DNA from: Rhodothermales bacterium
GTDB lineage: Bacteria > Bacteroidota > Rhodothermia > Rhodothermales > UBA10348
NCBI GenBank assembly: GCA_028284865.1
Contig: JANQQV010000020.1
Span: 1-64,000, forward strand
Length of the DNA: 64,000 bases
Direction of reading: 5' to 3'
How positions within the stretch are numbered: the stretch's first letter is position 1; each line of letters starts with the position of its first letter. Shown one piece after another: positions 1 to 64,000 of the stretch. The notes under the pieces are model-generated. The model was not told the DNA's origin and did not search any database. It saw nothing but the letters and a program-made list of their open reading frames with translations. Both the position numbers and the translations under genes were made by a program.

Positions 1-159
1 GAGTGAGATCTCCTCAGAGCCAAAGAAATCCACGAGATCAGATCGATAGGCACGCCGCGTGGCTGGACGATCAAACTTCAAGAGATACGTATCAAGCAGC
101 CTGTCCGAAAAGGACTTCGCCGGGGATCCGGAAGAGATATGTACCAGATGGTCGGACAA
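1..159 (-). CDS. Tyrosine recombinase/integrase, N-terminal fragment (runs off left edge)
   Basis: A minus-strand frame is open for 53 codons from a TTG at 159 to base 1, with an in-frame TGA about 11 codons upstream of that TTG. The peptide contains LLDTYLLKFDRPATRRAYRSD followed closely by LVDFFGS. This is the pattern of the SAM-like core-binding N-terminal domain of XerC/XerD-type recombinases, where a helix with S/P-x-T-x-x-x-Y is followed by D-L-x-x-F. The catalytic domain (R-H-x-x-R, Tyr) lies outside the window, so whether this is a housekeeping Xer protein or a mobile-element integrase cannot be decided. The start codon is uncertain. The gene is divergent from fxsA across an AT-rich region at about 200-235. 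Confidence 0.6.
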   Translation of the reverse strand, partial: MSDHLVHISSGSPAKSFSDRLLDTYLLKFDRPATRRAYRSDLVDFFGSEEISL

Positions 160-330
160 GGGTGCACTCAGAGGTCAAGGGATCGAAACTCACTCGTATT
201 TATAAAGTATGATAATAATAGTTATCGTACAACAAGGAGCTTGTGAAACGGATTTAACACGTGAATACCGTCATTCGTGAAGCAATCTGACTGAATTGCC
301 GTACGACAGTCCTCATCATTCACAGACGCT
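160..330. promoter_or_regulatory. Divergent intergenic region with AT-rich promoter-like stretch
   Basis: This separates the minus-strand recombinase from plus-strand fxsA. Bases 199-232 are strongly AT-rich. Read on the minus strand they offer a TTG at about 230 and TACTTTAT about 20 bases further on, resembling the Bacteroidota -33/-7 pattern (TTG, then TAnnTTTG). No RNA gene or terminator was recognised. Confidence 0.3.
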
Positions 331-888
331 ATGCCCTGGTTACTCATTCTGTTTGTCGTTGTCCCGGCACTTGAGCTGTACGTGCTGATCCAGATCGGTA
401 CGGTCATCGGTGCAATGAACACATTCCTGCTCATCCTTGGGACCGGAATCCTCGGTTCTTGGCTGGCCAAGAATCAAGGCCTTGCCACGTGGCGCGCATT
501 GAATCAGCGGTTCAGTCAGGGCCAGATTCCAGGAAAAGAATTGATGGACGGTGCCATCATTCTCGTGTGCGCTGCATTGCTGCTTACGCCGGGCGTTATC
601 ACGGACGTCATTGGATTGGCCGGATTGATTCCGGTCACCCGTGCCGGATTCAGAAATGTCCTGTCGGCCTTGTTCACGGCGAATCCAGCTTTTCGCGTCA
701 GCTTTGGCGCTGGTTCGGTGTACAATGCGTATCGTGGAAGCACGAGCCAACAAAGTGGCCCTGATCCGTCCGGCACTCCACATGCGGGAACGGAATCGCC
801 GCAGGAGGCCTCACTTGAAGACGAGCCGATCGTCTCAGGCTCGGCAAAATCGCGTCCTGCGCATATGGAGCCGACTTCAGGCGTCTGA
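331..888 (+). CDS. fxsA: FxsA family membrane protein
   Basis: This 185-residue protein has the FxsA core: an N-terminal membrane segment starting MPWLLILFVVVPALELYVLI, then IGxxxG-type hydrophobic helices and the LLLTPGVITDVIGL segment at roughly residues 80-100, as in Escherichia coli FxsA and Bacillus YtzA homologues. FxsA is a small cytoplasmic-membrane protein whose overproduction relieves exclusion of phage T7 by the F plasmid; its cellular role is otherwise unclear. The last 50 residues are polar and variable, as usual in the family. The stop lies two bases before the ATG of the DinB-like gene, so the two are probably co-transcribed. Confidence 0.9.
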   Translation: MPWLLILFVVVPALELYVLIQIGTVIGAMNTFLLILGTGILGSWLAKNQGLATWRALNQRFSQGQIPGKELMDGAIILVCAALLLTPGVITDVIGLAGLIPVTRAGFRNVLSALFTANPAFRVSFGAGSVYNAYRGSTSQQSGPDPSGTPHAGTESPQEASLEDEPIVSGSAKSRPAHMEPTSGV

Positions 889-890
889 AT

Positions 891-1409
891 ATGCCCAAAA
901 AACCGTCACCTGAGTCTCCAGCGACCAAGACGCCTGCGGAGAATTTGCTTGCGATTCAGGCGCATCTAGATACACTGGAAACGTACCTGGGCGACTATGA
1001 TCTCCAGGAAAGCGCGGTTTCAGAATGGTCTGTCGGACAGCACATCGAGCATATCCTTGCAGCGACATCCCTGTTGACCGTTCTGTTGCTCAGGAACCGC
1101 ACCCTTGAAGACGAAGGCGACCAGCGTTCCATCAAGCCAACGCTGTTGAATCGCGGTCGTATTCCACGCGGAATAGCTCAGGCGCCCGAGGCCACCGTTC
1201 CAGGTGACAGTCCCGCGCTAGACGATCTCGAGAAGCAATTACGAGCATGTCGTAAAAGGGTCGCCAGATTACCCAATGCCGAATCGGAATCCGTGGTTAC
1301 TCACCCGTACCTCGGCGACATGAATCGTGATGAAGCTCTAGCCTTTATGGTCATTCACCTCGATCATCACTTGAAGATCATGGCCGACATTATGAAGGAC
1401 GCGAAATAG
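891..1409 (+). CDS. DinB-like (DinB_2 type) putative metal-dependent protein
   Basis: This 172-residue protein fits the DinB/YfiT four-helix-bundle superfamily. Candidate metal ligands are the paired histidines in WSVGQHIEHIL (H51, H54) and the C-terminal IHLDHHLKI (H156, H159, H160), spaced as in that family, where three His residues bind a divalent metal. Members include bacillithiol/mycothiol-dependent transferases and many damage-induced proteins of unknown reaction, so no substrate is assigned. It follows fxsA by two bases. The first 15 residues are Pro/Ser/Lys-rich and probably disordered. Confidence 0.75.
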   Translation: MPKKPSPESPATKTPAENLLAIQAHLDTLETYLGDYDLQESAVSEWSVGQHIEHILAATSLLTVLLLRNRTLEDEGDQRSIKPTLLNRGRIPRGIAQAPEATVPGDSPALDDLEKQLRACRKRVARLPNAESESVVTHPYLGDMNRDEALAFMVIHLDHHLKIMADIMKDAK

Positions 1410-1425
1410 TCGCTGCTTACTTCAT

Positions 1426-2223
1426 TCAGTACGCGATGCGTACGTCGATATGCCATGCGGCAGAAAGACTTTCGGCGATCTCGCGCTCTTCGTCTGTGAC
1501 GTCGCCGTCGGACTTTGCAATCGTGATCAAATCATCCAGGACGATGAGTCGTTGCGAGCGACGTAGCGCATCTTTGATGGCTCCAATGGAGTCCTGGATA
1601 TCGGATGCGTCCGGTCCCTGTGCGTAATACTGGATCGCGGTTCGAAGGATGCTGCGGAGATCTTCCTCGTTCAGATCGGGCTCCCACTCCCCCAGTCGAT
1701 TGATCATTGTTCGGATTTCTACGTCCGTCAAGTCGCCATCGGATGCGTGTCCCATGATTAGGTACATCAGTGCGATATCATGCATGACACTCCATTCGGG
1801 GTCATTTTCGAGGCGTGCGCTGGTTTCATCGATCAGACGGTCTTTGGTAGCCTTGATATCCCAGGCGGTCGCTAGGATGGACAACAGATTCTGCTCTGAG
1901 TTGAGCAGGACACCGTCCGCCTCGGCAATGCGCATGACATCTTCGAGTACCTCTCGACGCTGTTCGATTTTGAGCGCTTCTCCGAGAGCGCGCACCGAAT
2001 GCACGAACTCCTTCTCCGCGTCGGACTCGAAGAACACCGAAGCAGCTTCCAGCACGATTTCGTGAACGTCGTGATCGGTCAGATTCGGTCGCCACTTCCG
2101 GATAGAGGCCGAAATGGCGTCTACTTCCTCGTTTGCGAGATCCGCGTCTGTCGAGTAAGCCAAGGTCAAAAAGACCAGGGCTATATCATGGAGATGGGTC
2201 CAGGATTCTTCGTGCGTGTGCAT
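1426..2223 (-). CDS. Tandem TerB-like domain protein
   Basis: The 265-residue acidic protein consists of two similar halves. Residues about 10-125 and 140-262 each begin with a HDIAL-x(2)-L segment, continue with a DxDL-x(2)-E-x(4)-I loop, and end with an A-x-x-DG-V-x-x-x-E loop followed by AW-I. The negatively charged DG loops resemble those of TerB-like domains, found in tellurite-resistance proteins and many envelope-stress proteins. Function is unknown. The gene is convergent with the DinB-like gene (16-base gap) and lies upstream, on the same strand, of nothing obvious. The duplication is visible in the sequence; the TerB assignment is from memory of the fold signature. Confidence 0.65.
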   Translation of the reverse strand: MHTHEESWTHLHDIALVFLTLAYSTDADLANEEVDAISASIRKWRPNLTDHDVHEIVLEAASVFFESDAEKEFVHSVRALGEALKIEQRREVLEDVMRIAEADGVLLNSEQNLLSILATAWDIKATKDRLIDETSARLENDPEWSVMHDIALMYLIMGHASDGDLTDVEIRTMINRLGEWEPDLNEEDLRSILRTAIQYYAQGPDASDIQDSIGAIKDALRRSQRLIVLDDLITIAKSDGDVTDEEREIAESLSAAWHIDVRIAY

Positions 2224-2375
2224 GCGTCGTTGTCGGATGATCAGATGAAGATGCTACGGTGCATCTGCAACGGAAGATACACTGAAAACCGCCCGTTGGG
2301 ATGAAGAAACGCAGGTATCCTTCCCGCGGACACCACGAGACAAGTACTTCGTTTCGCCCAACGAATATGAAAGTG

Positions 2376-2972
2376 TCAAACCTTGGAAAAGACCTCCGTC
2401 AGCTCCTTTTCTACTTCCAGCCAACCTTCTTCGGCGTACCAGTCGACAGTCGTTGACGAGACGATTCGACCCTCAGCGCCAGAATCCATCAATTCCTGCC
2501 GAATGTCCCGAATGGCATCGGGCTGTGGTCCCCAAACGAAATCCACTGTCCCATCGGGCTGGATGTGTGCGAGTTTGGGTATCGAACGCTTGCCGTTTGT
2601 CAAGAACTGCTCCATCACCTCAGGGTGGTCATCCTTAAGAAGGATGCGTAGAGTGATGTTTTCATGCCTATCACTTGCCCATTTCACCATCGGAAGGCTG
2701 TATGCTGAGTCGACACACCAATCGTCTGTGATGAAGAGCCAGTCAGCAGGGCCTGTCAGGGCTTTCACGGCCGCCTGGAAGGCTTGAGATGGAGACCACA
2801 GCTCTTCCACCCTCTCCTGGCGCTCCAGATTGTACTTGGAATAGAACCGGGTACGCCGAGCAACGGGATCCAGCCCTTTCATGGGAAGAGCGTTCTTGGC
2901 CCGCCATTGGTCCATGTAGTTCTCGAAAGTCAGTCCGGCTCGGATCTCAGAGAGCAGTTCTTTGGATAGCAT
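2376..2972 (-). CDS. Thioredoxin-family protein with single-cysteine active site
   Basis: The 198-residue protein has a thioredoxin-like segment centred on ITDDWCVDSAYSLPMV (about residues 101-116), then LRILLKDDHPEVMEQFLTNG and the cis-proline loop RSIPKL. In this cytosolic subfamily, common in Bacteroidota and Firmicutes, the motif is W-C-x-D-S/A rather than C-x-x-C. The missing second cysteine is therefore probably a family trait, and the protein is unlikely to be a classical dithiol oxidoreductase. It is divergent from the sugar symporter gene; the two share the 240-base region that holds the LacI-type palindrome. Confidence 0.8.
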   Translation of the reverse strand: MLSKELLSEIRAGLTFENYMDQWRAKNALPMKGLDPVARRTRFYSKYNLERQERVEELWSPSQAFQAAVKALTGPADWLFITDDWCVDSAYSLPMVKWASDRHENITLRILLKDDHPEVMEQFLTNGKRSIPKLAHIQPDGTVDFVWGPQPDAIRDIRQELMDSGAEGRIVSSTTVDWYAEEGWLEVEKELTEVFSKV

Positions 2973-3146
2973 CGATTTCCTTGATTGTGATGCGCCTGCG
3001 TTGAGTTGGAGTTCGTCAGTGTTACTAGCTGCACCTCAAGGCTATTGGTCTGCAGGGGTTGGACCGCCTTCTTCGACGGAAACTACATGCGTCAGACGGA
3101 CAAAATGGGGCTTTCTGCTTGTCCAAAGGTCCAAGAATCTATATAC

Positions 3147-3164
3147 TCTGAAAACGTTTTCAGA
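3147..3164. promoter_or_regulatory. LacI/GalR-type operator, 18-bp perfect palindrome
   Basis: TCTGAAAACGTTTTCAGA is a perfect inverted repeat centred on the CG step, the hallmark of LacI/GalR family operators (an A-rich half site, central CG, T-rich half site). It lies 46 bases before the ATG at 3211 and next to an AT-rich stretch (TATATACT, 3140-3147) that could be the -7 region. A repressor bound here would block the symporter-phosphorylase operon. No LacI-family gene occurs in the window, so the regulator must be elsewhere. Confidence 0.75.
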
Positions 3165-3210
3165 ATGTGGTGATGCGACGGCTTTCACGACTCTTCGTGT
3201 GCCCTCAATC

Positions 3211-4680
3211 ATGCCTGAATACCCCAATCACTCCACTTTCCAAGCCATGAGTGCTGCACAATCGACCTCCAAAAAAGTCCCCTTCGGATTGAAGCTGGCT
3301 TGGGGTTTCGGAATGCTGGCCAATCAGATGTTTCCTGCAGCATTGGGGGTATTTCTGGTCGTCCTCGTCCAGAATCTGGGCTTCTCCCCCCTCCTCTGGG
3401 GAGTCATTTTCTTCGCACCGCGGCTTTTTGATGCCATCACGGATCCCATCATGGGATTCATCTCCGACAACACGAGATCCAAATGGGGGCGACGTCGCCA
3501 ATACATCTTCATTGGTGCGATCATCCTCGGCTTGTCTTACATGGCCATGTGGCAGCTGTACGCTGAGAACGGTGTCACATTCAATTTTGTCTACTTCATG
3601 GGCTTCTCGCTCGTGTTCTATCTCGGCCTGACCATATTCAGCGTGCCTTTCGTGGCCATGGGATATGAGATGAGCGATGATTTCCACGAGCGTACCAACA
3701 TCATGGCAGTGGGCCAGTTTGTCGGGCAGTGGGCCTGGGTGATTGCCCCGTGGTTCTGGGTGATCCTCTACGATCCAGCATGGTTTCCAGATGCTGCTAC
3801 TGGGGTCAGAGAGCTGTCCATTTGGGTCGGAGTCGGTTGCGGGATTCTGGCAATGATCCCGGCCATTTTCATCAAGCAAAGGTCTACCGTGGACCGGGAC
3901 GATCTGGCCACTGTTTCCATGGCGACCATGGGTCAGAGTCTAAAGGAGATCGCTTCAGCGACAGCGGATGCCTTCCGGATAAAGCAGTTCAGACAGATCG
4001 CTTTTGCCACCTTCCTGATCTTCAATTCTTTCAACGTCATCGCGACGTTCACTTTCTTCATCATCCTGCACTATCTCTTTGCCGGCGATGAAGCAGCCGT
4101 GGGTATTTGGCCGGCCATGCACGGTTCGATCGGGGCGCTTGTGACCACGTTCATCGTGATCCCCATTGTGGCATGGGTGTCGAAATTCCTGGGCAAGAAG
4201 AAGACCTTCATTCTGTCTCAGGCGGTCTCGGTTGTCGGCTATATCCTGTTCTGGTTCCTGTTCGTTCCGGGTAAGCCCTACCTCTTTCTCTGGGCGCTTC
4301 CTTTCCATTCATTCGGCATCGGGGGTCTGTTCACCCTGATGATGTCGATGACGGCAGACGTCTGTGACATTGACGAATACAATACCGGGAGGCGGCGTGA
4401 AGGCACCCTGGGAGCCGTCTATTGGTGGATGACCAAGTTCGGTCAGGCATTCGCAGGATTGCTTTCAGGGGTGATCATGGCCATGGTGGGCTTCGACGCA
4501 GCCAATGTCACCATGGATGCCATGACCGGGCTCCGTTTGTTCTACACCTTCCTGCCGATTGCAGGAGTGATAGGAGCCATAGCCATCATGTGGAATTACG
4601 ATATCACTGAGGAAAAGGCCAACGAAATCCGCAAGGCATTGGCCGATCGTGCGTCAGTCGCTACGTCTTCCGCTTCCTGA
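3211..4680 (+). CDS. GPH-family (MFS) sugar:cation symporter
   Basis: About 490 residues with some twelve hydrophobic segments. The N-terminal GLKLAWGFGMLANQMF segment and the D-A-x-x-DPIMGFISDNTRSKWGRRR loop (about residues 70-95) are typical of glycoside-pentoside-hexuronide:cation symporters such as MelB and SemiSWEET-unrelated SLC45-like carriers. These proteins import oligosaccharides or glycosides with Na+ or H+. The open frame extends further upstream to 2962, but that part overlaps the thioredoxin gene and the operator. The ATG at 3211 is preferred, with 3247 as an equally plausible start. The phosphorylase gene follows after 29 bases, which suggests the transporter delivers its substrate. 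Confidence 0.85.
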   Translation: MPEYPNHSTFQAMSAAQSTSKKVPFGLKLAWGFGMLANQMFPAALGVFLVVLVQNLGFSPLLWGVIFFAPRLFDAITDPIMGFISDNTRSKWGRRRQYIFIGAIILGLSYMAMWQLYAENGVTFNFVYFMGFSLVFYLGLTIFSVPFVAMGYEMSDDFHERTNIMAVGQFVGQWAWVIAPWFWVILYDPAWFPDAATGVRELSIWVGVGCGILAMIPAIFIKQRSTVDRDDLATVSMATMGQSLKEIASATADAFRIKQFRQIAFATFLIFNSFNVIATFTFFIILHYLFAGDEAAVGIWPAMHGSIGALVTTFIVIPIVAWVSKFLGKKKTFILSQAVSVVGYILFWFLFVPGKPYLFLWALPFHSFGIGGLFTLMMSMTADVCDIDEYNTGRRREGTLGAVYWWMTKFGQAFAGLLSGVIMAMVGFDAANVTMDAMTGLRLFYTFLPIAGVIGAIAIMWNYDITEEKANEIRKALADRASVATSSAS

Positions 4681-4709
4681 GTTCACCCGTTCACTTTCTG
4701 CCCTCGTAA

Positions 4710-7700
4710 ATGGGGCAAACAAGCACCGTTATGTCAGGCACCTCGATTCACGTTGATACACCTGCCAAGCATCACGCGACCCGAAATGGCGTCGCAGGCT
4801 CCTATGTAGAGCTGGACGGGGAATCGTATTACGAAATCCGCAACAGCCACCTGATGGCTGAGTTCTTCATGTCCATCGTGGGGGCAGACGACCATTGGAT
4901 GTTCATTTCCAGCCGAGGTGCGCTTTCAGCGGGAAGGCGGAATCCAGACGGAGCCATATTCCCATACGCTCCGGATGACCAGATTTCTGCCATGCAGCGC
5001 AGTACCGGCCCCACGACCGTCATCTCCGTCCCGGACACAGGAGTCGTGTGGCAGCCCTTCTCGATCGGAACGGGCGACAAAGCTGGATACGAGCAGTCCG
5101 TGTTCAAGTCACCCATGGGAAGCAAGGTCGTCTTCGAAGAGCGCAACGATGATCTTGGGCTGACATTCAGATACCGATGGACGTTCAGCCCCCGGTTCGG
5201 CTTTGTCAGGGATTGTGTGTTGACTAACACCGGGCGATCCGATCGCACCATCGATGTGTTGGACGGGATTCAGAACCTGCTCCCATGTGGTGTCGGACAG
5301 GATTTCTGGCATCGTTTCAGCAACCTCGGCAATGCGTACAAGAAGAGTGAGCTCCTGGAATCCAGTCGCCTCGGCATTTTCTATTTGAGCTCCGTTCCTA
5401 CGGACCGAGCAGAGCCCTCGGAAGGTCTGCGCTCCACCATCGTGTGGCACGATGGGTTTGATCCCGATGCGCTGCTCCTCTCCCCCTCTCAGGTGCCGGC
5501 CGCCATCCGGGGTGAACAGATTGTCACAGAGCACGCACGACGTGGCCAAGTAGCGGCCTATCTTGTTTCCAAACGACTGGATCTGGCACCAGGGAGCAGC
5601 ATCCGTTGGAGACAAGTGGCGGACCTGGACAAGGATCAGGCCGACGTCATCAATCACTCCGCCTGGCTCGCTTCGGGTGCCGATACCTGGGACATGGTCG
5701 ACAAGGATATTGCGGAGGGCGAAACCCACCTCAAACGCCTCATCGCCTCGTCAGACGGCTTACAGTGCGGCTCGAACCTGAATCGAACGAATCGGCACTT
5801 CTCCAATACGCTGTTCAATGTCATGCGCGGAGGCGTTCCGCTTCAAAACTACGAGGTAGATACAAGCGACTTCCGAAAGCATGTGGACGTGTTCAATCGG
5901 GATGTAGCTATTCGCCATTCCGAATTACTGTCGACGCTGCCTGATCAGATTGATCATGCTGTTTTGAATGAGCGTCTCGCTGAAACCAAGGATCCGGATC
6001 TCATCCGTCTTGGACTCGAGTATTTGCCTCTTGCCTTCAGTCGGCGACATGGAGATCCGACTCGACCGTGGAATCGGTTCTCCATTGATCTGAAGAGTGA
6101 GGACGGAAGTAGCAACCTGAACTATCAGGGCAACTGGCGCGATATCTTCCAGAACTGGGAAGCGCTGGGGATGGCTTTCCCGGATTTCTACCCGGCTATG
6201 ATATGCCGCTTCGTCAATGCGACGACTGCTGACGGTTACAACGCTTATCGGATCACCAAGGATGGTCTGGAGTGGGAAGCGCCCGAGCCGGAAGACCCGT
6301 GGTCAAACATCGGGTACTGGAGTGATCATCAGATCATATACCTGCTGAAGCTTCTGGAATGGAATCGTCGCTTCCACCCTGGATCATCCCGGGAATTGCT
6401 TTCCGAGAGGGTATTCGTCCATGCTGAGGTGCCCTACCGGATCAAGGACTTTGATGCCATCAAGGCCAATCCGCAAGAGACCATCGATTATGATTGGTCG
6501 CTGTCTGAAGAGATTGAAAGCCGCGTCGAGAAGACGGGCTCTGACGGAAAGCTGTTGCGCGATCAATCGGGAAGCATCCATCGCGTGACGCTTCTCGAAA
6601 AGCTTCTGACGCTCTCCATCGCAAAGCTGTCCAATTTTGTCCCAGATGGAGGCGTCTGGCTGAATACACAGCGTCCCGAGTGGAATGATGCCAACAATGC
6701 CTTGGTTGGAAACGGGCTTTCCATGGTCACGACCGGCTATCTCCATCGTTGGTTCGACTTTCTGGTTGATTGGATCGAAGAGGAGCAGAACGGCTCTTAT
6801 CCCATCTCATCCGAAGTCAAGAATGCCCTCGTAGCGATCCACAAGGTCATTCTGGAGAATCGCCCGCACATTCAACACGGATTCGATTCTACCTCGCGCG
6901 CTCGCATGGTTGAGGCGCTCTCGCGAGTGGGGTCAGACTACAGAGACACGCTGTACAACGAGACTCCTTCGGGAAATACGGAAGAACTGGATCGTGGCGA
7001 CCTGCTCTCATTTCTATCGGAATCACGCAGCCTGATGGCTGCGAGCATCCGCGCCAATCGACGCGAGGATGGGCTCTACCACTCGTACAATCTGCTGAGG
7101 TGGACACGTACTGGCCTCGAAGTAGATGTCTTGTACGAGATGCTCGAAGGCCAGGTCGCCATGCTTAGCAGTGGCTTACTGTCCAGTCAGGAGGCTATTG
7201 ATCTGCTGGAAGCTCTGAGACAGAGTGCGCTCTTCCGGGCAGATCAGAACAGCTACATCCTCTATCCGAATCGGGACCTGCCAGAGTTCCTCGAAAAGAA
7301 CCAGCTGACTGCCGCTCAAATCGCTGAGTATCCGTTGCTGAGTGCCCTTGTAGATGCGGGAGACACCCGAATCGTGAAAAGGGATGTCGAGGGCGGTTAC
7401 CACTTCAATGGAGACTTCAGAAATGCCTCTGAACTAAGGCAAGCACTTGCTCAGCTGGATCAGCAGTATGCAGGGTTGGTCAGTGAAGATCGAGAGCGAG
7501 TGTGTCAGTTGTTCGAGGAAGTGTTTGATCATCGAACGTTTACCGGGCGCTCGGGTACGTTTTTCGCTTACGAAGGTCTCGGGTCCATCTATTGGCACAT
7601 GGTATCCAAGCTCGGACTGGCGGTAGCTGAGTATGTCGAGAAGTCCCAGGCCAATGCTTATCCGGATCACCACAAGGAGGCGCTTCGTGCTCACCTTGAA

Positions 7701-8186
7701 TCGATACGGGATGGAATCGGAGCTGAAAAATCACCGGAGCATTATGGCGCCTTTCCGTCCGATCCGTACTCTCACACGCCAGAGAATGCTGGTGTTAAAC
7801 AGCCCGGAATGACCGGCCAGGTCAAAGAAGATGTCCTGGCTCGATACATGGAACTGGGCGTTGAGATCGAGGAGGGCATGCTCGGATTCTCCCTTTGCGG
7901 ATTCGACCCGAGCGAATGTGTGAGAGTAGAAACGGAGTTCGAGTACTTCAACCTCGAAGGCCATTCAGCATCTGTTTCCGTTCCCGCTGGCGGATTCGCG
8001 TTCACGGTATGCCAGGTGCCTGTCGTCTACCGACCCGGAGATCGCCGCGAGATCCGAGTCCACGAGTTGAGCGGCGTGGTAGATGTCATTGAAGGATCCC
8101 GTCTTTGCGGCGACGTCAGTCGTGAGGTGTTCGGTCGGTCGGGACGGGTGGCAGCGATTGAATGCGTCTGGCCGGAGTTGGCTTGA
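4710..8186 (+). CDS. Large GH94/GH161-like glycoside phosphorylase
   Basis: This 1158-residue protein resembles inverting glycoside phosphorylases of clan GH-Q. The N-terminal third looks like the beta-supersandwich domain (PDDQISAMQRSTGPTT at about residues 88-103, close to the family's substrate-loop region). The rest is the (alpha/alpha)6 barrel with GNWRDIFQNWEAL (about 473-485), FVNATTADGYNAYRIT, WSNIGYWSDHQIIYLLKL and PEWNDANNALVGNG (from residue 656). GH94 enzymes carry D-W-N-D at the last site, with the first Asp as general acid; here it reads E657-W-N-D660. The length fits GH161 (beta-1,3-oligoglucan phosphorylases, about 1100 residues) better than GH94 (about 800). Such enzymes split an oligosaccharide with phosphate to a sugar-1-phosphate in the cytosol. 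No signal peptide is seen. Substrate is not determined. Confidence 0.7.
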   Translation: MGQTSTVMSGTSIHVDTPAKHHATRNGVAGSYVELDGESYYEIRNSHLMAEFFMSIVGADDHWMFISSRGALSAGRRNPDGAIFPYAPDDQISAMQRSTGPTTVISVPDTGVVWQPFSIGTGDKAGYEQSVFKSPMGSKVVFEERNDDLGLTFRYRWTFSPRFGFVRDCVLTNTGRSDRTIDVLDGIQNLLPCGVGQDFWHRFSNLGNAYKKSELLESSRLGIFYLSSVPTDRAEPSEGLRSTIVWHDGFDPDALLLSPSQVPAAIRGEQIVTEHARRGQVAAYLVSKRLDLAPGSSIRWRQVADLDKDQADVINHSAWLASGADTWDMVDKDIAEGETHLKRLIASSDGLQCGSNLNRTNRHFSNTLFNVMRGGVPLQNYEVDTSDFRKHVDVFNRDVAIRHSELLSTLPDQIDHAVLNERLAETKDPDLIRLGLEYLPLAFSRRHGDPTRPWNRFSIDLKSEDGSSNLNYQGNWRDIFQNWEALGMAFPDFYPAMICRFVNATTADGYNAYRITKDGLEWEAPEPEDPWSNIGYWSDHQIIYLLKLLEWNRRFHPGSSRELLSERVFVHAEVPYRIKDFDAIKANPQETIDYDWSLSEEIESRVEKTGSDGKLLRDQSGSIHRVTLLEKLLTLSIAKLSNFVPDGGVWLNTQRPEWNDANNALVGNGLSMVTTGYLHRWFDFLVDWIEEEQNGSYPISSEVKNALVAIHKVILENRPHIQHGFDSTSRARMVEALSRVGSDYRDTLYNETPSGNTEELDRGDLLSFLSESRSLMAASIRANRREDGLYHSYNLLRWTRTGLEVDVLYEMLEGQVAMLSSGLLSSQEAIDLLEALRQSALFRADQNSYILYPNRDLPEFLEKNQLTAAQIAEYPLLSALVDAGDTRIVKRDVEGGYHFNGDFRNASELRQALAQLDQQYAGLVSEDRERVCQLFEEVFDHRTFTGRSGTFFAYEGLGSIYWHMVSKLGLAVAEYVEKSQANAYPDHHKEALRAHLESIRDGIGAEKSPEHYGAFPSDPYSHTPENAGVKQPGMTGQVKEDVLARYMELGVEIEEGMLGFSLCGFDPSECVRVETEFEYFNLEGHSASVSVPAGGFAFTVCQVPVVYRPGDRREIRVHELSGVVDVIEGSRLCGDVSREVFGRSGRVAAIECVWPELA

Positions 8187-8231
8187 CACTCCCTCGCTGC
8201 ACGACCGTCGGTAGCTTCATGTTTGGCCCGT

Positions 8232-10040
8232 TCAGTTAAGGAACGACTCGAGCGATCGTCCCGCCTGAATGTACTTCGAGTGGACGTCCAGGTAGGTGTC
8301 CCTGACCAGAACATCGACTTCGGCCGGTGACATGAATCTGTCCGAGAATCCGGGATGATCTCGGTCGATAACCAGCCTGGATGCTCCGAGAAAGTGACCG
8401 ATCAACTCTTTGGGGTTCTCGTCACCAACGGCGATACGGATATTTGTTGGAGCAATTCCTGATTCCGCCAGGGCTTCGCGATCCAATTCAGAGTGGGAAG
8501 TGAATGCGGGACACAGGATGGTGGTATTGCACTGGCCCAGGCTCACCATGTGATTGAATACAGGTGACAGGCTGTCGAAGAAGCTTATGAACGTCTCTCG
8601 CTCCAGTCCTGAATCCTCAAAGTCAATCGTGAATAGCGGCGCAGGGAGTCCGAAGCGAAGTCCGCGCTCGCGCTGGTCATGATTCCAATGGCCTTCGAGT
8701 GCATTGCAGTGCACGTTAATTCCCGAATGAGATGCGAGGAAACGAGCCAGCACCAAGGTGTTGATGCACTTCTTCAGCATGCGCATCTCGAGAGTCTTGA
8801 TCCCCGATATCACCTCAAAGGCTTTGTCCGCATCCAGGAACGCGCCCTTGATGTAGTAGGCATCCCAGAACAGCGTGTCCTGCCAGGATCGACCTGCCAT
8901 CTCCTCTCCTTTCGGGATGAACATGCGCTCATTCCGCGCGATGACCACGCCTGCCGTGGCGTTTCCATTCCCCGTCAGATCCTTCGTATACGAGTGAATG
9001 AGATAGTCAGGTCGTTCATCCGGGTTTGCACGCTGAAGGGGCTTATCGAGAAACGGAGTAGCCACGGTTGAGTCGTGAATTACGGTCCATCCGCGCTTAT
9101 GTGATTCGGCTGACATACCCGGGATGTCAAGAACGAAGCCGTGCGGGTTGCAAGGCGACTCAACGTAAAAGAAGACGTTGGCACCCGCAGCGATCTGATC
9201 AGCGTACTGTTCGGAGATCTCTTCAGCTCGCGAAACGAAGGACTCCCGGTCATAGCCATCGAACCACTCAATGTGGGCTCCAAGTCGCCGTTCGTCACCA
9301 TAGAAATCATGGAGAAGCTGCCAGGTACCGCCGTATACGTTTCGAGAAACCAGGACAATGTCTCCCCGACCAAGTACGTGTCCCAGCAGGGTGTCGATGG
9401 CAGCCATCCCTGAATTGAAGTTCCAGGCCAGATACTCGGAGGCGTGCGGTCCTGCCTCCAGGTCGACGATGTGATTGGCCAACGAGATTGAAGTGGGGTT
9501 GAGCAATCTCGAGTAGATCTCGTGCAGCGCCTCTTTCCCGTGGAAAGCGTCATCCACCCATTCTGTACATGCATAGATGTACGTGGCCGTTCTTACGATT
9601 ACGGGATTGGCCGAGAATAGAGCGGTCACATTGTCGAAAATCGGATACGGTCCCTTGGCCTGCAGGGAGTCGTCGGACATGTCCAGCTCCTGGTAGCTCT
9701 TCCGGAATGGGTTCTGAAGCGTGTCCAGAATCTTGGCGACCTGAAAAGACAGAAACTTCTTCGCATTGAACCATGCAATCCGATCGGTACGGTCAAGGCC
9801 CTCGATCGTATCTGCGGTGACCTTCCAAAGCCTGTCCATGTCAGCCTGCGCCTCGTAAAGGGCCGAACATGCGTTCAAAAGTGCGTGGCCATACTCCGAT
9901 TCGGGCTCAACACTGAAGTGCTGCAGCTGCTCGCGGGCCAGAGCCTCCACGGTCGAAGCAGTTGTCGATTTGCGGCGTGGCGACAGGACTCGGGCTGCCT
10001 CCATGCGTTGAGTGTTTTCGGACGTCGTCGAGATTTCCAT
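8232..10040 (-). CDS. Cys/Met-metabolism-type PLP-dependent enzyme
   Basis: This 602-residue protein has a fold-type I PLP core at about residues 170-560: WNFNSGMAAIDTLL near 205, VFFYVESPCNPHG near 285, VIHDSTVATPF near 320, and the Schiff-base lysine K353 in HSYTKDLTGNGNAT. The core resembles cystathionine gamma-synthase/methionine gamma-lyase family members, but at about 390 residues those enzymes are much shorter. Here a 150-200-residue N-terminal extension of unknown role precedes the core. The gene is divergent from an Lrp/AsnC regulator, a common arrangement for amino-acid catabolic enzymes, so an amino-acid substrate under Lrp-type control is inferred. The precise reaction is not assigned. 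Confidence 0.8.
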   Translation of the reverse strand: MEISTTSENTQRMEAARVLSPRRKSTTASTVEALAREQLQHFSVEPESEYGHALLNACSALYEAQADMDRLWKVTADTIEGLDRTDRIAWFNAKKFLSFQVAKILDTLQNPFRKSYQELDMSDDSLQAKGPYPIFDNVTALFSANPVIVRTATYIYACTEWVDDAFHGKEALHEIYSRLLNPTSISLANHIVDLEAGPHASEYLAWNFNSGMAAIDTLLGHVLGRGDIVLVSRNVYGGTWQLLHDFYGDERRLGAHIEWFDGYDRESFVSRAEEISEQYADQIAAGANVFFYVESPCNPHGFVLDIPGMSAESHKRGWTVIHDSTVATPFLDKPLQRANPDERPDYLIHSYTKDLTGNGNATAGVVIARNERMFIPKGEEMAGRSWQDTLFWDAYYIKGAFLDADKAFEVISGIKTLEMRMLKKCINTLVLARFLASHSGINVHCNALEGHWNHDQRERGLRFGLPAPLFTIDFEDSGLERETFISFFDSLSPVFNHMVSLGQCNTTILCPAFTSHSELDREALAESGIAPTNIRIAVGDENPKELIGHFLGASRLVIDRDHPGFSDRFMSPAEVDVLVRDTYLDVHSKYIQAGRSLESFLN

Positions 10041-10081
10041 GGGTTCTGGCGATCATGAATGCAGACTCATCGCTACATGAT

Positions 10082-10092
10082 GCATATTATGC
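10082..10092. promoter_or_regulatory. Dyad in the divergent PLP-enzyme/Lrp promoter region
   Basis: GCATATTATGC is a perfect odd-centred inverted repeat in the middle of the 97-base region between the PLP-enzyme start (10040) and the regulator start (10138). Its AT-rich centre and position make it a candidate Lrp/AsnC operator controlling both genes. Only one copy is present, and its half sites are short. Confidence 0.4.
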
Positions 10093-10137
10093 GGCAAAGA
10101 ATCCCTCCGGCCGAACTCTATTCAGTCCTATTCCCGA

Positions 10138-10614
10138 ATGAAACGAGTAGATCGAATCGACGAACGAATTATCGAGCTCTATCAGAAGGATGCTCGGATG
10201 ACCAATAAATCGGTCGCAGCTGAGCTTGGAATCGCTCCTTCCACAGCCTTGGAGCGAACACGGCGATTGGAGCAGATCGGTGTGTTCAAAGGATTTCATG
10301 CCGATGTAGAACCACGACACCTCGGCATCCGGCTCCTCGCCATGATATCAGTCCGGTTGAGCAAACACGATCCGCACGCTGTATTCCGGTTCACGAATCA
10401 CGTACTCGAACTCCGGGAGGTTCGAGATATCTATCACGTGGCAGGTGAGAACGACTTCCTGATCCATGTGGCGGTGAAAGACTCGGAGCATTTGCGAAGG
10501 GTTGTGCTGGAAGGAATTACGGCGCAAGTCGAGGTGGAGCATGTAGAGACGAATTTGATCTTCGATCATCATCGAGACCATGTCCTTGAATCGTGCTGGG
10601 AGACTGAACTCTGA
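10138..10614 (+). CDS. Lrp/AsnC family transcriptional regulator
   Basis: The 158-residue protein has the standard two-domain layout: an N-terminal helix-turn-helix (DERIIELYQKDARMTNKSVA, then LGIAPSTALERTRRLEQIGV, about residues 7-48) and a C-terminal RAM/AsnC ligand-binding domain. The latter includes VRDIYHVAGENDFLIHVAVKD, matching the conserved G-D-[FY]-D-[LI]-like effector-binding strand. Proteins of this family form octamers and sense amino acids. The divergent PLP enzyme is the likely target. An inverted repeat CTGATCacGATCAG overlaps the stop codon (10611-10624). Confidence 0.92.
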   Translation: MKRVDRIDERIIELYQKDARMTNKSVAAELGIAPSTALERTRRLEQIGVFKGFHADVEPRHLGIRLLAMISVRLSKHDPHAVFRFTNHVLELREVRDIYHVAGENDFLIHVAVKDSEHLRRVVLEGITAQVEVEHVETNLIFDHHRDHVLESCWETEL

Positions 10615-10666
10615 TCACGATCAGGGATAGAACCCGGACCAATCACGCCTCGTCAACACGCTGATC

Positions 10667-12007
10667 ATGCCCGGAACCGCTTCCTCCCTCCCTCTCAAAT
10701 CCGTTCTGCTCGGGACTGCAATCGCCATCACCCTGCTGGGGTGCGAGGCGGCTCCTTCCTCTGAACAACAAACTCCTCAGAACGAAGCAAGTGCGTCGCC
10801 AGTAGAGTTCGTCCAGGTTGTCGATGATGAACGAGGAATGCGCCTGACGGTGGATGGTGAGGACTTTTTCGTCATGGGCATGAATTGGGACTATTTCCCT
10901 CGCGGCACCAACTACGCATTCAGCCTGTGGTCGCAACCGGACGATGTCATCAAGGATGCGCTTGATCGCGAGATGAGCATGATGCAGGAAGCCGGCATCA
11001 ATGCCATTCGCCAATATGTCGGCGTGCCTCCGCGCTGGGTGGCTTATATCCATAAGAACTACGGCATTTACACAGTTTTGAATCACGCGCTGGGTCGTTA
11101 CGGCGTCTCGGTAGATGGCGAGTGGATCGCCAACACGGATTATGCCGATCCTGCCTCGCGGGAGGTAATCATCTCCGAAGTTGTTGCCATGGTCGAAGCC
11201 TTCAAAGACACACCGGGCGTCTTGATGTGGCTGCTGGGCAATGAGAACAACTATGGACTGGTTTGGAGCGGAGCGGAAACCGAGAATCTTCCCGAAGAGG
11301 AGCTGAACGTTCAGTTGGCAACTCCTCTGTACACCTTGTTTGGCGAAGCCGCCGATCGAATCAAAGAGATTGACACCCTACGCCCTGTTGCCATGGCCAA
11401 TGGCGACTTGGGGTACATGGATCTGCTCGTTGAGCACGCTGCGTCAATCGATGTTTTTGGTACGAACGTCTATCGAGGACTGGACTTCACGGATCTCTTT
11501 GATCGTGTACATGAGGAATTCGGGAAGCCGGTTATGCTGACTGAGTTTGGTGCGGATGCCTATGACGCCAAGCAGGGACGCGAGGATCAGGAGACGCAGG
11601 CCAAGTACTTCCATTCCCAATGGAGGGACATTTATGCGAACGCCTCAGGATTTGACGGTGCGGGCAATTCGGTTGGTGGCCTGGCCTTCCAATGGTCGGA
11701 CGGCTGGTGGAAACATGGACAGGAGACCAGGCTGGATGTGCATGATACCACCGCCTCATGGCACAATGAGGGCTATCCCGAGGACTTTGAGGAAGGGCAG
11801 GACAACATGAATGAAGAATGGTTTGGCGTGGTCGCCAAGGGCCCCACAGATGAGCGGTGGCAGTTTGACCTGATCCCTAGAACGGCTTATCACGTGATCC
11901 AGGAAATCCACACGTTGGATCCCTACGCAGCCGGAGTGGATTCCGCATCGATGGACGCTCATTTCGACGGCATCGCTGTCAGCGGGTATCCTGACCTGGA
12001 TCAATAG
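10667..12007 (+). CDS. Clan GH-A glycoside hydrolase, exported lipoprotein
   Basis: The 446-residue protein starts with a lipoprotein signal (hydrophobic segment ending TLLGC, Cys about 25) followed by a Ser/Gln/Glu-rich linker. The rest is a TIM-barrel glycosidase of clan GH-A. The acid/base motif is LLGNENN with E193, and the candidate nucleophile is E293 in MLTEFGAD, exactly 100 residues later, as expected for GH2/GH5-like barrels. The strand FVMGMNWDYFP opens the barrel. The family (GH2-like, GH5 or GH17/72-like) is not resolved. It follows the Lrp gene by 52 bases, but a role in the nearby glucan utilisation is only suggested by context. It is convergent with parE. Confidence 0.75.
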   Translation: MPGTASSLPLKSVLLGTAIAITLLGCEAAPSSEQQTPQNEASASPVEFVQVVDDERGMRLTVDGEDFFVMGMNWDYFPRGTNYAFSLWSQPDDVIKDALDREMSMMQEAGINAIRQYVGVPPRWVAYIHKNYGIYTVLNHALGRYGVSVDGEWIANTDYADPASREVIISEVVAMVEAFKDTPGVLMWLLGNENNYGLVWSGAETENLPEEELNVQLATPLYTLFGEAADRIKEIDTLRPVAMANGDLGYMDLLVEHAASIDVFGTNVYRGLDFTDLFDRVHEEFGKPVMLTEFGADAYDAKQGREDQETQAKYFHSQWRDIYANASGFDGAGNSVGGLAFQWSDGWWKHGQETRLDVHDTTASWHNEGYPEDFEEGQDNMNEEWFGVVAKGPTDERWQFDLIPRTAYHVIQEIHTLDPYAAGVDSASMDAHFDGIAVSGYPDLDQ

Positions 12008-12039
12008 GCCATCGATTTGCGGCTGAGTAGCAGGTAAGC

Positions 12040-13974
12040 TCAGACGTCGAGGTCTTCTACCTCATCCACGTTGTTCATGATGAACTCGAATCGAGCCGAG
12101 GCATCCTTGCCCATCAGCTGGGAGATGGTCTGCTCGGTGATCAGTCGTTCGGCATCAGGAATCGTGACCTGCAGCAATCGGCGCTTCTCGGGATCAAGTG
12201 TGGTGTCGCGCAGGGTCTGAGGCATCATCTCCCCGAGTCCCTTGAATCGCTGGAGTTCGATCCGCGTCTTCTTGTTGCGTTTCTGGATCTCGGCTTTTAT
12301 CCGCTCCCGGTCATCGTCATCGAGTGCCCAATACGTCTGCTTGGCTGCATCGATGCGATACAAGGGCGGTTGAGCAATGAAAACGAAGCCCTCCTCGATC
12401 AGCGGTTTCATGTACCGGTACAGGAAGGTCAGTAGCAGCGTCGAGATATGATGCCCGTCTGAATCGGCATCCATCAAGAGAATGACCTTGTGGTAACGCA
12501 GCTTGCCGAGATCCAACTGATCTCCGATGCCGCAACCCAGCGCCTGAACAACGTTGGATAACTCCTTGTTGTCCATCACTTTCTTCAGGGTGGCCTGCTC
12601 TGCATTCAGCACCTTCCCGCGAAGAGGAAGAATGGCCTGAGTGCCCCTATCTCGTCCCTGCTTGGCGGATCCGCCGGCAGAGTCGCCCTCAACGATGAAG
12701 AGTTCGCTGTCTTCCGGTGTAGTAGATGCGCAATCCGCGAGTTTACCGGGAAGGTTCAGCCGATGGCTGACGCTGGTCTTGCGACGCACTTTGGTTGCTG
12801 CGGCCCGACTGGCATGACGTGCTTTCGCTGCCTGAACCACACGCGTTGCAATGGCATCACCCGTTGAGGGGTGCCGATTCAGGAATTGCTCAAGCTCCAG
12901 GCGAACGGCACTCGATACGTGTCCTTTCACTTCGGGATTGTTGAGCTTCTCCTTCGTCTGCCCCTGAAACTGTGGGTCGACCATGAACAAGTTCACGATG
13001 CCGACCACACCTTCCCGGATATCATCTGCAGAGATCTCCAATTTCTTGGGAAGCAGATCGTGGGTATCCATGTAGGAGCGCACTGCAGAGCGGATGGCGT
13101 TCTTCAGGCCTTGCTCGTGCGTGCCGCCATCGGGGGTTGGGATCCCATTAACGTACGAGAACAGGGATTCCCTGGGTGCTTCGCTCCATTGGAGCGTGAC
13201 CTCCACCCGCGATCCGTTTTCCATGGCTTCCTGGCGAAGCACGAATGGATCCGGGTGAACCGGCCGGATCTTCCCTATCGCCACCTTGTGGGCCAGGAAT
13301 TCTTCGATGCCCCCCTCATGGTGGAATTCTTGTTTCTCTCCCGTTGCCTCGTTCTTGAAGGCTATCCGCAGCGCACCGTTCAGGTACGTCTTCGTCTCCA
13401 GGTTCTCGGCGATGATTGAAGCGTCGAAGTCGACCGTCTCGAAGATGTCGGCATCGGGACGGAAGAAGATGCTTGTCCCGGAGCCGCGCGTACTGCTTGA
13501 GGTCTTCTTGAGCTTCGTGACCGGCTTGCCTCGTTCGTAGCGCTGCTCCCAAGTCCCGCCGTCTCGCTTCACCGTTGCAATCAGCTCTTCGGAAAGAGCG
13601 TTGACGACAGAGGCACCTACTCCGTGGAGTCCACCTGAAGTGATGTAGTTGGAGCTGTCAAACTTGCCACCCGCATGAAGCGTGGTAAGGATGACTTCGA
13701 TCGTGGGAATCTTCTTCGTGGGATGCTTGTCGACGGGGATACCGCGGCCGTTATCGATAACGGTAATGGAACGACCATCTCGATGCAGGATGACGTCGAT
13801 GTGGGAGGCATACCCATTCGTGGCTTCATCCACCGCGTTGTCGACGACTTCCCACAGCAAATGGTGAAGACCCGGTTTTCCGGTGCCACCGATATACATC
13901 CCGGGACGCTTCCGAACCGGCTCGAGTCCCTCAAGGACCTGGATGCTTTCGCCTGTATACTTGGATCCGCTCAA
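12040..13974 (-). CDS. parE: DNA topoisomerase IV subunit B (ParE, GyrB-type)
   Basis: The 644-residue protein has the GHKL ATPase domain (VRKRPGMYIGGTG, EVVDNAVDEA, DNGRGIPVDKH, GLHGVGASVVNALS), the transducer domain, and the Toprim domain (LFIVEGDSAGGSAKQGRDR, MDADSDGHH), ending in the conserved FKGLGEM and C-terminal tail. ParE pairs with ParC to decatenate daughter chromosomes. It lies 15 bases downstream of parC on the same strand, so the two subunits are one transcription unit. Assignment as topoisomerase IV rather than gyrase rests on the adjacent parC and the short length; a second gyrA/gyrB pair would be expected elsewhere. Confidence 0.9.
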   Translation of the reverse strand: MSGSKYTGESIQVLEGLEPVRKRPGMYIGGTGKPGLHHLLWEVVDNAVDEATNGYASHIDVILHRDGRSITVIDNGRGIPVDKHPTKKIPTIEVILTTLHAGGKFDSSNYITSGGLHGVGASVVNALSEELIATVKRDGGTWEQRYERGKPVTKLKKTSSSTRGSGTSIFFRPDADIFETVDFDASIIAENLETKTYLNGALRIAFKNEATGEKQEFHHEGGIEEFLAHKVAIGKIRPVHPDPFVLRQEAMENGSRVEVTLQWSEAPRESLFSYVNGIPTPDGGTHEQGLKNAIRSAVRSYMDTHDLLPKKLEISADDIREGVVGIVNLFMVDPQFQGQTKEKLNNPEVKGHVSSAVRLELEQFLNRHPSTGDAIATRVVQAAKARHASRAAATKVRRKTSVSHRLNLPGKLADCASTTPEDSELFIVEGDSAGGSAKQGRDRGTQAILPLRGKVLNAEQATLKKVMDNKELSNVVQALGCGIGDQLDLGKLRYHKVILLMDADSDGHHISTLLLTFLYRYMKPLIEEGFVFIAQPPLYRIDAAKQTYWALDDDDRERIKAEIQKRNKKTRIELQRFKGLGEMMPQTLRDTTLDPEKRRLLQVTIPDAERLITEQTISQLMGKDASARFEFIMNNVDEVEDLDV

Positions 13975-13989
13975 TGGAATACTGGGTGA

Positions 13990-16317
13990 TTAGTCGGACA
14001 TCCCGTCCGTGATTTCGACAACTGGGTAGATCACACGACCAATAGCGCCGCGCTTGATGATCAATCGTCCCTTGTTTCCTCGATTGGCCACCGGAAACTT
14101 GGTAGGGCGCACAATTTCCGATCGACCTCGGGTCGTTTCGACTTCCAGACCTTGCCGGGCCGCACGTGACAACGTGAATCCATTCACCTCATCACTGGCG
14201 TTGAGTCGAATCGCAATGACGCCTTTTGCTGCGTTCTTCATGACCGGAATCTGCGAAACCGGGAAGATGAGACAGTTGCCGTCACGGGTTGCCAGGCATA
14301 CGTTTTCGGATCCCGCTGCAGGTTCTACTCGAAGGAGCTGCTCCTCTTTTCCGACCTTCATGAAGGCACGCCCGCTCACAGTGGAAGGCTCGGCATAGTT
14401 CTCCAGCGCGATACGCAAGGTCTGACCGTCTGACGTGACTCCCACCGCGTACGGGCCCTCCAACTCGGGTTCGCCGTCGGGAAAGAGTTCCAGCTCGGAG
14501 TCTTCCTTGGGAATGGGCTTCGGGAGCGCCCGTGTGTCCATGGACACGACACCCACAATGCGTTCGCGATCAGAGAAGTCGAACAGCTTCTGAATGGGCG
14601 ATCCGTGCCCTGTCGTAGCTGCCAGATTTTCGGCCCTGGTCGTGTACGCTTTACCGAAGTTCGAGAAGAAGATGACGGATTTGCGCGTCGTTCCAGGCAG
14701 AATCCAGGCGACCGAATCGCCATCCCGGACACGGATGCTCTCCACGTCTCCGTATGAGCGCTGTCGCTTGACCCATCCATCATTCGTCACGATGACGAAG
14801 ACGTCTTCTTCAATGATGTAGTCCTCGGCAGAGTACTCGACCTTCTCGTCTGGACCGGCAATCGTCGTTCTGCGTCCTTCCGAGTACGTATCCCGGATTT
14901 CGCGCAGCTCTGTTTTGATCAGCTTCCAGCGCGCTTCTTCGTCTCCGAGCAGCTTGCGCAGCTCGGCAGCCATAGCCTCCTTCTCTTCCAGCTCCTTCCG
15001 GATGGCATCAATTTCGAGCCTAGAGAGCTTGTAGAGCTTCGTCTCAAGGATGGCTTCTGCCTGCACATCATCAATCTGGAAGCGATGGATGAGTCTTCCA
15101 GCGGCGTCCGACTTGTTCTCGGATGCCCGAATGATCTTGATGGCCTCGTCGAGTGCATTGAAGATCTTCTCGAAGCCACGCAGGATATGGATGCGCTTCT
15201 CCAGCTGCGCGAGCTCATACTCCAAACGCTTCACCACGACTTCCATGCGAAAATCGAGGAAATGCCGGATGATGGTAGGCAGGTCGACCTTGGCAGGCGC
15301 TCCGATTTCAGGGTTGTCTGTTGGCAGCAGACATGTCAGGTTGACGTGGAATCGAGACTGAAGCGCCGTGTGCTTGAGCAGGAAGGCCATGGCAGCAGCA
15401 CTTTCAGCGCCTCGCTTGATCTCCAGGACGATTCGCACGTCGTCGGTGGACTCGTCCCGGACATCCACCAACTGTGGCACTTTGCCCTTGATGATGTTGT
15501 CTGCAATCTGTTCGATCAGGGCGCTCTTCGTGATCCCGTACGGAATCGACGTAATGATCACGCGGCTCTTGCCTTCGTTCTCGTACTCGCCGCGAAGCTC
15601 GATAGCGCCTTCGCCCGCAGAGTAGATCTGGACAAGCTGCTCCTGAGTATTGAGCACCCGGCCCCCTGTGGGGAAATCCGGACCGGTGACGAATTTCTCC
15701 ACCAACGTCTGAGTGCGCGCATTGGGTGAGCCGATCATGTAGATCGACGCATCGATCAGCTCGGTCAGGTTGTGCGGAGGGATATTGGTCGCCATTCCGA
15801 CCGCGATTCCCGACGCACCATTCAGCAGGAGATTGGGGACGCGCGCTGGAACGACCACCGGCTCGAACAGGGAGCCATCAAAGTTGGGCCTGAACGCGAC
15901 CGTCTCCTTGCGGATTTCGGAGAGCAGCTCCATGGCCAGTGGACGAAGACGAGCCTCGGTATAGCGCATGGCGGCCGGCGAGTCTCCATCCAGCGATCCG
16001 AAGTTGCCGTGACCTTCGACCAGAGGAGCTCGAAGCGAGAACTCCTGCGCCATCCTGACCATCGCGTCATAGATGGCTGAATCGCCGTGGGGATGGTACT
16101 TCCCCATGACCTCTCCCACTACCGTCGCGCTCTTCTTGTAGCGCGAATCCGGGTACAGATTCAGGTTGGTAAACATCGCATACAGGATGCGACGCTGGAC
16201 CGGTTTGAGGCCGTCCCGAATGTCGGGCAGCGCACGGGAGGTAATAACGGACAACGCGTAGTTCAGATACCTGGAACGCGTTGTTTCGTGCAATGGGATG
16301 ACGTCTACGACGGGCAT
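13990..16317 (-). CDS. parC: DNA topoisomerase IV subunit A (ParC)
   Basis: The 775-residue protein has the breakage-reunion domain with the catalytic tyrosine Y119 in [10 protein letters not shown] and the quinolone-resistance region [12 protein letters not shown] (S80, matching E. coli ParC Ser80). These are followed by a coiled-coil segment around residues 380-460 and a C-terminal beta-pinwheel domain. The pinwheel appears shortened and lacks an obvious GyrA-box, as expected for ParC. It forms the heterotetramer with the downstream parE. The upstream gene is an AlbA_2-type protein on the same strand, 106 bases away. Confidence 0.92.
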
Positions 16318-16423
16318 GGGCCGTGAACAATAACGGACTAAGGTGACCAGCGGAGCAATGTACGAAAGCCCGATTCGATCTTCATTCCGGACTCGACACG
16401 TGGATAATTAAATCCGTCCGATA

Positions 16424-17074
16424 CTACTCGTCGTAATGGATCATGTAGAAGTCACCGCGGGCTTCGCGATGCTGATCCAGGACACCGGCTCGCGTCAATG
16501 TGACCAGGAGCTTACTGGCATCTTCCCGTTCGAGATCAGCGATCTGTGCGAATCCATCCACCGTCACGCGACCGTACTGTTCGAGATAGCGCATCAACAG
16601 CAGCTCTTTCTCGCCGAACTCGAAATGAACACCATCGCCCAAGTGTTCAGTCTGCATGAGAGCGACGGATTCAGGTGAGGCTTCGACGCTCATGTCGTCA
16701 ACCCGCACGTATGACGGGCCGCTTCCGTCTTCCACGTTCGTGACGATGAAATGAGGTTTGCGCGTGCTGTTGGGTACTGTCACCATGATCACGTCCCGTT
16801 TGGAAGTGACCGGAATGCGTTCGGAAACCCATCGCACCGCAGGCCTGCAATTCATGCCAAGCGCCTGCTTGAGCGCAAACTCTTCCTCGAGGGAATCGCG
16901 GACGCCCAGAATGGAGCCGTCGTCACCCACACCGATCAAAACGCGACCGCCGCCGGAGTTGGCAAACGCCACCACCTCCTTAGCCAAACGCTCGGGTTCG
17001 GGTACCCTTCGCTTGAATTCCAGATGACGGCCTTCTCCCCTGGCGACAAGCCGCTTGATCTCTTCCAGTGTCAT
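16424..17074 (-). CDS. AlbA_2/Schlafen-type putative DNA-binding protein
   Basis: The 216-residue protein begins with an AlbA_2 (Schlafen-like, previously 'divergent AAA-4') domain: GEGRHLEFKRRVPEPERLAKEVVAFANSGGGRVLIGVGDDG at about residues 13-52, the typical E-x-K then AFANS-GG-G pattern. It continues with a region GPSYVRVDDMSVEASPES and a C-terminal winged-helix-like segment (FGEKELLLMRYLEQYGRVTVDGFAQIADLEREDASKLL, then GVLDQ). Proteins of this type act as regulators or nuclease-related factors in stress responses; the specific role is unknown. It is followed on the minus strand by parC and preceded by gpsA, 16 bases away. Confidence 0.75.
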   Translation of the reverse strand: MTLEEIKRLVARGEGRHLEFKRRVPEPERLAKEVVAFANSGGGRVLIGVGDDGSILGVRDSLEEEFALKQALGMNCRPAVRWVSERIPVTSKRDVIMVTVPNSTRKPHFIVTNVEDGSGPSYVRVDDMSVEASPESVALMQTEHLGDGVHFEFGEKELLLMRYLEQYGRVTVDGFAQIADLEREDASKLLVTLTRAGVLDQHREARGDFYMIHYDE

Positions 17075-17090
17075 GACGACAGATTCGGGT

Positions 17091-18128
17091 TCACATGGAT
17101 GAATCGGATACGATCCATTCCTCCTGTTTGGCGCTTCGCATCATGAGACCCCGCACGGCTTCCTCAGGTGGCACATTCTCAAATAGAATGGAGTGCACCG
17201 CTTCCGTGATGGGCATCTCGACGTTGAGCGAACGGGCCAACTCCATCACAGATGCCGTTGTTCTCACCCCTTCCGCAACCATGGTCATTTCCGCCTGAAC
17301 TTCTTCAAGCGACTTCCCTTGACCAATGGCGTAACCAAGATTACGGTTGCGGCTGAGCGTGCTCATGCACGTGACGACCATATCACCAATGCCCGCCAGT
17401 CCGCCGAACGTACCTTCACGAGCACCGAGTGCCACTCCCAGCCGTTTGATCTCGGCCAGTCCCCGAGTCAGGATTGCCGCCTTGGCGTTGTCACCATGTC
17501 CGACACCATCAGAAATACCCGCAGCGATGGCGAGAACGTTTTTTACCGAGCCTGCGATTTCAACACCCTTGAGATCCGTGTTGACATAGACGCGGAGTGT
17601 CGGTGTCATGAAGATGTCCTGGACCCGCTGAGCAGCTTCCATGTCGAGCGACGAAGCTACAACGGTGGTCGGCGTGGACTTCGCGACTTCCTCTGCGTGG
17701 CTGGGGCCATACAACACCGCGATCTGATCAGGTCTGGCAGAGACAAATACATCCGAAAGGACTTCGGAAGTGGTCATCAATGTCTTGTTCTCGATGCCCT
17801 TGGCCACCGAAACGATCAAGGTCTCTTCGTTGAAAAACGGCTTCAATTGCTCAGCAACCAACCGTACTCCCTGCGAGGGCACAGCTATCAGCCAACAGGT
17901 TGCCCCCTGGATGGCATCGGTCAAGTGATGCGTGATGTGAATCGAATCCGGTATCAGGGCGTCAGGTAGATAGGCCGGGTTGTGACGCGCAGTATCCATG
18001 TAGTGCGCGGCTTCTTCCCTACGGGCCCAAAGGCGTACAGGGTGGCCAGCGTTGGCCAGGCTGATGGCCAGAGCTGTCCCCCAGCTACCAGCGCCAATCA
18101 CTGCAACGGAGACAGGTCGGGTATTCAT
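17091..18128 (-). CDS. gpsA: Glycerol-3-phosphate dehydrogenase [NAD(P)+]
   Basis: The 345-residue protein has the N-terminal Rossmann nucleotide site GAGSWGTALAISLANAGHPVRLW, the central VSVAKGIEN and ALYGPSHAEEV segments, the catalytic/substrate lysine region in GSVKNVLAIAAGISDGVGHGDNAKAA, and the C-terminal helical domain. The enzyme reduces dihydroxyacetone phosphate to sn-glycerol 3-phosphate in the cytosol, the first step of phospholipid synthesis. The next upstream gene, plsY, uses that product, so the pair is functionally linked. The spacing from plsY is 55 bases and from the AlbA-like gene is 16 bases. Confidence 0.95.
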   Translation of the reverse strand: MNTRPVSVAVIGAGSWGTALAISLANAGHPVRLWARREEAAHYMDTARHNPAYLPDALIPDSIHITHHLTDAIQGATCWLIAVPSQGVRLVAEQLKPFFNEETLIVSVAKGIENKTLMTTSEVLSDVFVSARPDQIAVLYGPSHAEEVAKSTPTTVVASSLDMEAAQRVQDIFMTPTLRVYVNTDLKGVEIAGSVKNVLAIAAGISDGVGHGDNAKAAILTRGLAEIKRLGVALGAREGTFGGLAGIGDMVVTCMSTLSRNRNLGYAIGQGKSLEEVQAEMTMVAEGVRTTASVMELARSLNVEMPITEAVHSILFENVPPEEAVRGLMMRSAKQEEWIVSDSSM

Positions 18129-18183
18129 TTCGCGAAGTGATTGGATCGGAAGGATGAAGCGTTGAAGTGCCCTGAAAGGAGAA

Positions 18184-18867
18184 TCAGAGTTCGCCCCTTC
18201 CCCTCATGCCCCTGGCAGCCCGGAATGTCCTGATCCGATTCTCGGTGCCAGACAACAGCCTCTGAATATTGCTGCGGTGCGCGATGAAAATGCCCGTCGC
18301 CAGTACCAGACTGAATACGAAGATGGAGGCATCCAGACCATCAGCGTGAAGCCCGTATTTTTTGATGGCGATCGCACTCGGATAGGCCACGGTGGCGCTC
18401 AATGACGCAAGCGAAACGTATCGCGAAGAGAAAAGAACGAGAGCAAAAATGCCGAGCGTGAGCAGCATGACTCCAGGCGTAAGGGCCAAAAGCATGCCAG
18501 CCGTGGTATTGACGCCCTTGCCACCCTTGAATCCAGCCCAGACGGGGTACATATGGCCAATGACAGCAGCCATTCCGGCCATAAGCCTGACCACTGACTC
18601 CACTTCCCAGAAACCGAATCCGGAAGGAAGCGCATCGAGACGAATGGTGGCAATGACACCTGCGGCCAGAAGACCTTTGCCGAGGTCGACGAGAGACACG
18701 ATCGCACCGGCTTTCCAGCCAAGAACGCGAAATGTGTTGGTTGCACCTGCGTTGCCGCTTCCATGGGCTCGCAGGTCAATTCCGTACGCCAGTTTACCTA
18801 CCCAGACGCTGGCAGGGATAGAGCCAGCCAGGTAGCTAAGAATCAGAATGACCGCAACGGATAGCAT
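18184..18867 (-). CDS. plsY: Acyl phosphate:glycerol-3-phosphate acyltransferase
   Basis: The 227-residue membrane protein has the PlsY signatures: the N-terminal LAGSIPASVWVGKLAYGIDLRAHGSGNAGATNTFRVLGWKAG loop (about residues 14-55, with the catalytic G-S-G-N-x-G-x-x-N) and the second loop AVIGHMYPVWAGFKGGKGVNT. Several transmembrane segments flank them. PlsY transfers an acyl group from acyl-phosphate to glycerol 3-phosphate in the inner membrane, the first acylation of phospholipid synthesis. The C-terminal 30 residues (Arg/Gly-rich) are cytosolic and variable. It sits between gpsA and purM on the same strand. Confidence 0.93.
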   Translation of the reverse strand: MLSVAVILILSYLAGSIPASVWVGKLAYGIDLRAHGSGNAGATNTFRVLGWKAGAIVSLVDLGKGLLAAGVIATIRLDALPSGFGFWEVESVVRLMAGMAAVIGHMYPVWAGFKGGKGVNTTAGMLLALTPGVMLLTLGIFALVLFSSRYVSLASLSATVAYPSAIAIKKYGLHADGLDASIFVFSLVLATGIFIAHRSNIQRLLSGTENRIRTFRAARGMRGRGEL

Positions 18868-18979
18868 GGGAATCGTGGGTGTCCGGTTCTGCTAAACACT
18901 CAGTTCACAATTACCTGAGATTACGTCCAAACGTTCCCGGAAGCAATCCGCTGAATGGAGCGTCGGACAGGCGGTTGGT

Positions 18980-19975
18980 TCAGCCCTGGACCACCTTCCC
19001 CATGACGAAGGGGCGATCGTCAGCACAGGCCGCAAGGACGGACTCCACATCAGAAGCAGGAACGGCAGCGATCAGGCCAACCCCAAGGTTGAATGCCGAT
19101 CGCATGTCGTCTTCCGGTACGTTGCCAAGCTCCTGAATCAACGAGAAAATGGCCGGGCGCTCCCAGCTTGTGTAATCCACGTCGATGGTCAGTCCCTCTG
19201 GCATGATCCTTTTCGCATTGCCGGGAATGCCTCCACCAGTCACGTGAACAAGTCCTCGGATGTCGGCAGCCTCACGCATCATGTCGATACTCGACAGATA
19301 GGATTTATGGATTGCGAGAAGGCTTTCTCCAACGGATGCGCCTCCCAGTGCAATAGGTCTATCGTGCACGTCATAATGTGCGAACAAGACATGCCGGGCC
19401 AGGCTATAGCCATTGGTGTGCAGCCCGGTTGAAGGGAATCCGATCAGAACATCGCCTTCCTCGATGCGGGATCCATCGATGATGTCTTTTCGGTCCACTA
19501 CGCCAACGATCGTTCCGGCAAGGTCGTATTCACCCTCATCATAGATGTCTGGCATCTCGGCCGTCTCACCGCCGATCAACGCACAGCTGTTTTCCTCACA
19601 CGCTGTAGCGAATCCCTTGATGACCTGGAAAGCTGCGTCCTGATCCAGCTTCCCGGTTGAGAAGTAATCGAGGAAGAAAAGCGGCTTGGCGCCGCAGACT
19701 GCAATGTCATTGACACAATGATTGACCAGGTCCTGACCAACCGTGTCGTGCTGATTCATCTTGAAGGCGACCTTCAGCTTCGTGCCCACGCCGTCCACAG
19801 AGGAAACCATCACGGGATCCTCGTAGGCTCGCCAATCGACTCGGAAGAATGCACCGAACGCTCCGATGTCGGTCATCACACCGTCGGTGAATGTCTTGCG
19901 CACCAATGGCTTGATGCGATCGACCATTTCTTCTCCTGCGGCGACATCTACGCCGGCATCTTTGTAAGTCGTCAT
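18980..19975 (-). CDS. purM: Phosphoribosylformylglycinamidine cyclo-ligase (AIR synthetase)
   Basis: The 331-residue protein begins MTTYKDAGVDVAAGEEMVDRIKPLV, the classical PurM N-terminus, followed by SSVDGVGTKLKVA, the NDIAVCGAKPLFFLDYFSTGKL segment, and GGETAEMPDIY, the ATP/substrate-binding motif. PurM uses ATP to cyclise FGAM to AIR in purine synthesis, in the cytosol. Length is normal. It is isolated from other pur genes here, following the LuxE-type operon after a 217-base gap, so it probably has its own promoter. Confidence 0.94.
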   Translation of the reverse strand: MTTYKDAGVDVAAGEEMVDRIKPLVRKTFTDGVMTDIGAFGAFFRVDWRAYEDPVMVSSVDGVGTKLKVAFKMNQHDTVGQDLVNHCVNDIAVCGAKPLFFLDYFSTGKLDQDAAFQVIKGFATACEENSCALIGGETAEMPDIYDEGEYDLAGTIVGVVDRKDIIDGSRIEEGDVLIGFPSTGLHTNGYSLARHVLFAHYDVHDRPIALGGASVGESLLAIHKSYLSSIDMMREAADIRGLVHVTGGGIPGNAKRIMPEGLTIDVDYTSWERPAIFSLIQELGNVPEDDMRSAFNLGVGLIAAVPASDVESVLAACADDRPFVMGKVVQG

Positions 19976-20192
19976 GGAATCAGAACTGCTGAAGAGGAAT
20001 CGCGATCTCGAGGATCAGCTTCCGATGTGTGCTCGTCTCTCGGCCGCATTTCTTGGGATGAGGCGCTTGGTCAGTCAAAGTACCGTTTTCGGCTGAGACG
20101 GAATGCTGAATCAGAATGAAAAGTCTTAGGCGAATTGGTCGCCTGGCGTCCTGCGTGTGAGTCCGGAGGTGTTGGGTCCAGATGGACAGATC
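19976..20192 (-). promoter_or_regulatory. Upstream region of purM with a possible -7 element
   Basis: This 217-base gap separates purM from the unknown gene upstream. On the minus strand it contains TACTTTG (plus coordinates 20076-20082), matching the Bacteroidota -7 consensus TAnnTTTG in all but one position, about 100 bases upstream of the purM ATG. A matching -33 TTG is not clear. No hairpin terminator or riboswitch was recognised. Confidence 0.3.
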
Positions 20193-21011
20193 CTACCGGA
20201 ACGCCAGCTTTCCGAACCATCGCTGCCAAGTGATCTGCATAGTGGAGAGCCTGCTGGTTTGAACAGGTTCTGACCACATACGCGCACCCATTTTCTCTGC
20301 GATACGGGTCCATTCAAGACTGGCAAACCACCATCGCTTGAACGGGCCGCGAGCGCCTCGGGGCAGATCCTGAGCCAGCGGAAGCATATCCGCCAAGTAC
20401 TGGCGAATCAAGACACATTCTCTCCAAACAGCTCTTGCGCGATCGGATTCGGATGCGCGACCAACGACCACAACGCCACCTGAAGGATTCGCCCTTGAGT
20501 TGGCTTCATCGACATCAGCGGCGGTTTTCTCATTCAGCGGCAGGTCCGGTGCGTTTCGCAACATGTCCAATCTCAGCATCAGCAAGACCGCCATCATCCC
20601 GGCGTCGAGATGCGGATGGCGCCATGCGCCCTTAAAACCCAACATGGAAGCGGCCCCGTGGACCCACGGCGTGATATGCCGTGTCCAGGATGCGGTGGCG
20701 AATCGCTGATCGGCATCGAGAGCTGCCCATTGAAGCCACCCTTCCGCTACTTGCTGTTCAACAAGCGTTTGGGGAGGCGGGCCGGATGGCGTGCGGGCCA
20801 TCCGGCCCGCCGAGAACGCTTCCAGGGCTTCTTGCCTGGCTCTTGGAAGCCACTCCACATCGGTCAAAGGAATGAGTCCTCGCAACCATTGCGACCATTC
20901 ATCAACTCCAGCCTTATCGCTCTTCGATCCACACTTGGAGATCCACATCGTCGGATCAGGTATCGTTGAAGGGCCTGCGTTTGTCATGTCATGCAGGGTC
21001 ATTGTGGTCAC
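20193..21011 (-). CDS. Hypothetical protein, third gene of the LuxE-like operon
   Basis: This 272-residue protein is not recognised. It is rich in Trp and Arg, has no signal peptide, and contains a hydrophobic segment HLDAGMMAVLLMLRLDML (about residues 135-152) and a C-terminal region with many aromatic residues (RWWFASLEWTRI). Its start overlaps the end of the enoyl-CoA hydratase gene by 23 bases, so it is almost certainly translated from the same message. The start could instead be the Met at codon 4 or 9. Context suggests a role linked to acyl chemistry, but nothing in the sequence shows an active site. Confidence 0.55.
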   Translation of the reverse strand: MTTMTLHDMTNAGPSTIPDPTMWISKCGSKSDKAGVDEWSQWLRGLIPLTDVEWLPRARQEALEAFSAGRMARTPSGPPPQTLVEQQVAEGWLQWAALDADQRFATASWTRHITPWVHGAASMLGFKGAWRHPHLDAGMMAVLLMLRLDMLRNAPDLPLNEKTAADVDEANSRANPSGGVVVVGRASESDRARAVWRECVLIRQYLADMLPLAQDLPRGARGPFKRWWFASLEWTRIAEKMGARMWSEPVQTSRLSTMQITWQRWFGKLAFR

Positions 21012-21798
21012 GGTCCCAGGATGACACCCATGGCGCGTCTGCCTTATTCAGGAATGCCTGCACGCCTGCCGCACAATCGCTGGAGCGACGGGCAGACGCG
21101 TTTGCCTCAGCTGCGTGCTGCATGGCACGCCCGAAAGGGAGTCCGTCCATCTCTACGAGGAGCGACTTAGTTCGCTTGATCGCCTCAGGCGACGTGTTTC
21201 TGGCTATCTGTCCAGCCAGCTCGAATACCGTGCTTTCGACATGCTCATCGGCTACTGAGCGTGTGATCAAGCCGATTCGAGCGGCTTCTTCAGAGGAGAG
21301 CAGTGTGCCTGTCAAGAAGAGCTCCCGCATGGCCAATTCAGTGAGCCGCGTTCGAGCCAAGACGGATACCAGTGCCGGAACGAAGCCGATTCGCGCTTCC
21401 GTAAATCCGAACTTTGCGCTTCGGCCTGCAATAGCCAGGTCGCACGCCGTTGCCAATCCACTACCTCCCGCTATCGCATGACCATTCACCCATGCAATGA
21501 CCACTTTTGGACATGAGCGAATAGTTGAGAACAATTCCGCTAGTGCCAAGGAGTCCTTGAGGTTATCCTCGTCCGACGCCTCCGACATCTGGGACAGGGC
21601 ATCAAGGTCGGCGCCAGCTGAGAACGCTTTCCCTGCTCCGGTGATCAGGATCACCCGCACAAAATCATCCTGCGCAAGCGACTGCAGAACACGTGTCAGC
21701 TCAAGGACAAGTGCTTGATTCAGCGCGTTCCTGCGCTCGGGGCGATTCATGGTCAGGGTGACGATCCGCCCATCCCGAGTGTGTTCAATGGAAATCAT
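20989..21798 (-). CDS. Enoyl-CoA hydratase/isomerase family protein
   Basis: The 269-residue crotonase-fold protein has the expected oxyanion-hole segments: GAGKAFSAGADLDALSQ (about residues 54-70) and NGHAIAGGSGLATACDLAIAG (about 105-125). The latter is followed by AKFGFTEARIGFVPALVS. Acid/base residues vary across the family, so hydratase, isomerase or another acyl-CoA reaction remains open. The gene starts 13 bases after the LuxE-like gene, and its end overlaps the unknown downstream gene. Together with the LuxE-like acyl-activating protein this suggests processing of an acyl or aryl acid. Confidence 0.85.
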   Translation of the reverse strand: MISIEHTRDGRIVTLTMNRPERRNALNQALVLELTRVLQSLAQDDFVRVILITGAGKAFSAGADLDALSQMSEASDEDNLKDSLALAELFSTIRSCPKVVIAWVNGHAIAGGSGLATACDLAIAGRSAKFGFTEARIGFVPALVSVLARTRLTELAMRELFLTGTLLSSEEAARIGLITRSVADEHVESTVFELAGQIARNTSPEAIKRTKSLLVEMDGLPFGRAMQHAAEANASARRSSDCAAGVQAFLNKADAPWVSSWDRDHNDPA

Positions 21799-21811
21799 GG
21801 CTCTTTGTCGG

Positions 21812-22813
21812 TCACTGTTCCAGTAGGAAGTTACAGCCTCGAAGCTCAGCCTCGCTCAGTCTTCCATGAATGATGAACCCTCCATCTCGGGCCGAGACGC
21901 GATCCTGAGTCAAGACGGCGCTTACCGTATGGACATTGGCCAAATCCAATAGCGCAAGTGCTCCGGGTTCGCCTTCAGGTACAGGTGTGCGGCCGTCGTC
22001 AGGTGAAAGGACTTCAAATCGAACCCATGCAGGGGTTCGAAAGATGCCACGTTCATCGGTATAGCATTGGGAAAGCAACTCGCACATACCGTATTCCGAT
22101 ACAACGCGTTGGTGATCCACACCGAAGCCATCGCTTATTTGGTCGTGGAGTTCGACCCGACCAATGTGTCGACGGTGCGTCTTCATCCCTCCCGTTTCGA
22201 TGACGACGCTACCTGGCGGCAGTTTCCAGTGATGGTGCTCCAATAGATCCAGTAGGCCAAACGCCGCACCGAATAGCAGCACTGGGGCTTCTTGCGATCT
22301 ACAGGCCGCTTCGAGGACAGCGGTATCGCGCAGAAAGAGACCTGAACCATCGGCGCCTCGATGCTCGATCAGGTGATTGACCATGTAAACCAGTGAGCTT
22401 TCGTCGGCATAGGCTGGGAGGTGCCCCAGGATGACGGGGGCGCTGAGTTCGAATCCAAACTTGGAACCCACCATGGAATCATAGGCGCCTAGCAGACTGC
22501 GATTGTAAAGCCGCAGGTCTCGGACGTAGTGCCGGCTGCGGTCCTGGCCAGCCGTCCCAGAGCTCACGAATACGCGTTCGGCCTCGGAGGGAGCAAACGT
22601 CGCCACATCAGCTAGCTTGAATGCCTGCACCGGCAGGTAGGTGAATCCATCGTATCGACGATAAACCTCATTTCTCTCTCGCTGATAGCTCACGACAGCT
22701 TGCGCGAATCGATCGAAGGTATCGGTGGATGTCGGCGTCAGCGATGTGAACCCGTCGATGACCTCCTGGATCTCGACAGGAAGGGCGTTTTCCAATGAGG
22801 CGGCTTTCGTCAC
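21812..22813 (-). CDS. LuxE-like acyl-protein synthetase
   Basis: The 333-residue protein matches the LuxE/acyl-protein synthetase family. It has the adenylate-forming-type Ser/Thr/Gly loop RVFVSSGTAGQDRSRHYV (about residues 80-97), GHLPAYADESSLVYMVNHLIE, and IETGGMKTHRRHI near residue 205, followed by SEYGMCELLSQCY, the counterpart of the Y-G-M/x-T-E motif. These proteins activate a carboxylic acid with ATP and transfer it to a cysteine or carrier. No luciferase, reductase or CoA-ligase gene is nearby, so bioluminescence is not suggested. The GTG start overlaps the M14 stop as GTGA. Confidence 0.82.
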   Translation of the reverse strand: MTKAASLENALPVEIQEVIDGFTSLTPTSTDTFDRFAQAVVSYQRERNEVYRRYDGFTYLPVQAFKLADVATFAPSEAERVFVSSGTAGQDRSRHYVRDLRLYNRSLLGAYDSMVGSKFGFELSAPVILGHLPAYADESSLVYMVNHLIEHRGADGSGLFLRDTAVLEAACRSQEAPVLLFGAAFGLLDLLEHHHWKLPPGSVVIETGGMKTHRRHIGRVELHDQISDGFGVDHQRVVSEYGMCELLSQCYTDERGIFRTPAWVRFEVLSPDDGRTPVPEGEPGALALLDLANVHTVSAVLTQDRVSARDGGFIIHGRLSEAELRGCNFLLEQ

Positions 22814-24408
22814 GGCGAATCAATCTGTCCCTTTACAAGACGATAGACTGGAAAGTCCTCACCCGGCTCGATCCAATCGTCCATCAATGCCCAATTGACC
22901 AACCCGTCATCCGAACGAGGCTCGAGAAGGTAGAAGGCCAGACGCGCCTTGTTTCCAGCGGTTGGAACGAGCAGACTACCCTCTTCAATCGTCATCTGGC
23001 GGTTCTCCCACGTACCCCAAACAGTTCGCTCGTTGATCTGCTGAAAGGCGCGTTGCGAAGCCTGCGTCGAATCGACGACGAACACCAACGTCTCCTGGCT
23101 TGAATCCAGATCATATTGCGAGAATGCTATCCCGTGACGATCAAGCATGCCGCCTACTGAACCAGCGGCTCGGGGCTCTACGATATAGTAGTCGGGGATA
23201 AATGATGTCTCCGTAGCTTCAAAAGCACCGAATTCAGGCAAGGGTTGAAACCACGTGGAGTCTGTCCGGGCGAAGTATGGGGCCCCACTGTATGGGTTTA
23301 CCCGTTGCTCAACCACACCCATGCGAATCTCGGTTGATTCCGCATTGCGGAACGGCTTGAACTGCAGTCCTTGCTCTAGTCCCGGCATGGACCGCTCCTC
23401 TGCCGAAGCGATCGTGGACTCGATAACGTCGCGATGCTCGACGGCGTAGTCCACAATCGCGTTCACGAAATACAGGCTGGCAAGGATGCGCTCTTCAAAC
23501 GAGGCGTAGGCATAGGCCTCGCTAAGGATGGCGACCCGATCACGAAGACCGATGTAGTTGTTGTTGAATCGGGGACGATGATCGAAGGTGTACCATCCTG
23601 GATCTCCCCTTCTGAATGGAAGATTGCCATAGTAATACGTGTCCCAGCCCGATCGTTCGGACACGGCCTGGCGAACGGCCGGCAGCAAGTCCTGACGTAG
23701 TAGCGAATCGATGGCAGGATCGGTATTTGGATTCAGCGACGGCGAGTAAGTCAGATGATATCCGTGACGGGTACCGTTCGTTGTATGTAGATCCACCATT
23801 ACATGTGGGTCGTAGTCATTCATGAGTCGGATCAACGACTGGGCCTCCGGACTTCGAAGCTTCGTATGATCCCGATTTAGATCGAGGCCCTGCGCATTCG
23901 GACGCTGCCCCATGCCTCCAAATGGTCCATTCTGCCTCGGGCGGTTGAACAGATTCACACGCTCATTGCCGTCCGCATTGTAGATAGGTGCCAACATCAC
24001 CACTGCCGAATCGGCCCATTCCGCGTGCTCGCCGCTGGCAAGGGAGCGAATCAGCATCAGCAAAGCCTCCTTGCCACATACTTCGCCAGCATGGATGTTG
24101 GCCTGCACGAAAATCCGGAGACGATCGGTGGCCAGGACGGCCTCGGGCGATGCATCAGCTACATCTCCAAAAACCACCAGTGGGAGTTTGCGTCCTTCGA
24201 GCGAGTAACCGAAATGGGTCAGATGAAGGTCAGGGTGCTGTGCGGCAGCTACCTCTACGAAGGCCATCACTTCATCATATCGCGTCGTTTCATCAAAGCC
24301 AGTCCGTTCGGCTGCAGTGAGGAGGAACGACAGATCCGTGCCTTGCCCGGAGACGGTTGAGGCGGCGATCACAGTCAGCATGGCGAGGCTGACGATTCGA
24401 GTCATCAT
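22810..24408 (-). CDS. Exported M14 family zinc carboxypeptidase
   Basis: The 532-residue protein has a Sec signal peptide (residues 1 to about 22, ending VSGQG) and an M14 metallopeptidase domain. Zinc ligands are H106 and E109 in NIHAGEVCGKE and H208 in VMVDLHTTNG; the substrate-binding motif LDLNRDH (about 175-181) is present, and a Glu in LSEAYAYASFEERI (near residue 290) is the likely general base. The C-terminal 200 residues form an additional region seen in many exported Bacteroidota M14 enzymes. It is the first gene of the operon whose second gene, LuxE-like, overlaps it by four bases. Confidence 0.88.
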   Translation of the reverse strand: MMTRIVSLAMLTVIAASTVSGQGTDLSFLLTAAERTGFDETTRYDEVMAFVEVAAAQHPDLHLTHFGYSLEGRKLPLVVFGDVADASPEAVLATDRLRIFVQANIHAGEVCGKEALLMLIRSLASGEHAEWADSAVVMLAPIYNADGNERVNLFNRPRQNGPFGGMGQRPNAQGLDLNRDHTKLRSPEAQSLIRLMNDYDPHVMVDLHTTNGTRHGYHLTYSPSLNPNTDPAIDSLLRQDLLPAVRQAVSERSGWDTYYYGNLPFRRGDPGWYTFDHRPRFNNNYIGLRDRVAILSEAYAYASFEERILASLYFVNAIVDYAVEHRDVIESTIASAEERSMPGLEQGLQFKPFRNAESTEIRMGVVEQRVNPYSGAPYFARTDSTWFQPLPEFGAFEATETSFIPDYYIVEPRAAGSVGGMLDRHGIAFSQYDLDSSQETLVFVVDSTQASQRAFQQINERTVWGTWENRQMTIEEGSLLVPTAGNKARLAFYLLEPRSDDGLVNWALMDDWIEPGEDFPVYRLVKGQIDSP

Positions 24409-24717
24409 GGGCGTGGCGGTTTGCGTCTGTCCGAGAGGGAATGCTTCGCTTTATCATAGCATTCAGGATCTGAAACTAGGTGTTCATGCTGTGGATAGTC
24501 CAATCTGGACAGCAACTCAGAATTCACCATGTCCAAGCATCCATTCCATTCAACGAACGTATTATTGAGGATTGGCAGTCGATGCTGCTGCCGCTTCTGC
24601 GAGGTCGTACAGGTATCGTCACGCAGAACACAGAGTCCACCCTTTCCTGAACGATGAGAGGACCGCTGTAACAGGAACCTGATGCCAACGCACACAGGGC
24701 ATCCATCACACGCGCTC
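24409..24717. other. Gene-free divergent region between M14 and YjbQ-like genes
   Basis: No convincing gene is visible in these 309 bases. The region carries a small perfect dyad GTCCA-atc-TGGAC at 24498-24510 near the middle, which could be a regulatory site. Both flanking genes start away from it, so it must contain at least two promoters. A 131-codon minus-strand frame crossing it has unnatural composition and is not considered a gene. Confidence 0.4.
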
Positions 24718-25785
24718 ATGCCTGCCAAACCTACCGACATCCGACTGACGCTCCAGCCTGAATCCAGGGTCGAGCTCATCGACGTTTCCGAACAAGTCAA
24801 GGAGAAGGACGCCGAGTTCTTCGAATCGTATCGGAAAAGCGCCTACGCATCTCATCACACCACTGCTGGCTTCTTCGAACAGAGCTTTGCCCGGCGATTG
24901 AAGCACGATCCCGAGGCCCTGCAGAAGTACGTGGGTTCATTCAAGAAGCTCTTCCCTCCGGAAGCCGATTACCGGCATGACCAGATGGAGCTTCGCGATG
25001 AGCTCAGCGATGCGCAGAAGCTGGTTGAGCCGCGGAATGCCGACTCGCACCTGACGTACATCGGGGCTGGCCTCGAGAATTGCGTCACCTACCTCAACGA
25101 ACGTAAGGCTCCAGTCTACTTCGTCGATCTCGACGGTACCAACGGCGAAATGCGGCGCACCCGCAAAACGACCGTCATCGGGTACAACCACGAGTCGATC
25201 GTCGAGGAAGAGATTTTGCGTATTCCGATGGGCAAGCACCCCATTGGATCCGTTAACCTCTGGGATCCGAGAGTCGGCGTTCTTGAGCAACTAGAAGAAC
25301 GGATCAAGTCACTGGGCCTGGAAAAAGGGCGAATCAGCCTTTCCCTTGCTTCTGACGAGAAAAGCACCGGTCTGACGGTCAACGAGTACGAGACGTTGCT
25401 GATGCGTCATGACCTCCCGGATGTCCTGAAGAATCCCCTACGATTCATGGCCCAGCGCGGCGTGAACATGCTACGGGATCCGGGAGCCATCAAGGAGAAG
25501 GCCAAGGACTACATGAAGTACGACTTAGTACACGTGGTCAACGAATTCATCGATGCCACGGGGCTAAGCGAGACCAAGGTCGAACGCATCATTGACAAGT
25601 TCTTCCAGGTCCCTGCTGATCGCTTCCTGCGCATGAAGCGCAAAGTGGATTTGATCGTCGCTGACGAAGGAACGGGCGAAGGCCGAATCGTCAACGGCAC
25701 GTATCAGAGCCCGATTCTTGTTCAGTGGCGCCGAAACGAAGACCGGACGCGTACGGTCAAGGTCACGTTTACCCGATTCGAGTAG
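24718..25785 (+). CDS. YjbQ-like (UPF0047) protein with large C-terminal extension
   Basis: This protein (about 355 residues from the chosen ATG) begins with a segment resembling the YjbQ/UPF0047 fold, a small enzyme family with thiamin-phosphate-synthase-like activity. It contains SHHTTAGF (H46-H47), FPPEADYRHDQ (H87) and NADSHLTYIGAGLEN (H111), in the order and spacing of the family's conserved histidines, and PVYFVDLDG matches the end of the domain. UPF0047 proteins are usually about 130-140 residues. Here about 215 residues follow and are not recognised. They are hydrophilic, with no signal peptide. The start at 24718 is preferred over 24682. Confidence 0.6.
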   Translation: MPAKPTDIRLTLQPESRVELIDVSEQVKEKDAEFFESYRKSAYASHHTTAGFFEQSFARRLKHDPEALQKYVGSFKKLFPPEADYRHDQMELRDELSDAQKLVEPRNADSHLTYIGAGLENCVTYLNERKAPVYFVDLDGTNGEMRRTRKTTVIGYNHESIVEEEILRIPMGKHPIGSVNLWDPRVGVLEQLEERIKSLGLEKGRISLSLASDEKSTGLTVNEYETLLMRHDLPDVLKNPLRFMAQRGVNMLRDPGAIKEKAKDYMKYDLVHVVNEFIDATGLSETKVERIIDKFFQVPADRFLRMKRKVDLIVADEGTGEGRIVNGTYQSPILVQWRRNEDRTRTVKVTFTRFE

Positions 25786-25816
25786 GCATCGCCACTCGGG
25801 ATCGACGACCGGTTCG

Positions 25817-26593
25817 TTAGATCAGCGAATGGGATTGTACACCATCCACGGTGATACATGACCCGGACACCCATGAGGCACGAGGAGACGAAAGAAATGT
25901 CACCACGTCAGCCACTTCTTCGGCCTTTCCGAACCGTCCCAGCGGAATATTGTCTGCGATGAATGCAGCCATGCCTTCTGGATCCTCCTTGCAGCGACGA
26001 TCCCATGAGCCGCCTTCAAACCGGATGGAGCCCGGAGCCACGGAGTTGACGCGGATACCATCGCCCCCCAATTCGATGGCCATGATCTTGGCAGCGCTGA
26101 TCAATGCCGACTTCGTCGTGTTGTAGATCGATAGCCCAGCGCCGCCGGCCTCCCGTCCGAAAATGGACGAGATGAAGATGATTGATCCCCCGTCTGATTT
26201 CTTCATCGCGGGGATCATAGCGCGCGAGGTACGCAGGTGAGCCTTCAGGTTCAGTTCAAGAATGTCTTCCCAGTCCTGATCCGTGGTGTCCTCAAACCTA
26301 CCTCGGCGGTTGCCGCCAGCGTTGGCTACCAGAATGTCGATGCCGCCGTAAATGTCGAGTGCCTTCGCAGCCAGTCGGTCGCCCGCATCGGGCTCAGTAA
26401 TGTCTAAGGCCATTCCATGGACTTCGGTACCGTGCGCCTGAAGGGACGTGACTGCCGCATCCAACGCGTCAGCTCCTCGTGCGCACACCAGTAGCCGGCA
26501 ACCCTCGGCGGCCAGACCGTGCGCAATAGCCAATCCAATCCCTCTGCTGGCGCCACTGACAATGGCCACTTTCTGATTCAATCCTAGGTCCAT
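25817..26593 (-). CDS. SDR-family oxidoreductase
   Basis: The 258-residue protein is a classical short-chain dehydrogenase/reductase. It has the nucleotide motif VSGASRGIGLAIAHGLA (residues about 11-27), the NAGG strand, the catalytic Ser in FISSIFGREAGG, and YNTTK with the catalytic Tyr and Lys (about 155-160). These enzymes oxidise or reduce an alcohol/ketone with NAD(P)H in the cytosol. The substrate cannot be inferred. It is convergent with the YjbQ-like gene (31-base gap) and divergent from the K+ channel operon. Confidence 0.9.
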   Translation of the reverse strand: MDLGLNQKVAIVSGASRGIGLAIAHGLAAEGCRLLVCARGADALDAAVTSLQAHGTEVHGMALDITEPDAGDRLAAKALDIYGGIDILVANAGGNRRGRFEDTTDQDWEDILELNLKAHLRTSRAMIPAMKKSDGGSIIFISSIFGREAGGAGLSIYNTTKSALISAAKIMAIELGGDGIRVNSVAPGSIRFEGGSWDRRCKEDPEGMAAFIADNIPLGRFGKAEEVADVVTFLSSPRASWVSGSCITVDGVQSHSLI

Positions 26594-26762
26594 GACGAAG
26601 ATATTTTGGTTGTGGGATTCGGGTTCGAGTATACCGATCTTTAGGACATCGAATGCGTATCCTGAAGGGAATTGACAGGAACTCCGATCACGTCGGAATC
26701 GACGCCACGCTAGGCGGTCGCCGACGTGCTACCCTCGATGAATCGTCAACCATATTTCGAGT

Positions 26763-27272
26763 ATGCTGAACGTATTTGACGGACTACCCGACGAAGCTGA
26801 CTGCTGGATTTACGCCGCAGACCGGACACTCTCCTCCGATGAAGCGGACTTGTTGACGGCTCTCTTCGACACCTTCCAGCAAGACTGGTCGTCACATGGC
26901 AGGAAAGTGGCTGGTGCCTGTGTTGTGGTGGATCGTCGTATTGTCATCGTCGCTGCCCATGTCGCGGACGGCGATATCAGCGGTTGCGGAATCGACAAGT
27001 CCCTGCATCTGCTTCAAGAGGTCGCGGATTCCCGCTCGTTCAATTGGGCTTCCGCTCTGAATATTGTCTACAAGGATGCAGCCGGCGATATCGAAGTCGT
27101 ACCACGTCGACAGTTCAAGGTACTTGCCGAAGAAGGCCGGATTGATGCAGAGACGCGTGTCGTCGACTTGTCCATTCGTCAGCTCGGAGCCCTTCGCTCC
27201 GGAGGAATCATGAGACCCGCTGGTAGCTCCTGGCATGCACGTCTGCTGCCCAGTACAGAACCGGCTCTCTGA
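26763..27272 (+). CDS. Conserved hypothetical protein, first gene of K+ channel operon
   Basis: This 169-residue acidic soluble protein begins LNVFDGLPDEADCWIYAADRTLSSDEADLLTALFDTFQQDWSSHG in its first 45 residues and has GDISGCGIDKSLHLLQEV near residue 75. It resembles small Bacteroidota proteins often mis-named 'ABC transporter ATPase', which have no P-loop; none is present here. Function is unknown. The channel gene begins 20 bases after its stop, so the two are probably one transcript. The length is typical. Confidence 0.6.
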   Translation: MLNVFDGLPDEADCWIYAADRTLSSDEADLLTALFDTFQQDWSSHGRKVAGACVVVDRRIVIVAAHVADGDISGCGIDKSLHLLQEVADSRSFNWASALNIVYKDAAGDIEVVPRRQFKVLAEEGRIDAETRVVDLSIRQLGALRSGGIMRPAGSSWHARLLPSTEPAL

Positions 27273-27292
27273 CAATCGTCTCGACTCCAAGA

Positions 27293-28330
27293 ATGGATTA
27301 CGCGCACCAGAGCAGCAGAAACGTATTCATGAGCCGCGAGCTGGTTGTGGCCAACCTGTTCCTCGCTGGCGTACTCGTGACCGGGACCATCGGGTATTCC
27401 ATCATCGAAGGGTGGCCCTGGCCGGACAGCCTGTACATGACGTTCATCACGCTGACAACGATCGGCTTCCGGGAAGTCCATTCTCTTTCAAATGCCGGCC
27501 GCTGGTTCACCATCTTCATCGGCTTGGTCGGTATCGGAAGTGTGGCCTTCATCGCCACTCGCACGGCACAGGTCCTACTGAACACAAAGGCATTCCAACT
27601 TAGGAAAATGATGCGCTCCATCAATGCTACGTCTGATCATTACATCCTGGCCGGATTTGGCCGTATCGGCCAACGAATCGCAAAGGACTTGAGTCGGATA
27701 GGCGTTCCTTTCGTCGTGGTCGAGATGAATGAGGAGCGAGCGCAGATCATTGAGCGAGACGGGTATTTGTACCTGCTGGGAAATGCGGAATCAGAGGACG
27801 TGCTTCGAAATGCGGGGATTGATCGCGCGAAGGGACTGATACTCACGCTGCCCGAAGACCGCGCGAATGTGTTTGCGACTCTGGTTGCGCGGGAGCTGAA
27901 TCCGGAATTGTTCATCATGGTCAAAACGGATACGAATGCCAACAAGCGCAAGATCATCCGTTCAGGCGCGGACAAAGTGGTGGCGCCTTATGAGATCGGG
28001 GCTGATCGGATGGCGCAAGTATTGCTGCGCCCCTCGGTCGAGCGATTCATGGAGCGGGTCATGCAATCGGACGCACTCGCCTACTCCATGGATGAGGTTC
28101 TTGTAGAAGACGGATCAGAGCTTGCCGGTAAGTCGCTGAAAGAATCAAGCTTCCGGCAACAGTTCGATGCGATCGTAGTCGCGGTCATGGACGGAAAGAC
28201 GAATGGTATGTCGTTCAATCCCGGACCAGACGAGATCATCAACGCGGGCGATACGCTCATTGTAATGGGCAGCACCGAGATGATTTCGAGACTCAGATTG
28301 GAAGGCTGCGCTGCCAAATCGCTGTTTTGA
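27293..28330 (+). CDS. Two-TM potassium channel with RCK (TrkA-N/TrkA-C) domain
   Basis: The 345-residue protein has two transmembrane helices (about residues 17-38 and 70-92) flanking a pore loop. The filter-like sequence is TTIGFREV (residues 55-62), in place of the usual T-V-G-Y-G-D; GFxE variants occur in prokaryotic channels of this kind. A TrkA-N domain follows, with the nucleotide loop AGFGRIGQRIAKDL (near residue 120), and a TrkA-C domain near the end (LAGKSLKESSF..IVVAV). It would conduct K+ across the cytoplasmic membrane under ligand control. It is preceded by a conserved hypothetical gene. Confidence 0.85.
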   Translation: MDYAHQSSRNVFMSRELVVANLFLAGVLVTGTIGYSIIEGWPWPDSLYMTFITLTTIGFREVHSLSNAGRWFTIFIGLVGIGSVAFIATRTAQVLLNTKAFQLRKMMRSINATSDHYILAGFGRIGQRIAKDLSRIGVPFVVVEMNEERAQIIERDGYLYLLGNAESEDVLRNAGIDRAKGLILTLPEDRANVFATLVARELNPELFIMVKTDTNANKRKIIRSGADKVVAPYEIGADRMAQVLLRPSVERFMERVMQSDALAYSMDEVLVEDGSELAGKSLKESSFRQQFDAIVVAVMDGKTNGMSFNPGPDEIINAGDTLIVMGSTEMISRLRLEGCAAKSLF

Positions 28331-28459
28331 TTCCGTAATCGCGGAACAACAGGTAAGGCACGATTATTGGTGTTTTACAGGCGGATCAAGCGGTCCTTTT
28401 CCCGTCGCGATTGCTGATCCAGTTTAAAACCCTACCCCAGAACCGATTCCTTTGCTGTC

Positions 28460-29416
28460 ATGCCGTTGCTTCGTTTTCGACATGTCGTTGTTCTTGCAGC
28501 CCTGTTCGTCTTCCTGGTGGCGCCCAGTCGGGCACAGTTCTACCTGAATCAGGGCGAACTCGCCGAGATCATGCACGAGTGCACACCTGAGCTGGAGCGG
28601 CTCCCGAATGTCCGCTACAACTACAAGGTGCTTTACAACTCGCGGGGCAACAACGTCCTGGCCCGGAACACCTTCTACAAGGTTATTGGCGACGGGGATG
28701 TGAACGTTGGCCGCAGCCGCTCTTTGCTGGTCGGATTGCTGAATCGCCAGTTGATGCATCAGGTAAGCATCGGCGACACCCTGGTCGTTCCAGACAAGTG
28801 GGATCTGGACTTCTGCGCCTATTCGCCGTTTCCCAGATTCTATGCGGGTGGATTGTCATTCGACAAGCTGTTCATCATTGACAAGTCCATTCAGGCTTGG
28901 GCCGCTTATGAAAGTGGTCGCTTGGCACGCTGGGGTATCGTGAACACGGGTGATCCCAATCACCGCACCCCAAACGGTCGCTTCAACTTCAACTGGAAGA
29001 CCGAGTATCGTGTCTCGTCCCACAGCCCTCCCGGTGAGCCGTGGGAGATGTACTGGGTGTTCAACTTCGTCGAGTCACGAGGCATCCACATTCATCAATA
29101 CCCGATGCCCAGCGGTGGCCCGATGAGTCACGGTTGTGTGCGTCTCGTCGATGAGGATGCTCAGTGGATCTATAACTGGGCAGACGGTTGGACGAAAGGA
29201 TCCCGTGGATATCGATCTGGATTCGGTACCATTTCCGAACCTGGCACCACGTTTCTGGTCATCGGCGATGATCCCCTCGGCAACCCTCAAACGTTCAGCA
29301 AGGAGGGTCGGATGCCGGTTCTGAATACTGTCGAGCTTCCGGCTCATCCGTTCGACATTCCGCCGGGAACGGATCAGCAGCGCTACTTCGATCGCATTCG
29401 TGGGACTTCTCCCTGA
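28460..29416 (+). CDS. L,D-transpeptidase (YkuD family), exported
   Basis: The 318-residue protein has an N-terminal signal sequence (about residues 1-25, ending SRAQ) and a YkuD domain with the diagnostic motif HIHQYPMPSGGPMSHGCVRL. The catalytic Cys is C226 and the partner His is H224 in SHGC. A preceding LysM-like or substrate-recognition region lies at about 75-115. Such enzymes form 3-3 peptidoglycan cross-links or attach proteins to the wall in the periplasm. It stands alone between the K+ channel operon and convergent lepB. Confidence 0.88.
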   Translation: MPLLRFRHVVVLAALFVFLVAPSRAQFYLNQGELAEIMHECTPELERLPNVRYNYKVLYNSRGNNVLARNTFYKVIGDGDVNVGRSRSLLVGLLNRQLMHQVSIGDTLVVPDKWDLDFCAYSPFPRFYAGGLSFDKLFIIDKSIQAWAAYESGRLARWGIVNTGDPNHRTPNGRFNFNWKTEYRVSSHSPPGEPWEMYWVFNFVESRGIHIHQYPMPSGGPMSHGCVRLVDEDAQWIYNWADGWTKGSRGYRSGFGTISEPGTTFLVIGDDPLGNPQTFSKEGRMPVLNTVELPAHPFDIPPGTDQQRYFDRIRGTSP

Positions 29417-29437
29417 GGTGGGTCACGCCTGACGGAG

Positions 29438-29506
29438 CTAGGACAGCGCGCCTGAGGTCGCTACGACGAGGGGCTTGACATCCCTACGTCGACGGACCTG
29501 ACGTCC
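29438..29506. repeat. Degenerate 23-bp tandem repeat, three units
   Basis: Three adjacent 23-base units start at 29438, 29461 and 29484. Units 2 and 3 match at 18 of 23 positions, and units 1 and 3 at 15 of 23. Each ends in a CTGACGTC-like core (CTGAGGTC, TTGACATC, CTGACGTC). The array sits in the 125-base space between the convergent L,D-transpeptidase and lepB genes. No poly-T terminator is evident. Confidence 0.5.
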
Positions 29507-29541
29507 CGCTATAACGCGTCAGACCTCCTGGGCGCAGCGAA

Positions 29542-30666
29542 TCAGTCTATAACGGAGAATAGACGTCCAAAGCGCGGCAGCATGGCGTCCTTATCCCAGG
29601 AGAAATAGACCAGCAGGGCTTTGCCGACGATGTGATCCATGGGGACGAATCCCCAGAAGCGACTGTCTTCGGAGTTGTCGCGATTGTCGCCCATTGCGAA
29701 GTAATAGTCCTGCGCAAAGGTGAACTCGGTGGTCGGCTGCCCATCAATGATGAATCGCCCATCGGCAGATCGCCCTGTGTCGTGACCTTCAAAACGGGAG
29801 ATCACCCGCTCATAAACGGGCCAATTTTCCTCTGTCAGTGTCACCGTCATCCCTTCCCCTGGTACGGTAACCGGTCCGTAGTTGTCAGGAGTCCAGTTTC
29901 TTCCCGGTGGGTACATGGCAGCGTCATACACTGAGTTGGCCGTGGCAACAGCCGGGGACACCGCAGACACCCAGGGCCAATTTGCAATGATATCAGCTGA
30001 CTCCTCAGTAGCAATAAGCCTGACGATAGCGGGATTTGCGGTCTGCGATACTTGTGATATCCCCAGTTCCTCCAGAGCAGTTCGCGGCAACTGGACGCGC
30101 GGGTCGGTCTTGGTTACGTCCCAATACTGCTGCATCCCTTCCTGAAGCGGAATGACCGTGCCATCGACGAGCACTTGCTTGTCATCAATCGAAACGGTCT
30201 CTCCAGGTAGCCCCACGACTCGCTTGATGTAGTGCATACGACGTTCGATGACGTCCACATTGTCATCTGGCCAGTTGAAGACCACAGCGTCTCCGCGTTT
30301 CACTTCGGAGAATCCTGGGAAGCGTGTTGAGGGAAACGTCAGTCCGGGCAGGTAGATCTGGGTGAACGGCACCCCGAGCGTCATGGGTGTACGCGTTCCG
30401 TAGTGCAGCTTGGAGACAAACAGGTAGTCTCCTACCAGGAGATTCTTCTCCATCGACGGTGAAGGGATCCGGAACAGGTCGAAAAAGAGCGTTCGCAAGA
30501 TGACCATGACCACGACAGCAAAAACCATCGCATCCAGCCATTCGCGAAACTTGCCCTTTTGAGGAGCGGCCGCTGATGATTTATCGGCTGCTCCTTTCGT
30601 CTGCTTTCGGTCGGCCTTGCGCTTCTTGCGTTCTTCCCGGCGCGCGTCTGCTCGGCTTTTTGCCAC
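29542..30666 (-). CDS. lepB: Signal peptidase I
   Basis: The 374-residue membrane protein has a short basic N-terminus, one transmembrane helix (about residues 46-62) and the catalytic serine S71 in IPSPSMEKNLLVGDY. The catalytic lysine is K148 in HYIKRVVGLPGE, and the box-E motif MGDNRDNSEDSRFWGFVP is present near the C-terminus. A large insertion between about residues 165 and 290 makes it longer than E. coli LepB (324 aa). It cleaves Sec signal peptides at the outer face of the inner membrane. It is preceded on the same strand by an exported unknown protein and lepA; lepA-lepB proximity is widespread. Confidence 0.94.
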   Translation of the reverse strand: MAKSRADARREERKKRKADRKQTKGAADKSSAAAPQKGKFREWLDAMVFAVVVMVILRTLFFDLFRIPSPSMEKNLLVGDYLFVSKLHYGTRTPMTLGVPFTQIYLPGLTFPSTRFPGFSEVKRGDAVVFNWPDDNVDVIERRMHYIKRVVGLPGETVSIDDKQVLVDGTVIPLQEGMQQYWDVTKTDPRVQLPRTALEELGISQVSQTANPAIVRLIATEESADIIANWPWVSAVSPAVATANSVYDAAMYPPGRNWTPDNYGPVTVPGEGMTVTLTEENWPVYERVISRFEGHDTGRSADGRFIIDGQPTTEFTFAQDYYFAMGDNRDNSEDSRFWGFVPMDHIVGKALLVYFSWDKDAMLPRFGRLFSVID

Positions 30667-30670
30667 GGGT

Positions 30671-31522
30671 TCAATGCTGTTCGTTAGGGGCCTCAGGAGG
30701 ACCAGGATCAGGAATGCGATCTGGTGAGGGGCGCCCCAGGTTCATGTCAGGCCGCTCAATACGCCTGTCAAAAAAAGATGCTCCGTCAAATCCGGTCAAA
30801 TACCAGGCTTGTTGATCTACGTTATAGTAGTAGTCGACAAACGGTGTACGTTCGGCTTCCGGAATGAGTTGCTCCAGAAAGTCCCGCTTGATAACAGATA
30901 GTCTGGATCGATATCGGCGATCAGCGGCAAGGACGACACCCCTATCCCAAGGCCCATTCACGTCCAGGACTACCACCCGAATGGAATCGTTGAGCAGGAA
31001 CCAGTACTCGAACTCAATGACTTGCTCCCGCTGAAGCGAATCCGGGCTCGGGCTTTCGGCCAAAGTGACGGTTGGAGCTCCGAACAGGGTCTGGAAGCGG
31101 CTACGCAGATCTGCCGTTCGCATGGTATCAACGGGACTGCGCGAATTGCTACCGGTAAAGGCCCATTCCGTCCGATCGAACGCCTTACGATAGGCTGGCG
31201 CACGCAGATGACTGATCTTCTCCCAGCCGTCGACCGTGAACAATGGTAGCGGGTCCGGCAAACTGCTTAGCAGTCGTTGATGCTCAAATCCTTCCAACCA
31301 GGCCCGGACCGTATCCCCTTCGAGGTACAGGGTTTCTGGTGCGCGAGGCGGGAGCCGAAACGATGCGGGTTGAACATCCCGGCTGGCCAATACCGCGGTG
31401 CGGGCATTCATGTACCGCTTAAGCAATTCAGACGATGACAAGTGCTGACCATTCGCAGAGACGACAGGAACCAGCAGAACCAGGCCCACAAGAAAGGTGC
31501 GAATGAAGTGGAGTCGCCGCAT
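30671..31522 (-). CDS. Exported protein of unknown function between lepA and lepB
   Basis: The protein (about 283 residues from the ATG at 31522) begins with a clear signal peptide (RRLHFIRTFLVGLVLLVPVVSANG, processed near VSANGQ). The mature part contains FEYWFLLNDSIRVVVLDVNGPWDRGVV and FVDYYYNVDQQAWYL, with no recognised motif. It resembles part of a GWxTD-type region only weakly. A longer frame reaches 31579, but residues before the signal peptide look spurious. The stop lies four bases from the lepB start. Confidence 0.6.
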   Translation of the reverse strand: MRRLHFIRTFLVGLVLLVPVVSANGQHLSSSELLKRYMNARTAVLASRDVQPASFRLPPRAPETLYLEGDTVRAWLEGFEHQRLLSSLPDPLPLFTVDGWEKISHLRAPAYRKAFDRTEWAFTGSNSRSPVDTMRTADLRSRFQTLFGAPTVTLAESPSPDSLQREQVIEFEYWFLLNDSIRVVVLDVNGPWDRGVVLAADRRYRSRLSVIKRDFLEQLIPEAERTPFVDYYYNVDQQAWYLTGFDGASFFDRRIERPDMNLGRPSPDRIPDPGPPEAPNEQH

Positions 31523-31580
31523 ACGTGAAATTCGGGATTCCCGATCATACACGCGCTGGGGCGTCCTCGGTTGCCGCAAC

Positions 31581-33386
31581 CTAGTCTTCCATCGATAGGA
31601 CGGCCAGAAAGGCCTCCTGAGGTACTTCTACGCTACCAACCTGCTTCATGCGCTTCTTCCCTGCTTTCTGCTTCTCAAGCAGTTTGCGCTTCCTGGAGAT
31701 ATCGCCGCCGTAACATTTGGCTGTAACGTCCTTGCGCATCGCCTTTACGGTCTCACGGGAAATGATGCGTGAACCGACGGCAGCCTGGAGAGCGACATCA
31801 AACATTTGCCTCGGAATGAGTTCTCGAAGCTTCTTGACCAGCTTTCGACCCATTTCGTAGGCCTTGTCACGGTGAACAATCGTCGAGAGGGCGTCGACGG
31901 GGTCGCCATTGATCATGACGTCCAGTTTGACGAGGTGGCTCTCGCGGTAATCCAGATACTCGTAGTCGAGCGACGCGTAACCGCGACTGATGCTCTTCAG
32001 CTTATCGTAGAAATCGAAGACGATTTCGGCCAATGGGAGTTGATACTCCAGGCTGACGCGCTCTGAATCGAGGTATTGCGTATTGATATACATGCCGCGC
32101 CGATCCTGACACAGCTGCATCAAACCGCCGATGTACTCGGACGGCGTAATGATCTCAGCCTTTACATACGGCTCGGAGATGGTGTCGATGTTTCCCACCT
32201 CCGGCATATTCGACGGGTTCTCGACCGTAATCTCGACGCGATCCGTCTTGAGCACCCGATACTTTACGTTGGGGACGGTCGTGATGATGTCGAGACCAAA
32301 TTCTCGGTCGAGCCGCTCCTGAACGATCTCCATGTGCAGGAGGCCCAGGAATCCGACTCGAAACCCAAAACCAAGAGCTGCGGATGTCTCGGGTTCAAAT
32401 GTGAGTGCCGCGTCATTCAATTGGAGCTTCTCCAGTGACGTACGCAGATCCTCGAAGTCCTCGGAGTTGGTCGGATACACACCCGAGAAAACCATGGGCT
32501 TCGCTTCCCGGAATCCGGCAATGGCTTCATTCGCAGGATTTGCCCGTGTCGTGACGGTGTCGCCGACCTGGGTTTCCTTTACATCTTTGATAGAGCCAAT
32601 GATGTAGCCCACTTCTCCGGCAGACAACTTGTTCACTGGCTGCATCTTCATGCGAAGGAAGCCGATTTCCTCTGCATCAGCCTCTGCGCCGGTGGCCATG
32701 AAGCGGATACCTTCACGTTTGTCGAGTGTACCGTCGAAAACACGGGCATACACAACGGATCCGCGGTAGGTATCGAAGACTGAATCGAAGATGAGCGCTT
32801 TCAAAGGAGCATCTGGATCACCGGAAGGTGCAGGAATCCGCTCGATGATTTTCTCCAGCAGCTCATGCACGCCGGCGCCTGTTTTGCCGCTGATACGGAG
32901 AATGTCCTCTGCCGGCTCACCGATCAGGTTTTCAATGGACTGCGCAACCATGTCCGGGTTTGCTCCCGGGAGATCGATTTTGTTGAGGACAGGAATGATT
33001 TCCAGCTCCTGCTCCATCGCAAGCAGCAGGTTGGATATCGTTTGAGCTTCGATGCCTTGCGCAGCATCCACAACAAGAATGGCTCCCTCACAGGCTTCGA
33101 GGGCGCGAGACACCTCGTAGGTGAAGTCCACATGGCCTGGCGTGTCGATCAGGTTCAGGACGTAATCTTCTCCATCATCGGAGTGATAGTCCATCCGGAT
33201 GGCGTGACTCTTGATCGTGATGCCTCGCTCACGCTCAAGATCCATGGAGTCCAGTACCTGCTCTTGAAGTTCCCGACTGGAAAGCGTACCGGTCAGCTCC
33301 AGTAAGCGGTCCGCCAGCGTGCTCTTGCCATGATCAATGTGGGCAATGATGCAGAAATTTCGAATGCGACGCTGGTCGATGGCCAT
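31581..33386 (-). CDS. lepA: Elongation factor 4 (LepA)
   Basis: The 601-residue protein starts [20 protein letters not shown] (KSTLADR follows), the canonical LepA beginning. G2-G4 motifs follow ([20 protein letters not shown]), then EF-G-like domains III and V, and the LepA-specific C-terminal domain ending with the FLAVLSMED tail. The longer frame to 33485 adds 33 residues with no family support. EF4 is a ribosome back-translocase GTPase that acts under stress. The exported unknown and lepB follow on the same strand. Confidence 0.95.
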
Positions 33387-33755
33387 GCAGTTGAGAGCCT
33401 GACAGTAAGGGTTCAGTTCCGGGATTGCGCTCTGTAATTGATGGGTGTTGGGGCGGTTCCATTCAAATCCTCTCGTTGAAGTCAATCAATACATATTTTG
33501 CAGAGTTGCGAACCGGCAGCATGTGCATCGGTAGCAGCCACCTCATGTGATACTTCAAGCGCAAGACCCTAAGTCAGGGCACATTTTTTTGAACTTTTTT
33601 CGTCCCACATCCCCTATACAACCTGATCAAGACGGCGTAACACTATGTCTTTCATTGTATAGCAGCGCGTGTTTAAAGTGTATTGTTAGCAATAGCGTGA
33701 TTTTGGGTAGGATGTGTGTTTTCCGTGTACTAACAGCGACTGAGGCATAGTCGAC
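33387..33755. other. Gene-free region upstream of the sigma-factor operon
   Basis: This 369-base region separates divergent lepA from the ECF sigma gene. It is AT-rich near 33580-33620 and carries two dyads. CTATACAA at 33614-33621 is mirrored by TTGTATAG at 33655-33662, and TATTG-ttag-CAATA lies at 33681-33694. These could be regulator or sigma-factor sites for fecI. No ORF with family support is present. Confidence 0.4.
33614..33662. promoter_or_regulatory. Inverted-repeat pair upstream of ECF sigma gene
   Basis: CTATACAA (33614-33621) and its exact reverse complement TTGTATAG (33655-33662) are spaced 41 bases start-to-start, about four helical turns, in the upstream region of the fecI-like gene. 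A second dyad, TATTGttagCAATA, lies at 33681-33694. The arrangement is consistent with cooperative binding of a regulator, but no binding protein is known here. Confidence 0.4.
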
Positions 33756-34325
33756 ATGCGATCCATCCCGGATGAGCAGTTTCGCAGCTGGAGTCACGGT
33801 CTTTTACGTTCTGACGAGGCTTCGTATGCAGAGCTCTTCGATGCGAGTTATGACGCGCTATTCAGATACGCGCTTTACATCACGCACGATCAAGCTGCTG
33901 CATCGGATATCCTCCAGGACGTATACCTGAAACTGTGGCAAGTGCGCGAAACCATCGATCCTGACCGTTCTCTTAGAGCGTTGATGTATCAAATGGTCCG
34001 CAACTACGCACTCAATCACGAAAGACAGAGAAAGCGGCATGCCGCTGAGGCCATCGAAGATGACCACCCCTCTGTCCGCTTTGACACGGTGAACGACGAT
34101 GAGTTGGATGCAGCCAAGCTGAGAGAAAATCTCGAAGACTGGATCAACGAGATGCCCCAGCGGCGTCGAGAAGCATTCATGTTGAGTCGGTTTGAGGGCC
34201 TGTCCCACGAGGAAATCGCTTCCTTGATGGATCTGGCACCCAAAACGGTCAACAATCACATTGTACTAGCGCTCCAGCATATCAGAAAACGGCTGGATGC
34301 GTTCAGGGAAAACGAAATCTCGTAA
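33756..34325 (+). CDS. ECF sigma factor, FecI-type (RNA polymerase sigma-70 factor)
   Basis: The 189-residue protein has the region-2 segment FDASYDALFRYALYITHDQAAASDILQDVYLKLW (about residues 27-62) and the region-4 helix-turn-helix GLSHEEIASLMDLAPKTVNNHI (about 148-170). It belongs to the Bacteroidota sigma-70 group paired with FecR anti-sigma factors. The ATG at 33756 gives a normal N-terminus. The FecR-like gene follows after 44 bases, and the TonB receptor follows that. Together these form a cell-surface signalling unit, in which occupancy of the receptor releases the sigma factor through FecR. Confidence 0.9.
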   Translation: MRSIPDEQFRSWSHGLLRSDEASYAELFDASYDALFRYALYITHDQAAASDILQDVYLKLWQVRETIDPDRSLRALMYQMVRNYALNHERQRKRHAAEAIEDDHPSVRFDTVNDDELDAAKLRENLEDWINEMPQRRREAFMLSRFEGLSHEEIASLMDLAPKTVNNHIVLALQHIRKRLDAFRENEIS

Positions 34326-34369
34326 TCCTGGCTCTCATTGAGTCACATTCGCGAGCCTAACCACTCCCC

Positions 34370-35317
34370 TTGAAACCTGACAATACATATCACCTCCCTA
34401 CAGAGACCCTTGACGGTCTGGATGAAGCGCAGCAGCGTTCCATGCAGGAAGTCTGGAATTTCTTTGGTGATGTTCAGCCGGCTGCTCCTGTCACAGACAA
34501 GGCAGTCGCAAAGGATCGTCTGTTCCAGGCCATCCAAGCTCAAAAGAGCGCTGCTGTTCAAGTCGAACGCTCCGCTCTTCGCCTGGTCAGCACGGCCTCT
34601 GTCCTGAAAACGGTCAGTTTCCGGTTCGCTTCTGTTGCAGCAGCTCTGGTTGTTGCCCTTTCGATCGCTCTGTCCCCTTCGTCGGATCACTATCGCGTGG
34701 CCCCTGGGCTTGATGCTCAGTTTGTAAGCTTGAACGACGGATCTTCAGTCCTTCTCGCTCCGGGATCGCGGTTGTCCGTGCCAGATGGTTTCGGAGAGAA
34801 CGATCGGACGGTAGTTCTCCACGGAGAAGCATTTTTCGACGTCTCAGAAGGCCCAGCGCCATTCAAAGTGAGAACCATCGACGCCGAGACTACGGTGCTT
34901 GGTACCCGTTTCAATGTCCGTTCATGGCCTGGAAGCCTCACGGATATGACGCAGGTAGTTGTTGAATCTGGTCGCGTATCCGTTGCCGTTGAAGATCTGG
35001 ACGCCATTGTGGAGCCGGGAGAAGCCCTGACGGCTTCGGAAGAAGTCTTGACCCCGGTAGAAACAGATCCTGCATATCGTCTTGCATGGCGAACTGGCGG
35101 GTTCTCGTACGACAACGAACTGATCGGAACGATCATAGACGACGTCGAGCGTCGGTTTGATGTCCGAATCGCCGCACCTGCTTCGATTCGTCTTCGTCCG
35201 ATCACGATTCACCGCACCGAAGTCACGGAAGCTGCCGACTTCATCGGTGATATTGCCGCTACCATCTCCGTTCGATTCCGCACGACGGCAAACGGGTTCG
35301 AGATGTATCTCGACTAG
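34370..35317 (+). CDS. FecR-type anti-sigma factor/signal transducer
   Basis: The 315-residue protein has an N-terminal cytosolic sigma-binding region, one transmembrane helix (about residues 80-103, FRFASVAAALVVALSIAL), a FecR domain (LNDGSSVLLAPGSRL, then VLHGEAFFDVSE, then VLGTRFNVRSW), and a DUF4974-like C-terminal region. It relays the receptor signal to the ECF sigma factor. The start codon is the TTG at 34370; the nearest ATG, at about 34442, would cut part of the sigma-binding region. Spacing and order fit the fecI-fecR-fecA arrangement. Confidence 0.88.
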   Translation: MKPDNTYHLPTETLDGLDEAQQRSMQEVWNFFGDVQPAAPVTDKAVAKDRLFQAIQAQKSAAVQVERSALRLVSTASVLKTVSFRFASVAAALVVALSIALSPSSDHYRVAPGLDAQFVSLNDGSSVLLAPGSRLSVPDGFGENDRTVVLHGEAFFDVSEGPAPFKVRTIDAETTVLGTRFNVRSWPGSLTDMTQVVVESGRVSVAVEDLDAIVEPGEALTASEEVLTPVETDPAYRLAWRTGGFSYDNELIGTIIDDVERRFDVRIAAPASIRLRPITIHRTEVTEAADFIGDIAATISVRFRTTANGFEMYLD

Positions 35318-35339
35318 TCCTCACTGCCTCCAGAGCCTC

Positions 35340-35371
35340 AAGCCGATGGGTCATTCCTGTCGGCTTTTTTT
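35340..35371 (+). terminator. Rho-independent terminator after FecR-type gene
   Basis: The stem AAGCCGA/TCGGCTT (7 bp) with a 13-base loop is followed by a run of seven T's, 22 bases after the fecR stop. It would separate the sigma/anti-sigma transcript from the receptor gene, which has its own promoter-like element downstream. Confidence 0.75.
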
Positions 35372-35412
35372 GTGGAACAGAGATTCGCATGTCGCTTTCT
35401 ACGGCTGAACGG

Positions 35413-35440
35413 TTGTTTTCGGGCTGATTTCGTATATTTC
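35413..35440 (+). promoter_or_regulatory. Candidate Bacteroidota-type promoter of the TonB receptor
   Basis: TTG at 35413-35415 and TATATTTC at 35433-35440 are separated by 17 bases, resembling the Bacteroidota -33 TTG and -7 TAnnTTTG elements. It lies just downstream of the terminator. A transcript starting near 35447 would leave a leader of about 50-125 bases, depending on which start codon of the receptor is used. Confidence 0.5.
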
Positions 35441-35571
35441 AGGCCTTAGATGTAGCCCAACCCGTCCTACTCACTCGGCCACTCTTCACAGGACTGTTCA
35501 GCCAGCAATTTCCCATACGTAGCAAACGTCGTTTCAAAGACCGTTTTGCCTACCGTTGGGCCACCGTTCTG

Positions 35572-38370
35572 GTGGCGGCTGCGCTCCTGTCTCCAATCGG
35601 AACGGCAACGGCTCAAGAGCAATCAAGGACGCTAGATCCTGAAGCGCTTTACACCATGGCCTGGCGAGGTGTGGTTCTGGATGATGCGCTGCGTCAATTT
35701 CAGGAAGCAACAAGACTGGATATTTCCTGGGACCCCCTCCTTACACAGGGAAAACGCGCATTTTGCGTCGCCGATCGCTTAACAGTTGAGCAAGTGCTCT
35801 CCTGCGTGCTTGGTGGTACAGGACTCGATTTCGTTCGGCGTTCCAACGGCCTGTACGTCCTGGAAATAGCAACCGAGGGCCCAGCGCAATACGGCAATCT
35901 CCGTGGAATCGTACTCGACGGGGAAACAGCACAACCTCTCTCCCACGCTCATGTCCTGATTGCCGACGTCAATCGTGTGAGCGTCGCCAACCTGGACGGC
36001 TTGTTCATTTTTCCACGGTTGCTGGCTGGTGACTACAGCATCCGCGTCAGCCACATGGGCTACGAAACCACCGAGCAGATCATTACGATCGCGGCAGGCA
36101 CGTCCGAAAGTATTGAAGTCATTCTTGAGTCTGGAGAGCCAATTCTGATCTCGCAGGTCATTGTCGACGGAATTGGAATGATGCCCTCGTCCACGCTGCT
36201 GGGTGCTCCGCAGGCTTCCCAGGAAGAATTGACCAGTGAACTCTCTGCCGGGACATCGGGATTGATCCGAAGCCTGGACGCACTTCCCGGCGTACGTGTG
36301 AATGACGCCACAGCCGATATCCATATCCAGGGCGGTGAAGCTGGCGAACACCAATTCCGATTGGACGGGGCTCCAGTATTCCTTCCACTGAACGTAGCAT
36401 CATTCATCGGCCCATTCAGCCCCTTCGCTCTGGGCAAGATTACGGTCAACAAGGCCGGTTTTGGGGCGACGCTGGGCTCCCAGATCTCCGGTATCATTTC
36501 AGCCGAGCATGATCTCCGCGCACCTTCGAATCGCGTGAGCTCGGCAGGAAGCAATTCCCAGTTCACGGTGCAGGTTGATCCGCTGTCATCGAATGCACGC
36601 CATACGGGTTTCTGGCTCAAGCCATCTGGGACCAAGATTACGACGCTGACAGCAGCGCGTATCGGGACATGGAGCTTGATGGCTCCTCCTTCTCTGGCAA
36701 GACTGATGGATGATTGGAATGTGATCGATACGTTCCTGCTGTCTGCCTTTGCGGAACAGAACACGCCGTTCGCCAACTTCCCTCCCAGTGGTGATCCGGC
36801 CATCCAGTTTGCCGACATCCACGGAGCAACGAAAATCCAGAAAGGACTCCGGACCATCACAGCCTCCTCGTATTGGGGACGATCGAGTCTGGGCAACAAC
36901 CTGTCTGAGGTTGACTTGCTGAACGTTGATGAGCCAGCTACTGTACGGAATACCTTCAAGGACCTGTATTCATGGCAGAACGGTGTTGGTCAGGTTCGGG
37001 TCAGTGATGTCCGCTCTGCACGGCTCCTGACATCATTCGGTGCGCGAGGTTCGTTTTATCGACTCAAGCATGATTTCGACGCTTCCGATGCCGCATCGGC
37101 GCTAAACACGGAGGACGATGGGAATCGCGTACACGAAGTAGCCCTTGGTGCCGATGCGAACTACTTCCCGGATGGACGACACGAGTTTGAGTTTGGTGCG
37201 GAGTGGATACACACGGGAAGTCGTTTTACCGTAGCCGGTACACAGCAATTCCCGCTTTTCCACCAATCCTCAGGATGGAGGCTCGCGACCTTCGTGCAGG
37301 ATCGCGTTCGATTTGGCAAGCACGCCGTCGTTGAAGGAGGTTCGCGCTTCACTTGGCTGAATGCCAATCGAACCCTGTATGCCGAGCCGCGTCTGTCAGC
37401 ACGATTTGACTGGGTAGATACGCCGGTCGGAGGATTTTCTCTGTACCTGGGCTCCGGGCTGTATCGTCAGTTTGTCTCCCAATTCGATATCAGTAGCCGT
37501 AGTCCGAGGACCTTCGTCTCCTCCACGCGATTCTGGATGGGCAACGATGCTACCGTCACACCGCCCAAAGCAGCTCATTTCGCTGCTGAAATGCTGGTGC
37601 TGCCCAATGCAAAGTGGTCACTGACGCTCGAATCCTTCTACAAACGACAGTACCACATTCTGTCAGTCGACTACGCGGCAGCCACGGAAGACACCAATTC
37701 ACTGGATCAGGATGCCTTCCTGAATACAACTCGGGGGCATTCGTACGGGCTTTCAGGATCCGTCAAGCGGAGAATTGGCCCGGGGAATGTCAAAGTCCGC
37801 ATGGACCGTACGCAATCCATGCGCCGGATTCGGAATCTGTTCGACGACAACCTGCTGTCGGTACCGTGGAATGAACCGCTCAGACTCGAAGTGTCGGCCG
37901 ACATTGCTCCTTGGAATCGTCTGGTTGTCCTTGGTCGCTGGCGGAGTGTGTGGGGGCGTGAATGGGGATATCGGAAGGCGTACTACGACTTCCTGAGCGC
38001 CCATCTGAATGACGTCTCGTCATTGCTTGATCAGATGAGGGAAAACGGGGTTTCGGCAGACGCCATCCGACGCGTTGAGCGCCAGATATCAAACTATGAC
38101 CTCACCAATCCGGAAGGTCATCGACTGACTCCCATTCATCAACTGGACGTGAGTGCAGCGTATTCACTCCGTTTGGGAGACTACTCCTTGCAGCTGCGTG
38201 CGGATGTCATCAACGTACTGGATCGTAGCAATACGGCCGAATGGCGATTCCAGATGGATGAAGAGACCTACTTTGGCGGCGGCGAGTTGCCTTCGACTGG
38301 GCTGCTTGAGCGGTCAAACAGGCTGCTGCTTCCCCGCGTCATCTCCTTCGCTGCTCGCCTCACCTGGTAA
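35572..38370 (+). CDS. TonB-dependent receptor with STN and carboxypeptidase-like domains (FecA-type)
   Basis: The 932-residue open frame from GTG 35572 contains an STN/secretin N-terminal domain (MAWRGVVLDDALRQFQEATRL, about residues 28-95), a carboxypeptidase-regulatory-like domain (about 105-185), a plug domain (DIHIQGGEAGEHQFRLDG), and an outer-membrane barrel ending in the aromatic residue W. Such receptors import siderophores or glycans and signal through FecR. The GTG start gives an incomplete signal peptide. In-frame codons upstream encode RSKRRFKDRFAYRWATVLVAAALL, a complete signal peptide, but no ATG/GTG/TTG precedes it after the TGA at 35425. CTG 35494 or ATA 35515 are alternatives. 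Confidence 0.85.
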   Translation: MAAALLSPIGTATAQEQSRTLDPEALYTMAWRGVVLDDALRQFQEATRLDISWDPLLTQGKRAFCVADRLTVEQVLSCVLGGTGLDFVRRSNGLYVLEIATEGPAQYGNLRGIVLDGETAQPLSHAHVLIADVNRVSVANLDGLFIFPRLLAGDYSIRVSHMGYETTEQIITIAAGTSESIEVILESGEPILISQVIVDGIGMMPSSTLLGAPQASQEELTSELSAGTSGLIRSLDALPGVRVNDATADIHIQGGEAGEHQFRLDGAPVFLPLNVASFIGPFSPFALGKITVNKAGFGATLGSQISGIISAEHDLRAPSNRVSSAGSNSQFTVQVDPLSSNARHTGFWLKPSGTKITTLTAARIGTWSLMAPPSLARLMDDWNVIDTFLLSAFAEQNTPFANFPPSGDPAIQFADIHGATKIQKGLRTITASSYWGRSSLGNNLSEVDLLNVDEPATVRNTFKDLYSWQNGVGQVRVSDVRSARLLTSFGARGSFYRLKHDFDASDAASALNTEDDGNRVHEVALGADANYFPDGRHEFEFGAEWIHTGSRFTVAGTQQFPLFHQSSGWRLATFVQDRVRFGKHAVVEGGSRFTWLNANRTLYAEPRLSARFDWVDTPVGGFSLYLGSGLYRQFVSQFDISSRSPRTFVSSTRFWMGNDATVTPPKAAHFAAEMLVLPNAKWSLTLESFYKRQYHILSVDYAAATEDTNSLDQDAFLNTTRGHSYGLSGSVKRRIGPGNVKVRMDRTQSMRRIRNLFDDNLLSVPWNEPLRLEVSADIAPWNRLVVLGRWRSVWGREWGYRKAYYDFLSAHLNDVSSLLDQMRENGVSADAIRRVERQISNYDLTNPEGHRLTPIHQLDVSAAYSLRLGDYSLQLRADVINVLDRSNTAEWRFQMDEETYFGGGELPSTGLLERSNRLLLPRVISFAARLTW

Positions 38371-39015
38371 GGACTCGAAGGAGTTGCTCAGGTCCTCTTC
38401 TGCGAGCCGAGAGTCTTCGGTATCACCCTCTTCTTTCTGACCGGTAAGCATCTGCTCGGCCAGTTTGTGGAAGCGCCCCTGGAAAGCGAGAATGCCTACG
38501 ACTCCCAAAACGATGGCCATGTCTGCCACATTCCAGATGGGGAACAGCGCCAGATACTTCCCACCCAGGAACGGGACAGCATCAGGAACGACGCCTCTCC
38601 ACACGTTGACGTGGATGAAGTCCACCACCTTACCCAGGAAGAGAGGGTCATCGTAGAGGATCTTGCCGTAGAAAACGCGATCGATGATGTTGCCGAGCGC
38701 ACCTCCGAGAACCATGCTCAGGCTGATGCGATACGGTGCGAACATGCCTCCGACCTTGAACAGGTAGCCGATGATCAGCAATGTGGCAAAGAGGGAGAGA
38801 ATCGTGATTGTGGCCGGTGGTCCGAACTCGATCCCGAACGCCATACCAGGGTTTTCGGTGAACGTGAGTCGCAGCCAGTCCCCAATCACAGAAATGGACT
38901 GACCTTTGTACATCGTCTTGAGAACGATGACTTTTGATACCTGATCGACGATCAACACCATCAGGATGATCATCATCGACTGGGTAATCCACTTACGGGA
39001 TACTGCCTGTTCCAT
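38314..39015 (-). CDS. lspA: Lipoprotein signal peptidase (signal peptidase II)
   Basis: The 233-residue protein has four transmembrane helices and the catalytic aspartates D112 (GALGNIIDRV) and D165 (PIWNVADMAI), with the conserved TENPGMAFG. The C-terminal 35 residues are an acidic tail not needed in E. coli LspA (164 aa). LspA removes signal peptides of diacylglyceryl-lipoproteins in the inner membrane. It ends the yggS-divIVA-PNP-ileS-traR/dksA-lspA run. Its tail codons overlap the convergent end of the TonB receptor gene by 57 bases. Confidence 0.92.
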   Translation of the reverse strand: MEQAVSRKWITQSMMIILMVLIVDQVSKVIVLKTMYKGQSISVIGDWLRLTFTENPGMAFGIEFGPPATITILSLFATLLIIGYLFKVGGMFAPYRISLSMVLGGALGNIIDRVFYGKILYDDPLFLGKVVDFIHVNVWRGVVPDAVPFLGGKYLALFPIWNVADMAIVLGVVGILAFQGRFHKLAEQMLTGQKEEGDTEDSRLAEEDLSNSFESLPGEASSEGDDAGKQQPV

Positions 39016-39154
39016 TCGGATGGATTGGATTCAGTTCACTTCCTGAAGAGACCCGAACGGCGAGTGCCGCCCAACAACATGCAAACGGGATCAGGGTATC
39101 CCATTTCAATTCGCATCCAAACAGGTCCAGGCCCGTGCTGGATGGCGAGCCGAC

Positions 39155-39577
39155 CTATTTCTTCTGAGCGAGTTTCGCTTCGATGGAAATCTCGGTGTGC
39201 GGTACGGCTTCCAAACGCTCCTTCGAGATCGGATTCCCCGTCACCTTGCAGATTCCGTAGGTCTTGTTTTCGATGCGCTCGAGAGCACGATCGAGATAGC
39301 CGATGTACTTCTGTTCGCGAGCAATCATCAAGTAAAGCTTCTCACGCTCCATTGCGTCGGTGCCAGCATCAGCCATGTGGAAGCTGTATGCCGTGTCGTT
39401 CTCGGCCTGCTCACGTGCGTCGGCCAGCTGCGCACGCATCCGGTCGACATCTTCCGTGGCCTTGTCTCGCTTGTTGATGACGAGGCTCTTGAAGTGCTCA
39501 AGTTCAGCATCACTGAACGGTGAGTTGGGAGCGTCGCTTCCTTTCGAGGTGTTGGTTGTGTCAGCCATGGGATTCAC
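39155..39577 (-). CDS. TraR/DksA family protein, degenerate zinc finger
   Basis: The 140-residue protein has the coiled-coil/C4 domain order of TraR/DksA proteins: DAELEHFKSLVINKRDKA helix (about residues 20-45), GTDAMEREKLYLM and a C-terminal YGICKVTGNPISKERLEAVPH. The zinc-binding cysteines (usually four) are mostly replaced; only one Cys is present, which is common in Bacteroidota members. These proteins act on RNA polymerase or in ribosome-related roles. It lies between ileS and lspA, as in other bacteria. Confidence 0.85.
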   Translation of the reverse strand: MNPMADTTNTSKGSDAPNSPFSDAELEHFKSLVINKRDKATEDVDRMRAQLADAREQAENDTAYSFHMADAGTDAMEREKLYLMIAREQKYIGYLDRALERIENKTYGICKVTGNPISKERLEAVPHTEISIEAKLAQKK

Positions 39578-39596
39578 GCGTGTTTTCGGTGCGGAT

Positions 39597-42500
39597 TCAG
39601 CCGGAGTGGGCCAGCCGAACGCCGATCGTCAGCTTCTCTGTATTGATGTCGAATTCCGAGACGAGATCGCCCTCAGGAATGTCGGACCGTTCCAACTCAA
39701 GACACAAGGTCTCGTTCCGGATCCAGTCACCGTGTTCAGTCAGTGTTTCAGCGAATTGGTCAGCGCCATTCCACGTAGCAACGATACGATCGGTTACGGC
39801 GTAGTCGACCTCTTTTCGCATGTTTTGAATGCGATTGATGATTTCTCGAGCGGTCCCTTCACGGCGTAGCTCATCATCGATTTCCGTGTCCAGCGCAACC
39901 GTGATCTTGGCTTCCTGCCCGACCAGCCAGCCTTCGATGCCTTCGCTGACAACCTCGATGTCATCACCGGAGAAAGTGACCGGAGCGCCGTCCAGTTCCA
40001 GAGTGAGCTCGCCGGTGTCGACGTAGATGTCAATCTGCTCATCCGAGAGATCCCGGATAGCTGCGTTCGCGGCCTTCATCTGCTTTCCGAGACGTCTCCC
40101 AAGCGCTTTGAAGTTGGGTTTCGCCTGGCGACTCACGACGGAAGACGAACCATGGACATATTCGATCTCCTTGACGTTCGTCTCGCTGTTGATGATATCT
40201 GAAACGGTCTCGATGACGTCTTCCTCAACATCCGGGCCGGTGACGACCATGATCTTGGGAAGCGGTTGACGGACGTTTATGGATGCCGTGTTGCGGAGTC
40301 CGAGCACGATCGACGAGATGGTCCGAGCCAGGTACATACGGTGCTCGAGCGGTTCATCAAATGCACTGTTTCCTTCTTCAGCGGATGGGAAGGCAGCAAG
40401 GTGTACCGACTCTTCTGAGTGCGCTCCAAGCACACCATTAACGGCGCTGAACAGCCACTCGGCATAGAATGGTGCGATAGGAGCCATCAAGCGACTCACC
40501 GTCAGCAGACACTCTGCTACGGTGTGATAGGCAGCATTCTTTGACGAGGCATCCAGATCGCCACCCTTTGCACTCCAGAAACGACGTCGGTTTCTGCGGA
40601 TGTACCAGTTAGAAAGCTCATCCACGAACTGTTCAACGGTTCGTGCAGCTTTGGTCGGGTTGTAAGCATCCAGGGACTCTCCTACCGCCACAGATGTCGT
40701 GTGGAGACGGGAGAGGATCCACCGGTCCATTTCAGGACGGTCAGCTACAGCCACTACATCGTCACCAGCAAAACCGTCTACATTGGCATAGGTCGCGAAG
40801 AACGAGTAGACGTTGGCGAGCGTGTTGAAAAACTTACGCTGAGTCTCAACGATACCGCGCTCGGAAAACTTCAGGTTCTCCCAAGGCGGCGTGTTGATCA
40901 TCATGTACCAGCGAATGACATCTACGCCGTACTTCTCTATCAGAGCAAACGGGTCAACCGCGTTGCCTTTGCTCTTGGACATCTTTTCGCCCTTCTCATC
41001 CAGGACGAGGCCATTCACAACAACGTTTCGGTATGCCACGTCGTCCATGACCAAGGCGCCAATGGCGTGAAGGGTGTAGAACCAACCACGTGTCTGATCC
41101 ACGCCTTCGGCAATGAAATCACCTGGGAAGTTGCGCTCGAATACTTCCTTGTTCTCGAATGGATAGTGCCATTGGGCAAACGGCATCGCTCCAGAGTCGA
41201 ACCAGACATCGATCAGGTCCTCAACGCGGCGCATGGTCCCGCCGTCGGGCGCTGGCCAGGTCAAGTCATCAACGAATGGTCGGTGAAGGTCCACGTCCGC
41301 ATCGTCTGCGGGAAGCTGTTCCGGACACTTCTCCCGGAGTTCTGCAATGGAGCCGATGACTTCGATGTACTCGGATCCCTCTGCATCGGACTGCCAGATC
41401 GGAAGTGGAGTACCCCAGTAGCGGCGACGGCTGAGCGCCCAATCAACATTGTTCTTCAGCCAATCACCGAAGCGCCCCGTTCCAATTCCTGTTGGCTGCC
41501 AATTGATGGTGTCATTGAGCTGCATCAACCGATCCTTGATGGCCGTGGTCCGAATGAACCAGCTCTCGACGGGGTAACTCATCAACGGAGTCCCCTTTCG
41601 CCAATCGTGGGGATAGTTGTGCAGATAAGTCTCGTGCCGGTACATCAAGCCACGATCACGCAGATCGCGAGAAACGATCTTGTCCGCATCCTTGAACCAC
41701 ATCCCGGAAACGAGTCCGAATCCATCCCGAAAATGTCCATCGGACTGAACGGCATTCAGCATGGGAATGCCTTCCTTCTGGCCGGTTTCGTAGTCCTCTG
41801 CGCCAAATGCCGGCGCCGTGTGGACAAGGCCCGTTCCGTCTTCGGTGGAGACATAATCCGCGGCGACAATCTGCCAGGCGTTCTCAGTCCCTTCTTCGCC
41901 GACGAAAAAGTCGTAGAGAGGCTCATAGCGCTTGCCCAGAAGATCGGTCCCCTTGAACTCATCGAGGATTTCGTACTCCTCCTTGATGACGCTCAGCCGC
42001 GCCTTGGCGAGGATCATCTCATGCTCACCAATATCCTCGGTGTTCAAACGGATGCGTACGTAGTCGATTTTCTTGCCCACGGCGATCGCCGCGTTCGACA
42101 CGGTCGTCCAAGGCGTCGTCGTCCAAGCCAGGTAGTAGAGATCCTCACGCTCTGCCGATCGGAATCGCGTGTAGATACTCGGATCCTGGACCTCCTTATA
42201 GCCCAGGCTGACTTCGTGCGAAGACAGCACCGTGCCTGACCCCGGGCTATACCACTGGATCTTAAATCCCTGGTAGAGATACCCCTTGGAGTACATCTCC
42301 TTGAGAAGCCACCATACACTCTCAATGTAGCTGGACTTAAAGGTGATGTAGGGATCGTCCAGGTCGACCCAATACCCCATCCGGGTCGTCAGGTCATCCC
42401 AAAGGCCTTTGTATCGAAGGACGCTTTCCCGACAGGCGGCATTGTACTTGGCGATTCCGTACTCCTCGACCTGATGACGCCCTTCCAGTCCGAGTTCCTT

Positions 42501-42791
42501 CTCGACTTCGATCTCGACTGGGAGACCGTGGGTATCCCATCCTGCCTTCCGGTCTACGTGGAACCCCTGCATCGTCTTGTAGCGACAGAAGATGTCCTTG
42601 ATCGTCCGTGCCATGACATGATGGATGCCAGGCTTGCCGTTGGCCGTTGGCGGGCCTTCGTAGAACGTGAAGGAAGGGGCGCCCTCCCGCTGGGAGATAC
42701 TTTTGCCGAAGATGTCGTGCTCTTGCCAGAAGGACAGGATCTCCTTCTCAAGATGATTGGCGTCGACGTCTTTTGTCTCTGGGAAGGCCAT
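39597..42791 (-). CDS. ileS: Isoleucyl-tRNA synthetase
   Basis: The 1064-residue protein has the class-I motifs: FYEGPPTANGKPGIHHVMART near residue 43 (HIGH-equivalent GIHH) and EKMSKSKGN near residue 600 (KMSKS). The GLPVEIEVEKELG segment and the large editing domain lie between them. The length and sequence resemble the eukaryote-like IleRS type found in Bacteroidota. The enzyme charges tRNA-Ile in the cytosol. It lies between PNP and traR/dksA, a conserved arrangement with lspA. Confidence 0.95.
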   Translation of the reverse strand: MAFPETKDVDANHLEKEILSFWQEHDIFGKSISQREGAPSFTFYEGPPTANGKPGIHHVMARTIKDIFCRYKTMQGFHVDRKAGWDTHGLPVEIEVEKELGLEGRHQVEEYGIAKYNAACRESVLRYKGLWDDLTTRMGYWVDLDDPYITFKSSYIESVWWLLKEMYSKGYLYQGFKIQWYSPGSGTVLSSHEVSLGYKEVQDPSIYTRFRSAEREDLYYLAWTTTPWTTVSNAAIAVGKKIDYVRIRLNTEDIGEHEMILAKARLSVIKEEYEILDEFKGTDLLGKRYEPLYDFFVGEEGTENAWQIVAADYVSTEDGTGLVHTAPAFGAEDYETGQKEGIPMLNAVQSDGHFRDGFGLVSGMWFKDADKIVSRDLRDRGLMYRHETYLHNYPHDWRKGTPLMSYPVESWFIRTTAIKDRLMQLNDTINWQPTGIGTGRFGDWLKNNVDWALSRRRYWGTPLPIWQSDAEGSEYIEVIGSIAELREKCPEQLPADDADVDLHRPFVDDLTWPAPDGGTMRRVEDLIDVWFDSGAMPFAQWHYPFENKEVFERNFPGDFIAEGVDQTRGWFYTLHAIGALVMDDVAYRNVVVNGLVLDEKGEKMSKSKGNAVDPFALIEKYGVDVIRWYMMINTPPWENLKFSERGIVETQRKFFNTLANVYSFFATYANVDGFAGDDVVAVADRPEMDRWILSRLHTTSVAVGESLDAYNPTKAARTVEQFVDELSNWYIRRNRRRFWSAKGGDLDASSKNAAYHTVAECLLTVSRLMAPIAPFYAEWLFSAVNGVLGAHSEESVHLAAFPSAEEGNSAFDEPLEHRMYLARTISSIVLGLRNTASINVRQPLPKIMVVTGPDVEEDVIETVSDIINSETNVKEIEYVHGSSSVVSRQAKPNFKALGRRLGKQMKAANAAIRDLSDEQIDIYVDTGELTLELDGAPVTFSGDDIEVVSEGIEGWLVGQEAKITVALDTEIDDELRREGTAREIINRIQNMRKEVDYAVTDRIVATWNGADQFAETLTEHGDWIRNETLCLELERSDIPEGDLVSEFDINTEKLTIGVRLAHSG

Positions 42792-42993
42792 TCTGGGCGC
42801 TGAGATTAAGGGTTGAGGGCGTCAGCTCGGGATTGAATTGAAGCCCGAAATATAGCGATTCACGGCCTCAGCAGCGTACTTCGATACGCACAGGAAATAG
42901 CGTGAGAACGAATTATGGGATTCCTCAAGAAGCGACGCATGACGTCGCACATCAGCCGGAGACTTCCCGGGTAATCAGATCCCGAGCAGTGTC

Positions 42994-43833
42994 CTAGCTG
43001 GAATGGATACGGGAAACGACCCGAGACATCAGGCGGGCCAACGGCTCTCGGGCCATTTCGGCGGCTGCCAAAACGTCCTCAATACTGATCGAAGCCAAGT
43101 TGTCCGGATCACATTCGTCCGTAATCACGGAAAAGCCGAGCACGTTGATGTCCATGTGGCGCGCGACCAGTACCTCGGGAACGGTACTCATTCCGACCAC
43201 GTCTGCACCCATCGTGCTCAGCATCCGGTACTCGGCTCGCGTCTCAAGATTCGGTCCAACGACAGAGACGTAAACGCCTTCGTGAAGTGGGATTCCTTCT
43301 TCTTGGGCAACTTCGCGGGCAATGTGACGGAGCGAGGACGCATACGGATCACTCATGTCCGGAAAGCGAGGCCCCCAGGTGGCATGATTCGGCCCTTCAA
43401 GCGGGTTTGCTCCCATGAGGTTGATGTGATCCTCGATCAACATGATATCGCCGGCGCGATATGCGGGATTCATTCCGCCGCATGCATTGGAAACGATCAG
43501 GGTCTGCACACCAAGCGCACCGAGTACACGAACCGGAAGGGTTACTTCCTTGGCTGAGTAGCCTTCGTACAGGTGCGCCCGGCCATTCAGGGCCAGGACG
43601 GGTACGTGTCCGAGCTTGCCGACGATCAGTGTGCCTGAGTGAGACTGGACGGTCAGCTTCGGAAAGCCGGGAATGTCATCATTCCGGATCTCCTGGTATA
43701 CCTCGATTTGCTCACCGACTCCATCGAGTCCGGTACCCAGAATGATTGCGATTTCCGGAATGCTGGCGAGCCGTTCTTTGAGGAACGCGGTTGCGCCCTC
43801 CACCGCTTCTACGTGTGTCTGGATGCTGTCCAT
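42994..43833 (-). CDS. punA: Purine nucleoside phosphorylase (trimeric type)
   Basis: The 279-residue protein has the PNP/MTAP family motifs: ILGTGLDGVGEQIE (about residues 31-44), the phosphate-site RAHLYEGYSAKEVTLPVRVLGALG, the SNACGGMNPAYRAGD segment and VGMSTVPEVLVARHM near the C-terminus. The enzyme splits purine nucleosides with phosphate to the base and ribose-1-phosphate. Length is that of trimeric PNPs. It lies between divIVA and ileS on the same strand, an unusual insertion in that cluster but close-coupled (7 bases after divIVA). Confidence 0.9.
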   Translation of the reverse strand: MDSIQTHVEAVEGATAFLKERLASIPEIAIILGTGLDGVGEQIEVYQEIRNDDIPGFPKLTVQSHSGTLIVGKLGHVPVLALNGRAHLYEGYSAKEVTLPVRVLGALGVQTLIVSNACGGMNPAYRAGDIMLIEDHINLMGANPLEGPNHATWGPRFPDMSDPYASSLRHIAREVAQEEGIPLHEGVYVSVVGPNLETRAEYRMLSTMGADVVGMSTVPEVLVARHMDINVLGFSVITDECDPDNLASISIEDVLAAAEMAREPLARLMSRVVSRIHSS

Positions 43834-43840
43834 TCCTTTT

Positions 43841-44929
43841 TCAGTGTTCCTCTGCGTCCTGCTCTTCGTCGAGACCCTTCAGAATCTCGTGGATCTTCTT
43901 GATCTCATCATCGGAGTCATCTTCCGGCATGGCTGGCGATTCGGCTTCGCGGACATCAGACCCGTCTGACGCCGATTCGAAAACAGGCGTCACCCGCCAA
44001 CCTCCAGCCCCGCCCTGATCGGAATCATGACTGGAAGGATCGGTGCCTTCATCGCTTTCGCTGCGGGAGTCCCAATCGGAGGAGTGGTCTTCTGCGATGG
44101 AGTCTGCATCGGCCGAACCGGCTACGGTGTGATGAGACTCCTTGTCGAGGGATTCTGGCTCTTCATTTTCCAACTCCTCATCGTCCCACTCATCTTCATC
44201 CCATTCATCTTCCTCGTCCCAGTCGTCCTCCTCGAACGTGTCTGTCGGGCCTTCATGATGACCTGGATCTTCGTCCGTTTCTTCGTGCGCCTCCGATGTG
44301 CCCTCTGCTTCAAACTGGTCGTTGGAGAACTCGTCTGAGAGACGGTGACCATCTTCAGCGGAATCTTCTACGCCCGCTGCATGCTCATGGGAATCACTTT
44401 CATCGTCGATCGCGGGCGGGGCTTCCCGAATCATCTCGATTTCGCGACGGCTGGTAGGCTGTGCCAGCGTCCGCTCGCCGGTATCGGCTTCGAAATGCCG
44501 TAGCATTTCCATTTCGGAAACCAGGAAGGCACGAAGCTTGGCGACAATCTCCTGCTGCCGGACGGCATATCGCGCAGTCTCACGCTTGATCTCCAGGCGG
44601 TTTGCATCGGCCTCCTTCTGTAGATGCACGATGCGGTTTTCCGCATCCTCAAGCATGTCGGAGGCCTTCTTCTCTGCACTCTCTATGGTCTGCCGGGCAC
44701 TGGAACGCGCCGTTTGCAGCGCCTCTTCGAGTGCTTCCTCGACCTTCATGTAGTGCTGCAGCTTCATCTGCTGCTCGTTGATCTTCTCCTCGCTTCGGCG
44801 AAGATCATCCACCATCTCTTGCCATCCCGTGGCAATCACCTGCAAGAACGAGTCGACTTCGTCAGGATCATACCCTCGGAACGTGCGAGCGAATTCCTGC
44901 TTCCGAATATCCAGCGCCGTGATTTTCAT
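43841..44929 (-). CDS. divIVA: DivIVA-domain protein with long acidic tail
   Basis: The protein (about 362 residues from the ATG at 44929) starts MKITALDIRKQEFARTFRGYDPDEVDSFL, the DivIVA N-terminal membrane-binding motif (F-x-x-x-x-RGYD). It continues with a coiled coil (about residues 30-145). The rest is very acidic: residues about 200-260 contain many Asp/Glu/Trp runs such as DDWDEEDEWDEDEWDDEE. DivIVA proteins mark sites of high membrane curvature, at division sites and poles. The longer frame to 44980 adds 17 non-conserved residues. It is downstream of yggS, matching the classic yggS(ylmE)-divIVA-ileS-lspA order. Confidence 0.85.
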   Translation of the reverse strand: MKITALDIRKQEFARTFRGYDPDEVDSFLQVIATGWQEMVDDLRRSEEKINEQQMKLQHYMKVEEALEEALQTARSSARQTIESAEKKASDMLEDAENRIVHLQKEADANRLEIKRETARYAVRQQEIVAKLRAFLVSEMEMLRHFEADTGERTLAQPTSRREIEMIREAPPAIDDESDSHEHAAGVEDSAEDGHRLSDEFSNDQFEAEGTSEAHEETDEDPGHHEGPTDTFEEDDWDEEDEWDEDEWDDEELENEEPESLDKESHHTVAGSADADSIAEDHSSDWDSRSESDEGTDPSSHDSDQGGAGGWRVTPVFESASDGSDVREAESPAMPEDDSDDEIKKIHEILKGLDEEQDAEEH

Positions 44930-45016
44930 GGGCCTTCTGAGCTCTGTTTGACGGGTTTGGTGCGTGCTGAGGAGTCGCACGAAGATACCAAATTATCGAC
45001 AGCTTGCGGCCCGGAT

Positions 45017-45718
45017 TCAACGGGCTCCAAAAATGGCGCTTCCGATGCGAACGTGGGTTGCACCTTCTTCGATGGCTACTTCATAGTCGCCACTCATCCC
45101 CATGGACAGCAACGGTTTGCCATCATTCAAACGATCAGCCGCGCGATAGGCCAACTCCCTCATGCGAACCATCTCTTGTCGGACCAACTCGGGATCCGGT
45201 GCCGGACTGGCAAGAGTCATGAGTCCTTTGACTTGGAGGCGGTCAAAGGAAGCAAGGGCATCGAGCAGCGCGTCCAGATCCTGAGGATTGACGCCGAACT
45301 TCGAATCCTCGCCAGACACATTGACTTGAATGAGGCACGCCATTGTAGCATCAATGGCGGCCAGCCGTTTCTGCAGCTCACGTCCGAGCCGTTCGCTATC
45401 CAGCGCATGAAACAACGCTGCACGACCCACGACGTCCTTGGCTTTATTTCGCTGAAGGTGACCAATGAAATGCCACTCAAGCGGTCGTGCGGTGGTCCCT
45501 GTACCAAGCGAATCGGTTTTGGCGATGAGTTCCTGGACCTTGTTCTCACCGAAGGCTCGTTGCCCAGCGTCTGCGATCTCAAGGATGGCGTCTTCCGGAA
45601 ACGTCTTGGACACTGCAATCAGCGTAACGTCGTCTTGAGAACGTCCCGAACGGCTGGCCGCAGCAGCGATGCGGTCTCCAATCTCGAGAAGTCGTTGTTG
45701 TCGCTCGGTGGCTGACAT
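45017..45718 (-). CDS. yggS: YggS-family PLP-homeostasis protein
   Basis: The 233-residue protein has the PLP-binding lysine in LIAVSKTFPEDAIL (about residues 30-42), FGENKVQEL and the family's final GMSGDYEVAIEEGATHVRIGSAIFG. YggS proteins bind pyridoxal phosphate with no known catalysis, and loss disturbs vitamin B6 and amino-acid balance. Its ATG is 38 bases downstream of a 12-bp tandem repeat array, which lies between it and the ABC permease gene. It is the first gene of the divIVA-ileS-lspA group. Confidence 0.93.
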   Translation of the reverse strand: MSATERQQRLLEIGDRIAAAASRSGRSQDDVTLIAVSKTFPEDAILEIADAGQRAFGENKVQELIAKTDSLGTGTTARPLEWHFIGHLQRNKAKDVVGRAALFHALDSERLGRELQKRLAAIDATMACLIQVNVSGEDSKFGVNPQDLDALLDALASFDRLQVKGLMTLASPAPDPELVRQEMVRMRELAYRAADRLNDGKPLLSMGMSGDYEVAIEEGATHVRIGSAIFGAR

Positions 45719-45755
45719 GAAGCTTAGCTGTGTAATCGACGGAGGCTGAGTCGGT

Positions 45756-45799
45756 CGCGGTTATGATCGCGGTTATGATCGCGGTTATGATCGCGGTTG
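45756..45799. repeat. 12-bp tandem repeat, 3.7 copies, upstream of yggS
   Basis: Three perfect copies of TCGCGGTTATGA start at 45756, 45768 and 45780, followed by a partial fourth (8 bases). They lie in the 127-base gap between the ABC permease stop and the yggS start. Copy-number change by slippage would alter spacing without changing protein sequence. Confidence 0.85.
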
Positions 45800-45845
45800 C
45801 GGCCGATGATATCCTGAATCTGGAATCCCGTTCCAGCAGCCGACA

Positions 45846-48362
45846 TCAGACCTCGGACCTCAGTACGTCCAGGGCGCTCCGATCGTAAACGCCTCGTGAA
45901 TTGAGATGACCAATCACGAGTGTCAGTACAATTACCGCACCCATGATGAGGAATACCGGTCCAAAAGGAATGGCTAGCGGTGCGTCGAAAACGAATCTGG
46001 ATATGGTCCACCCCGCTGCCAATGCCAACACGATCCCGGTTAAAGAGGCTACAACCCCGAGAACGAAGTACTCGACAGACATGATGCGCAGTACCGTGGA
46101 TCGCGAGGCTCCGAGCGTCTTGAGAAGCACGCTTTCCTCAATTCTCTGGAATCGGCTGATCAACACAGCTCCGGCAAGCACAATGAGCCCTGTCAGGATG
46201 GAAAACAGCGCCATGAATCGGGCCACGAATGCGATCCGGGAGAAAATGGCGTCAAACACACCGAGGATCAGTGAGATGTCGATCGAAGACACGTTGGGCT
46301 GTTCGCGCACCACAGCACTTTGAATCGCCGCTGAGGCCTCTTCGGTATCCGTCCGGGTCATCATCACATAGAAGGCCGGAGCCTGATCCAGAGAACCCTG
46401 AGGGAAGACCACAAAGAAGTTGGTTTGCATTTGTCTCCAGTTGACCTCGCGAATCGAGGAAACGACCGATGGAAGACGAATCCCTTGGATATCCCACTCA
46501 ATGGCATCACCTATACTGACTTCCAGCTCGGCGGCCACATCTGCCTCGATGGAAATCGGGATCGGTCCCTCTCCATCGTACGTGGCATCGAATTCACCCT
46601 CCACCAAGGTTTCCGAATCTGTCAGGATATCCCTGAATGTAGACCGGTACTCCCTGCGATGGGCCCAGGTCGCTCGTGTCGTCGAGTCCTCGCGGATTTC
46701 GTCCACTGTTCGGTCCTTGACCGCATGGATTCGCATGGTGACGATGGGGACCTCACTCATGATCGGCAGCCCCTGCTCTTCAATCGTTTCCTTCAGCGGA
46801 TCGACTTGGTCCGGTTGGATGTCGTAGAAAATGAGGTTCGGGCTTTCTCCAGCGCCAGCAAATGTGATCTGATTGACTAACGTATTCTCGCTGACCAGCA
46901 TGGTCGTCACGAGGAATGTCCCCAGTCCCAGCGCAAGCATCATGGTCAGCGTCTGGTTATTGGGGCGATGCAAGTTGGCAATGCCCTGTTTGACCGTGTA
47001 AGAGACCCCTCTCGGTGGACGGCGCACGAGGGCCCACATCAAGAGTCGCGCAGTCGCTGCGAGGAGTAGGAAAACGATCAGGATTCCAACAGCATACCCG
47101 ATTCCCATACCGATCGTCGGTGCTTGAGCTACGGCAAACGCTGTTGTGCCCAGGCCGATAACGCCCACAGTCAGCCACCAGGAAAGCCCCTTTCGACTGG
47201 CCGTCGTCTCCACTCCAGAGCGAAGTGCCGAGAGTGGGGATACGTCCTTCAGGGACAGCAGCGGCAAGAGAGCGAAGAGCAATGTGACGCCCAAGCCAAT
47301 GCCCGAGCCCATGAGCACGGCGGACCAGGAAATACTGAAGGCCACGTCCACAGGCAGGAAATCGGCCAGGACCTGCGGGATCAGTGTCTGGATGCCGATC
47401 CCCACAGCACTTCCCAAAGCTGCTCCAAACAGTCCCATGGCACCGGCTTGCAGCACGTAGACCCAGACGGTGGATCGAATCGAGGCTCCGTAGCATCGGA
47501 GGACGGCAATCGTCTGAACCCGCTGGCGTACGTACACGCTGATGGAGGATGCCACGCCGAGGGATCCCAGCAACAAGGCCGTGAACCCGACCAGGCCGAG
47601 GAAGCGATACAGGTTGGTCAGCGCCTCATCCCAGTTCTCCCGTTCTTCTTCGATGGTGTCAGCACCGACGCGAGTCTCCCTCAATTCATCGCGAAGCGGA
47701 TCGATGGTAGCGTCCGCGTCCCGCTCGTCTTCGAATCTGAAATACACCTCGTAGTCGGCACGTGCACCAACCGCCAGCAAGGTCGTGTCCACGCGAGCGA
47801 GCGGAACGTACACTCTCGGGCTGAACAGCATCACTGCTGCTGATTCACGAGGCGTCTGGAGAAGGCGCCCCTCAACGGGATAGGACATGTTGCCAATCCG
47901 CATGGTATCGCCGACCACGATGCCGAATTGCTGCATCAATGTACCGTCGATAAGCGCACCACCTGTCTCCAGGTAGGTAGAAGCGGCTTCTGGAGGATCG
48001 GTCTCGATGGAGCCGTAAAACGGGAATCCCGGTTCGTTTCCACGCACAGTTACCAATCGGGAGGCTTCTGTCCGTGGGAAATAGGCCATGGATGCAAACG
48101 ACGTCCGACGGGACTGAATACCACCGAGTGAATCGATGATAGCCTCGACGCGCTCGTTGAAAGGGTTTCCGCTCTCCAGGCTCAGGTCGGCACCAAGAAG
48201 CGTTTTCGCTTCCTCGTCGATAGCACCGCGAAGGTTGTCACCAAACGAGTTGATGGACACCAGAGCGGCCACTCCGAGCACCATGGAGGACACGAAGAGA
48301 GCCAGCCGTCCACGGTTGCCCCGTGTGTCCCGCCCTGCAAATCGCCAGACCCAACGCTTCAT
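45846..48362 (-). CDS. ABC transporter permease, FtsX/MacB type (YbbP-like)
   Basis: The protein (about 838 residues from the ATG at 48362) has an N-terminal transmembrane helix, a large periplasmic region, and FtsX-type membrane domains at about residues 260-400 and 720-830, with further helices between them near 415-460. This is the YbbP topology. It pairs with the upstream ATPase (start one base after the ATPase stop) to form a type VII-like ABC exporter that moves molecules within or out of the envelope rather than into the cytosol. A longer frame starts 12 codons upstream. The substrate is unknown. Confidence 0.85.
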   Translation of the reverse strand: MKRWVWRFAGRDTRGNRGRLALFVSSMVLGVAALVSINSFGDNLRGAIDEEAKTLLGADLSLESGNPFNERVEAIIDSLGGIQSRRTSFASMAYFPRTEASRLVTVRGNEPGFPFYGSIETDPPEAASTYLETGGALIDGTLMQQFGIVVGDTMRIGNMSYPVEGRLLQTPRESAAVMLFSPRVYVPLARVDTTLLAVGARADYEVYFRFEDERDADATIDPLRDELRETRVGADTIEEERENWDEALTNLYRFLGLVGFTALLLGSLGVASSISVYVRQRVQTIAVLRCYGASIRSTVWVYVLQAGAMGLFGAALGSAVGIGIQTLIPQVLADFLPVDVAFSISWSAVLMGSGIGLGVTLLFALLPLLSLKDVSPLSALRSGVETTASRKGLSWWLTVGVIGLGTTAFAVAQAPTIGMGIGYAVGILIVFLLLAATARLLMWALVRRPPRGVSYTVKQGIANLHRPNNQTLTMMLALGLGTFLVTTMLVSENTLVNQITFAGAGESPNLIFYDIQPDQVDPLKETIEEQGLPIMSEVPIVTMRIHAVKDRTVDEIREDSTTRATWAHRREYRSTFRDILTDSETLVEGEFDATYDGEGPIPISIEADVAAELEVSIGDAIEWDIQGIRLPSVVSSIREVNWRQMQTNFFVVFPQGSLDQAPAFYVMMTRTDTEEASAAIQSAVVREQPNVSSIDISLILGVFDAIFSRIAFVARFMALFSILTGLIVLAGAVLISRFQRIEESVLLKTLGASRSTVLRIMSVEYFVLGVVASLTGIVLALAAGWTISRFVFDAPLAIPFGPVFLIMGAVIVLTLVIGHLNSRGVYDRSALDVLRSEV

Positions 48363-48363
48363 G

Positions 48364-49161
48364 CTATGCCTCCGAAGCCGTTTCAGTCGCTGCTTCAACC
48401 GATGCGTCGACCATTCCCGCGGAAGCGTCCGAAGAAGCTTCTAATGACGGAGCCGCTTCACTAGCTGTCGACGAACCCGTATCGGAAACGACATGACCTC
48501 CGTGCAGTCGGATGGTCCGATCCGTCATACTGGCCAGATCCAGGTCGTGGGTGACGAGAACAAGCGTAGTACCTGCCTCTTTGTTCAGGCGAAAAAGAAG
48601 CTCGACAACGTGCTCCCCGGTCTCCGAGTCAAGATTCCCAGTCGGTTCATCAGCAAACAGGATATCCGGGCGGTTGATGAACGCACGCGCAAGGGCGACA
48701 CGTTGCTGCTCTCCACCTGAAAGCTGTGACGGGAAGTGATCCAGGCGATCTCCGAGCCCGACGTCTGCAAGGAGTGCTGCGGCCTCGTCGCGGACATCGT
48801 AGCGACCGCGTAGCTCAGCTGGTACCATCACGTTTTCGATGGCCGTAAGGGTTGGAATCAGACGGAAGGACTGAAAAACAAATCCAACATGCTCGTTACG
48901 GGCTTCAGCGCGCTCATCCTCCGAAAGTGAACCGAATGGATGCCCGCACAGTGTAACAGAGCCAGAGGACGGCGTATCCAAACCTGCACAGAGTCCGAGC
49001 AATGTGGTCTTACCTGACCCGCTCGGCCCCACGATGGCGCACGTGTCGCCGCCGTGGATGGAGAACGAGACGTCGGCAAGAACCGTCAACGGTCTGTTTC
49101 CACTCTGGTAGGTCTTGGTTAGACCTTCCACCTTTAATACTTCCTGATTCGATTCGAACAT
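48364..49161 (-). CDS. ABC transporter ATP-binding protein (YbbA/LolD-like)
   Basis: The protein (about 265 residues from the ATG at 49161) has Walker A GPSGSGKTTLLG, the signature LSGGEQQRVALARA, Walker B ILFADEPTGNLDSE, and a switch His in LVTHDLDL. A Ser/Ala/Glu-rich tail follows. It resembles YbbA and LolD ATPases. In E. coli, ybbA-ybbP is divergent from tesA, exactly as here. The ATG shares the CATG at 49159-49162 with the divergent TesA-like start, so the two start codons overlap. A longer frame to 49224 is antisense to the TesA signal peptide and unlikely. Confidence 0.88.
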   Translation of the reverse strand: MFESNQEVLKVEGLTKTYQSGNRPLTVLADVSFSIHGGDTCAIVGPSGSGKTTLLGLCAGLDTPSSGSVTLCGHPFGSLSEDERAEARNEHVGFVFQSFRLIPTLTAIENVMVPAELRGRYDVRDEAAALLADVGLGDRLDHFPSQLSGGEQQRVALARAFINRPDILFADEPTGNLDSETGEHVVELLFRLNKEAGTTLVLVTHDLDLASMTDRTIRLHGGHVVSDTGSSTASEAAPSLEASSDASAGMVDASVEAATETASEA

Positions 49162-49927
49162 GAGAAACGTGTTGTCAAGTGTTGTCACTGCCGGGTGGAT
49201 TCCTGCCTTCTTGCTATTGGCCATCTTCGTGATGGGATGTGCGTCCCCTTCCGATGACCCGGCGCTCAGTGCAGCTAGCGACGTCGATTCGAATTCGGAA
49301 GTCCTCGTGGATGAGGAAGACGGAACGTTGACCGACTCCGCAGTCGCGGATGATGAAGGGCTCAGAATCCTGTTTCTGGGTGACAGTATTACGGCCGGGT
49401 TTGGAATCGATCAGCTCGATGCCTTTCCAGCACTGGTTGAGACGCGTTTGACCGATGGTGGTTACAACGTGACAGCAATCGACGCCGGCGTATCAGGAGA
49501 CACCAGCACAGGCGGGCTGAATCGCTTGGATTGGTTACTGCAAAACCCGGTCGATATCCTAGTGCTCGAGTTGGGCGGGAATGATGGCCTGAGAGGCATT
49601 GACCTATCGCTCACGCGCTCGAACCTGGGTGCCATCATCGAACAAACGCGGGAAACCTGGCCAGGAGTAGATGTCCTGCTTGTCGGCATGGAAGTCCCTC
49701 CCAACCTGGGTATCGAGTACACGCGGGAGTTTGCCGACATGTATCCCAGCCTTGCGGCTGAATACGAAACGGCGTTCGCCCCCTTCATTGGCGATAGCTT
49801 CGAGGACGTTGTTCACCTTCTCCAGAGTGACGGAATTCACCCTACGGAAGAAGGTCACGCAGTCATTGCTGAAAAAGTGACCGAGGCCCTTATGCCAATC
49901 GTGGCCTCCAGACAAGAAGCCTCCTGA
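49160..49927 (+). CDS. tesA: TesA-like GDSL arylesterase/lysophospholipase, lipoprotein
   Basis: The 255-residue protein has a signal sequence with a lipobox-like end (LAIFVMGC, Cys about 27), a Ser/Asp/Glu-rich linker, and an SGNH hydrolase domain: LGDSITAGFG (catalytic Ser), GVSGDTSTGG, LGGNDGLRG and DGIHPTEEGH (catalytic His). TesA-type enzymes hydrolyse thioesters, aryl esters or lysophospholipids in the periplasm. Here it would be membrane-anchored. It is divergent from the ABC ATPase with overlapping start codons. Confidence 0.88.
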   Translation: MRNVLSSVVTAGWIPAFLLLAIFVMGCASPSDDPALSAASDVDSNSEVLVDEEDGTLTDSAVADDEGLRILFLGDSITAGFGIDQLDAFPALVETRLTDGGYNVTAIDAGVSGDTSTGGLNRLDWLLQNPVDILVLELGGNDGLRGIDLSLTRSNLGAIIEQTRETWPGVDVLLVGMEVPPNLGIEYTREFADMYPSLAAEYETAFAPFIGDSFEDVVHLLQSDGIHPTEEGHAVIAEKVTEALMPIVASRQEAS

Positions 49928-49944
49928 CGGAATGATCCAAGAAG

Positions 49945-49977
49945 AAAGGGGACCCCGTTGTCGGAGCCCCCTTTTTG
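49945..49977. terminator. Bidirectional terminator between tesA and pntB
   Basis: AAAGGGG pairs with CCCCTTT (plus mismatched inner CCCG/CGG pairs) around a small loop, followed by TTTTT on the plus strand and preceded by AAAG on it, which reads as CTTT on the minus strand. It lies between the convergent stops at 49927 and 50006 and can serve both. Confidence 0.8.
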
Positions 49978-50005
49978 AGACCATTCTGAATGTCTCCTGC
50001 TCTTT

Positions 50006-51457
50006 CTAAAGCGCCTTCACTTCGTTGAGCACGTTCGTGATGGAGTCTTTGGCATCTCCAAAGAGCATCTGGTTGTTCGAATTGTAGAACAACTCGTTGT
50101 CGATACCGGCATATCCTGGACGCATCGAGCGTTTGAGCACAATTGACGTGGCCGCGTGATCTACGTTCAGGATCGGCATCCCGTAGATCGGGCTAGCCTT
50201 GTCATGGCGAGCAGCCGGATTTACTACGTCGTTCGCGCCAATCACGACGGCAACATCGGTTGTATCGAACTCGCCGTTTATCTCATCCATCTCGAAGAGC
50301 AAGTCGTACGAGACATTGGCTTCTGCCAGCAGGACGTTCATGTGACCAGGCATACGGCCGGCAACCGGGTGAACGGCAAACTTGACGTCGACGTCTTTCT
50401 TGCCCAGTTCGTCCGCCAGTTCGCGTACCGCGTGCTGGGCCTGAGCGACCGCCATGCCGTATCCCGGCACGAAGATCACTTTGCTTGCATAGCTGAGCAG
50501 AATGGCGACATCGTCGGGAGTTGTCGAATTGACCGTCAAGTTCGCGGCTGACGCAGCACCTGCAGGTCCCGACGTATCAGAGTCACCACCAAAACCTCCG
50601 ATCAGCACGTTGAACAGCGAGCGGTTCATGGCTTCGCACATGATGTTTGTCAGGATCAGACCGGATGCTCCAACGAGCGCACCCGAGACTATCAGTGCGG
50701 TATTGTCCAGTACGAATCCTGTAGCTGCGGCTGCAAGGCCCGAGTACGAGTTGAGGAGGGCAACCACGACGGGCATGTCGGCACCACCAATCGGGATGAC
50801 GAGGAGAACGCCTAGCACACAGCCCACGATGGCGATTCCCAGTGCTGCCTGGACGATGGGCTCATTTACGAAATCCGCTGCTGCAAAATCGCCGGAGTTC
50901 ATTCCCATCCAGACCATTCCGGCAATGGCACCCAGCACGAACAGGATCGAGAAGAACCGCATGCCAGGGAATGACACCGGGTTACCAGAAATCCGTCCAG
51001 AAAGCTTTCCGAACGCAACAAAGGACCCTGTGAAGGTGATCGTACCGATCAGGATGGACAGGGAAATCGTGATGGCATCGATGCTGCCCATGAATGCGCC
51101 ACCCATCAAGTCAGCCGCGTTGGGCGCCATGAATCGGGCGATCTCTGCGCCAGCAACCAGTGCGGAAGCAATCCCGCCAAAGCCGTTGAAAGCCGCCACG
51201 AGCTCGGGCATGCCGGTCATTTCCACACGCTTGGCGAGGAATGCGCCAAATCCACCACCGACGACCAAGCCAATGATCATGACCTCAATGGTGAGAATGC
51301 TTTGTACAAACAGCGTAGCGACCACAGCCACGAACATGCCCATGGCGGCCAGCTGGTTTCCTTTTCGCGCCGTTGCCGGAGACTGAAGCCGTTTCAGCCC
51401 GTAAATGAACATGATGGCCGACACGAGATAGGCGATATCAATGATGTTCGTCTTCAT
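50006..51457 (-). CDS. pntB: NAD(P) transhydrogenase subunit beta
   Basis: The 483-residue protein has many transmembrane helices in its first 270 residues and a C-terminal NADP(H)-binding domain: VIFVPGYGMAVAQAQHAVRELAD, VAVVIGANDVVNPAAR and the final SMRPGYAGIDNELF. It is the membrane and NADP subunit of proton-translocating transhydrogenase, reducing NADP+ with NADH using the proton gradient. The three-gene order pntAA-pntAB-pntB reads on the minus strand with pntB last. A terminator follows. Confidence 0.95.
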   Translation of the reverse strand: MKTNIIDIAYLVSAIMFIYGLKRLQSPATARKGNQLAAMGMFVAVVATLFVQSILTIEVMIIGLVVGGGFGAFLAKRVEMTGMPELVAAFNGFGGIASALVAGAEIARFMAPNAADLMGGAFMGSIDAITISLSILIGTITFTGSFVAFGKLSGRISGNPVSFPGMRFFSILFVLGAIAGMVWMGMNSGDFAAADFVNEPIVQAALGIAIVGCVLGVLLVIPIGGADMPVVVALLNSYSGLAAAATGFVLDNTALIVSGALVGASGLILTNIMCEAMNRSLFNVLIGGFGGDSDTSGPAGAASAANLTVNSTTPDDVAILLSYASKVIFVPGYGMAVAQAQHAVRELADELGKKDVDVKFAVHPVAGRMPGHMNVLLAEANVSYDLLFEMDEINGEFDTTDVAVVIGANDVVNPAARHDKASPIYGMPILNVDHAATSIVLKRSMRPGYAGIDNELFYNSNNQMLFGDAKDSITNVLNEVKAL

Positions 51458-51527
51458 CGGAAGTAATCAGAATGAGTGGTGGATGCACGAACAGGCCCCA
51501 GATGGGCCGTGCGATCGTTGTTGTCGC

Positions 51528-51800
51528 CTATTCTTTCTTTTTGAACATCTGCAGCATGCGGTCTGTCACCAAGAATCCGCCTACGACATTGGTCGTGGCA
51601 AAAATCAGAGCAGCCAAACCGATGTACATCGCCCACGGATCGCCAACCATACCGGCCACCACCAAGGCGCCAACGATGGTGATTCCGGAGATTGCGTTCG
51701 ATCCCGACATGAGCGGGGTGTGCAGCGTCTGCGGCACCTTACTGATCACCTCACTCCCGATGATGGACGCGAGGATGAATACAATGAGATTGGTAAGCAT
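51528..51800 (-). CDS. pntAB: NAD(P) transhydrogenase subunit alpha part 2 (membrane)
   Basis: The 90-residue protein has three hydrophobic segments with ASIIGSEVISKVPQTLHTPLMSGSNAISGITI (about residues 12-44), characteristic of the alpha-2 membrane part. In E. coli this is fused to PntA; in Rhodospirillum-type operons it is separate, as here. It lies 70 bases before pntB and 26 bases after pntAA on the same strand. Confidence 0.92.
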   Translation of the reverse strand: MLTNLIVFILASIIGSEVISKVPQTLHTPLMSGSNAISGITIVGALVVAGMVGDPWAMYIGLAALIFATTNVVGGFLVTDRMLQMFKKKE

Positions 51801-51826
51801 CGCGTTATTGGATAGGGTGAATCAGA

Positions 51827-52957
51827 TCAGTTGAGAAGTGATTTGACGCGTTCGTGGACCACTTCCCCGCCCCGCGTGACGCAGGAACCGGTGAACACTT
51901 CGTCCTCCTCATTCGGAGCGAAGCCGTTCTCATCAGTGAAGTCCTGAAGCATCGCCAGCAGGGTCTTGGCATACAGCTGGCTGGCGTGAACCGACATGTC
52001 TGATGTCAGGTCAGTTGCACCGACGATCTTGACGCCGTGCTTGACAACGGTCCTCCCGGGTTCGGTCAATGCACAGTTGCCTCCGTTGGAAGCGGCCATG
52101 TCAATAATGACTGATCCTTCAGCCATGGCCTGCACAGCCTCCTCAGAAATCAGGAGTGGTGCTGGGCGGCCGGGAATAAGAGCAGTGGTTACAACCACGT
52201 CGGACTTCCCAATGAATGGTACCAGCAGGCTGACCTGTTGCTTGGCCTTCTCTTCTGCCAAGGCTTTGGCGTAGCCGCCGGAGTCACTACTGTCCTGACT
52301 TTCGATCTCGAGTTCGACGAAAGATGCGCCCAGACTCTGGACCTCTTCAGCAACCGCATCGCGAATGTCATAAGCGGAGACTTTGGCTCCGAGTCGTCTG
52401 GCAGTGGCAATGGCCTGAAGGCCTGCAACACCAGCACCAAGCACCAGCACGTTGGAAGGCCGGACTGTTCCGGCTGCGGTAGTCAGCAGCGGGAAAAACT
52501 TGGGAAGCAGCGTTGATGCCAACAAAACGGCGCGATAACCAGCAATGGAGCTGAGCGCAGACAGCGCATCCATCTTCTGAGCGCGCGAAATGCGAGGTAC
52601 CAGCTCCATCGAAAGCGCCGTCGTTCCACGTGAGGCAATGGATCTGGAGAGCTCCGGCGTATCCAGCGGAGCCATGAAGCCGATGTAGGCTCCACCTTGC
52701 TTCATCAGCGGGATTTCCTCCTCAGACGGAGGGCGGACTTTGACCAGGATATCAGCACCGAAGGCATCCTCTCGGGAGCCCGGTGTGGCACCAACTTTCT
52801 CAAAGGCTGCGTCCGAATAGAAGGCCTCGGCTCCAGCTCCCCGTTCTACAACAACCGTCGCTCCGGCTTTTACCAGACGGGCTACGACCTCGGGGACCAT
52901 GGCTACCAGGCGTTCACCGTCCGCTGTTTCTCTCGGAACTCCAATGGTGTAAGGCAT
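51827..52957 (-). CDS. pntA: NAD(P) transhydrogenase subunit alpha part 1 (NAD-binding)
   Basis: The 376-residue soluble protein has the N-terminal GVPRETADGERLVAMVPEVV and a Rossmann NAD site VLVLGAGVAGLQAIATARRLGAKVSAYD (about residues 170-197), ending near residue 376. It matches the alanine-dehydrogenase-like alpha-1 subunit, which binds NAD(H). It begins the pnt operon, with an upstream AT-rich stretch (about 53001-53012) that may hold the promoter. Confidence 0.94.
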   Translation of the reverse strand: MPYTIGVPRETADGERLVAMVPEVVARLVKAGATVVVERGAGAEAFYSDAAFEKVGATPGSREDAFGADILVKVRPPSEEEIPLMKQGGAYIGFMAPLDTPELSRSIASRGTTALSMELVPRISRAQKMDALSALSSIAGYRAVLLASTLLPKFFPLLTTAAGTVRPSNVLVLGAGVAGLQAIATARRLGAKVSAYDIRDAVAEEVQSLGASFVELEIESQDSSDSGGYAKALAEEKAKQQVSLLVPFIGKSDVVVTTALIPGRPAPLLISEEAVQAMAEGSVIIDMAASNGGNCALTEPGRTVVKHGVKIVGATDLTSDMSVHASQLYAKTLLAMLQDFTDENGFAPNEEDEVFTGSCVTRGGEVVHERVKSLLN

Positions 52958-53035
52958 GATGGCAGGGTGTGTGCTACAAGAGTCACGGAAATGCGTGGTC
53001 TATATAATAAGACGCGTAACGCCTCACCACTGTCC

Positions 53036-53060
53036 TTTCCTGCTCGCCATCGGCAGGAAA
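53036..53060. repeat. 8-bp stem inverted repeat between serC and pntA
   Basis: TTTCCTGC at 53036-53043 and GCAGGAAA at 53053-53060 form a perfect 8-bp stem with a 9-base loop in the gap between the serC stop and the pntA start (both minus strand). No U-tract follows on the minus strand. It may be an attenuator-like element or a weak terminator. Confidence 0.5.
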
Positions 53061-53132
53061 ACCCCTACACGTCACCCCACACGAACTGCAGTCAGCAGAT
53101 TCGGCCGCGGACCGTATTAGCCGTCGGCCAAA

Positions 53133-54206
53133 TCAGCCGTTGGAGGCCTCAAAATCAGCCATGAACGAGGCCAGAGCTTCGACTCCTTCACGTGGACATG
53201 CGTTGTAGATCGAAGCACGAATGCCCCCTACGCTGCGGTGCCCTTTCAACGCTACCAAGCCGTGTGTCTTCGCCTCCGCCACAAACGCCGCTTCCAGTTC
53301 TTCCGTCGGAAGATTGAACGTCACGTTCATGTTTGATCTGGAGTTGGTCCGTGCATGTCCCCGATAGAAGTCTGTGGCGTCGATCCGGTCGTAGAGCAGA
53401 GCGGCCTTCTCGTCGTTGCGACGTTTCATCGCGGCGAGGTCTCCTCCAGATTTGATCCAGCGAAGCACCTTCTCCACCATGTAGACTGCGAAAACCGGCG
53501 GCGTATGGAACAGCTTGGCCGCATGCGTTCTGTAGTCAAGCAACGTCGGTAATCCCTCTGGAATGCGATCCAGGAAATCCTGACGAACAAGCACAACGGC
53601 AACACCCGCCGGACCGATGTTTTTCTGGGCTCCAGCGTATATCAAGCCATAGCGATCCATGTTGATCGGTCGGGACAAGAAATCCGAGGATGCATCGCAG
53701 ATCATCGGGACGCCCGGATCAGGATCGTTGGCAAACTGCGTCCCGAAGATGGTGTTGTTCGATGTGATGTGGACGTACGCAGAACGATCGCTGACCTGCC
53801 ATGTCGAGGGGTCGGGAGTATGGTCGTGACCCGTTTCGGCACTGGATGCCGCCTCATTGGTCTCTCCCACCAGCTTGGCCTCGGCCATCGCTTTCTTCGC
53901 CCAGGCACCTGTGACCACATAGTCCCCAACCTGTCCTTCGCCCAGGAAGTTGAGTGCCGTCTGATAGAACTGGAGTGAGGCTCCTCCCTGCAAGAACAGG
54001 ATCTTCCATTCATCACCAATGCCCAGAAGGTCCCTGAAATGGCCGCGAGCCTGCTCGACCAATTCGGTGTACTGGGGGGAGCGATGGCTGATTTCGATCA
54101 CAGAGGCTCCAGCATCCTTGTACGCCAGCATTTCATCGCGCGCTTCTTCGAGAACAGATGCAGGAAGTGTGCCTGGTCCAGCTGAAAAGTTGAAAAGACG
54201 ATCCAT
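53133..54206 (-). CDS. serC: Phosphoserine aminotransferase
   Basis: The protein (about 357 residues from the ATG at 54206) starts MDRLFNFSAGPGTLP, the typical SerC opening, and has the PLP lysine in YAGAQKNIGPAGVAVV and the GGIRASIYNACP substrate segment near the C-terminus. The longer frame to 54302 adds His-rich nonsense. SerC converts phosphohydroxypyruvate plus glutamate to phosphoserine. It is co-directional with serA and the DUF1015 gene upstream, a frequent Bacteroidota order. Confidence 0.95.
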   Translation of the reverse strand: MDRLFNFSAGPGTLPASVLEEARDEMLAYKDAGASVIEISHRSPQYTELVEQARGHFRDLLGIGDEWKILFLQGGASLQFYQTALNFLGEGQVGDYVVTGAWAKKAMAEAKLVGETNEAASSAETGHDHTPDPSTWQVSDRSAYVHITSNNTIFGTQFANDPDPGVPMICDASSDFLSRPINMDRYGLIYAGAQKNIGPAGVAVVLVRQDFLDRIPEGLPTLLDYRTHAAKLFHTPPVFAVYMVEKVLRWIKSGGDLAAMKRRNDEKAALLYDRIDATDFYRGHARTNSRSNMNVTFNLPTEELEAAFVAEAKTHGLVALKGHRSVGGIRASIYNACPREGVEALASFMADFEASNG

Positions 54207-54329
54207 GGTGGATTCCCCGGTTGTGGATTCAGTGTTCAGTTTGTGATGAAATTGCGCGTGATGATGGTGCGTGCGATGATTTTCGCACGTCGCGAACATC
54301 ATGACGCTAGTTGCAGGCTGTGCTGCCCG

Positions 54330-55532
54330 TTAAAGCTCAATGATGGATACCGCCAGCACATCGTCCAGCGCAGAAATCCGGTCGAGGACCTTCTGGCTGT
54401 GGGCGCCATCGATGCGGATATATGCGCACGCTGCTTTGGCGTGATCGAAAATCACATTCTCCATTTCCTGCACGTTCCAATTGGCAACGCTGATTTCGTT
54501 CAGCACACGGGCCAGCACGCCAACCTTGTCGACATGGCGAATGGTAAGCTGATGGGTAGCAGGCGTTTGCGTGGCCAAGTTGACGCAGTTGGGCACCTCC
54601 CCGGCTGTCACATACGTCGTTATGACCCTGGCTGCTTCCTCGGCGATGGCTTCCTGGGCTTGCTGTGTCGAAGCTCCAATATGGTGCGTCAGATAGACGG
54701 AAGGATGACTGGCAAGCGGATGGTCCAAGTCTCCCGACTTCACAGCTGGCTCGTTGCTGAAGACATCGAGCCCGACACGAATGCCCTTTTCCTCAACCGC
54801 TTTCATCATGGCGTCCTCGTCGACGACTGATCCGCGCGTTGTGTTGAGGAAAAATGCTCCTGGCCTCATGGCATCAAAGAACGCGACGGAAGCCAATTCT
54901 TTGGTATCCGTTGTCGCTGCGCAATGCATACTCACAACATCCGCCTGACGGGCTACCTCCTCGGGCGTGGACGCGAACTGGACACCAAGAGTGGCGGCCC
55001 GTTCAGGAGTCAATGACCGGCTCCAAGCGACTACAGGCATGTCCATAGCCTGAACTCGCTTGATTACCTCCTGTCCGATGTTTCCCGTTCCCACAACGCC
55101 GAACACCCGACCTTTCACACCAGCGGCTTTTCCGTATTTCGCCTTATTCCAGACGCCATTACGGGCATCCATGACGTTGTCAGGGATAGATCGATCGAGG
55201 GCCAGCATCAGGCCGACTGTGAGCTCTGCAACAGCGCAGGCATTCTTCCCTGGACAGTTGGCCACAAACACGCCATGGGATGAGGCTGCTGCAATATCGA
55301 TCGTGTCATATCCCGCACCGGCCCTGACAATCAGCTCCAGGTTCTTTGCCGCATTGATATCTGCTTGCGTGACTTTCGTCGATCGGACGACCAGCACGTG
55401 GGGATTGACCTGGCCCATGGCCTCGGTCAAGCTGTCTCCCTTCAATGAGGGCTGACTGGACACCGTGCACCCGGCAGATTCCAGGGATCGGACGACGGAC
55501 TCAGACAGTGCATCTGCAAGTAGTACGTTCAT
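54330..55532 (-). CDS. serA: D-3-phosphoglycerate dehydrogenase, ACT-domain type
   Basis: The 400-residue protein has the D-isomer dehydrogenase fold: RAGAGYDTIDIAAAS, Rossmann GVVGTGNIGQEVIKRV, the NTTRGSVVDEDAMMKA strand, and the catalytic HHIGASTQQAQEA. A C-terminal ACT-like domain (about residues 330-400, HQLTIRHVDKVGVLARVLN) is likely a regulatory serine-binding region. It oxidises 3-phosphoglycerate in the first step of serine synthesis. It lies between the DUF1015 gene (12-base gap) and serC (about 120-base gap). Confidence 0.93.
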   Translation of the reverse strand: MNVLLADALSESVVRSLESAGCTVSSQPSLKGDSLTEAMGQVNPHVLVVRSTKVTQADINAAKNLELIVRAGAGYDTIDIAAASSHGVFVANCPGKNACAVAELTVGLMLALDRSIPDNVMDARNGVWNKAKYGKAAGVKGRVFGVVGTGNIGQEVIKRVQAMDMPVVAWSRSLTPERAATLGVQFASTPEEVARQADVVSMHCAATTDTKELASVAFFDAMRPGAFFLNTTRGSVVDEDAMMKAVEEKGIRVGLDVFSNEPAVKSGDLDHPLASHPSVYLTHHIGASTQQAQEAIAEEAARVITTYVTAGEVPNCVNLATQTPATHQLTIRHVDKVGVLARVLNEISVANWNVQEMENVIFDHAKAACAYIRIDGAHSQKVLDRISALDDVLAVSIIEL

Positions 55533-55544
55533 GGGATCTATGGG

Positions 55545-56741
55545 TTAGAACAAGTGAACGAGCAAGCCACTTCTCAACTTGGGCTCAAACCAGGTCGACT
55601 TGGGAGGCATGAGAAGACCGGCATCCGATACGTCCACCAACTCCTCAATGCTTGTTGGATACATTGAAATAGCCATCGCAGCGTCTCCGCGATCAACTCT
55701 TCGTTCCAGTTCAGCGGTTCCGCGAATACCACCCACGAAATCGATGTTGGGATCCGTTCTCGGATCTGTTATTCCCAATAGTGGCGAGAGAATGTGCTCG
55801 GACAATAGGGATACATCGAGTTCATCTACAACGGCATCGCTGGCTGTAGCAGGTAATGTCATCCCATACCACACGCCGTCGATGTAGATACAGACGTCAC
55901 CTTTGACTTTCGGAACCGGGTCAGTGACGCGTTCGAGTGCGAACTTTCCTTCCAATTCGGCCCGGAACGCTGCAGCGCCCCCGGGGACATCCATCACAAT
56001 GCGGTTGTAGGCCAGGATGGCCATGTCACCCATTGGAAACAGCACGGCCGGGAAAAATGCGGCCTCTGGCCGGTCCTTTACTTCCGCTGATGCCCTGCTG
56101 GCCGCTTTGCAGCGATGATGACCGTCCGCAACGTACAAGGCAGGCAATCGCGCAAATAATGAGACCAGATGGTTGGCGTCTCCCACCTTCCAGATCGTGT
56201 GCTGAACACCATCATCAGCCGTCAAATCATAAAATGGTGATCCCTCCATCGTAGTCCGGATGACGCCGGCCACCTCCGGATCGTCTTTGAACGTAAGCAT
56301 GACGGGCTCAGCATGTGCCTGCTGCTCCAGGATATGCCGTGTTCGATCGTCTTCCTTGACCGGACGGGTCAGCTCATGCTTCAGGATAACATTGTCATCG
56401 TAATCTGAAACCGCAACACATCCGAAGATGCCGGTCTGGCTGCGTCCGTCCATGATCAGTCGGTACACATACAGAGAGGGCTCATCCTCCATGACAGAAT
56501 CAGATCCAGCAGCAAACGCTTTCAGATTCGCTGCACCCTTCGCGTACACCTCGTCGGCATGCTCATCGATGCCTTCAGGAAGATCTATCTCTGGCCGTAT
56601 GACGTGAAGGAAGCTTCCAGGTTTTCCCTCGGCCAGCTTCCTTGCCTCTGCCGTGTTTATGACATCGTAGGGGACGCACGCGACTTCAGCTGCTTTCTCA
56701 GGTACAGGACGAAGCGCTTTGAAGGGATGAAGGATGGCCAT
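55545..56741 (-). CDS. DUF1015-domain protein (serine-operon associated)
   Basis: The protein (about 398 residues from the ATG at 56741) starts MAILHPFKALRPVPEKAAEVACVPYDVINTAEARKLAEG, with the DUF1015 core (ADGHHRCKAA near 200-210, FFPAVLFPMGDMAILAYNRIV). DUF1015 proteins often lie beside serA/serC in Bacteroidota; a role as a serine kinase-like enzyme has been suggested for some homologues, but no reaction is shown by this sequence. The longer frame to 56810 lacks support. Confidence 0.88.
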   Translation of the reverse strand: MAILHPFKALRPVPEKAAEVACVPYDVINTAEARKLAEGKPGSFLHVIRPEIDLPEGIDEHADEVYAKGAANLKAFAAGSDSVMEDEPSLYVYRLIMDGRSQTGIFGCVAVSDYDDNVILKHELTRPVKEDDRTRHILEQQAHAEPVMLTFKDDPEVAGVIRTTMEGSPFYDLTADDGVQHTIWKVGDANHLVSLFARLPALYVADGHHRCKAASRASAEVKDRPEAAFFPAVLFPMGDMAILAYNRIVMDVPGGAAAFRAELEGKFALERVTDPVPKVKGDVCIYIDGVWYGMTLPATASDAVVDELDVSLLSEHILSPLLGITDPRTDPNIDFVGGIRGTAELERRVDRGDAAMAISMYPTSIEELVDVSDAGLLMPPKSTWFEPKLRSGLLVHLF

Positions 56742-56907
56742 GCTACGGGCAGTTTGATGGAGACTTTCATACCGATTGAGATCGCATGTTAATTGGCATC
56801 CCGAACGCATTCACCATCCGGCCGATGAAAAAGACACGAAGTGAACGCGACATTCGGCCTTGAGTGGTTGTTTTCGCCACACTCCCTGATAATGCACTGA
56901 GTGGAGA

Positions 56908-56935
56908 TTGGTAATTCAAGGTCTTGGCGTATATT
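56908..56935 (+). promoter_or_regulatory. Candidate promoter of tRNA-fMet
   Basis: TTGGTA at 56908-56913 and TATATT at 56930-56935 are separated by 16 bases and lie 11 bases before the tRNA 5' end, where a sigma-70-type promoter for a stable RNA would be expected. Confidence 0.45.
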
Positions 56936-56946
56936 CCGTGCTCTAT

Positions 56947-57019
56947 CGCGGGGTGGAGCAGCTGGTAGCTCATCGGGCTCATAACCCGAAGGTCGCAGGT
57001 TCGAATCCTGCCCCCGCTA
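56947..57019 (+). tRNA. Initiator tRNA-Met (CAT)
   Basis: The gene folds as a cloverleaf of 73 bases with anticodon CAT in the loop CTCATAA. The acceptor (CGCGGGG with CCCCGCT) has an unpaired C1 opposite U72, and the anticodon stem has three consecutive G-C pairs (GGG/CCC); both are identity marks of initiator tRNA. A73 follows, and CCA is not encoded. A strong terminator lies directly downstream. Confidence 0.93.
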
Positions 57020-57023
57020 CAAC

Positions 57024-57060
57024 AACAGGCACTGATCTTACGGTCGGTGCCTGTTTTTTT
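57024..57060 (+). terminator. Rho-independent terminator of tRNA-fMet
   Basis: AACAGGCAC (57024-57032) pairs perfectly with GTGCCTGTT (57047-57055), 9 bp with a 14-base loop, followed by an uninterrupted run of eight T's (57054-57061). It starts five bases after the tRNA. Confidence 0.9.
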
Positions 57061-57185
57061 TCGCCCTTTTCTGTTCGCGCGACGGTGGGATTCGATATTG
57101 CGCTTCCGCCTAAGCGGATCCAGATCGCATCAAGCACAAATCTCGATCGCTTCGCATGCAGTCACGGCAACCCATTCATCCGATC

Positions 57186-58106
57186 ATGTCCACCGAATCT
57201 TCGGTCTACTTCTTCTTCGTGGACGGCATAGGACTTGGTCCAGGCGGAGCGCATAATCCGTTCGATCGTGATGGCCTGGAGGGTTTTTCGGCTCTTAGCG
57301 GGAGCGATCGGCTTATCTCGGATCAGTTCGAAGAGCTTCATGAATCTGGAGCCGTCTCTCGCGCGATCGACGCCAACTTGGGATTGGAGGGATTGCCGCA
57401 AAGCGGGACCGGACAGGCGACCCTATTTACCGGAGTCAATTGTGCAGAACTGGCAGGAAGACATTACGGGCCGTTTCCCCACTCGACGTCCCGTCCTGTG
57501 TTGAAGGAGCGAAATCTTTTCGGAATGGTCGGTCCAGAACGCAGCGCGTTCGCGAACGCTTATCCAGAACGATTCTTCCGGTGGGCAGAACAGCGGGATC
57601 GTTGGCCAACCACCACCCGATGTTGCCTGGACAGCGGCGTCAGGATTCGCACGTTGGATGACCTTCGATCAGGAGATGCCATCGCGGCAGATCTCACCGG
57701 CCGCGGTTTGGGCGCTGTCGCGGAATCACCCGTTCAGCCCATATCCGAATTGGAAACGGCCAAGCGAATAGCGGGCCTTACCCGATCTCATCGCCTTGTC
57801 GTGTCGGAGTATTTCCATACTGATAAAGCAGGGCATGCTCAGGATCATCAGAAAGCCGATTCCTGCCTCCTTTCGATTGATCGGTACCTGCAAGCATTGA
57901 TTGAAACCCTGGACTTCGACTCTACGACGCTGGTCCTAACGAGCGATCACGGCAACCTGGAGGATCTCTCTACCAAGACGCACACCCGCAATCGGGTCCC
58001 GCTAATCGTTCGTGGCCCCGGTAGCACGCATTTCCGGGGAGTCAAAGACCTGACCGGCGTCTATCACGGAATCCTGGCCAGCTTGGGGCTCAGCGCATCT
58101 GCATGA
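57186..58106 (+). CDS. Alkaline-phosphatase-superfamily metalloenzyme
   Basis: The protein (about 306 residues from the ATG at 57186) has metal-site segments of the phosphopentomutase/phosphoglycerate-mutase/alkaline phosphatase superfamily: FFFVDGIGLG (first Asp), GLPQSGTGQATLFTGVN (nucleophile loop), EYFHTDKAGHAQD and LTSDHGNLEDL with THTRN. The family includes cofactor-independent phosphoglycerate mutases and sulfatases; no closer assignment is possible. The ORF could start at 57156, but 57186 is preferred. It stands between the initiator tRNA and the convergent S46 peptidase gene (52-base gap). Confidence 0.75.
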   Translation: MSTESSVYFFFVDGIGLGPGGAHNPFDRDGLEGFSALSGSDRLISDQFEELHESGAVSRAIDANLGLEGLPQSGTGQATLFTGVNCAELAGRHYGPFPHSTSRPVLKERNLFGMVGPERSAFANAYPERFFRWAEQRDRWPTTTRCCLDSGVRIRTLDDLRSGDAIAADLTGRGLGAVAESPVQPISELETAKRIAGLTRSHRLVVSEYFHTDKAGHAQDHQKADSCLLSIDRYLQALIETLDFDSTTLVLTSDHGNLEDLSTKTHTRNRVPLIVRGPGSTHFRGVKDLTGVYHGILASLGLSASA

Positions 58107-58158
58107 GCCCTAGCTATAGGGCGCGGTTGAGGACGGTCGAGCGCCTTCGAAGCGTAGT

Positions 58159-60414
58159 CTATCGGGCGGCTTCCGCCTCGCTTTCGGTCGCGAAGTAATT
58201 GCCTTCCAACAGCTCCAGAATGAGGCGATCTGAATCTTCGACTACTTCGAGCACTTCGATGATGGCTCGTGCATCGACGGCGATTGTGCGTCCGGACCTA
58301 TCGGAAAAGACGTACTCGCTTGCCAGGCTTTCCTGATTGCCATCGAATACGAGACCTACGACTCTCAACTGCTTGTCCAGCAGAGCTGACCCGGAGTTTC
58401 CGCCCGTGATATCCGTGGTGGCGACCAGATTCAATGGAACGCTCGTATCCAGTGTGGACTCCATGGTGGACCAGCGGGTTGGAAGATCCCAATACTCTTT
58501 CCCAGCGAGAGAATCCGACATGGCGTACATGCCGGCCAACGTGGTAAACGCAGGAAAATCACTCTGATCAGCTTGATATCCGTCCACGCGACCGTCGGTG
58601 ATACGCATGGTGAATCCAGCATCTGGAGCTGCTGTGTCGCCCTGAATGTGATGACGCAGTTCGCTCAGACGATCAATGATGGCATTCTCGCGCTCGCTCA
58701 GCGCCTGGACTTGTCCGTCCAGCGTGAAGTACAGCGCTCCAATGGTGTTGATCAGGTCCACCGAGACGTCTTTGCTGGCCAGGTAATTGGCCTCCAGCGT
58801 GGACCTGAAGCCGGCTGAATCCGCAAGCACGGAGTAAGTGGCAATCGAATCAGCCATGTGCTCGGCGGAAACACCAGCGAGCATCCGCCTTACGGTTGGG
58901 TCATCCTCACCCAGAGCACGCTGAAAATCGAACAGGCGGGCCGCGATGATGTCACGTTCCAGTTCGCGTGGCCAGTCAGCGATCTGCATGGCTTCGTCCA
59001 TGATGTCCTTCAACACCTCTGGCGGTGCTCCGCGGCGTGCTGATAGCGCGTAAACGTACCCATACATGGCTCGCATGAGAATCCGGGACGAGATGGACGG
59101 ATTGAGGAATCCTGTAAACGAACGGGCTCTCGGCGCCGATAATTCCTTCGACTGTTGAATCAATTCAACGTCCCGGAAAGGGCGACCGAATTTCGCAGCC
59201 AATTGCTCGTCCCGGCTCAGGATACGCTTGACCGAATCCTCCCAGGCTTGCGTCCTCGAGAGCACGTGACCAGCCAACAGGGCTTCATGCTGTCCGGACA
59301 TGCCCTTGAACTGATTTCTCGCACCCATGAGATCATTGCGGACATCGAATGAGTCCGCTTGAGCCGGATGGTTATCGACATATTCTTCCAGCCGTTCAAT
59401 GCGGTTCTTGAGCACAAACAATTCTTCAGGTAACTCGATATCCCGCTCGTACTCGAGCTGTGAGATGGTTACCAGCCGCTGTGTCGATCCAGGATTGCCG
59501 ACGACAAATACTGGTTCACCGTCTTCGGCTCCCATGGGGTCAAACAGGAAATGGTCAGCCGTACGAAGGGGCTCACCATCCTCCCAGATACGAAAAAACG
59601 CGGCATCCAGTGTGTGGCGCGGCCATTCGAAGTTGTCGGCATCTCCGCCGAACTCCCCAAGTGCCAACTCCGGCACCCAAACCAGTCTGACGTCATGGTA
59701 TACCCGATAGGTGTACGCAGAATAGCGAACACCGGCCACGAGCTCGACTACCTTGAATTCGAGTGTGGAATCAGCACGGACGTTGCGGTCCTTCAGTCGA
59801 CGTTCGATGGCTTCTGCACGTTTCTGCCGAGCATCCGCCTTGGGTCCCCATCCTTTCACATCCCGGGCAGCCCGGATCACTTCATCACTGACGTCATCAA
59901 TCTCGATCAGCTGCCTGAGCTTCAAACCCGGAATGCGACGTTCATCGGCTGCATTTTGCGCCAGGAAGCCGTTGTCAAGCAGCGCCTCCCCTTCTGCAGA
60001 CACCTTGGTTACGAAGTCCCGAGCGCAGTGATGGTTGGTCATCACCAACCCCCTTCTGCTGACAAGGGAGGATGAACAGATCTGCCCAAACTGCAATGCT
60101 CCCCGCCGGGCACGCTCCAACCAACTGTCTTCTGGCTGGAATCCGTACGCTTCGTTCCACCAATCGAGCGGTGGCGCCTCGAATGTCCACATTCGCCCAT
60201 CGTCGAAACGGCCTAACTCGGCCTCAGGATAGCGCGTTTCAACCACAGCAGGTTCTGCCTCCAGCGGTTCTTCTGTTGAGGGAATCCTCTCAGGTCGCTC
60301 ACTCACCGTCAACACCTCACGTGGAGGCGTACATCCTGCAACCAGAATGAGCAGGATGACCACGAGGCCCGTCAGTCTCGGCTTGATAGAGAATGATTCA
60401 ATTAGCTTCTTCAA
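58159..60414 (-). CDS. S46 family dipeptidyl peptidase (DPP7-like), lipoprotein
   Basis: The protein (about 751 residues) starts at TTG 60414 giving MKKLIESFSIKPRLTGLVVI, then LLILVAGC, a clear lipoprotein signal. The S46 catalytic residues are in TNHHCARDFV (His), GGDADNFEWPRHT (Asp) and TGGNSGSALLD (Ser). The position equivalent to residue 673 is Gly in VFDGNQ, as in DPP7 (hydrophobic P1), not Arg as in DPP11. These exported enzymes release dipeptides for amino-acid nutrition. The longer frame to 60540 runs antisense through tRNA-Leu and is an artefact. Confidence 0.88.
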   Translation of the reverse strand: MKKLIESFSIKPRLTGLVVILLILVAGCTPPREVLTVSERPERIPSTEEPLEAEPAVVETRYPEAELGRFDDGRMWTFEAPPLDWWNEAYGFQPEDSWLERARRGALQFGQICSSSLVSRRGLVMTNHHCARDFVTKVSAEGEALLDNGFLAQNAADERRIPGLKLRQLIEIDDVSDEVIRAARDVKGWGPKADARQKRAEAIERRLKDRNVRADSTLEFKVVELVAGVRYSAYTYRVYHDVRLVWVPELALGEFGGDADNFEWPRHTLDAAFFRIWEDGEPLRTADHFLFDPMGAEDGEPVFVVGNPGSTQRLVTISQLEYERDIELPEELFVLKNRIERLEEYVDNHPAQADSFDVRNDLMGARNQFKGMSGQHEALLAGHVLSRTQAWEDSVKRILSRDEQLAAKFGRPFRDVELIQQSKELSAPRARSFTGFLNPSISSRILMRAMYGYVYALSARRGAPPEVLKDIMDEAMQIADWPRELERDIIAARLFDFQRALGEDDPTVRRMLAGVSAEHMADSIATYSVLADSAGFRSTLEANYLASKDVSVDLINTIGALYFTLDGQVQALSERENAIIDRLSELRHHIQGDTAAPDAGFTMRITDGRVDGYQADQSDFPAFTTLAGMYAMSDSLAGKEYWDLPTRWSTMESTLDTSVPLNLVATTDITGGNSGSALLDKQLRVVGLVFDGNQESLASEYVFSDRSGRTIAVDARAIIEVLEVVEDSDRLILELLEGNYFATESEAEAAR

Positions 60415-60454
60415 TCGGAACTCCAATGGTTCATTCAGAATAACAGCGCGCTCT

Positions 60455-60537
60455 GCGAGAGTGGCGGAATTGGTAGACGCGCTAGATTTAGGATCTAGTG
60501 TCCTCAGGACGTGGGGGTTCGAGTCCCCCCTCTCGTA
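60455..60537 (+). tRNA. tRNA-Leu (TAG)
   Basis: The gene folds as a type-II tRNA with anticodon TAG in the loop TTTAGGA between stems CTAGA and TCTAG, a long variable arm, and the T-arm GGGGG-TTCGAGT-CCCCC. The acceptor stem GCGAGAG/CTCTCGT ends with a G-U pair; CCA is not encoded. Only 40 bases separate it from the divergent S46 peptidase start. Confidence 0.93.
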
Positions 60538-60542
60538 CAATT

Positions 60543-60603
60543 GATTCTTGTGATCGCCTGTCTCTTACGACGTTACCGACTGTCGAACAAGAATCGAGAT
60601 TCT
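60543..60603. repeat. Nested inverted repeats downstream of tRNA-Leu
   Basis: GATTCTTGT at 60543-60551 is exactly reverse-complemented as ACAAGAATC at 60587-60595. AGAATC-GA-GATTCT follows at 60590-60603. The region lies between tRNA-Leu and the convergent PorD-like gene. It may help end transcription, though no T-run follows. Confidence 0.45.
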
Positions 60604-60612
60604 CCTGCTTGA

Positions 60613-61521
60613 TCAGTTCATCATCGTAGAATAGTCAGATAGGTGGGCAGGATCGCTCTGGGAAAGGGCGTCAAACGCTTGAGAGGCTTCCGAACTGCCA
60701 CGGAAAACGCGGATCATTTCCAGATACTTGGCCGCAAAGAACTGATCGAGGTAGTAGGCGCGTGTCACATCTTCGCGCAAGGCCTGTAATTCCTGTACGA
60801 TCGACAATAGCGTTTGTCGTGACTCGTCCGGCTCCTCGATGAATTGATCGAGCACGCCGAAGTGATAGTCGAAGTAGATCTCTCGCAGGCTGGTGAATCG
60901 CGGATCCATGATCTGTGAGATCAATTCGCCTCGTGACTGCCCAGAACCGAGGGATGACCAGCCCAATGCCCCTTGATTTGATCCAAGTGTGGCAATGCGA
61001 CGGGCTTCGTCGAAGTGTGGCTGTCCACCCATCGAGTCGAATGTGTCGTAGTCATACCCCAGCATCAGGTATGCATAGAAGTTCAGTACCGATGTCAATG
61101 GGTGGTACTGATCCGGCTGAAAGATCAATGGTGTCCCTTGCGAATACTCAAAGGCCCATTCGTCATCGCTGAGCGTCAATACCTGGGTCTGTTGGGCCGA
61201 ACCGTAGATCGGACGGCGCATGGCCAATACGAGTCGGGCCCTGAAGTTGGTCAACGTCAACGCTTCGGTAAACACCACCTGGAGGCTGCAATCGATGCGT
61301 TCTTCCTCGTCAAACCGGTCCTCCGTCCAACGACGGTCGTTCATGTATTCGAACAGGCGCTCTTCCAACTCATCCAGGAATGTGTAATCGGATCCTGAAA
61401 GGGCGCGATAGTTGACACCGACCGAGCAATTGAACTCCTGTGCATGCAGCTGTGGAGCGGAAAATGCGGCCATGGCCGCCACCGAGGTCAAGATCAGGAT
61501 TTTGCGGGTCCAGGAGGTCAT
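60613..61521 (-). CDS. porD: DUF4835 family protein (PorD-like, type IX secretion associated)
   Basis: The protein (about 302 residues from the ATG at 61521) has a signal peptide (ILILTSVAAMAAFSAPQLHAQ) and the DUF4835 pattern: EFNCSVGVNYRALSGSDYTFLDELE near the mature N-terminus, RPIYGSAQQTQVLT, PLTSVLNFYAYLMLGYDYDTF, and QSRGELISQIMDPRFTSLRE. Family members are linked to type IX secretion in Bacteroidota and named PorD. The name is from memory, not a search. The longer frame to 61758 lacks a signal peptide at its start and is rejected. It is divergent from an outer-membrane barrel protein. Confidence 0.8.
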   Translation of the reverse strand: MTSWTRKILILTSVAAMAAFSAPQLHAQEFNCSVGVNYRALSGSDYTFLDELEERLFEYMNDRRWTEDRFDEEERIDCSLQVVFTEALTLTNFRARLVLAMRRPIYGSAQQTQVLTLSDDEWAFEYSQGTPLIFQPDQYHPLTSVLNFYAYLMLGYDYDTFDSMGGQPHFDEARRIATLGSNQGALGWSSLGSGQSRGELISQIMDPRFTSLREIYFDYHFGVLDQFIEEPDESRQTLLSIVQELQALREDVTRAYYLDQFFAAKYLEMIRVFRGSSEASQAFDALSQSDPAHLSDYSTMMN

Positions 61522-61635
61522 GTAGGGCGTCTGGATGATGCAACCGGGATGGAGTGCGTCGTGAACACGGGTAAACAGGTTGCGGTTTCCTGCTCGAAGT
61601 GTCGTTCCGGGTGAACGGAAGGCATGTGAGGGTGA

Positions 61636-63498
61636 ATGGTGATGCGCAGGAAATCGATCGTCAATGGCGACCGCAAAGATCACAGTTGGACGCAATTTCG
61701 TCGCATTGCACTGGCGGCGGTGGCGATGGGCTTCATCTGTGAGTTTGCAATAGGACAAACGAGCGTGCGTCCGTCACCGGAAGACAGTATCTATGTGGCG
61801 ATAACGCAGGTGGATGGATTCGAGGAGGATGTGAACACGTGGACCAATCTCTTGGATCGACAGTGGCTTGAGGAAACCGCCGTACAAATCGGATGGGGTT
61901 GGCGTTCCTATGGATCTTCCCCATCGTCACTTGGATCACCAAGGCAATGGCAAATGCGGGCCAGCAACGTCACAGGCCGGTGGTCATCAGGATTCGTCTT
62001 GGATAAGGACATGGCCGAACCCTGGGGCAAGGCTGCTATTCCTTGGCGCGGCCCCGAACTCAAGCGCTGGCGACTGGCGCGCTACAGTAACCCCGATCAA
62101 TCAGGGAGGCATGTCCTTCTGGGTTTGTTCAGGGTCAATCACGGATTCGGTTTGGCCTCCGGAGCGAGACGGTCCGTATTTCCTTCTCGAGGCAATCCTC
62201 TGCGCCTCCCTGGAAAGCTCGCATCGGCGCGTTCGTACGCCGGGACCGTATCCGGAGCCGTCAGAATGGGAGCCATGGTGGGCCTGGAAGGTAGGTATGG
62301 CGTGATCCGATTCTGGCAATCGTCGCATCGAGCAACGGCTTCCACTCGCAGTTTGCAAGATATCGATGGGCTATCCATTCAGGATGTGTCGGGGACGTCG
62401 TCTTTCACGTCCGAATCAAGCTTGAAGCGACGCAACGCATTGCGTCTTCAGTCGACCGGCATACAGACCGTTCTTGGTTCACCTGGTGTTCAGGTAGCGT
62501 TGCTTGCTGAGCATATCCGAACAAGGTTGTCGCGTGATTGGCAGGACTTGTCTGTCGCAGATGACGAGCACACCTCCATAGAGCTTGAAATGCCTGCGTC
62601 AATGGTAATTGGAAGTGTTTCGTATCGGATCAGTGTCCGCTCGATCTCCTGGGCGCATGAAGCAGCGTTTTCCGGCGGTTGGAAGCCGAATCAGCGACTT
62701 GCGATTCGCTGGCGACAAGGACCGGGTCGCGGAATGCTCATCGACCGCGAAGTATCTCAGCAACCTGTTGGCAGCCCCTATTCGTCACGAGGTAGGTTTT
62801 TCTCGCCGTATCTCAAGGACGAAAAGACTATTGCAGCAGGCAGCTGGCGATTCGGCAACGCGAACGACGCACACATACGGCTGCTTCAGCAGAACCGAAA
62901 CAAGCTCGACGGGACCCAGACTACCCGACGGTTGAGCGTGGATTGGATACGAAGGCCCAGAGGGCTGAACCGACGCAATAGGCTGCTTGAAGTCGGTGTC
63001 CACGCTACCTCCCATTTGGTCAACTCGAAACTTGATTCTCGCGCCACGCGCCTGACCGTTCGAAAGCAGGATGGATTCAGCCAACAGTGGATCTACGACC
63101 TCCAAGGACAAGCTGGGTACCGACGTGTATCAGGCAACGAGACAGGAATCACGTGGCTGATGGGCGCCACCGTCAGGAGGTTGTTTTCGGGACGTTCAGA
63201 TGGAAGTCTCAGGGAAGCCAGAAGCTTTGGCTTAGGCTCTGTCTCGGACTGGTCCACTATGATTCTCATTCGGCGATCAGGTGATGTCCGAACCACCTTG
63301 TATGCTGTTCAACCTGCTTTGGCTGACGGTTTTCCAGTGCTTTCAGGATCGGGAGAGGCCCTCATCATCATCCAGCGGCTTCGATGGGCCATTTCTCAGC
63401 ATGTCACCATGCAGGCACTCACACGAGTGGACCACCGGCAAGACGAACCGCGGTGGAGTGTCAGAACGTCGATTCTATTGCGTGCCCGGCTCGACTGA
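61636..63498 (+). CDS. Exported outer-membrane beta-barrel-like protein
   Basis: The 620-residue protein has a signal sequence ending near residue 40 (FICEFAIGQ) and no soluble enzyme motif. It is rich in alternating polar/hydrophobic strands with many Arg, Gly and Ser. The segment GLFRVNHGFGLASGARRSVFP (near residue 165) resembles the barrel part of Bacteroidota HhH-domain outer-membrane proteins (LG-x-Y-R-x-x-F-G-Q-G-L). An N-terminal short helical region (TQVDGFEEDVNTWTNLLDRQWL) could be a reduced HhH segment. Function is unknown. It is divergent from the PorD-like gene across 114 bases. Confidence 0.6.
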   Translation: MVMRRKSIVNGDRKDHSWTQFRRIALAAVAMGFICEFAIGQTSVRPSPEDSIYVAITQVDGFEEDVNTWTNLLDRQWLEETAVQIGWGWRSYGSSPSSLGSPRQWQMRASNVTGRWSSGFVLDKDMAEPWGKAAIPWRGPELKRWRLARYSNPDQSGRHVLLGLFRVNHGFGLASGARRSVFPSRGNPLRLPGKLASARSYAGTVSGAVRMGAMVGLEGRYGVIRFWQSSHRATASTRSLQDIDGLSIQDVSGTSSFTSESSLKRRNALRLQSTGIQTVLGSPGVQVALLAEHIRTRLSRDWQDLSVADDEHTSIELEMPASMVIGSVSYRISVRSISWAHEAAFSGGWKPNQRLAIRWRQGPGRGMLIDREVSQQPVGSPYSSRGRFFSPYLKDEKTIAAGSWRFGNANDAHIRLLQQNRNKLDGTQTTRRLSVDWIRRPRGLNRRNRLLEVGVHATSHLVNSKLDSRATRLTVRKQDGFSQQWIYDLQGQAGYRRVSGNETGITWLMGATVRRLFSGRSDGSLREARSFGLGSVSDWSTMILIRRSGDVRTTLYAVQPALADGFPVLSGSGEALIIIQRLRWAISQHVTMQALTRVDHRQDEPRWSVRTSILLRARLD

Positions 63499-63514
63499 CT
63501 GAATTTGGCGCGTC

Positions 63515-64000
63515 CTACTGCTTCTGGATCGGACGATACCCCAAGCGATCGAGCGCCGAGACAGAGGCGTCTGTGTCCATTTCGAGCAACGCAGTCAATG
63601 CTCGTCGTGCCTTGTCTGTACCCTTGTTCTCACGGATGACTTTTTCGAGTTCCACTGCAATGGCGTCCTGCATCTTGCCCGCGAACCGCGAAACAGCCGT
63701 GTCCAATTGAATCTCCTCACCATCATCCAGCGCGCCATCTCGGTTCTCGAAGGACCAGCCGTCCCCCTCGATATCCCAGGTAGCCTCTCCAAGCACCTCA
63801 CTCCAGTCGATTTCTTCGACGGTGTAGGCCAACTCATTCAGAACGGTATCTGCCAGACGAATCCCTGCAACAGCGAGGATATCACCCAACGATTCATTGT
63901 CCACCCGGCTGATGTCCTCCATGGTTATGCCGGGAGCCATCTCTTGATCGAGATCCAAGCGACTTTCCGGAATATCCACGTCGGGCTGTGGTAACGCGAA
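63515..64000 (-). CDS. Hypothetical protein, partial (runs off right edge)
   Basis: A minus-strand frame is open to the right edge of the window. The visible 161 codons (seven upstream of the GTG at 63979) are acidic, with NESLGDILAVAGIRLADTVLNELAYTVEEIDWSEVLGE and a C-terminal helix ending SALDRLGYRPIQKQ. No family was recognised. The true start lies outside the window. It is convergent with the outer-membrane barrel gene (16-base gap). Confidence 0.6.
   Translation of the reverse strand, partial: FALPQPDVDIPESRLDLDQEMAPGITMEDISRVDNESLGDILAVAGIRLADTVLNELAYTVEEIDWSEVLGEATWDIEGDGWSFENRDGALDDGEEIQLDTAVSRFAGKMQDAIAVELEKVIRENKGTDKARRALTALLEMDTDASVSALDRLGYRPIQKQ

Follow-up and report, generated by a model that had tools for sequence, protein, structure and literature searches.

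The 1158-residue protein encoded in the 64,000-nucleotide stretch of Rhodothermales DNA analysed here (the window) is almost certainly, judging from its sequence and predicted fold, an ordinary beta-1,3-glucan phosphorylase of the known family GH149. Its apparent catalytic anomaly is removed by this assignment, as E-W-N-D is the usual GH149 signature. We further predict a regulon in which one LacI-type operator ties the symporter-GH149 gene pair to a distant locus encoding a GH16 enzyme, a CBM9-domain protein, a TonB-dependent receptor and a LacI-family regulator, and which would represent a testable laminarin-use system. The features of the window are collected in Table 1.

Table 1. Features of the window and the basis of their assignment
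Feature	Position	Strand	Basis
LacI-type operator, perfect palindrome TCTGAAAACGTTTTCAGA	3147..3164	.	Exact 12-base core; upstream of symporter-GH149 pair
GPH/MFS_2 sugar:cation symporter, directly upstream of GH149	3211..4680	+	PF13347, E 3.1e-59
GH149 1,3-beta-D-glucan phosphorylase (predicted), 1158 aa	4710..8186	+	NF058639, PDB 6HQ6, fold match
R477-D478 codons, RD motif (sugar 1-phosphate recognition), R470-D471 in Pro_7066	6138..6143	+	81/81; PMC6771811
E657-W-N-D660 codons; D660 predicted general acid, E657 GH149 signature residue	6678..6689	+	81/81 GH149
H963 codon, aligned to phosphate-recognition His, H959 in Pro_7066	7596..7598	+	81/81; aligned with GH94 His
Probable secreted (lipoprotein-like) TIM-barrel glycoside hydrolase	10667..12007	+	GH2_C Pfam, E 8e-10

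Family assignment

The gene is a single uninterrupted open reading frame whose product carries the sequence R655-P-E657-W658-N659-D660; its coordinates and the motif E657-W-N-D660 are as described in the initial annotation. The protein scores 1501.7 bits with the NCBIfam equivalog model for GH149 1,3-beta-D-glucan phosphorylases (NF058639, GH149_beta_1_3), whose curated cut-off is 1150 bits; the match spans residues 26-1152, and no other NCBIfam family is matched. A Pfam search of the protein gave no family match, which shows only that Pfam has no GH149 model fitting it. The top match in a PDB sequence search is the GH149 enzyme Pro_7066 (6HQ6), aligned over residues 28-1151 with 1029 bits. 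It is from this family membership and from the genomic context that beta-1,3-glucan phosphorolysis is predicted as the activity.

The length of the protein exceeds that of classical GH94 enzymes by about 340-350 residues, in line with the figure of about 350 given earlier; the GH94 open frames found in our search are mostly 790-830 aa. A length of 1158 aa is nevertheless normal for GH149, as 6HQ6 has 1175 aa in the PDB and, among relatives, the open frames of full-length GH149 homologues mostly measure about 1140-1200 aa.

The resemblance to Pro_7066 (6HQ6, 6HQ8) runs from end to end in sequence and fold, and includes the RPEWNDANNALVGNG motif with its Glu, the RD and His motifs and a length of about 1150 aa. 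The surface laminarihexaose-binding site of Pro_7066 (E990, Y993, E994) is not conserved across all GH149 proteins (PMC6771811). EgP1 of Euglena gracilis, which we compared by its published description, has the family and the predicted reaction in common with our protein, but is eukaryotic and has a predicted targeting peptide (PMC5827456). Identity to the characterised Pro_7066 is only about 42-43%, leaving room for a different acceptor preference. The same low identity, and a genus clade distinct from the GH149 proteins of order relatives, would also be compatible with a GH149-like enzyme that has kept inverting phosphorolysis and drifted in specificity to another beta-glucan linkage (e.g. 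beta-1,4, beta-1,2 or mixed-linkage). We consider such a drift very unlikely, since the score exceeds the cut-off of the 1,3-beta-D-glucan phosphorylase equivalog by a wide margin, the operator of the gene pair also marks a GH16/TonB-receptor/LacI locus, and EgP1, although only 45% identical to Pro_7066, has an unchanged linkage specificity (PMC5827456).

The general acid of the catalytic motif

In the structure of Pro_7066, the general acid is D653 of the sequence W651-N652-D653 (PMC6771811). In the cellobiose phosphorylase of C. gilvus (CgCBP, GH94), Asp490 is catalytic and Trp488 binds the sugar (PMC5501786). As the catalytic residue lies two positions past the Trp, the general acid is the last Asp of W-N-D. 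When the protein was aligned with fetched GH94 sequences, P-E-W-N-D stood opposite (A/G)-D-W-N-D, so that E657 falls on the first, non-catalytic Asp. GH161 proteins read P-G-W-Y-D, with Gly at the position of E657. That this position is occupied by Gly in GH161, Asp in GH94 and Glu in GH149, while the last Asp is constant, indicates that it is not catalytic in the clan.

Conservation within the family points the same way. E657, W658, N659 and D660 are each found in all of the aligned GH149 proteins (81/81), as are R477-D478 and H963. RPEWND is present in 17 of 17 further loci fetched from relatives, two of which cover one gene, and the Glu also occurs in the solved and active Pro_7066 (6HQ6). 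On these alignments, E657 is a normal GH149 family signature and not the general acid; the general-acid Asp is predicted to be D660, and the catalytic apparatus appears intact.

The initial annotation had proposed that Glu stands in place of the general-acid Asp, perhaps with a different mechanism. What speaks for a mechanistically altered phosphorylase is the Glu preceding W-N-D where GH94 has Asp. With D660 intact and invariant, with Glu at 657 being the norm throughout a known glycoside hydrolase family that includes an active enzyme of solved structure, and with GH161 having Gly there, we see no sign of an altered mechanism; the proposal is refuted by family-wide conservation and by the general acid lying elsewhere in the motif, and its probability is negligible. 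Assignment to such a family is also what the initial annotation itself had named as a refutation.

Predicted fold and related families

A single-sequence prediction (mean pLDDT 34) was set aside, and the fold was assessed on an alignment-based AlphaFold prediction (model m69afa209957d). The alignment contained 17 sequences, all of which (17/17) match the GH149 NCBIfam model alone. The resulting model has a mean pLDDT of 83.6 and a pTM of 0.84. In the comparison with GH94 and GH161 enzymes that had been suggested as a check, it superposes best on the GH149 structure 6HQ6 (1114 residues, 2.5 Å, Z 51; TM 0.93-0.95), followed by GH161 (Z 35), the GH94 laminaribiose phosphorylase (Z 29) and cellobiose phosphorylases (about Z 24). 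Laid on 6HQ6, the model has the GH149 architecture of a beta-sandwich, a linker, an (alpha/alpha)6 barrel and a jelly roll in about 1150 aa. The catalytic loop, residues 656-665, has pLDDT below 50, and we make no claim on the geometry of D660 and E657.

The GH94 laminaribiose and cellobiose phosphorylases (6GH3, 2CQS) share the clan fold and a general-acid Asp ending WND. Membership of GH94 was rejected on scores and fold. The protein has EWND rather than (A/G)DWND and does not match Pfam Glyco_hydro_94 (PF17167), a family absent from the whole genome. GH94 enzymes are, moreover, mostly about 800-900 aa long and lack the two additional domains reported for GH149 (PMC6771811). The GH161 beta-1,3-glucan phosphorylases (PapP, 9GY9, 9QQK), which act on substrates of DP 3 or longer (PMC6484121), have the clan GH-Q fold and the catalytic Asp in common with the protein. 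Placement in or near GH161, or in an uncharacterised clan GH-Q group, as first suggested, gains something from this fold and from a detectable sequence similarity (E about 2e-12), but with 48 bits for the GH161 entries, next in the PDB search, against 1029 for GH149, a far weaker fold match, 15-19% identity and PGWYD instead of RPEWND, we reject it as having practically no likelihood. The assignment to clan GH-Q phosphorylases stands; within the clan, the protein belongs to GH149, an established family of solved structure.

Symporter, operator and predicted regulon

The sugar symporter and the LacI-type site that had been linked to the gene are both borne out (Table 1). The symporter probably starts at ATG 3211 or 3247, the mechanical open reading frame beginning at 2962. 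Four genus-mates preserve the synteny of the symporter-GH149 pair, with the symporter upstream, and of 80 named GH149 loci 52 have a homologous symporter. LacI regulators, transporters and further glycoside hydrolase genes have already been reported from GH149 neighbourhoods (PMC5827456).

In the same four genus-mates, sites within one or two mismatches of the 14-base operator core lie upstream of the symporter. Allowing one mismatch, the operator 14-mer is found at six places in the whole genome, against none for a reversed control. Three of the six, at C23:400.2 and 403.3 kb, are located in a cluster of GH16, CBM9-domain, TonB-dependent receptor and LacI genes, where the gene for the LacI-family regulator, at C23:402.2-403.2 kb, is directly downstream of one site. 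That the operator is common to the symporter-GH149 pair and to this distant cluster supports a LacI-controlled beta-1,3-glucan regulon, and the C23 cluster is probably part of a laminarin regulon together with the pair. The genomic context as a whole fits laminarin use. The C23 cluster itself lies at about 395-403 kb (G000:C23; L113:3035-11225). Two further one-mismatch sites, C23:101978 and C23:199704, are probably due to chance, being located within a gene for a protein kinase or next to genes without a link to sugars.

Proposed reaction and pathway

We propose that the protein is a cytoplasmic inverting phosphorylase that would use inorganic phosphate to split fragments of laminarin (beta-1,3-gluco-oligosaccharides) into alpha-glucose 1-phosphate and a chain shorter by one glucose. 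D660 would protonate the glycosidic oxygen while phosphate attacks the anomeric carbon, with the donor sugar and phosphate held by R477/D478 and H963; E657 would be a catalytic-loop residue specific to GH149 and not the acid. Laminarin would be cleaved outside the cell by GH16, its fragments taken up across the outer membrane, brought in most likely through the adjacent GPH symporter and degraded by GH149 in the direction of phosphorolysis. Both loci may be controlled by a LacI-family repressor, the candidate being expected to bind the shared operator.

It is conceivable, if rather unlikely, that the genus-specific GH149 clade, with its operon of GPH symporter and LacI control, has shifted away from Pro_7066 in the acceptors that it prefers (in their chain length or in how far branches are tolerated), perhaps as an adaptation to one laminarin in particular, and that E657 influences the pKa of D660 throughout GH149.

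Neighbouring genes and distribution

A search for plasmids with positions 1-12000 of the window found nothing. On the opposite strand, positions 8232-10040 encode 602 aa resembling, by eye, a PLP-dependent enzyme of the cystathionine-synthase type; the gene is kept beside GH149 in genus-mates (L095, L097) at 83-88% identity. The TIM-barrel protein further downstream matches GH158 weakly in the PDB (E 1.7e-5) and has homologues, at 46-54% identity, in 24 of the 80 named GH149 loci. It is possibly a partner enzyme and a candidate beta-glucanase.

GH149 is common in this group: our search covered 60 genomes, that of the window and those of its relatives, and found the family in 27 of them. In one genus-mate (G002, L097:6297-9730) the gene is split into two frames, with matches at 6333-7223 and 7229-9709, either by a frameshift or by an assembly error. 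The closest named homologues come from planctomycete MAGs (55-56% identity). The GH149 proteins of order relatives have a greater similarity to other branches of the family, which hints, as far as sequence comparison goes, at horizontal transfer or ancient divergence. A contig labelled Rubripirellula (L003) has a GH149 gene, a symporter and a ParE/GyrB-like gene with 55%, 73% and 56% identity to those of the window, which points either to genes shared with planctomycetes or to an error in binning. GH149 has been described mainly from bacteria and euglenids; one contig with the label Candidatus Brockarchaeota archaeon (L032) carries a full-length homologue of 47% identity.
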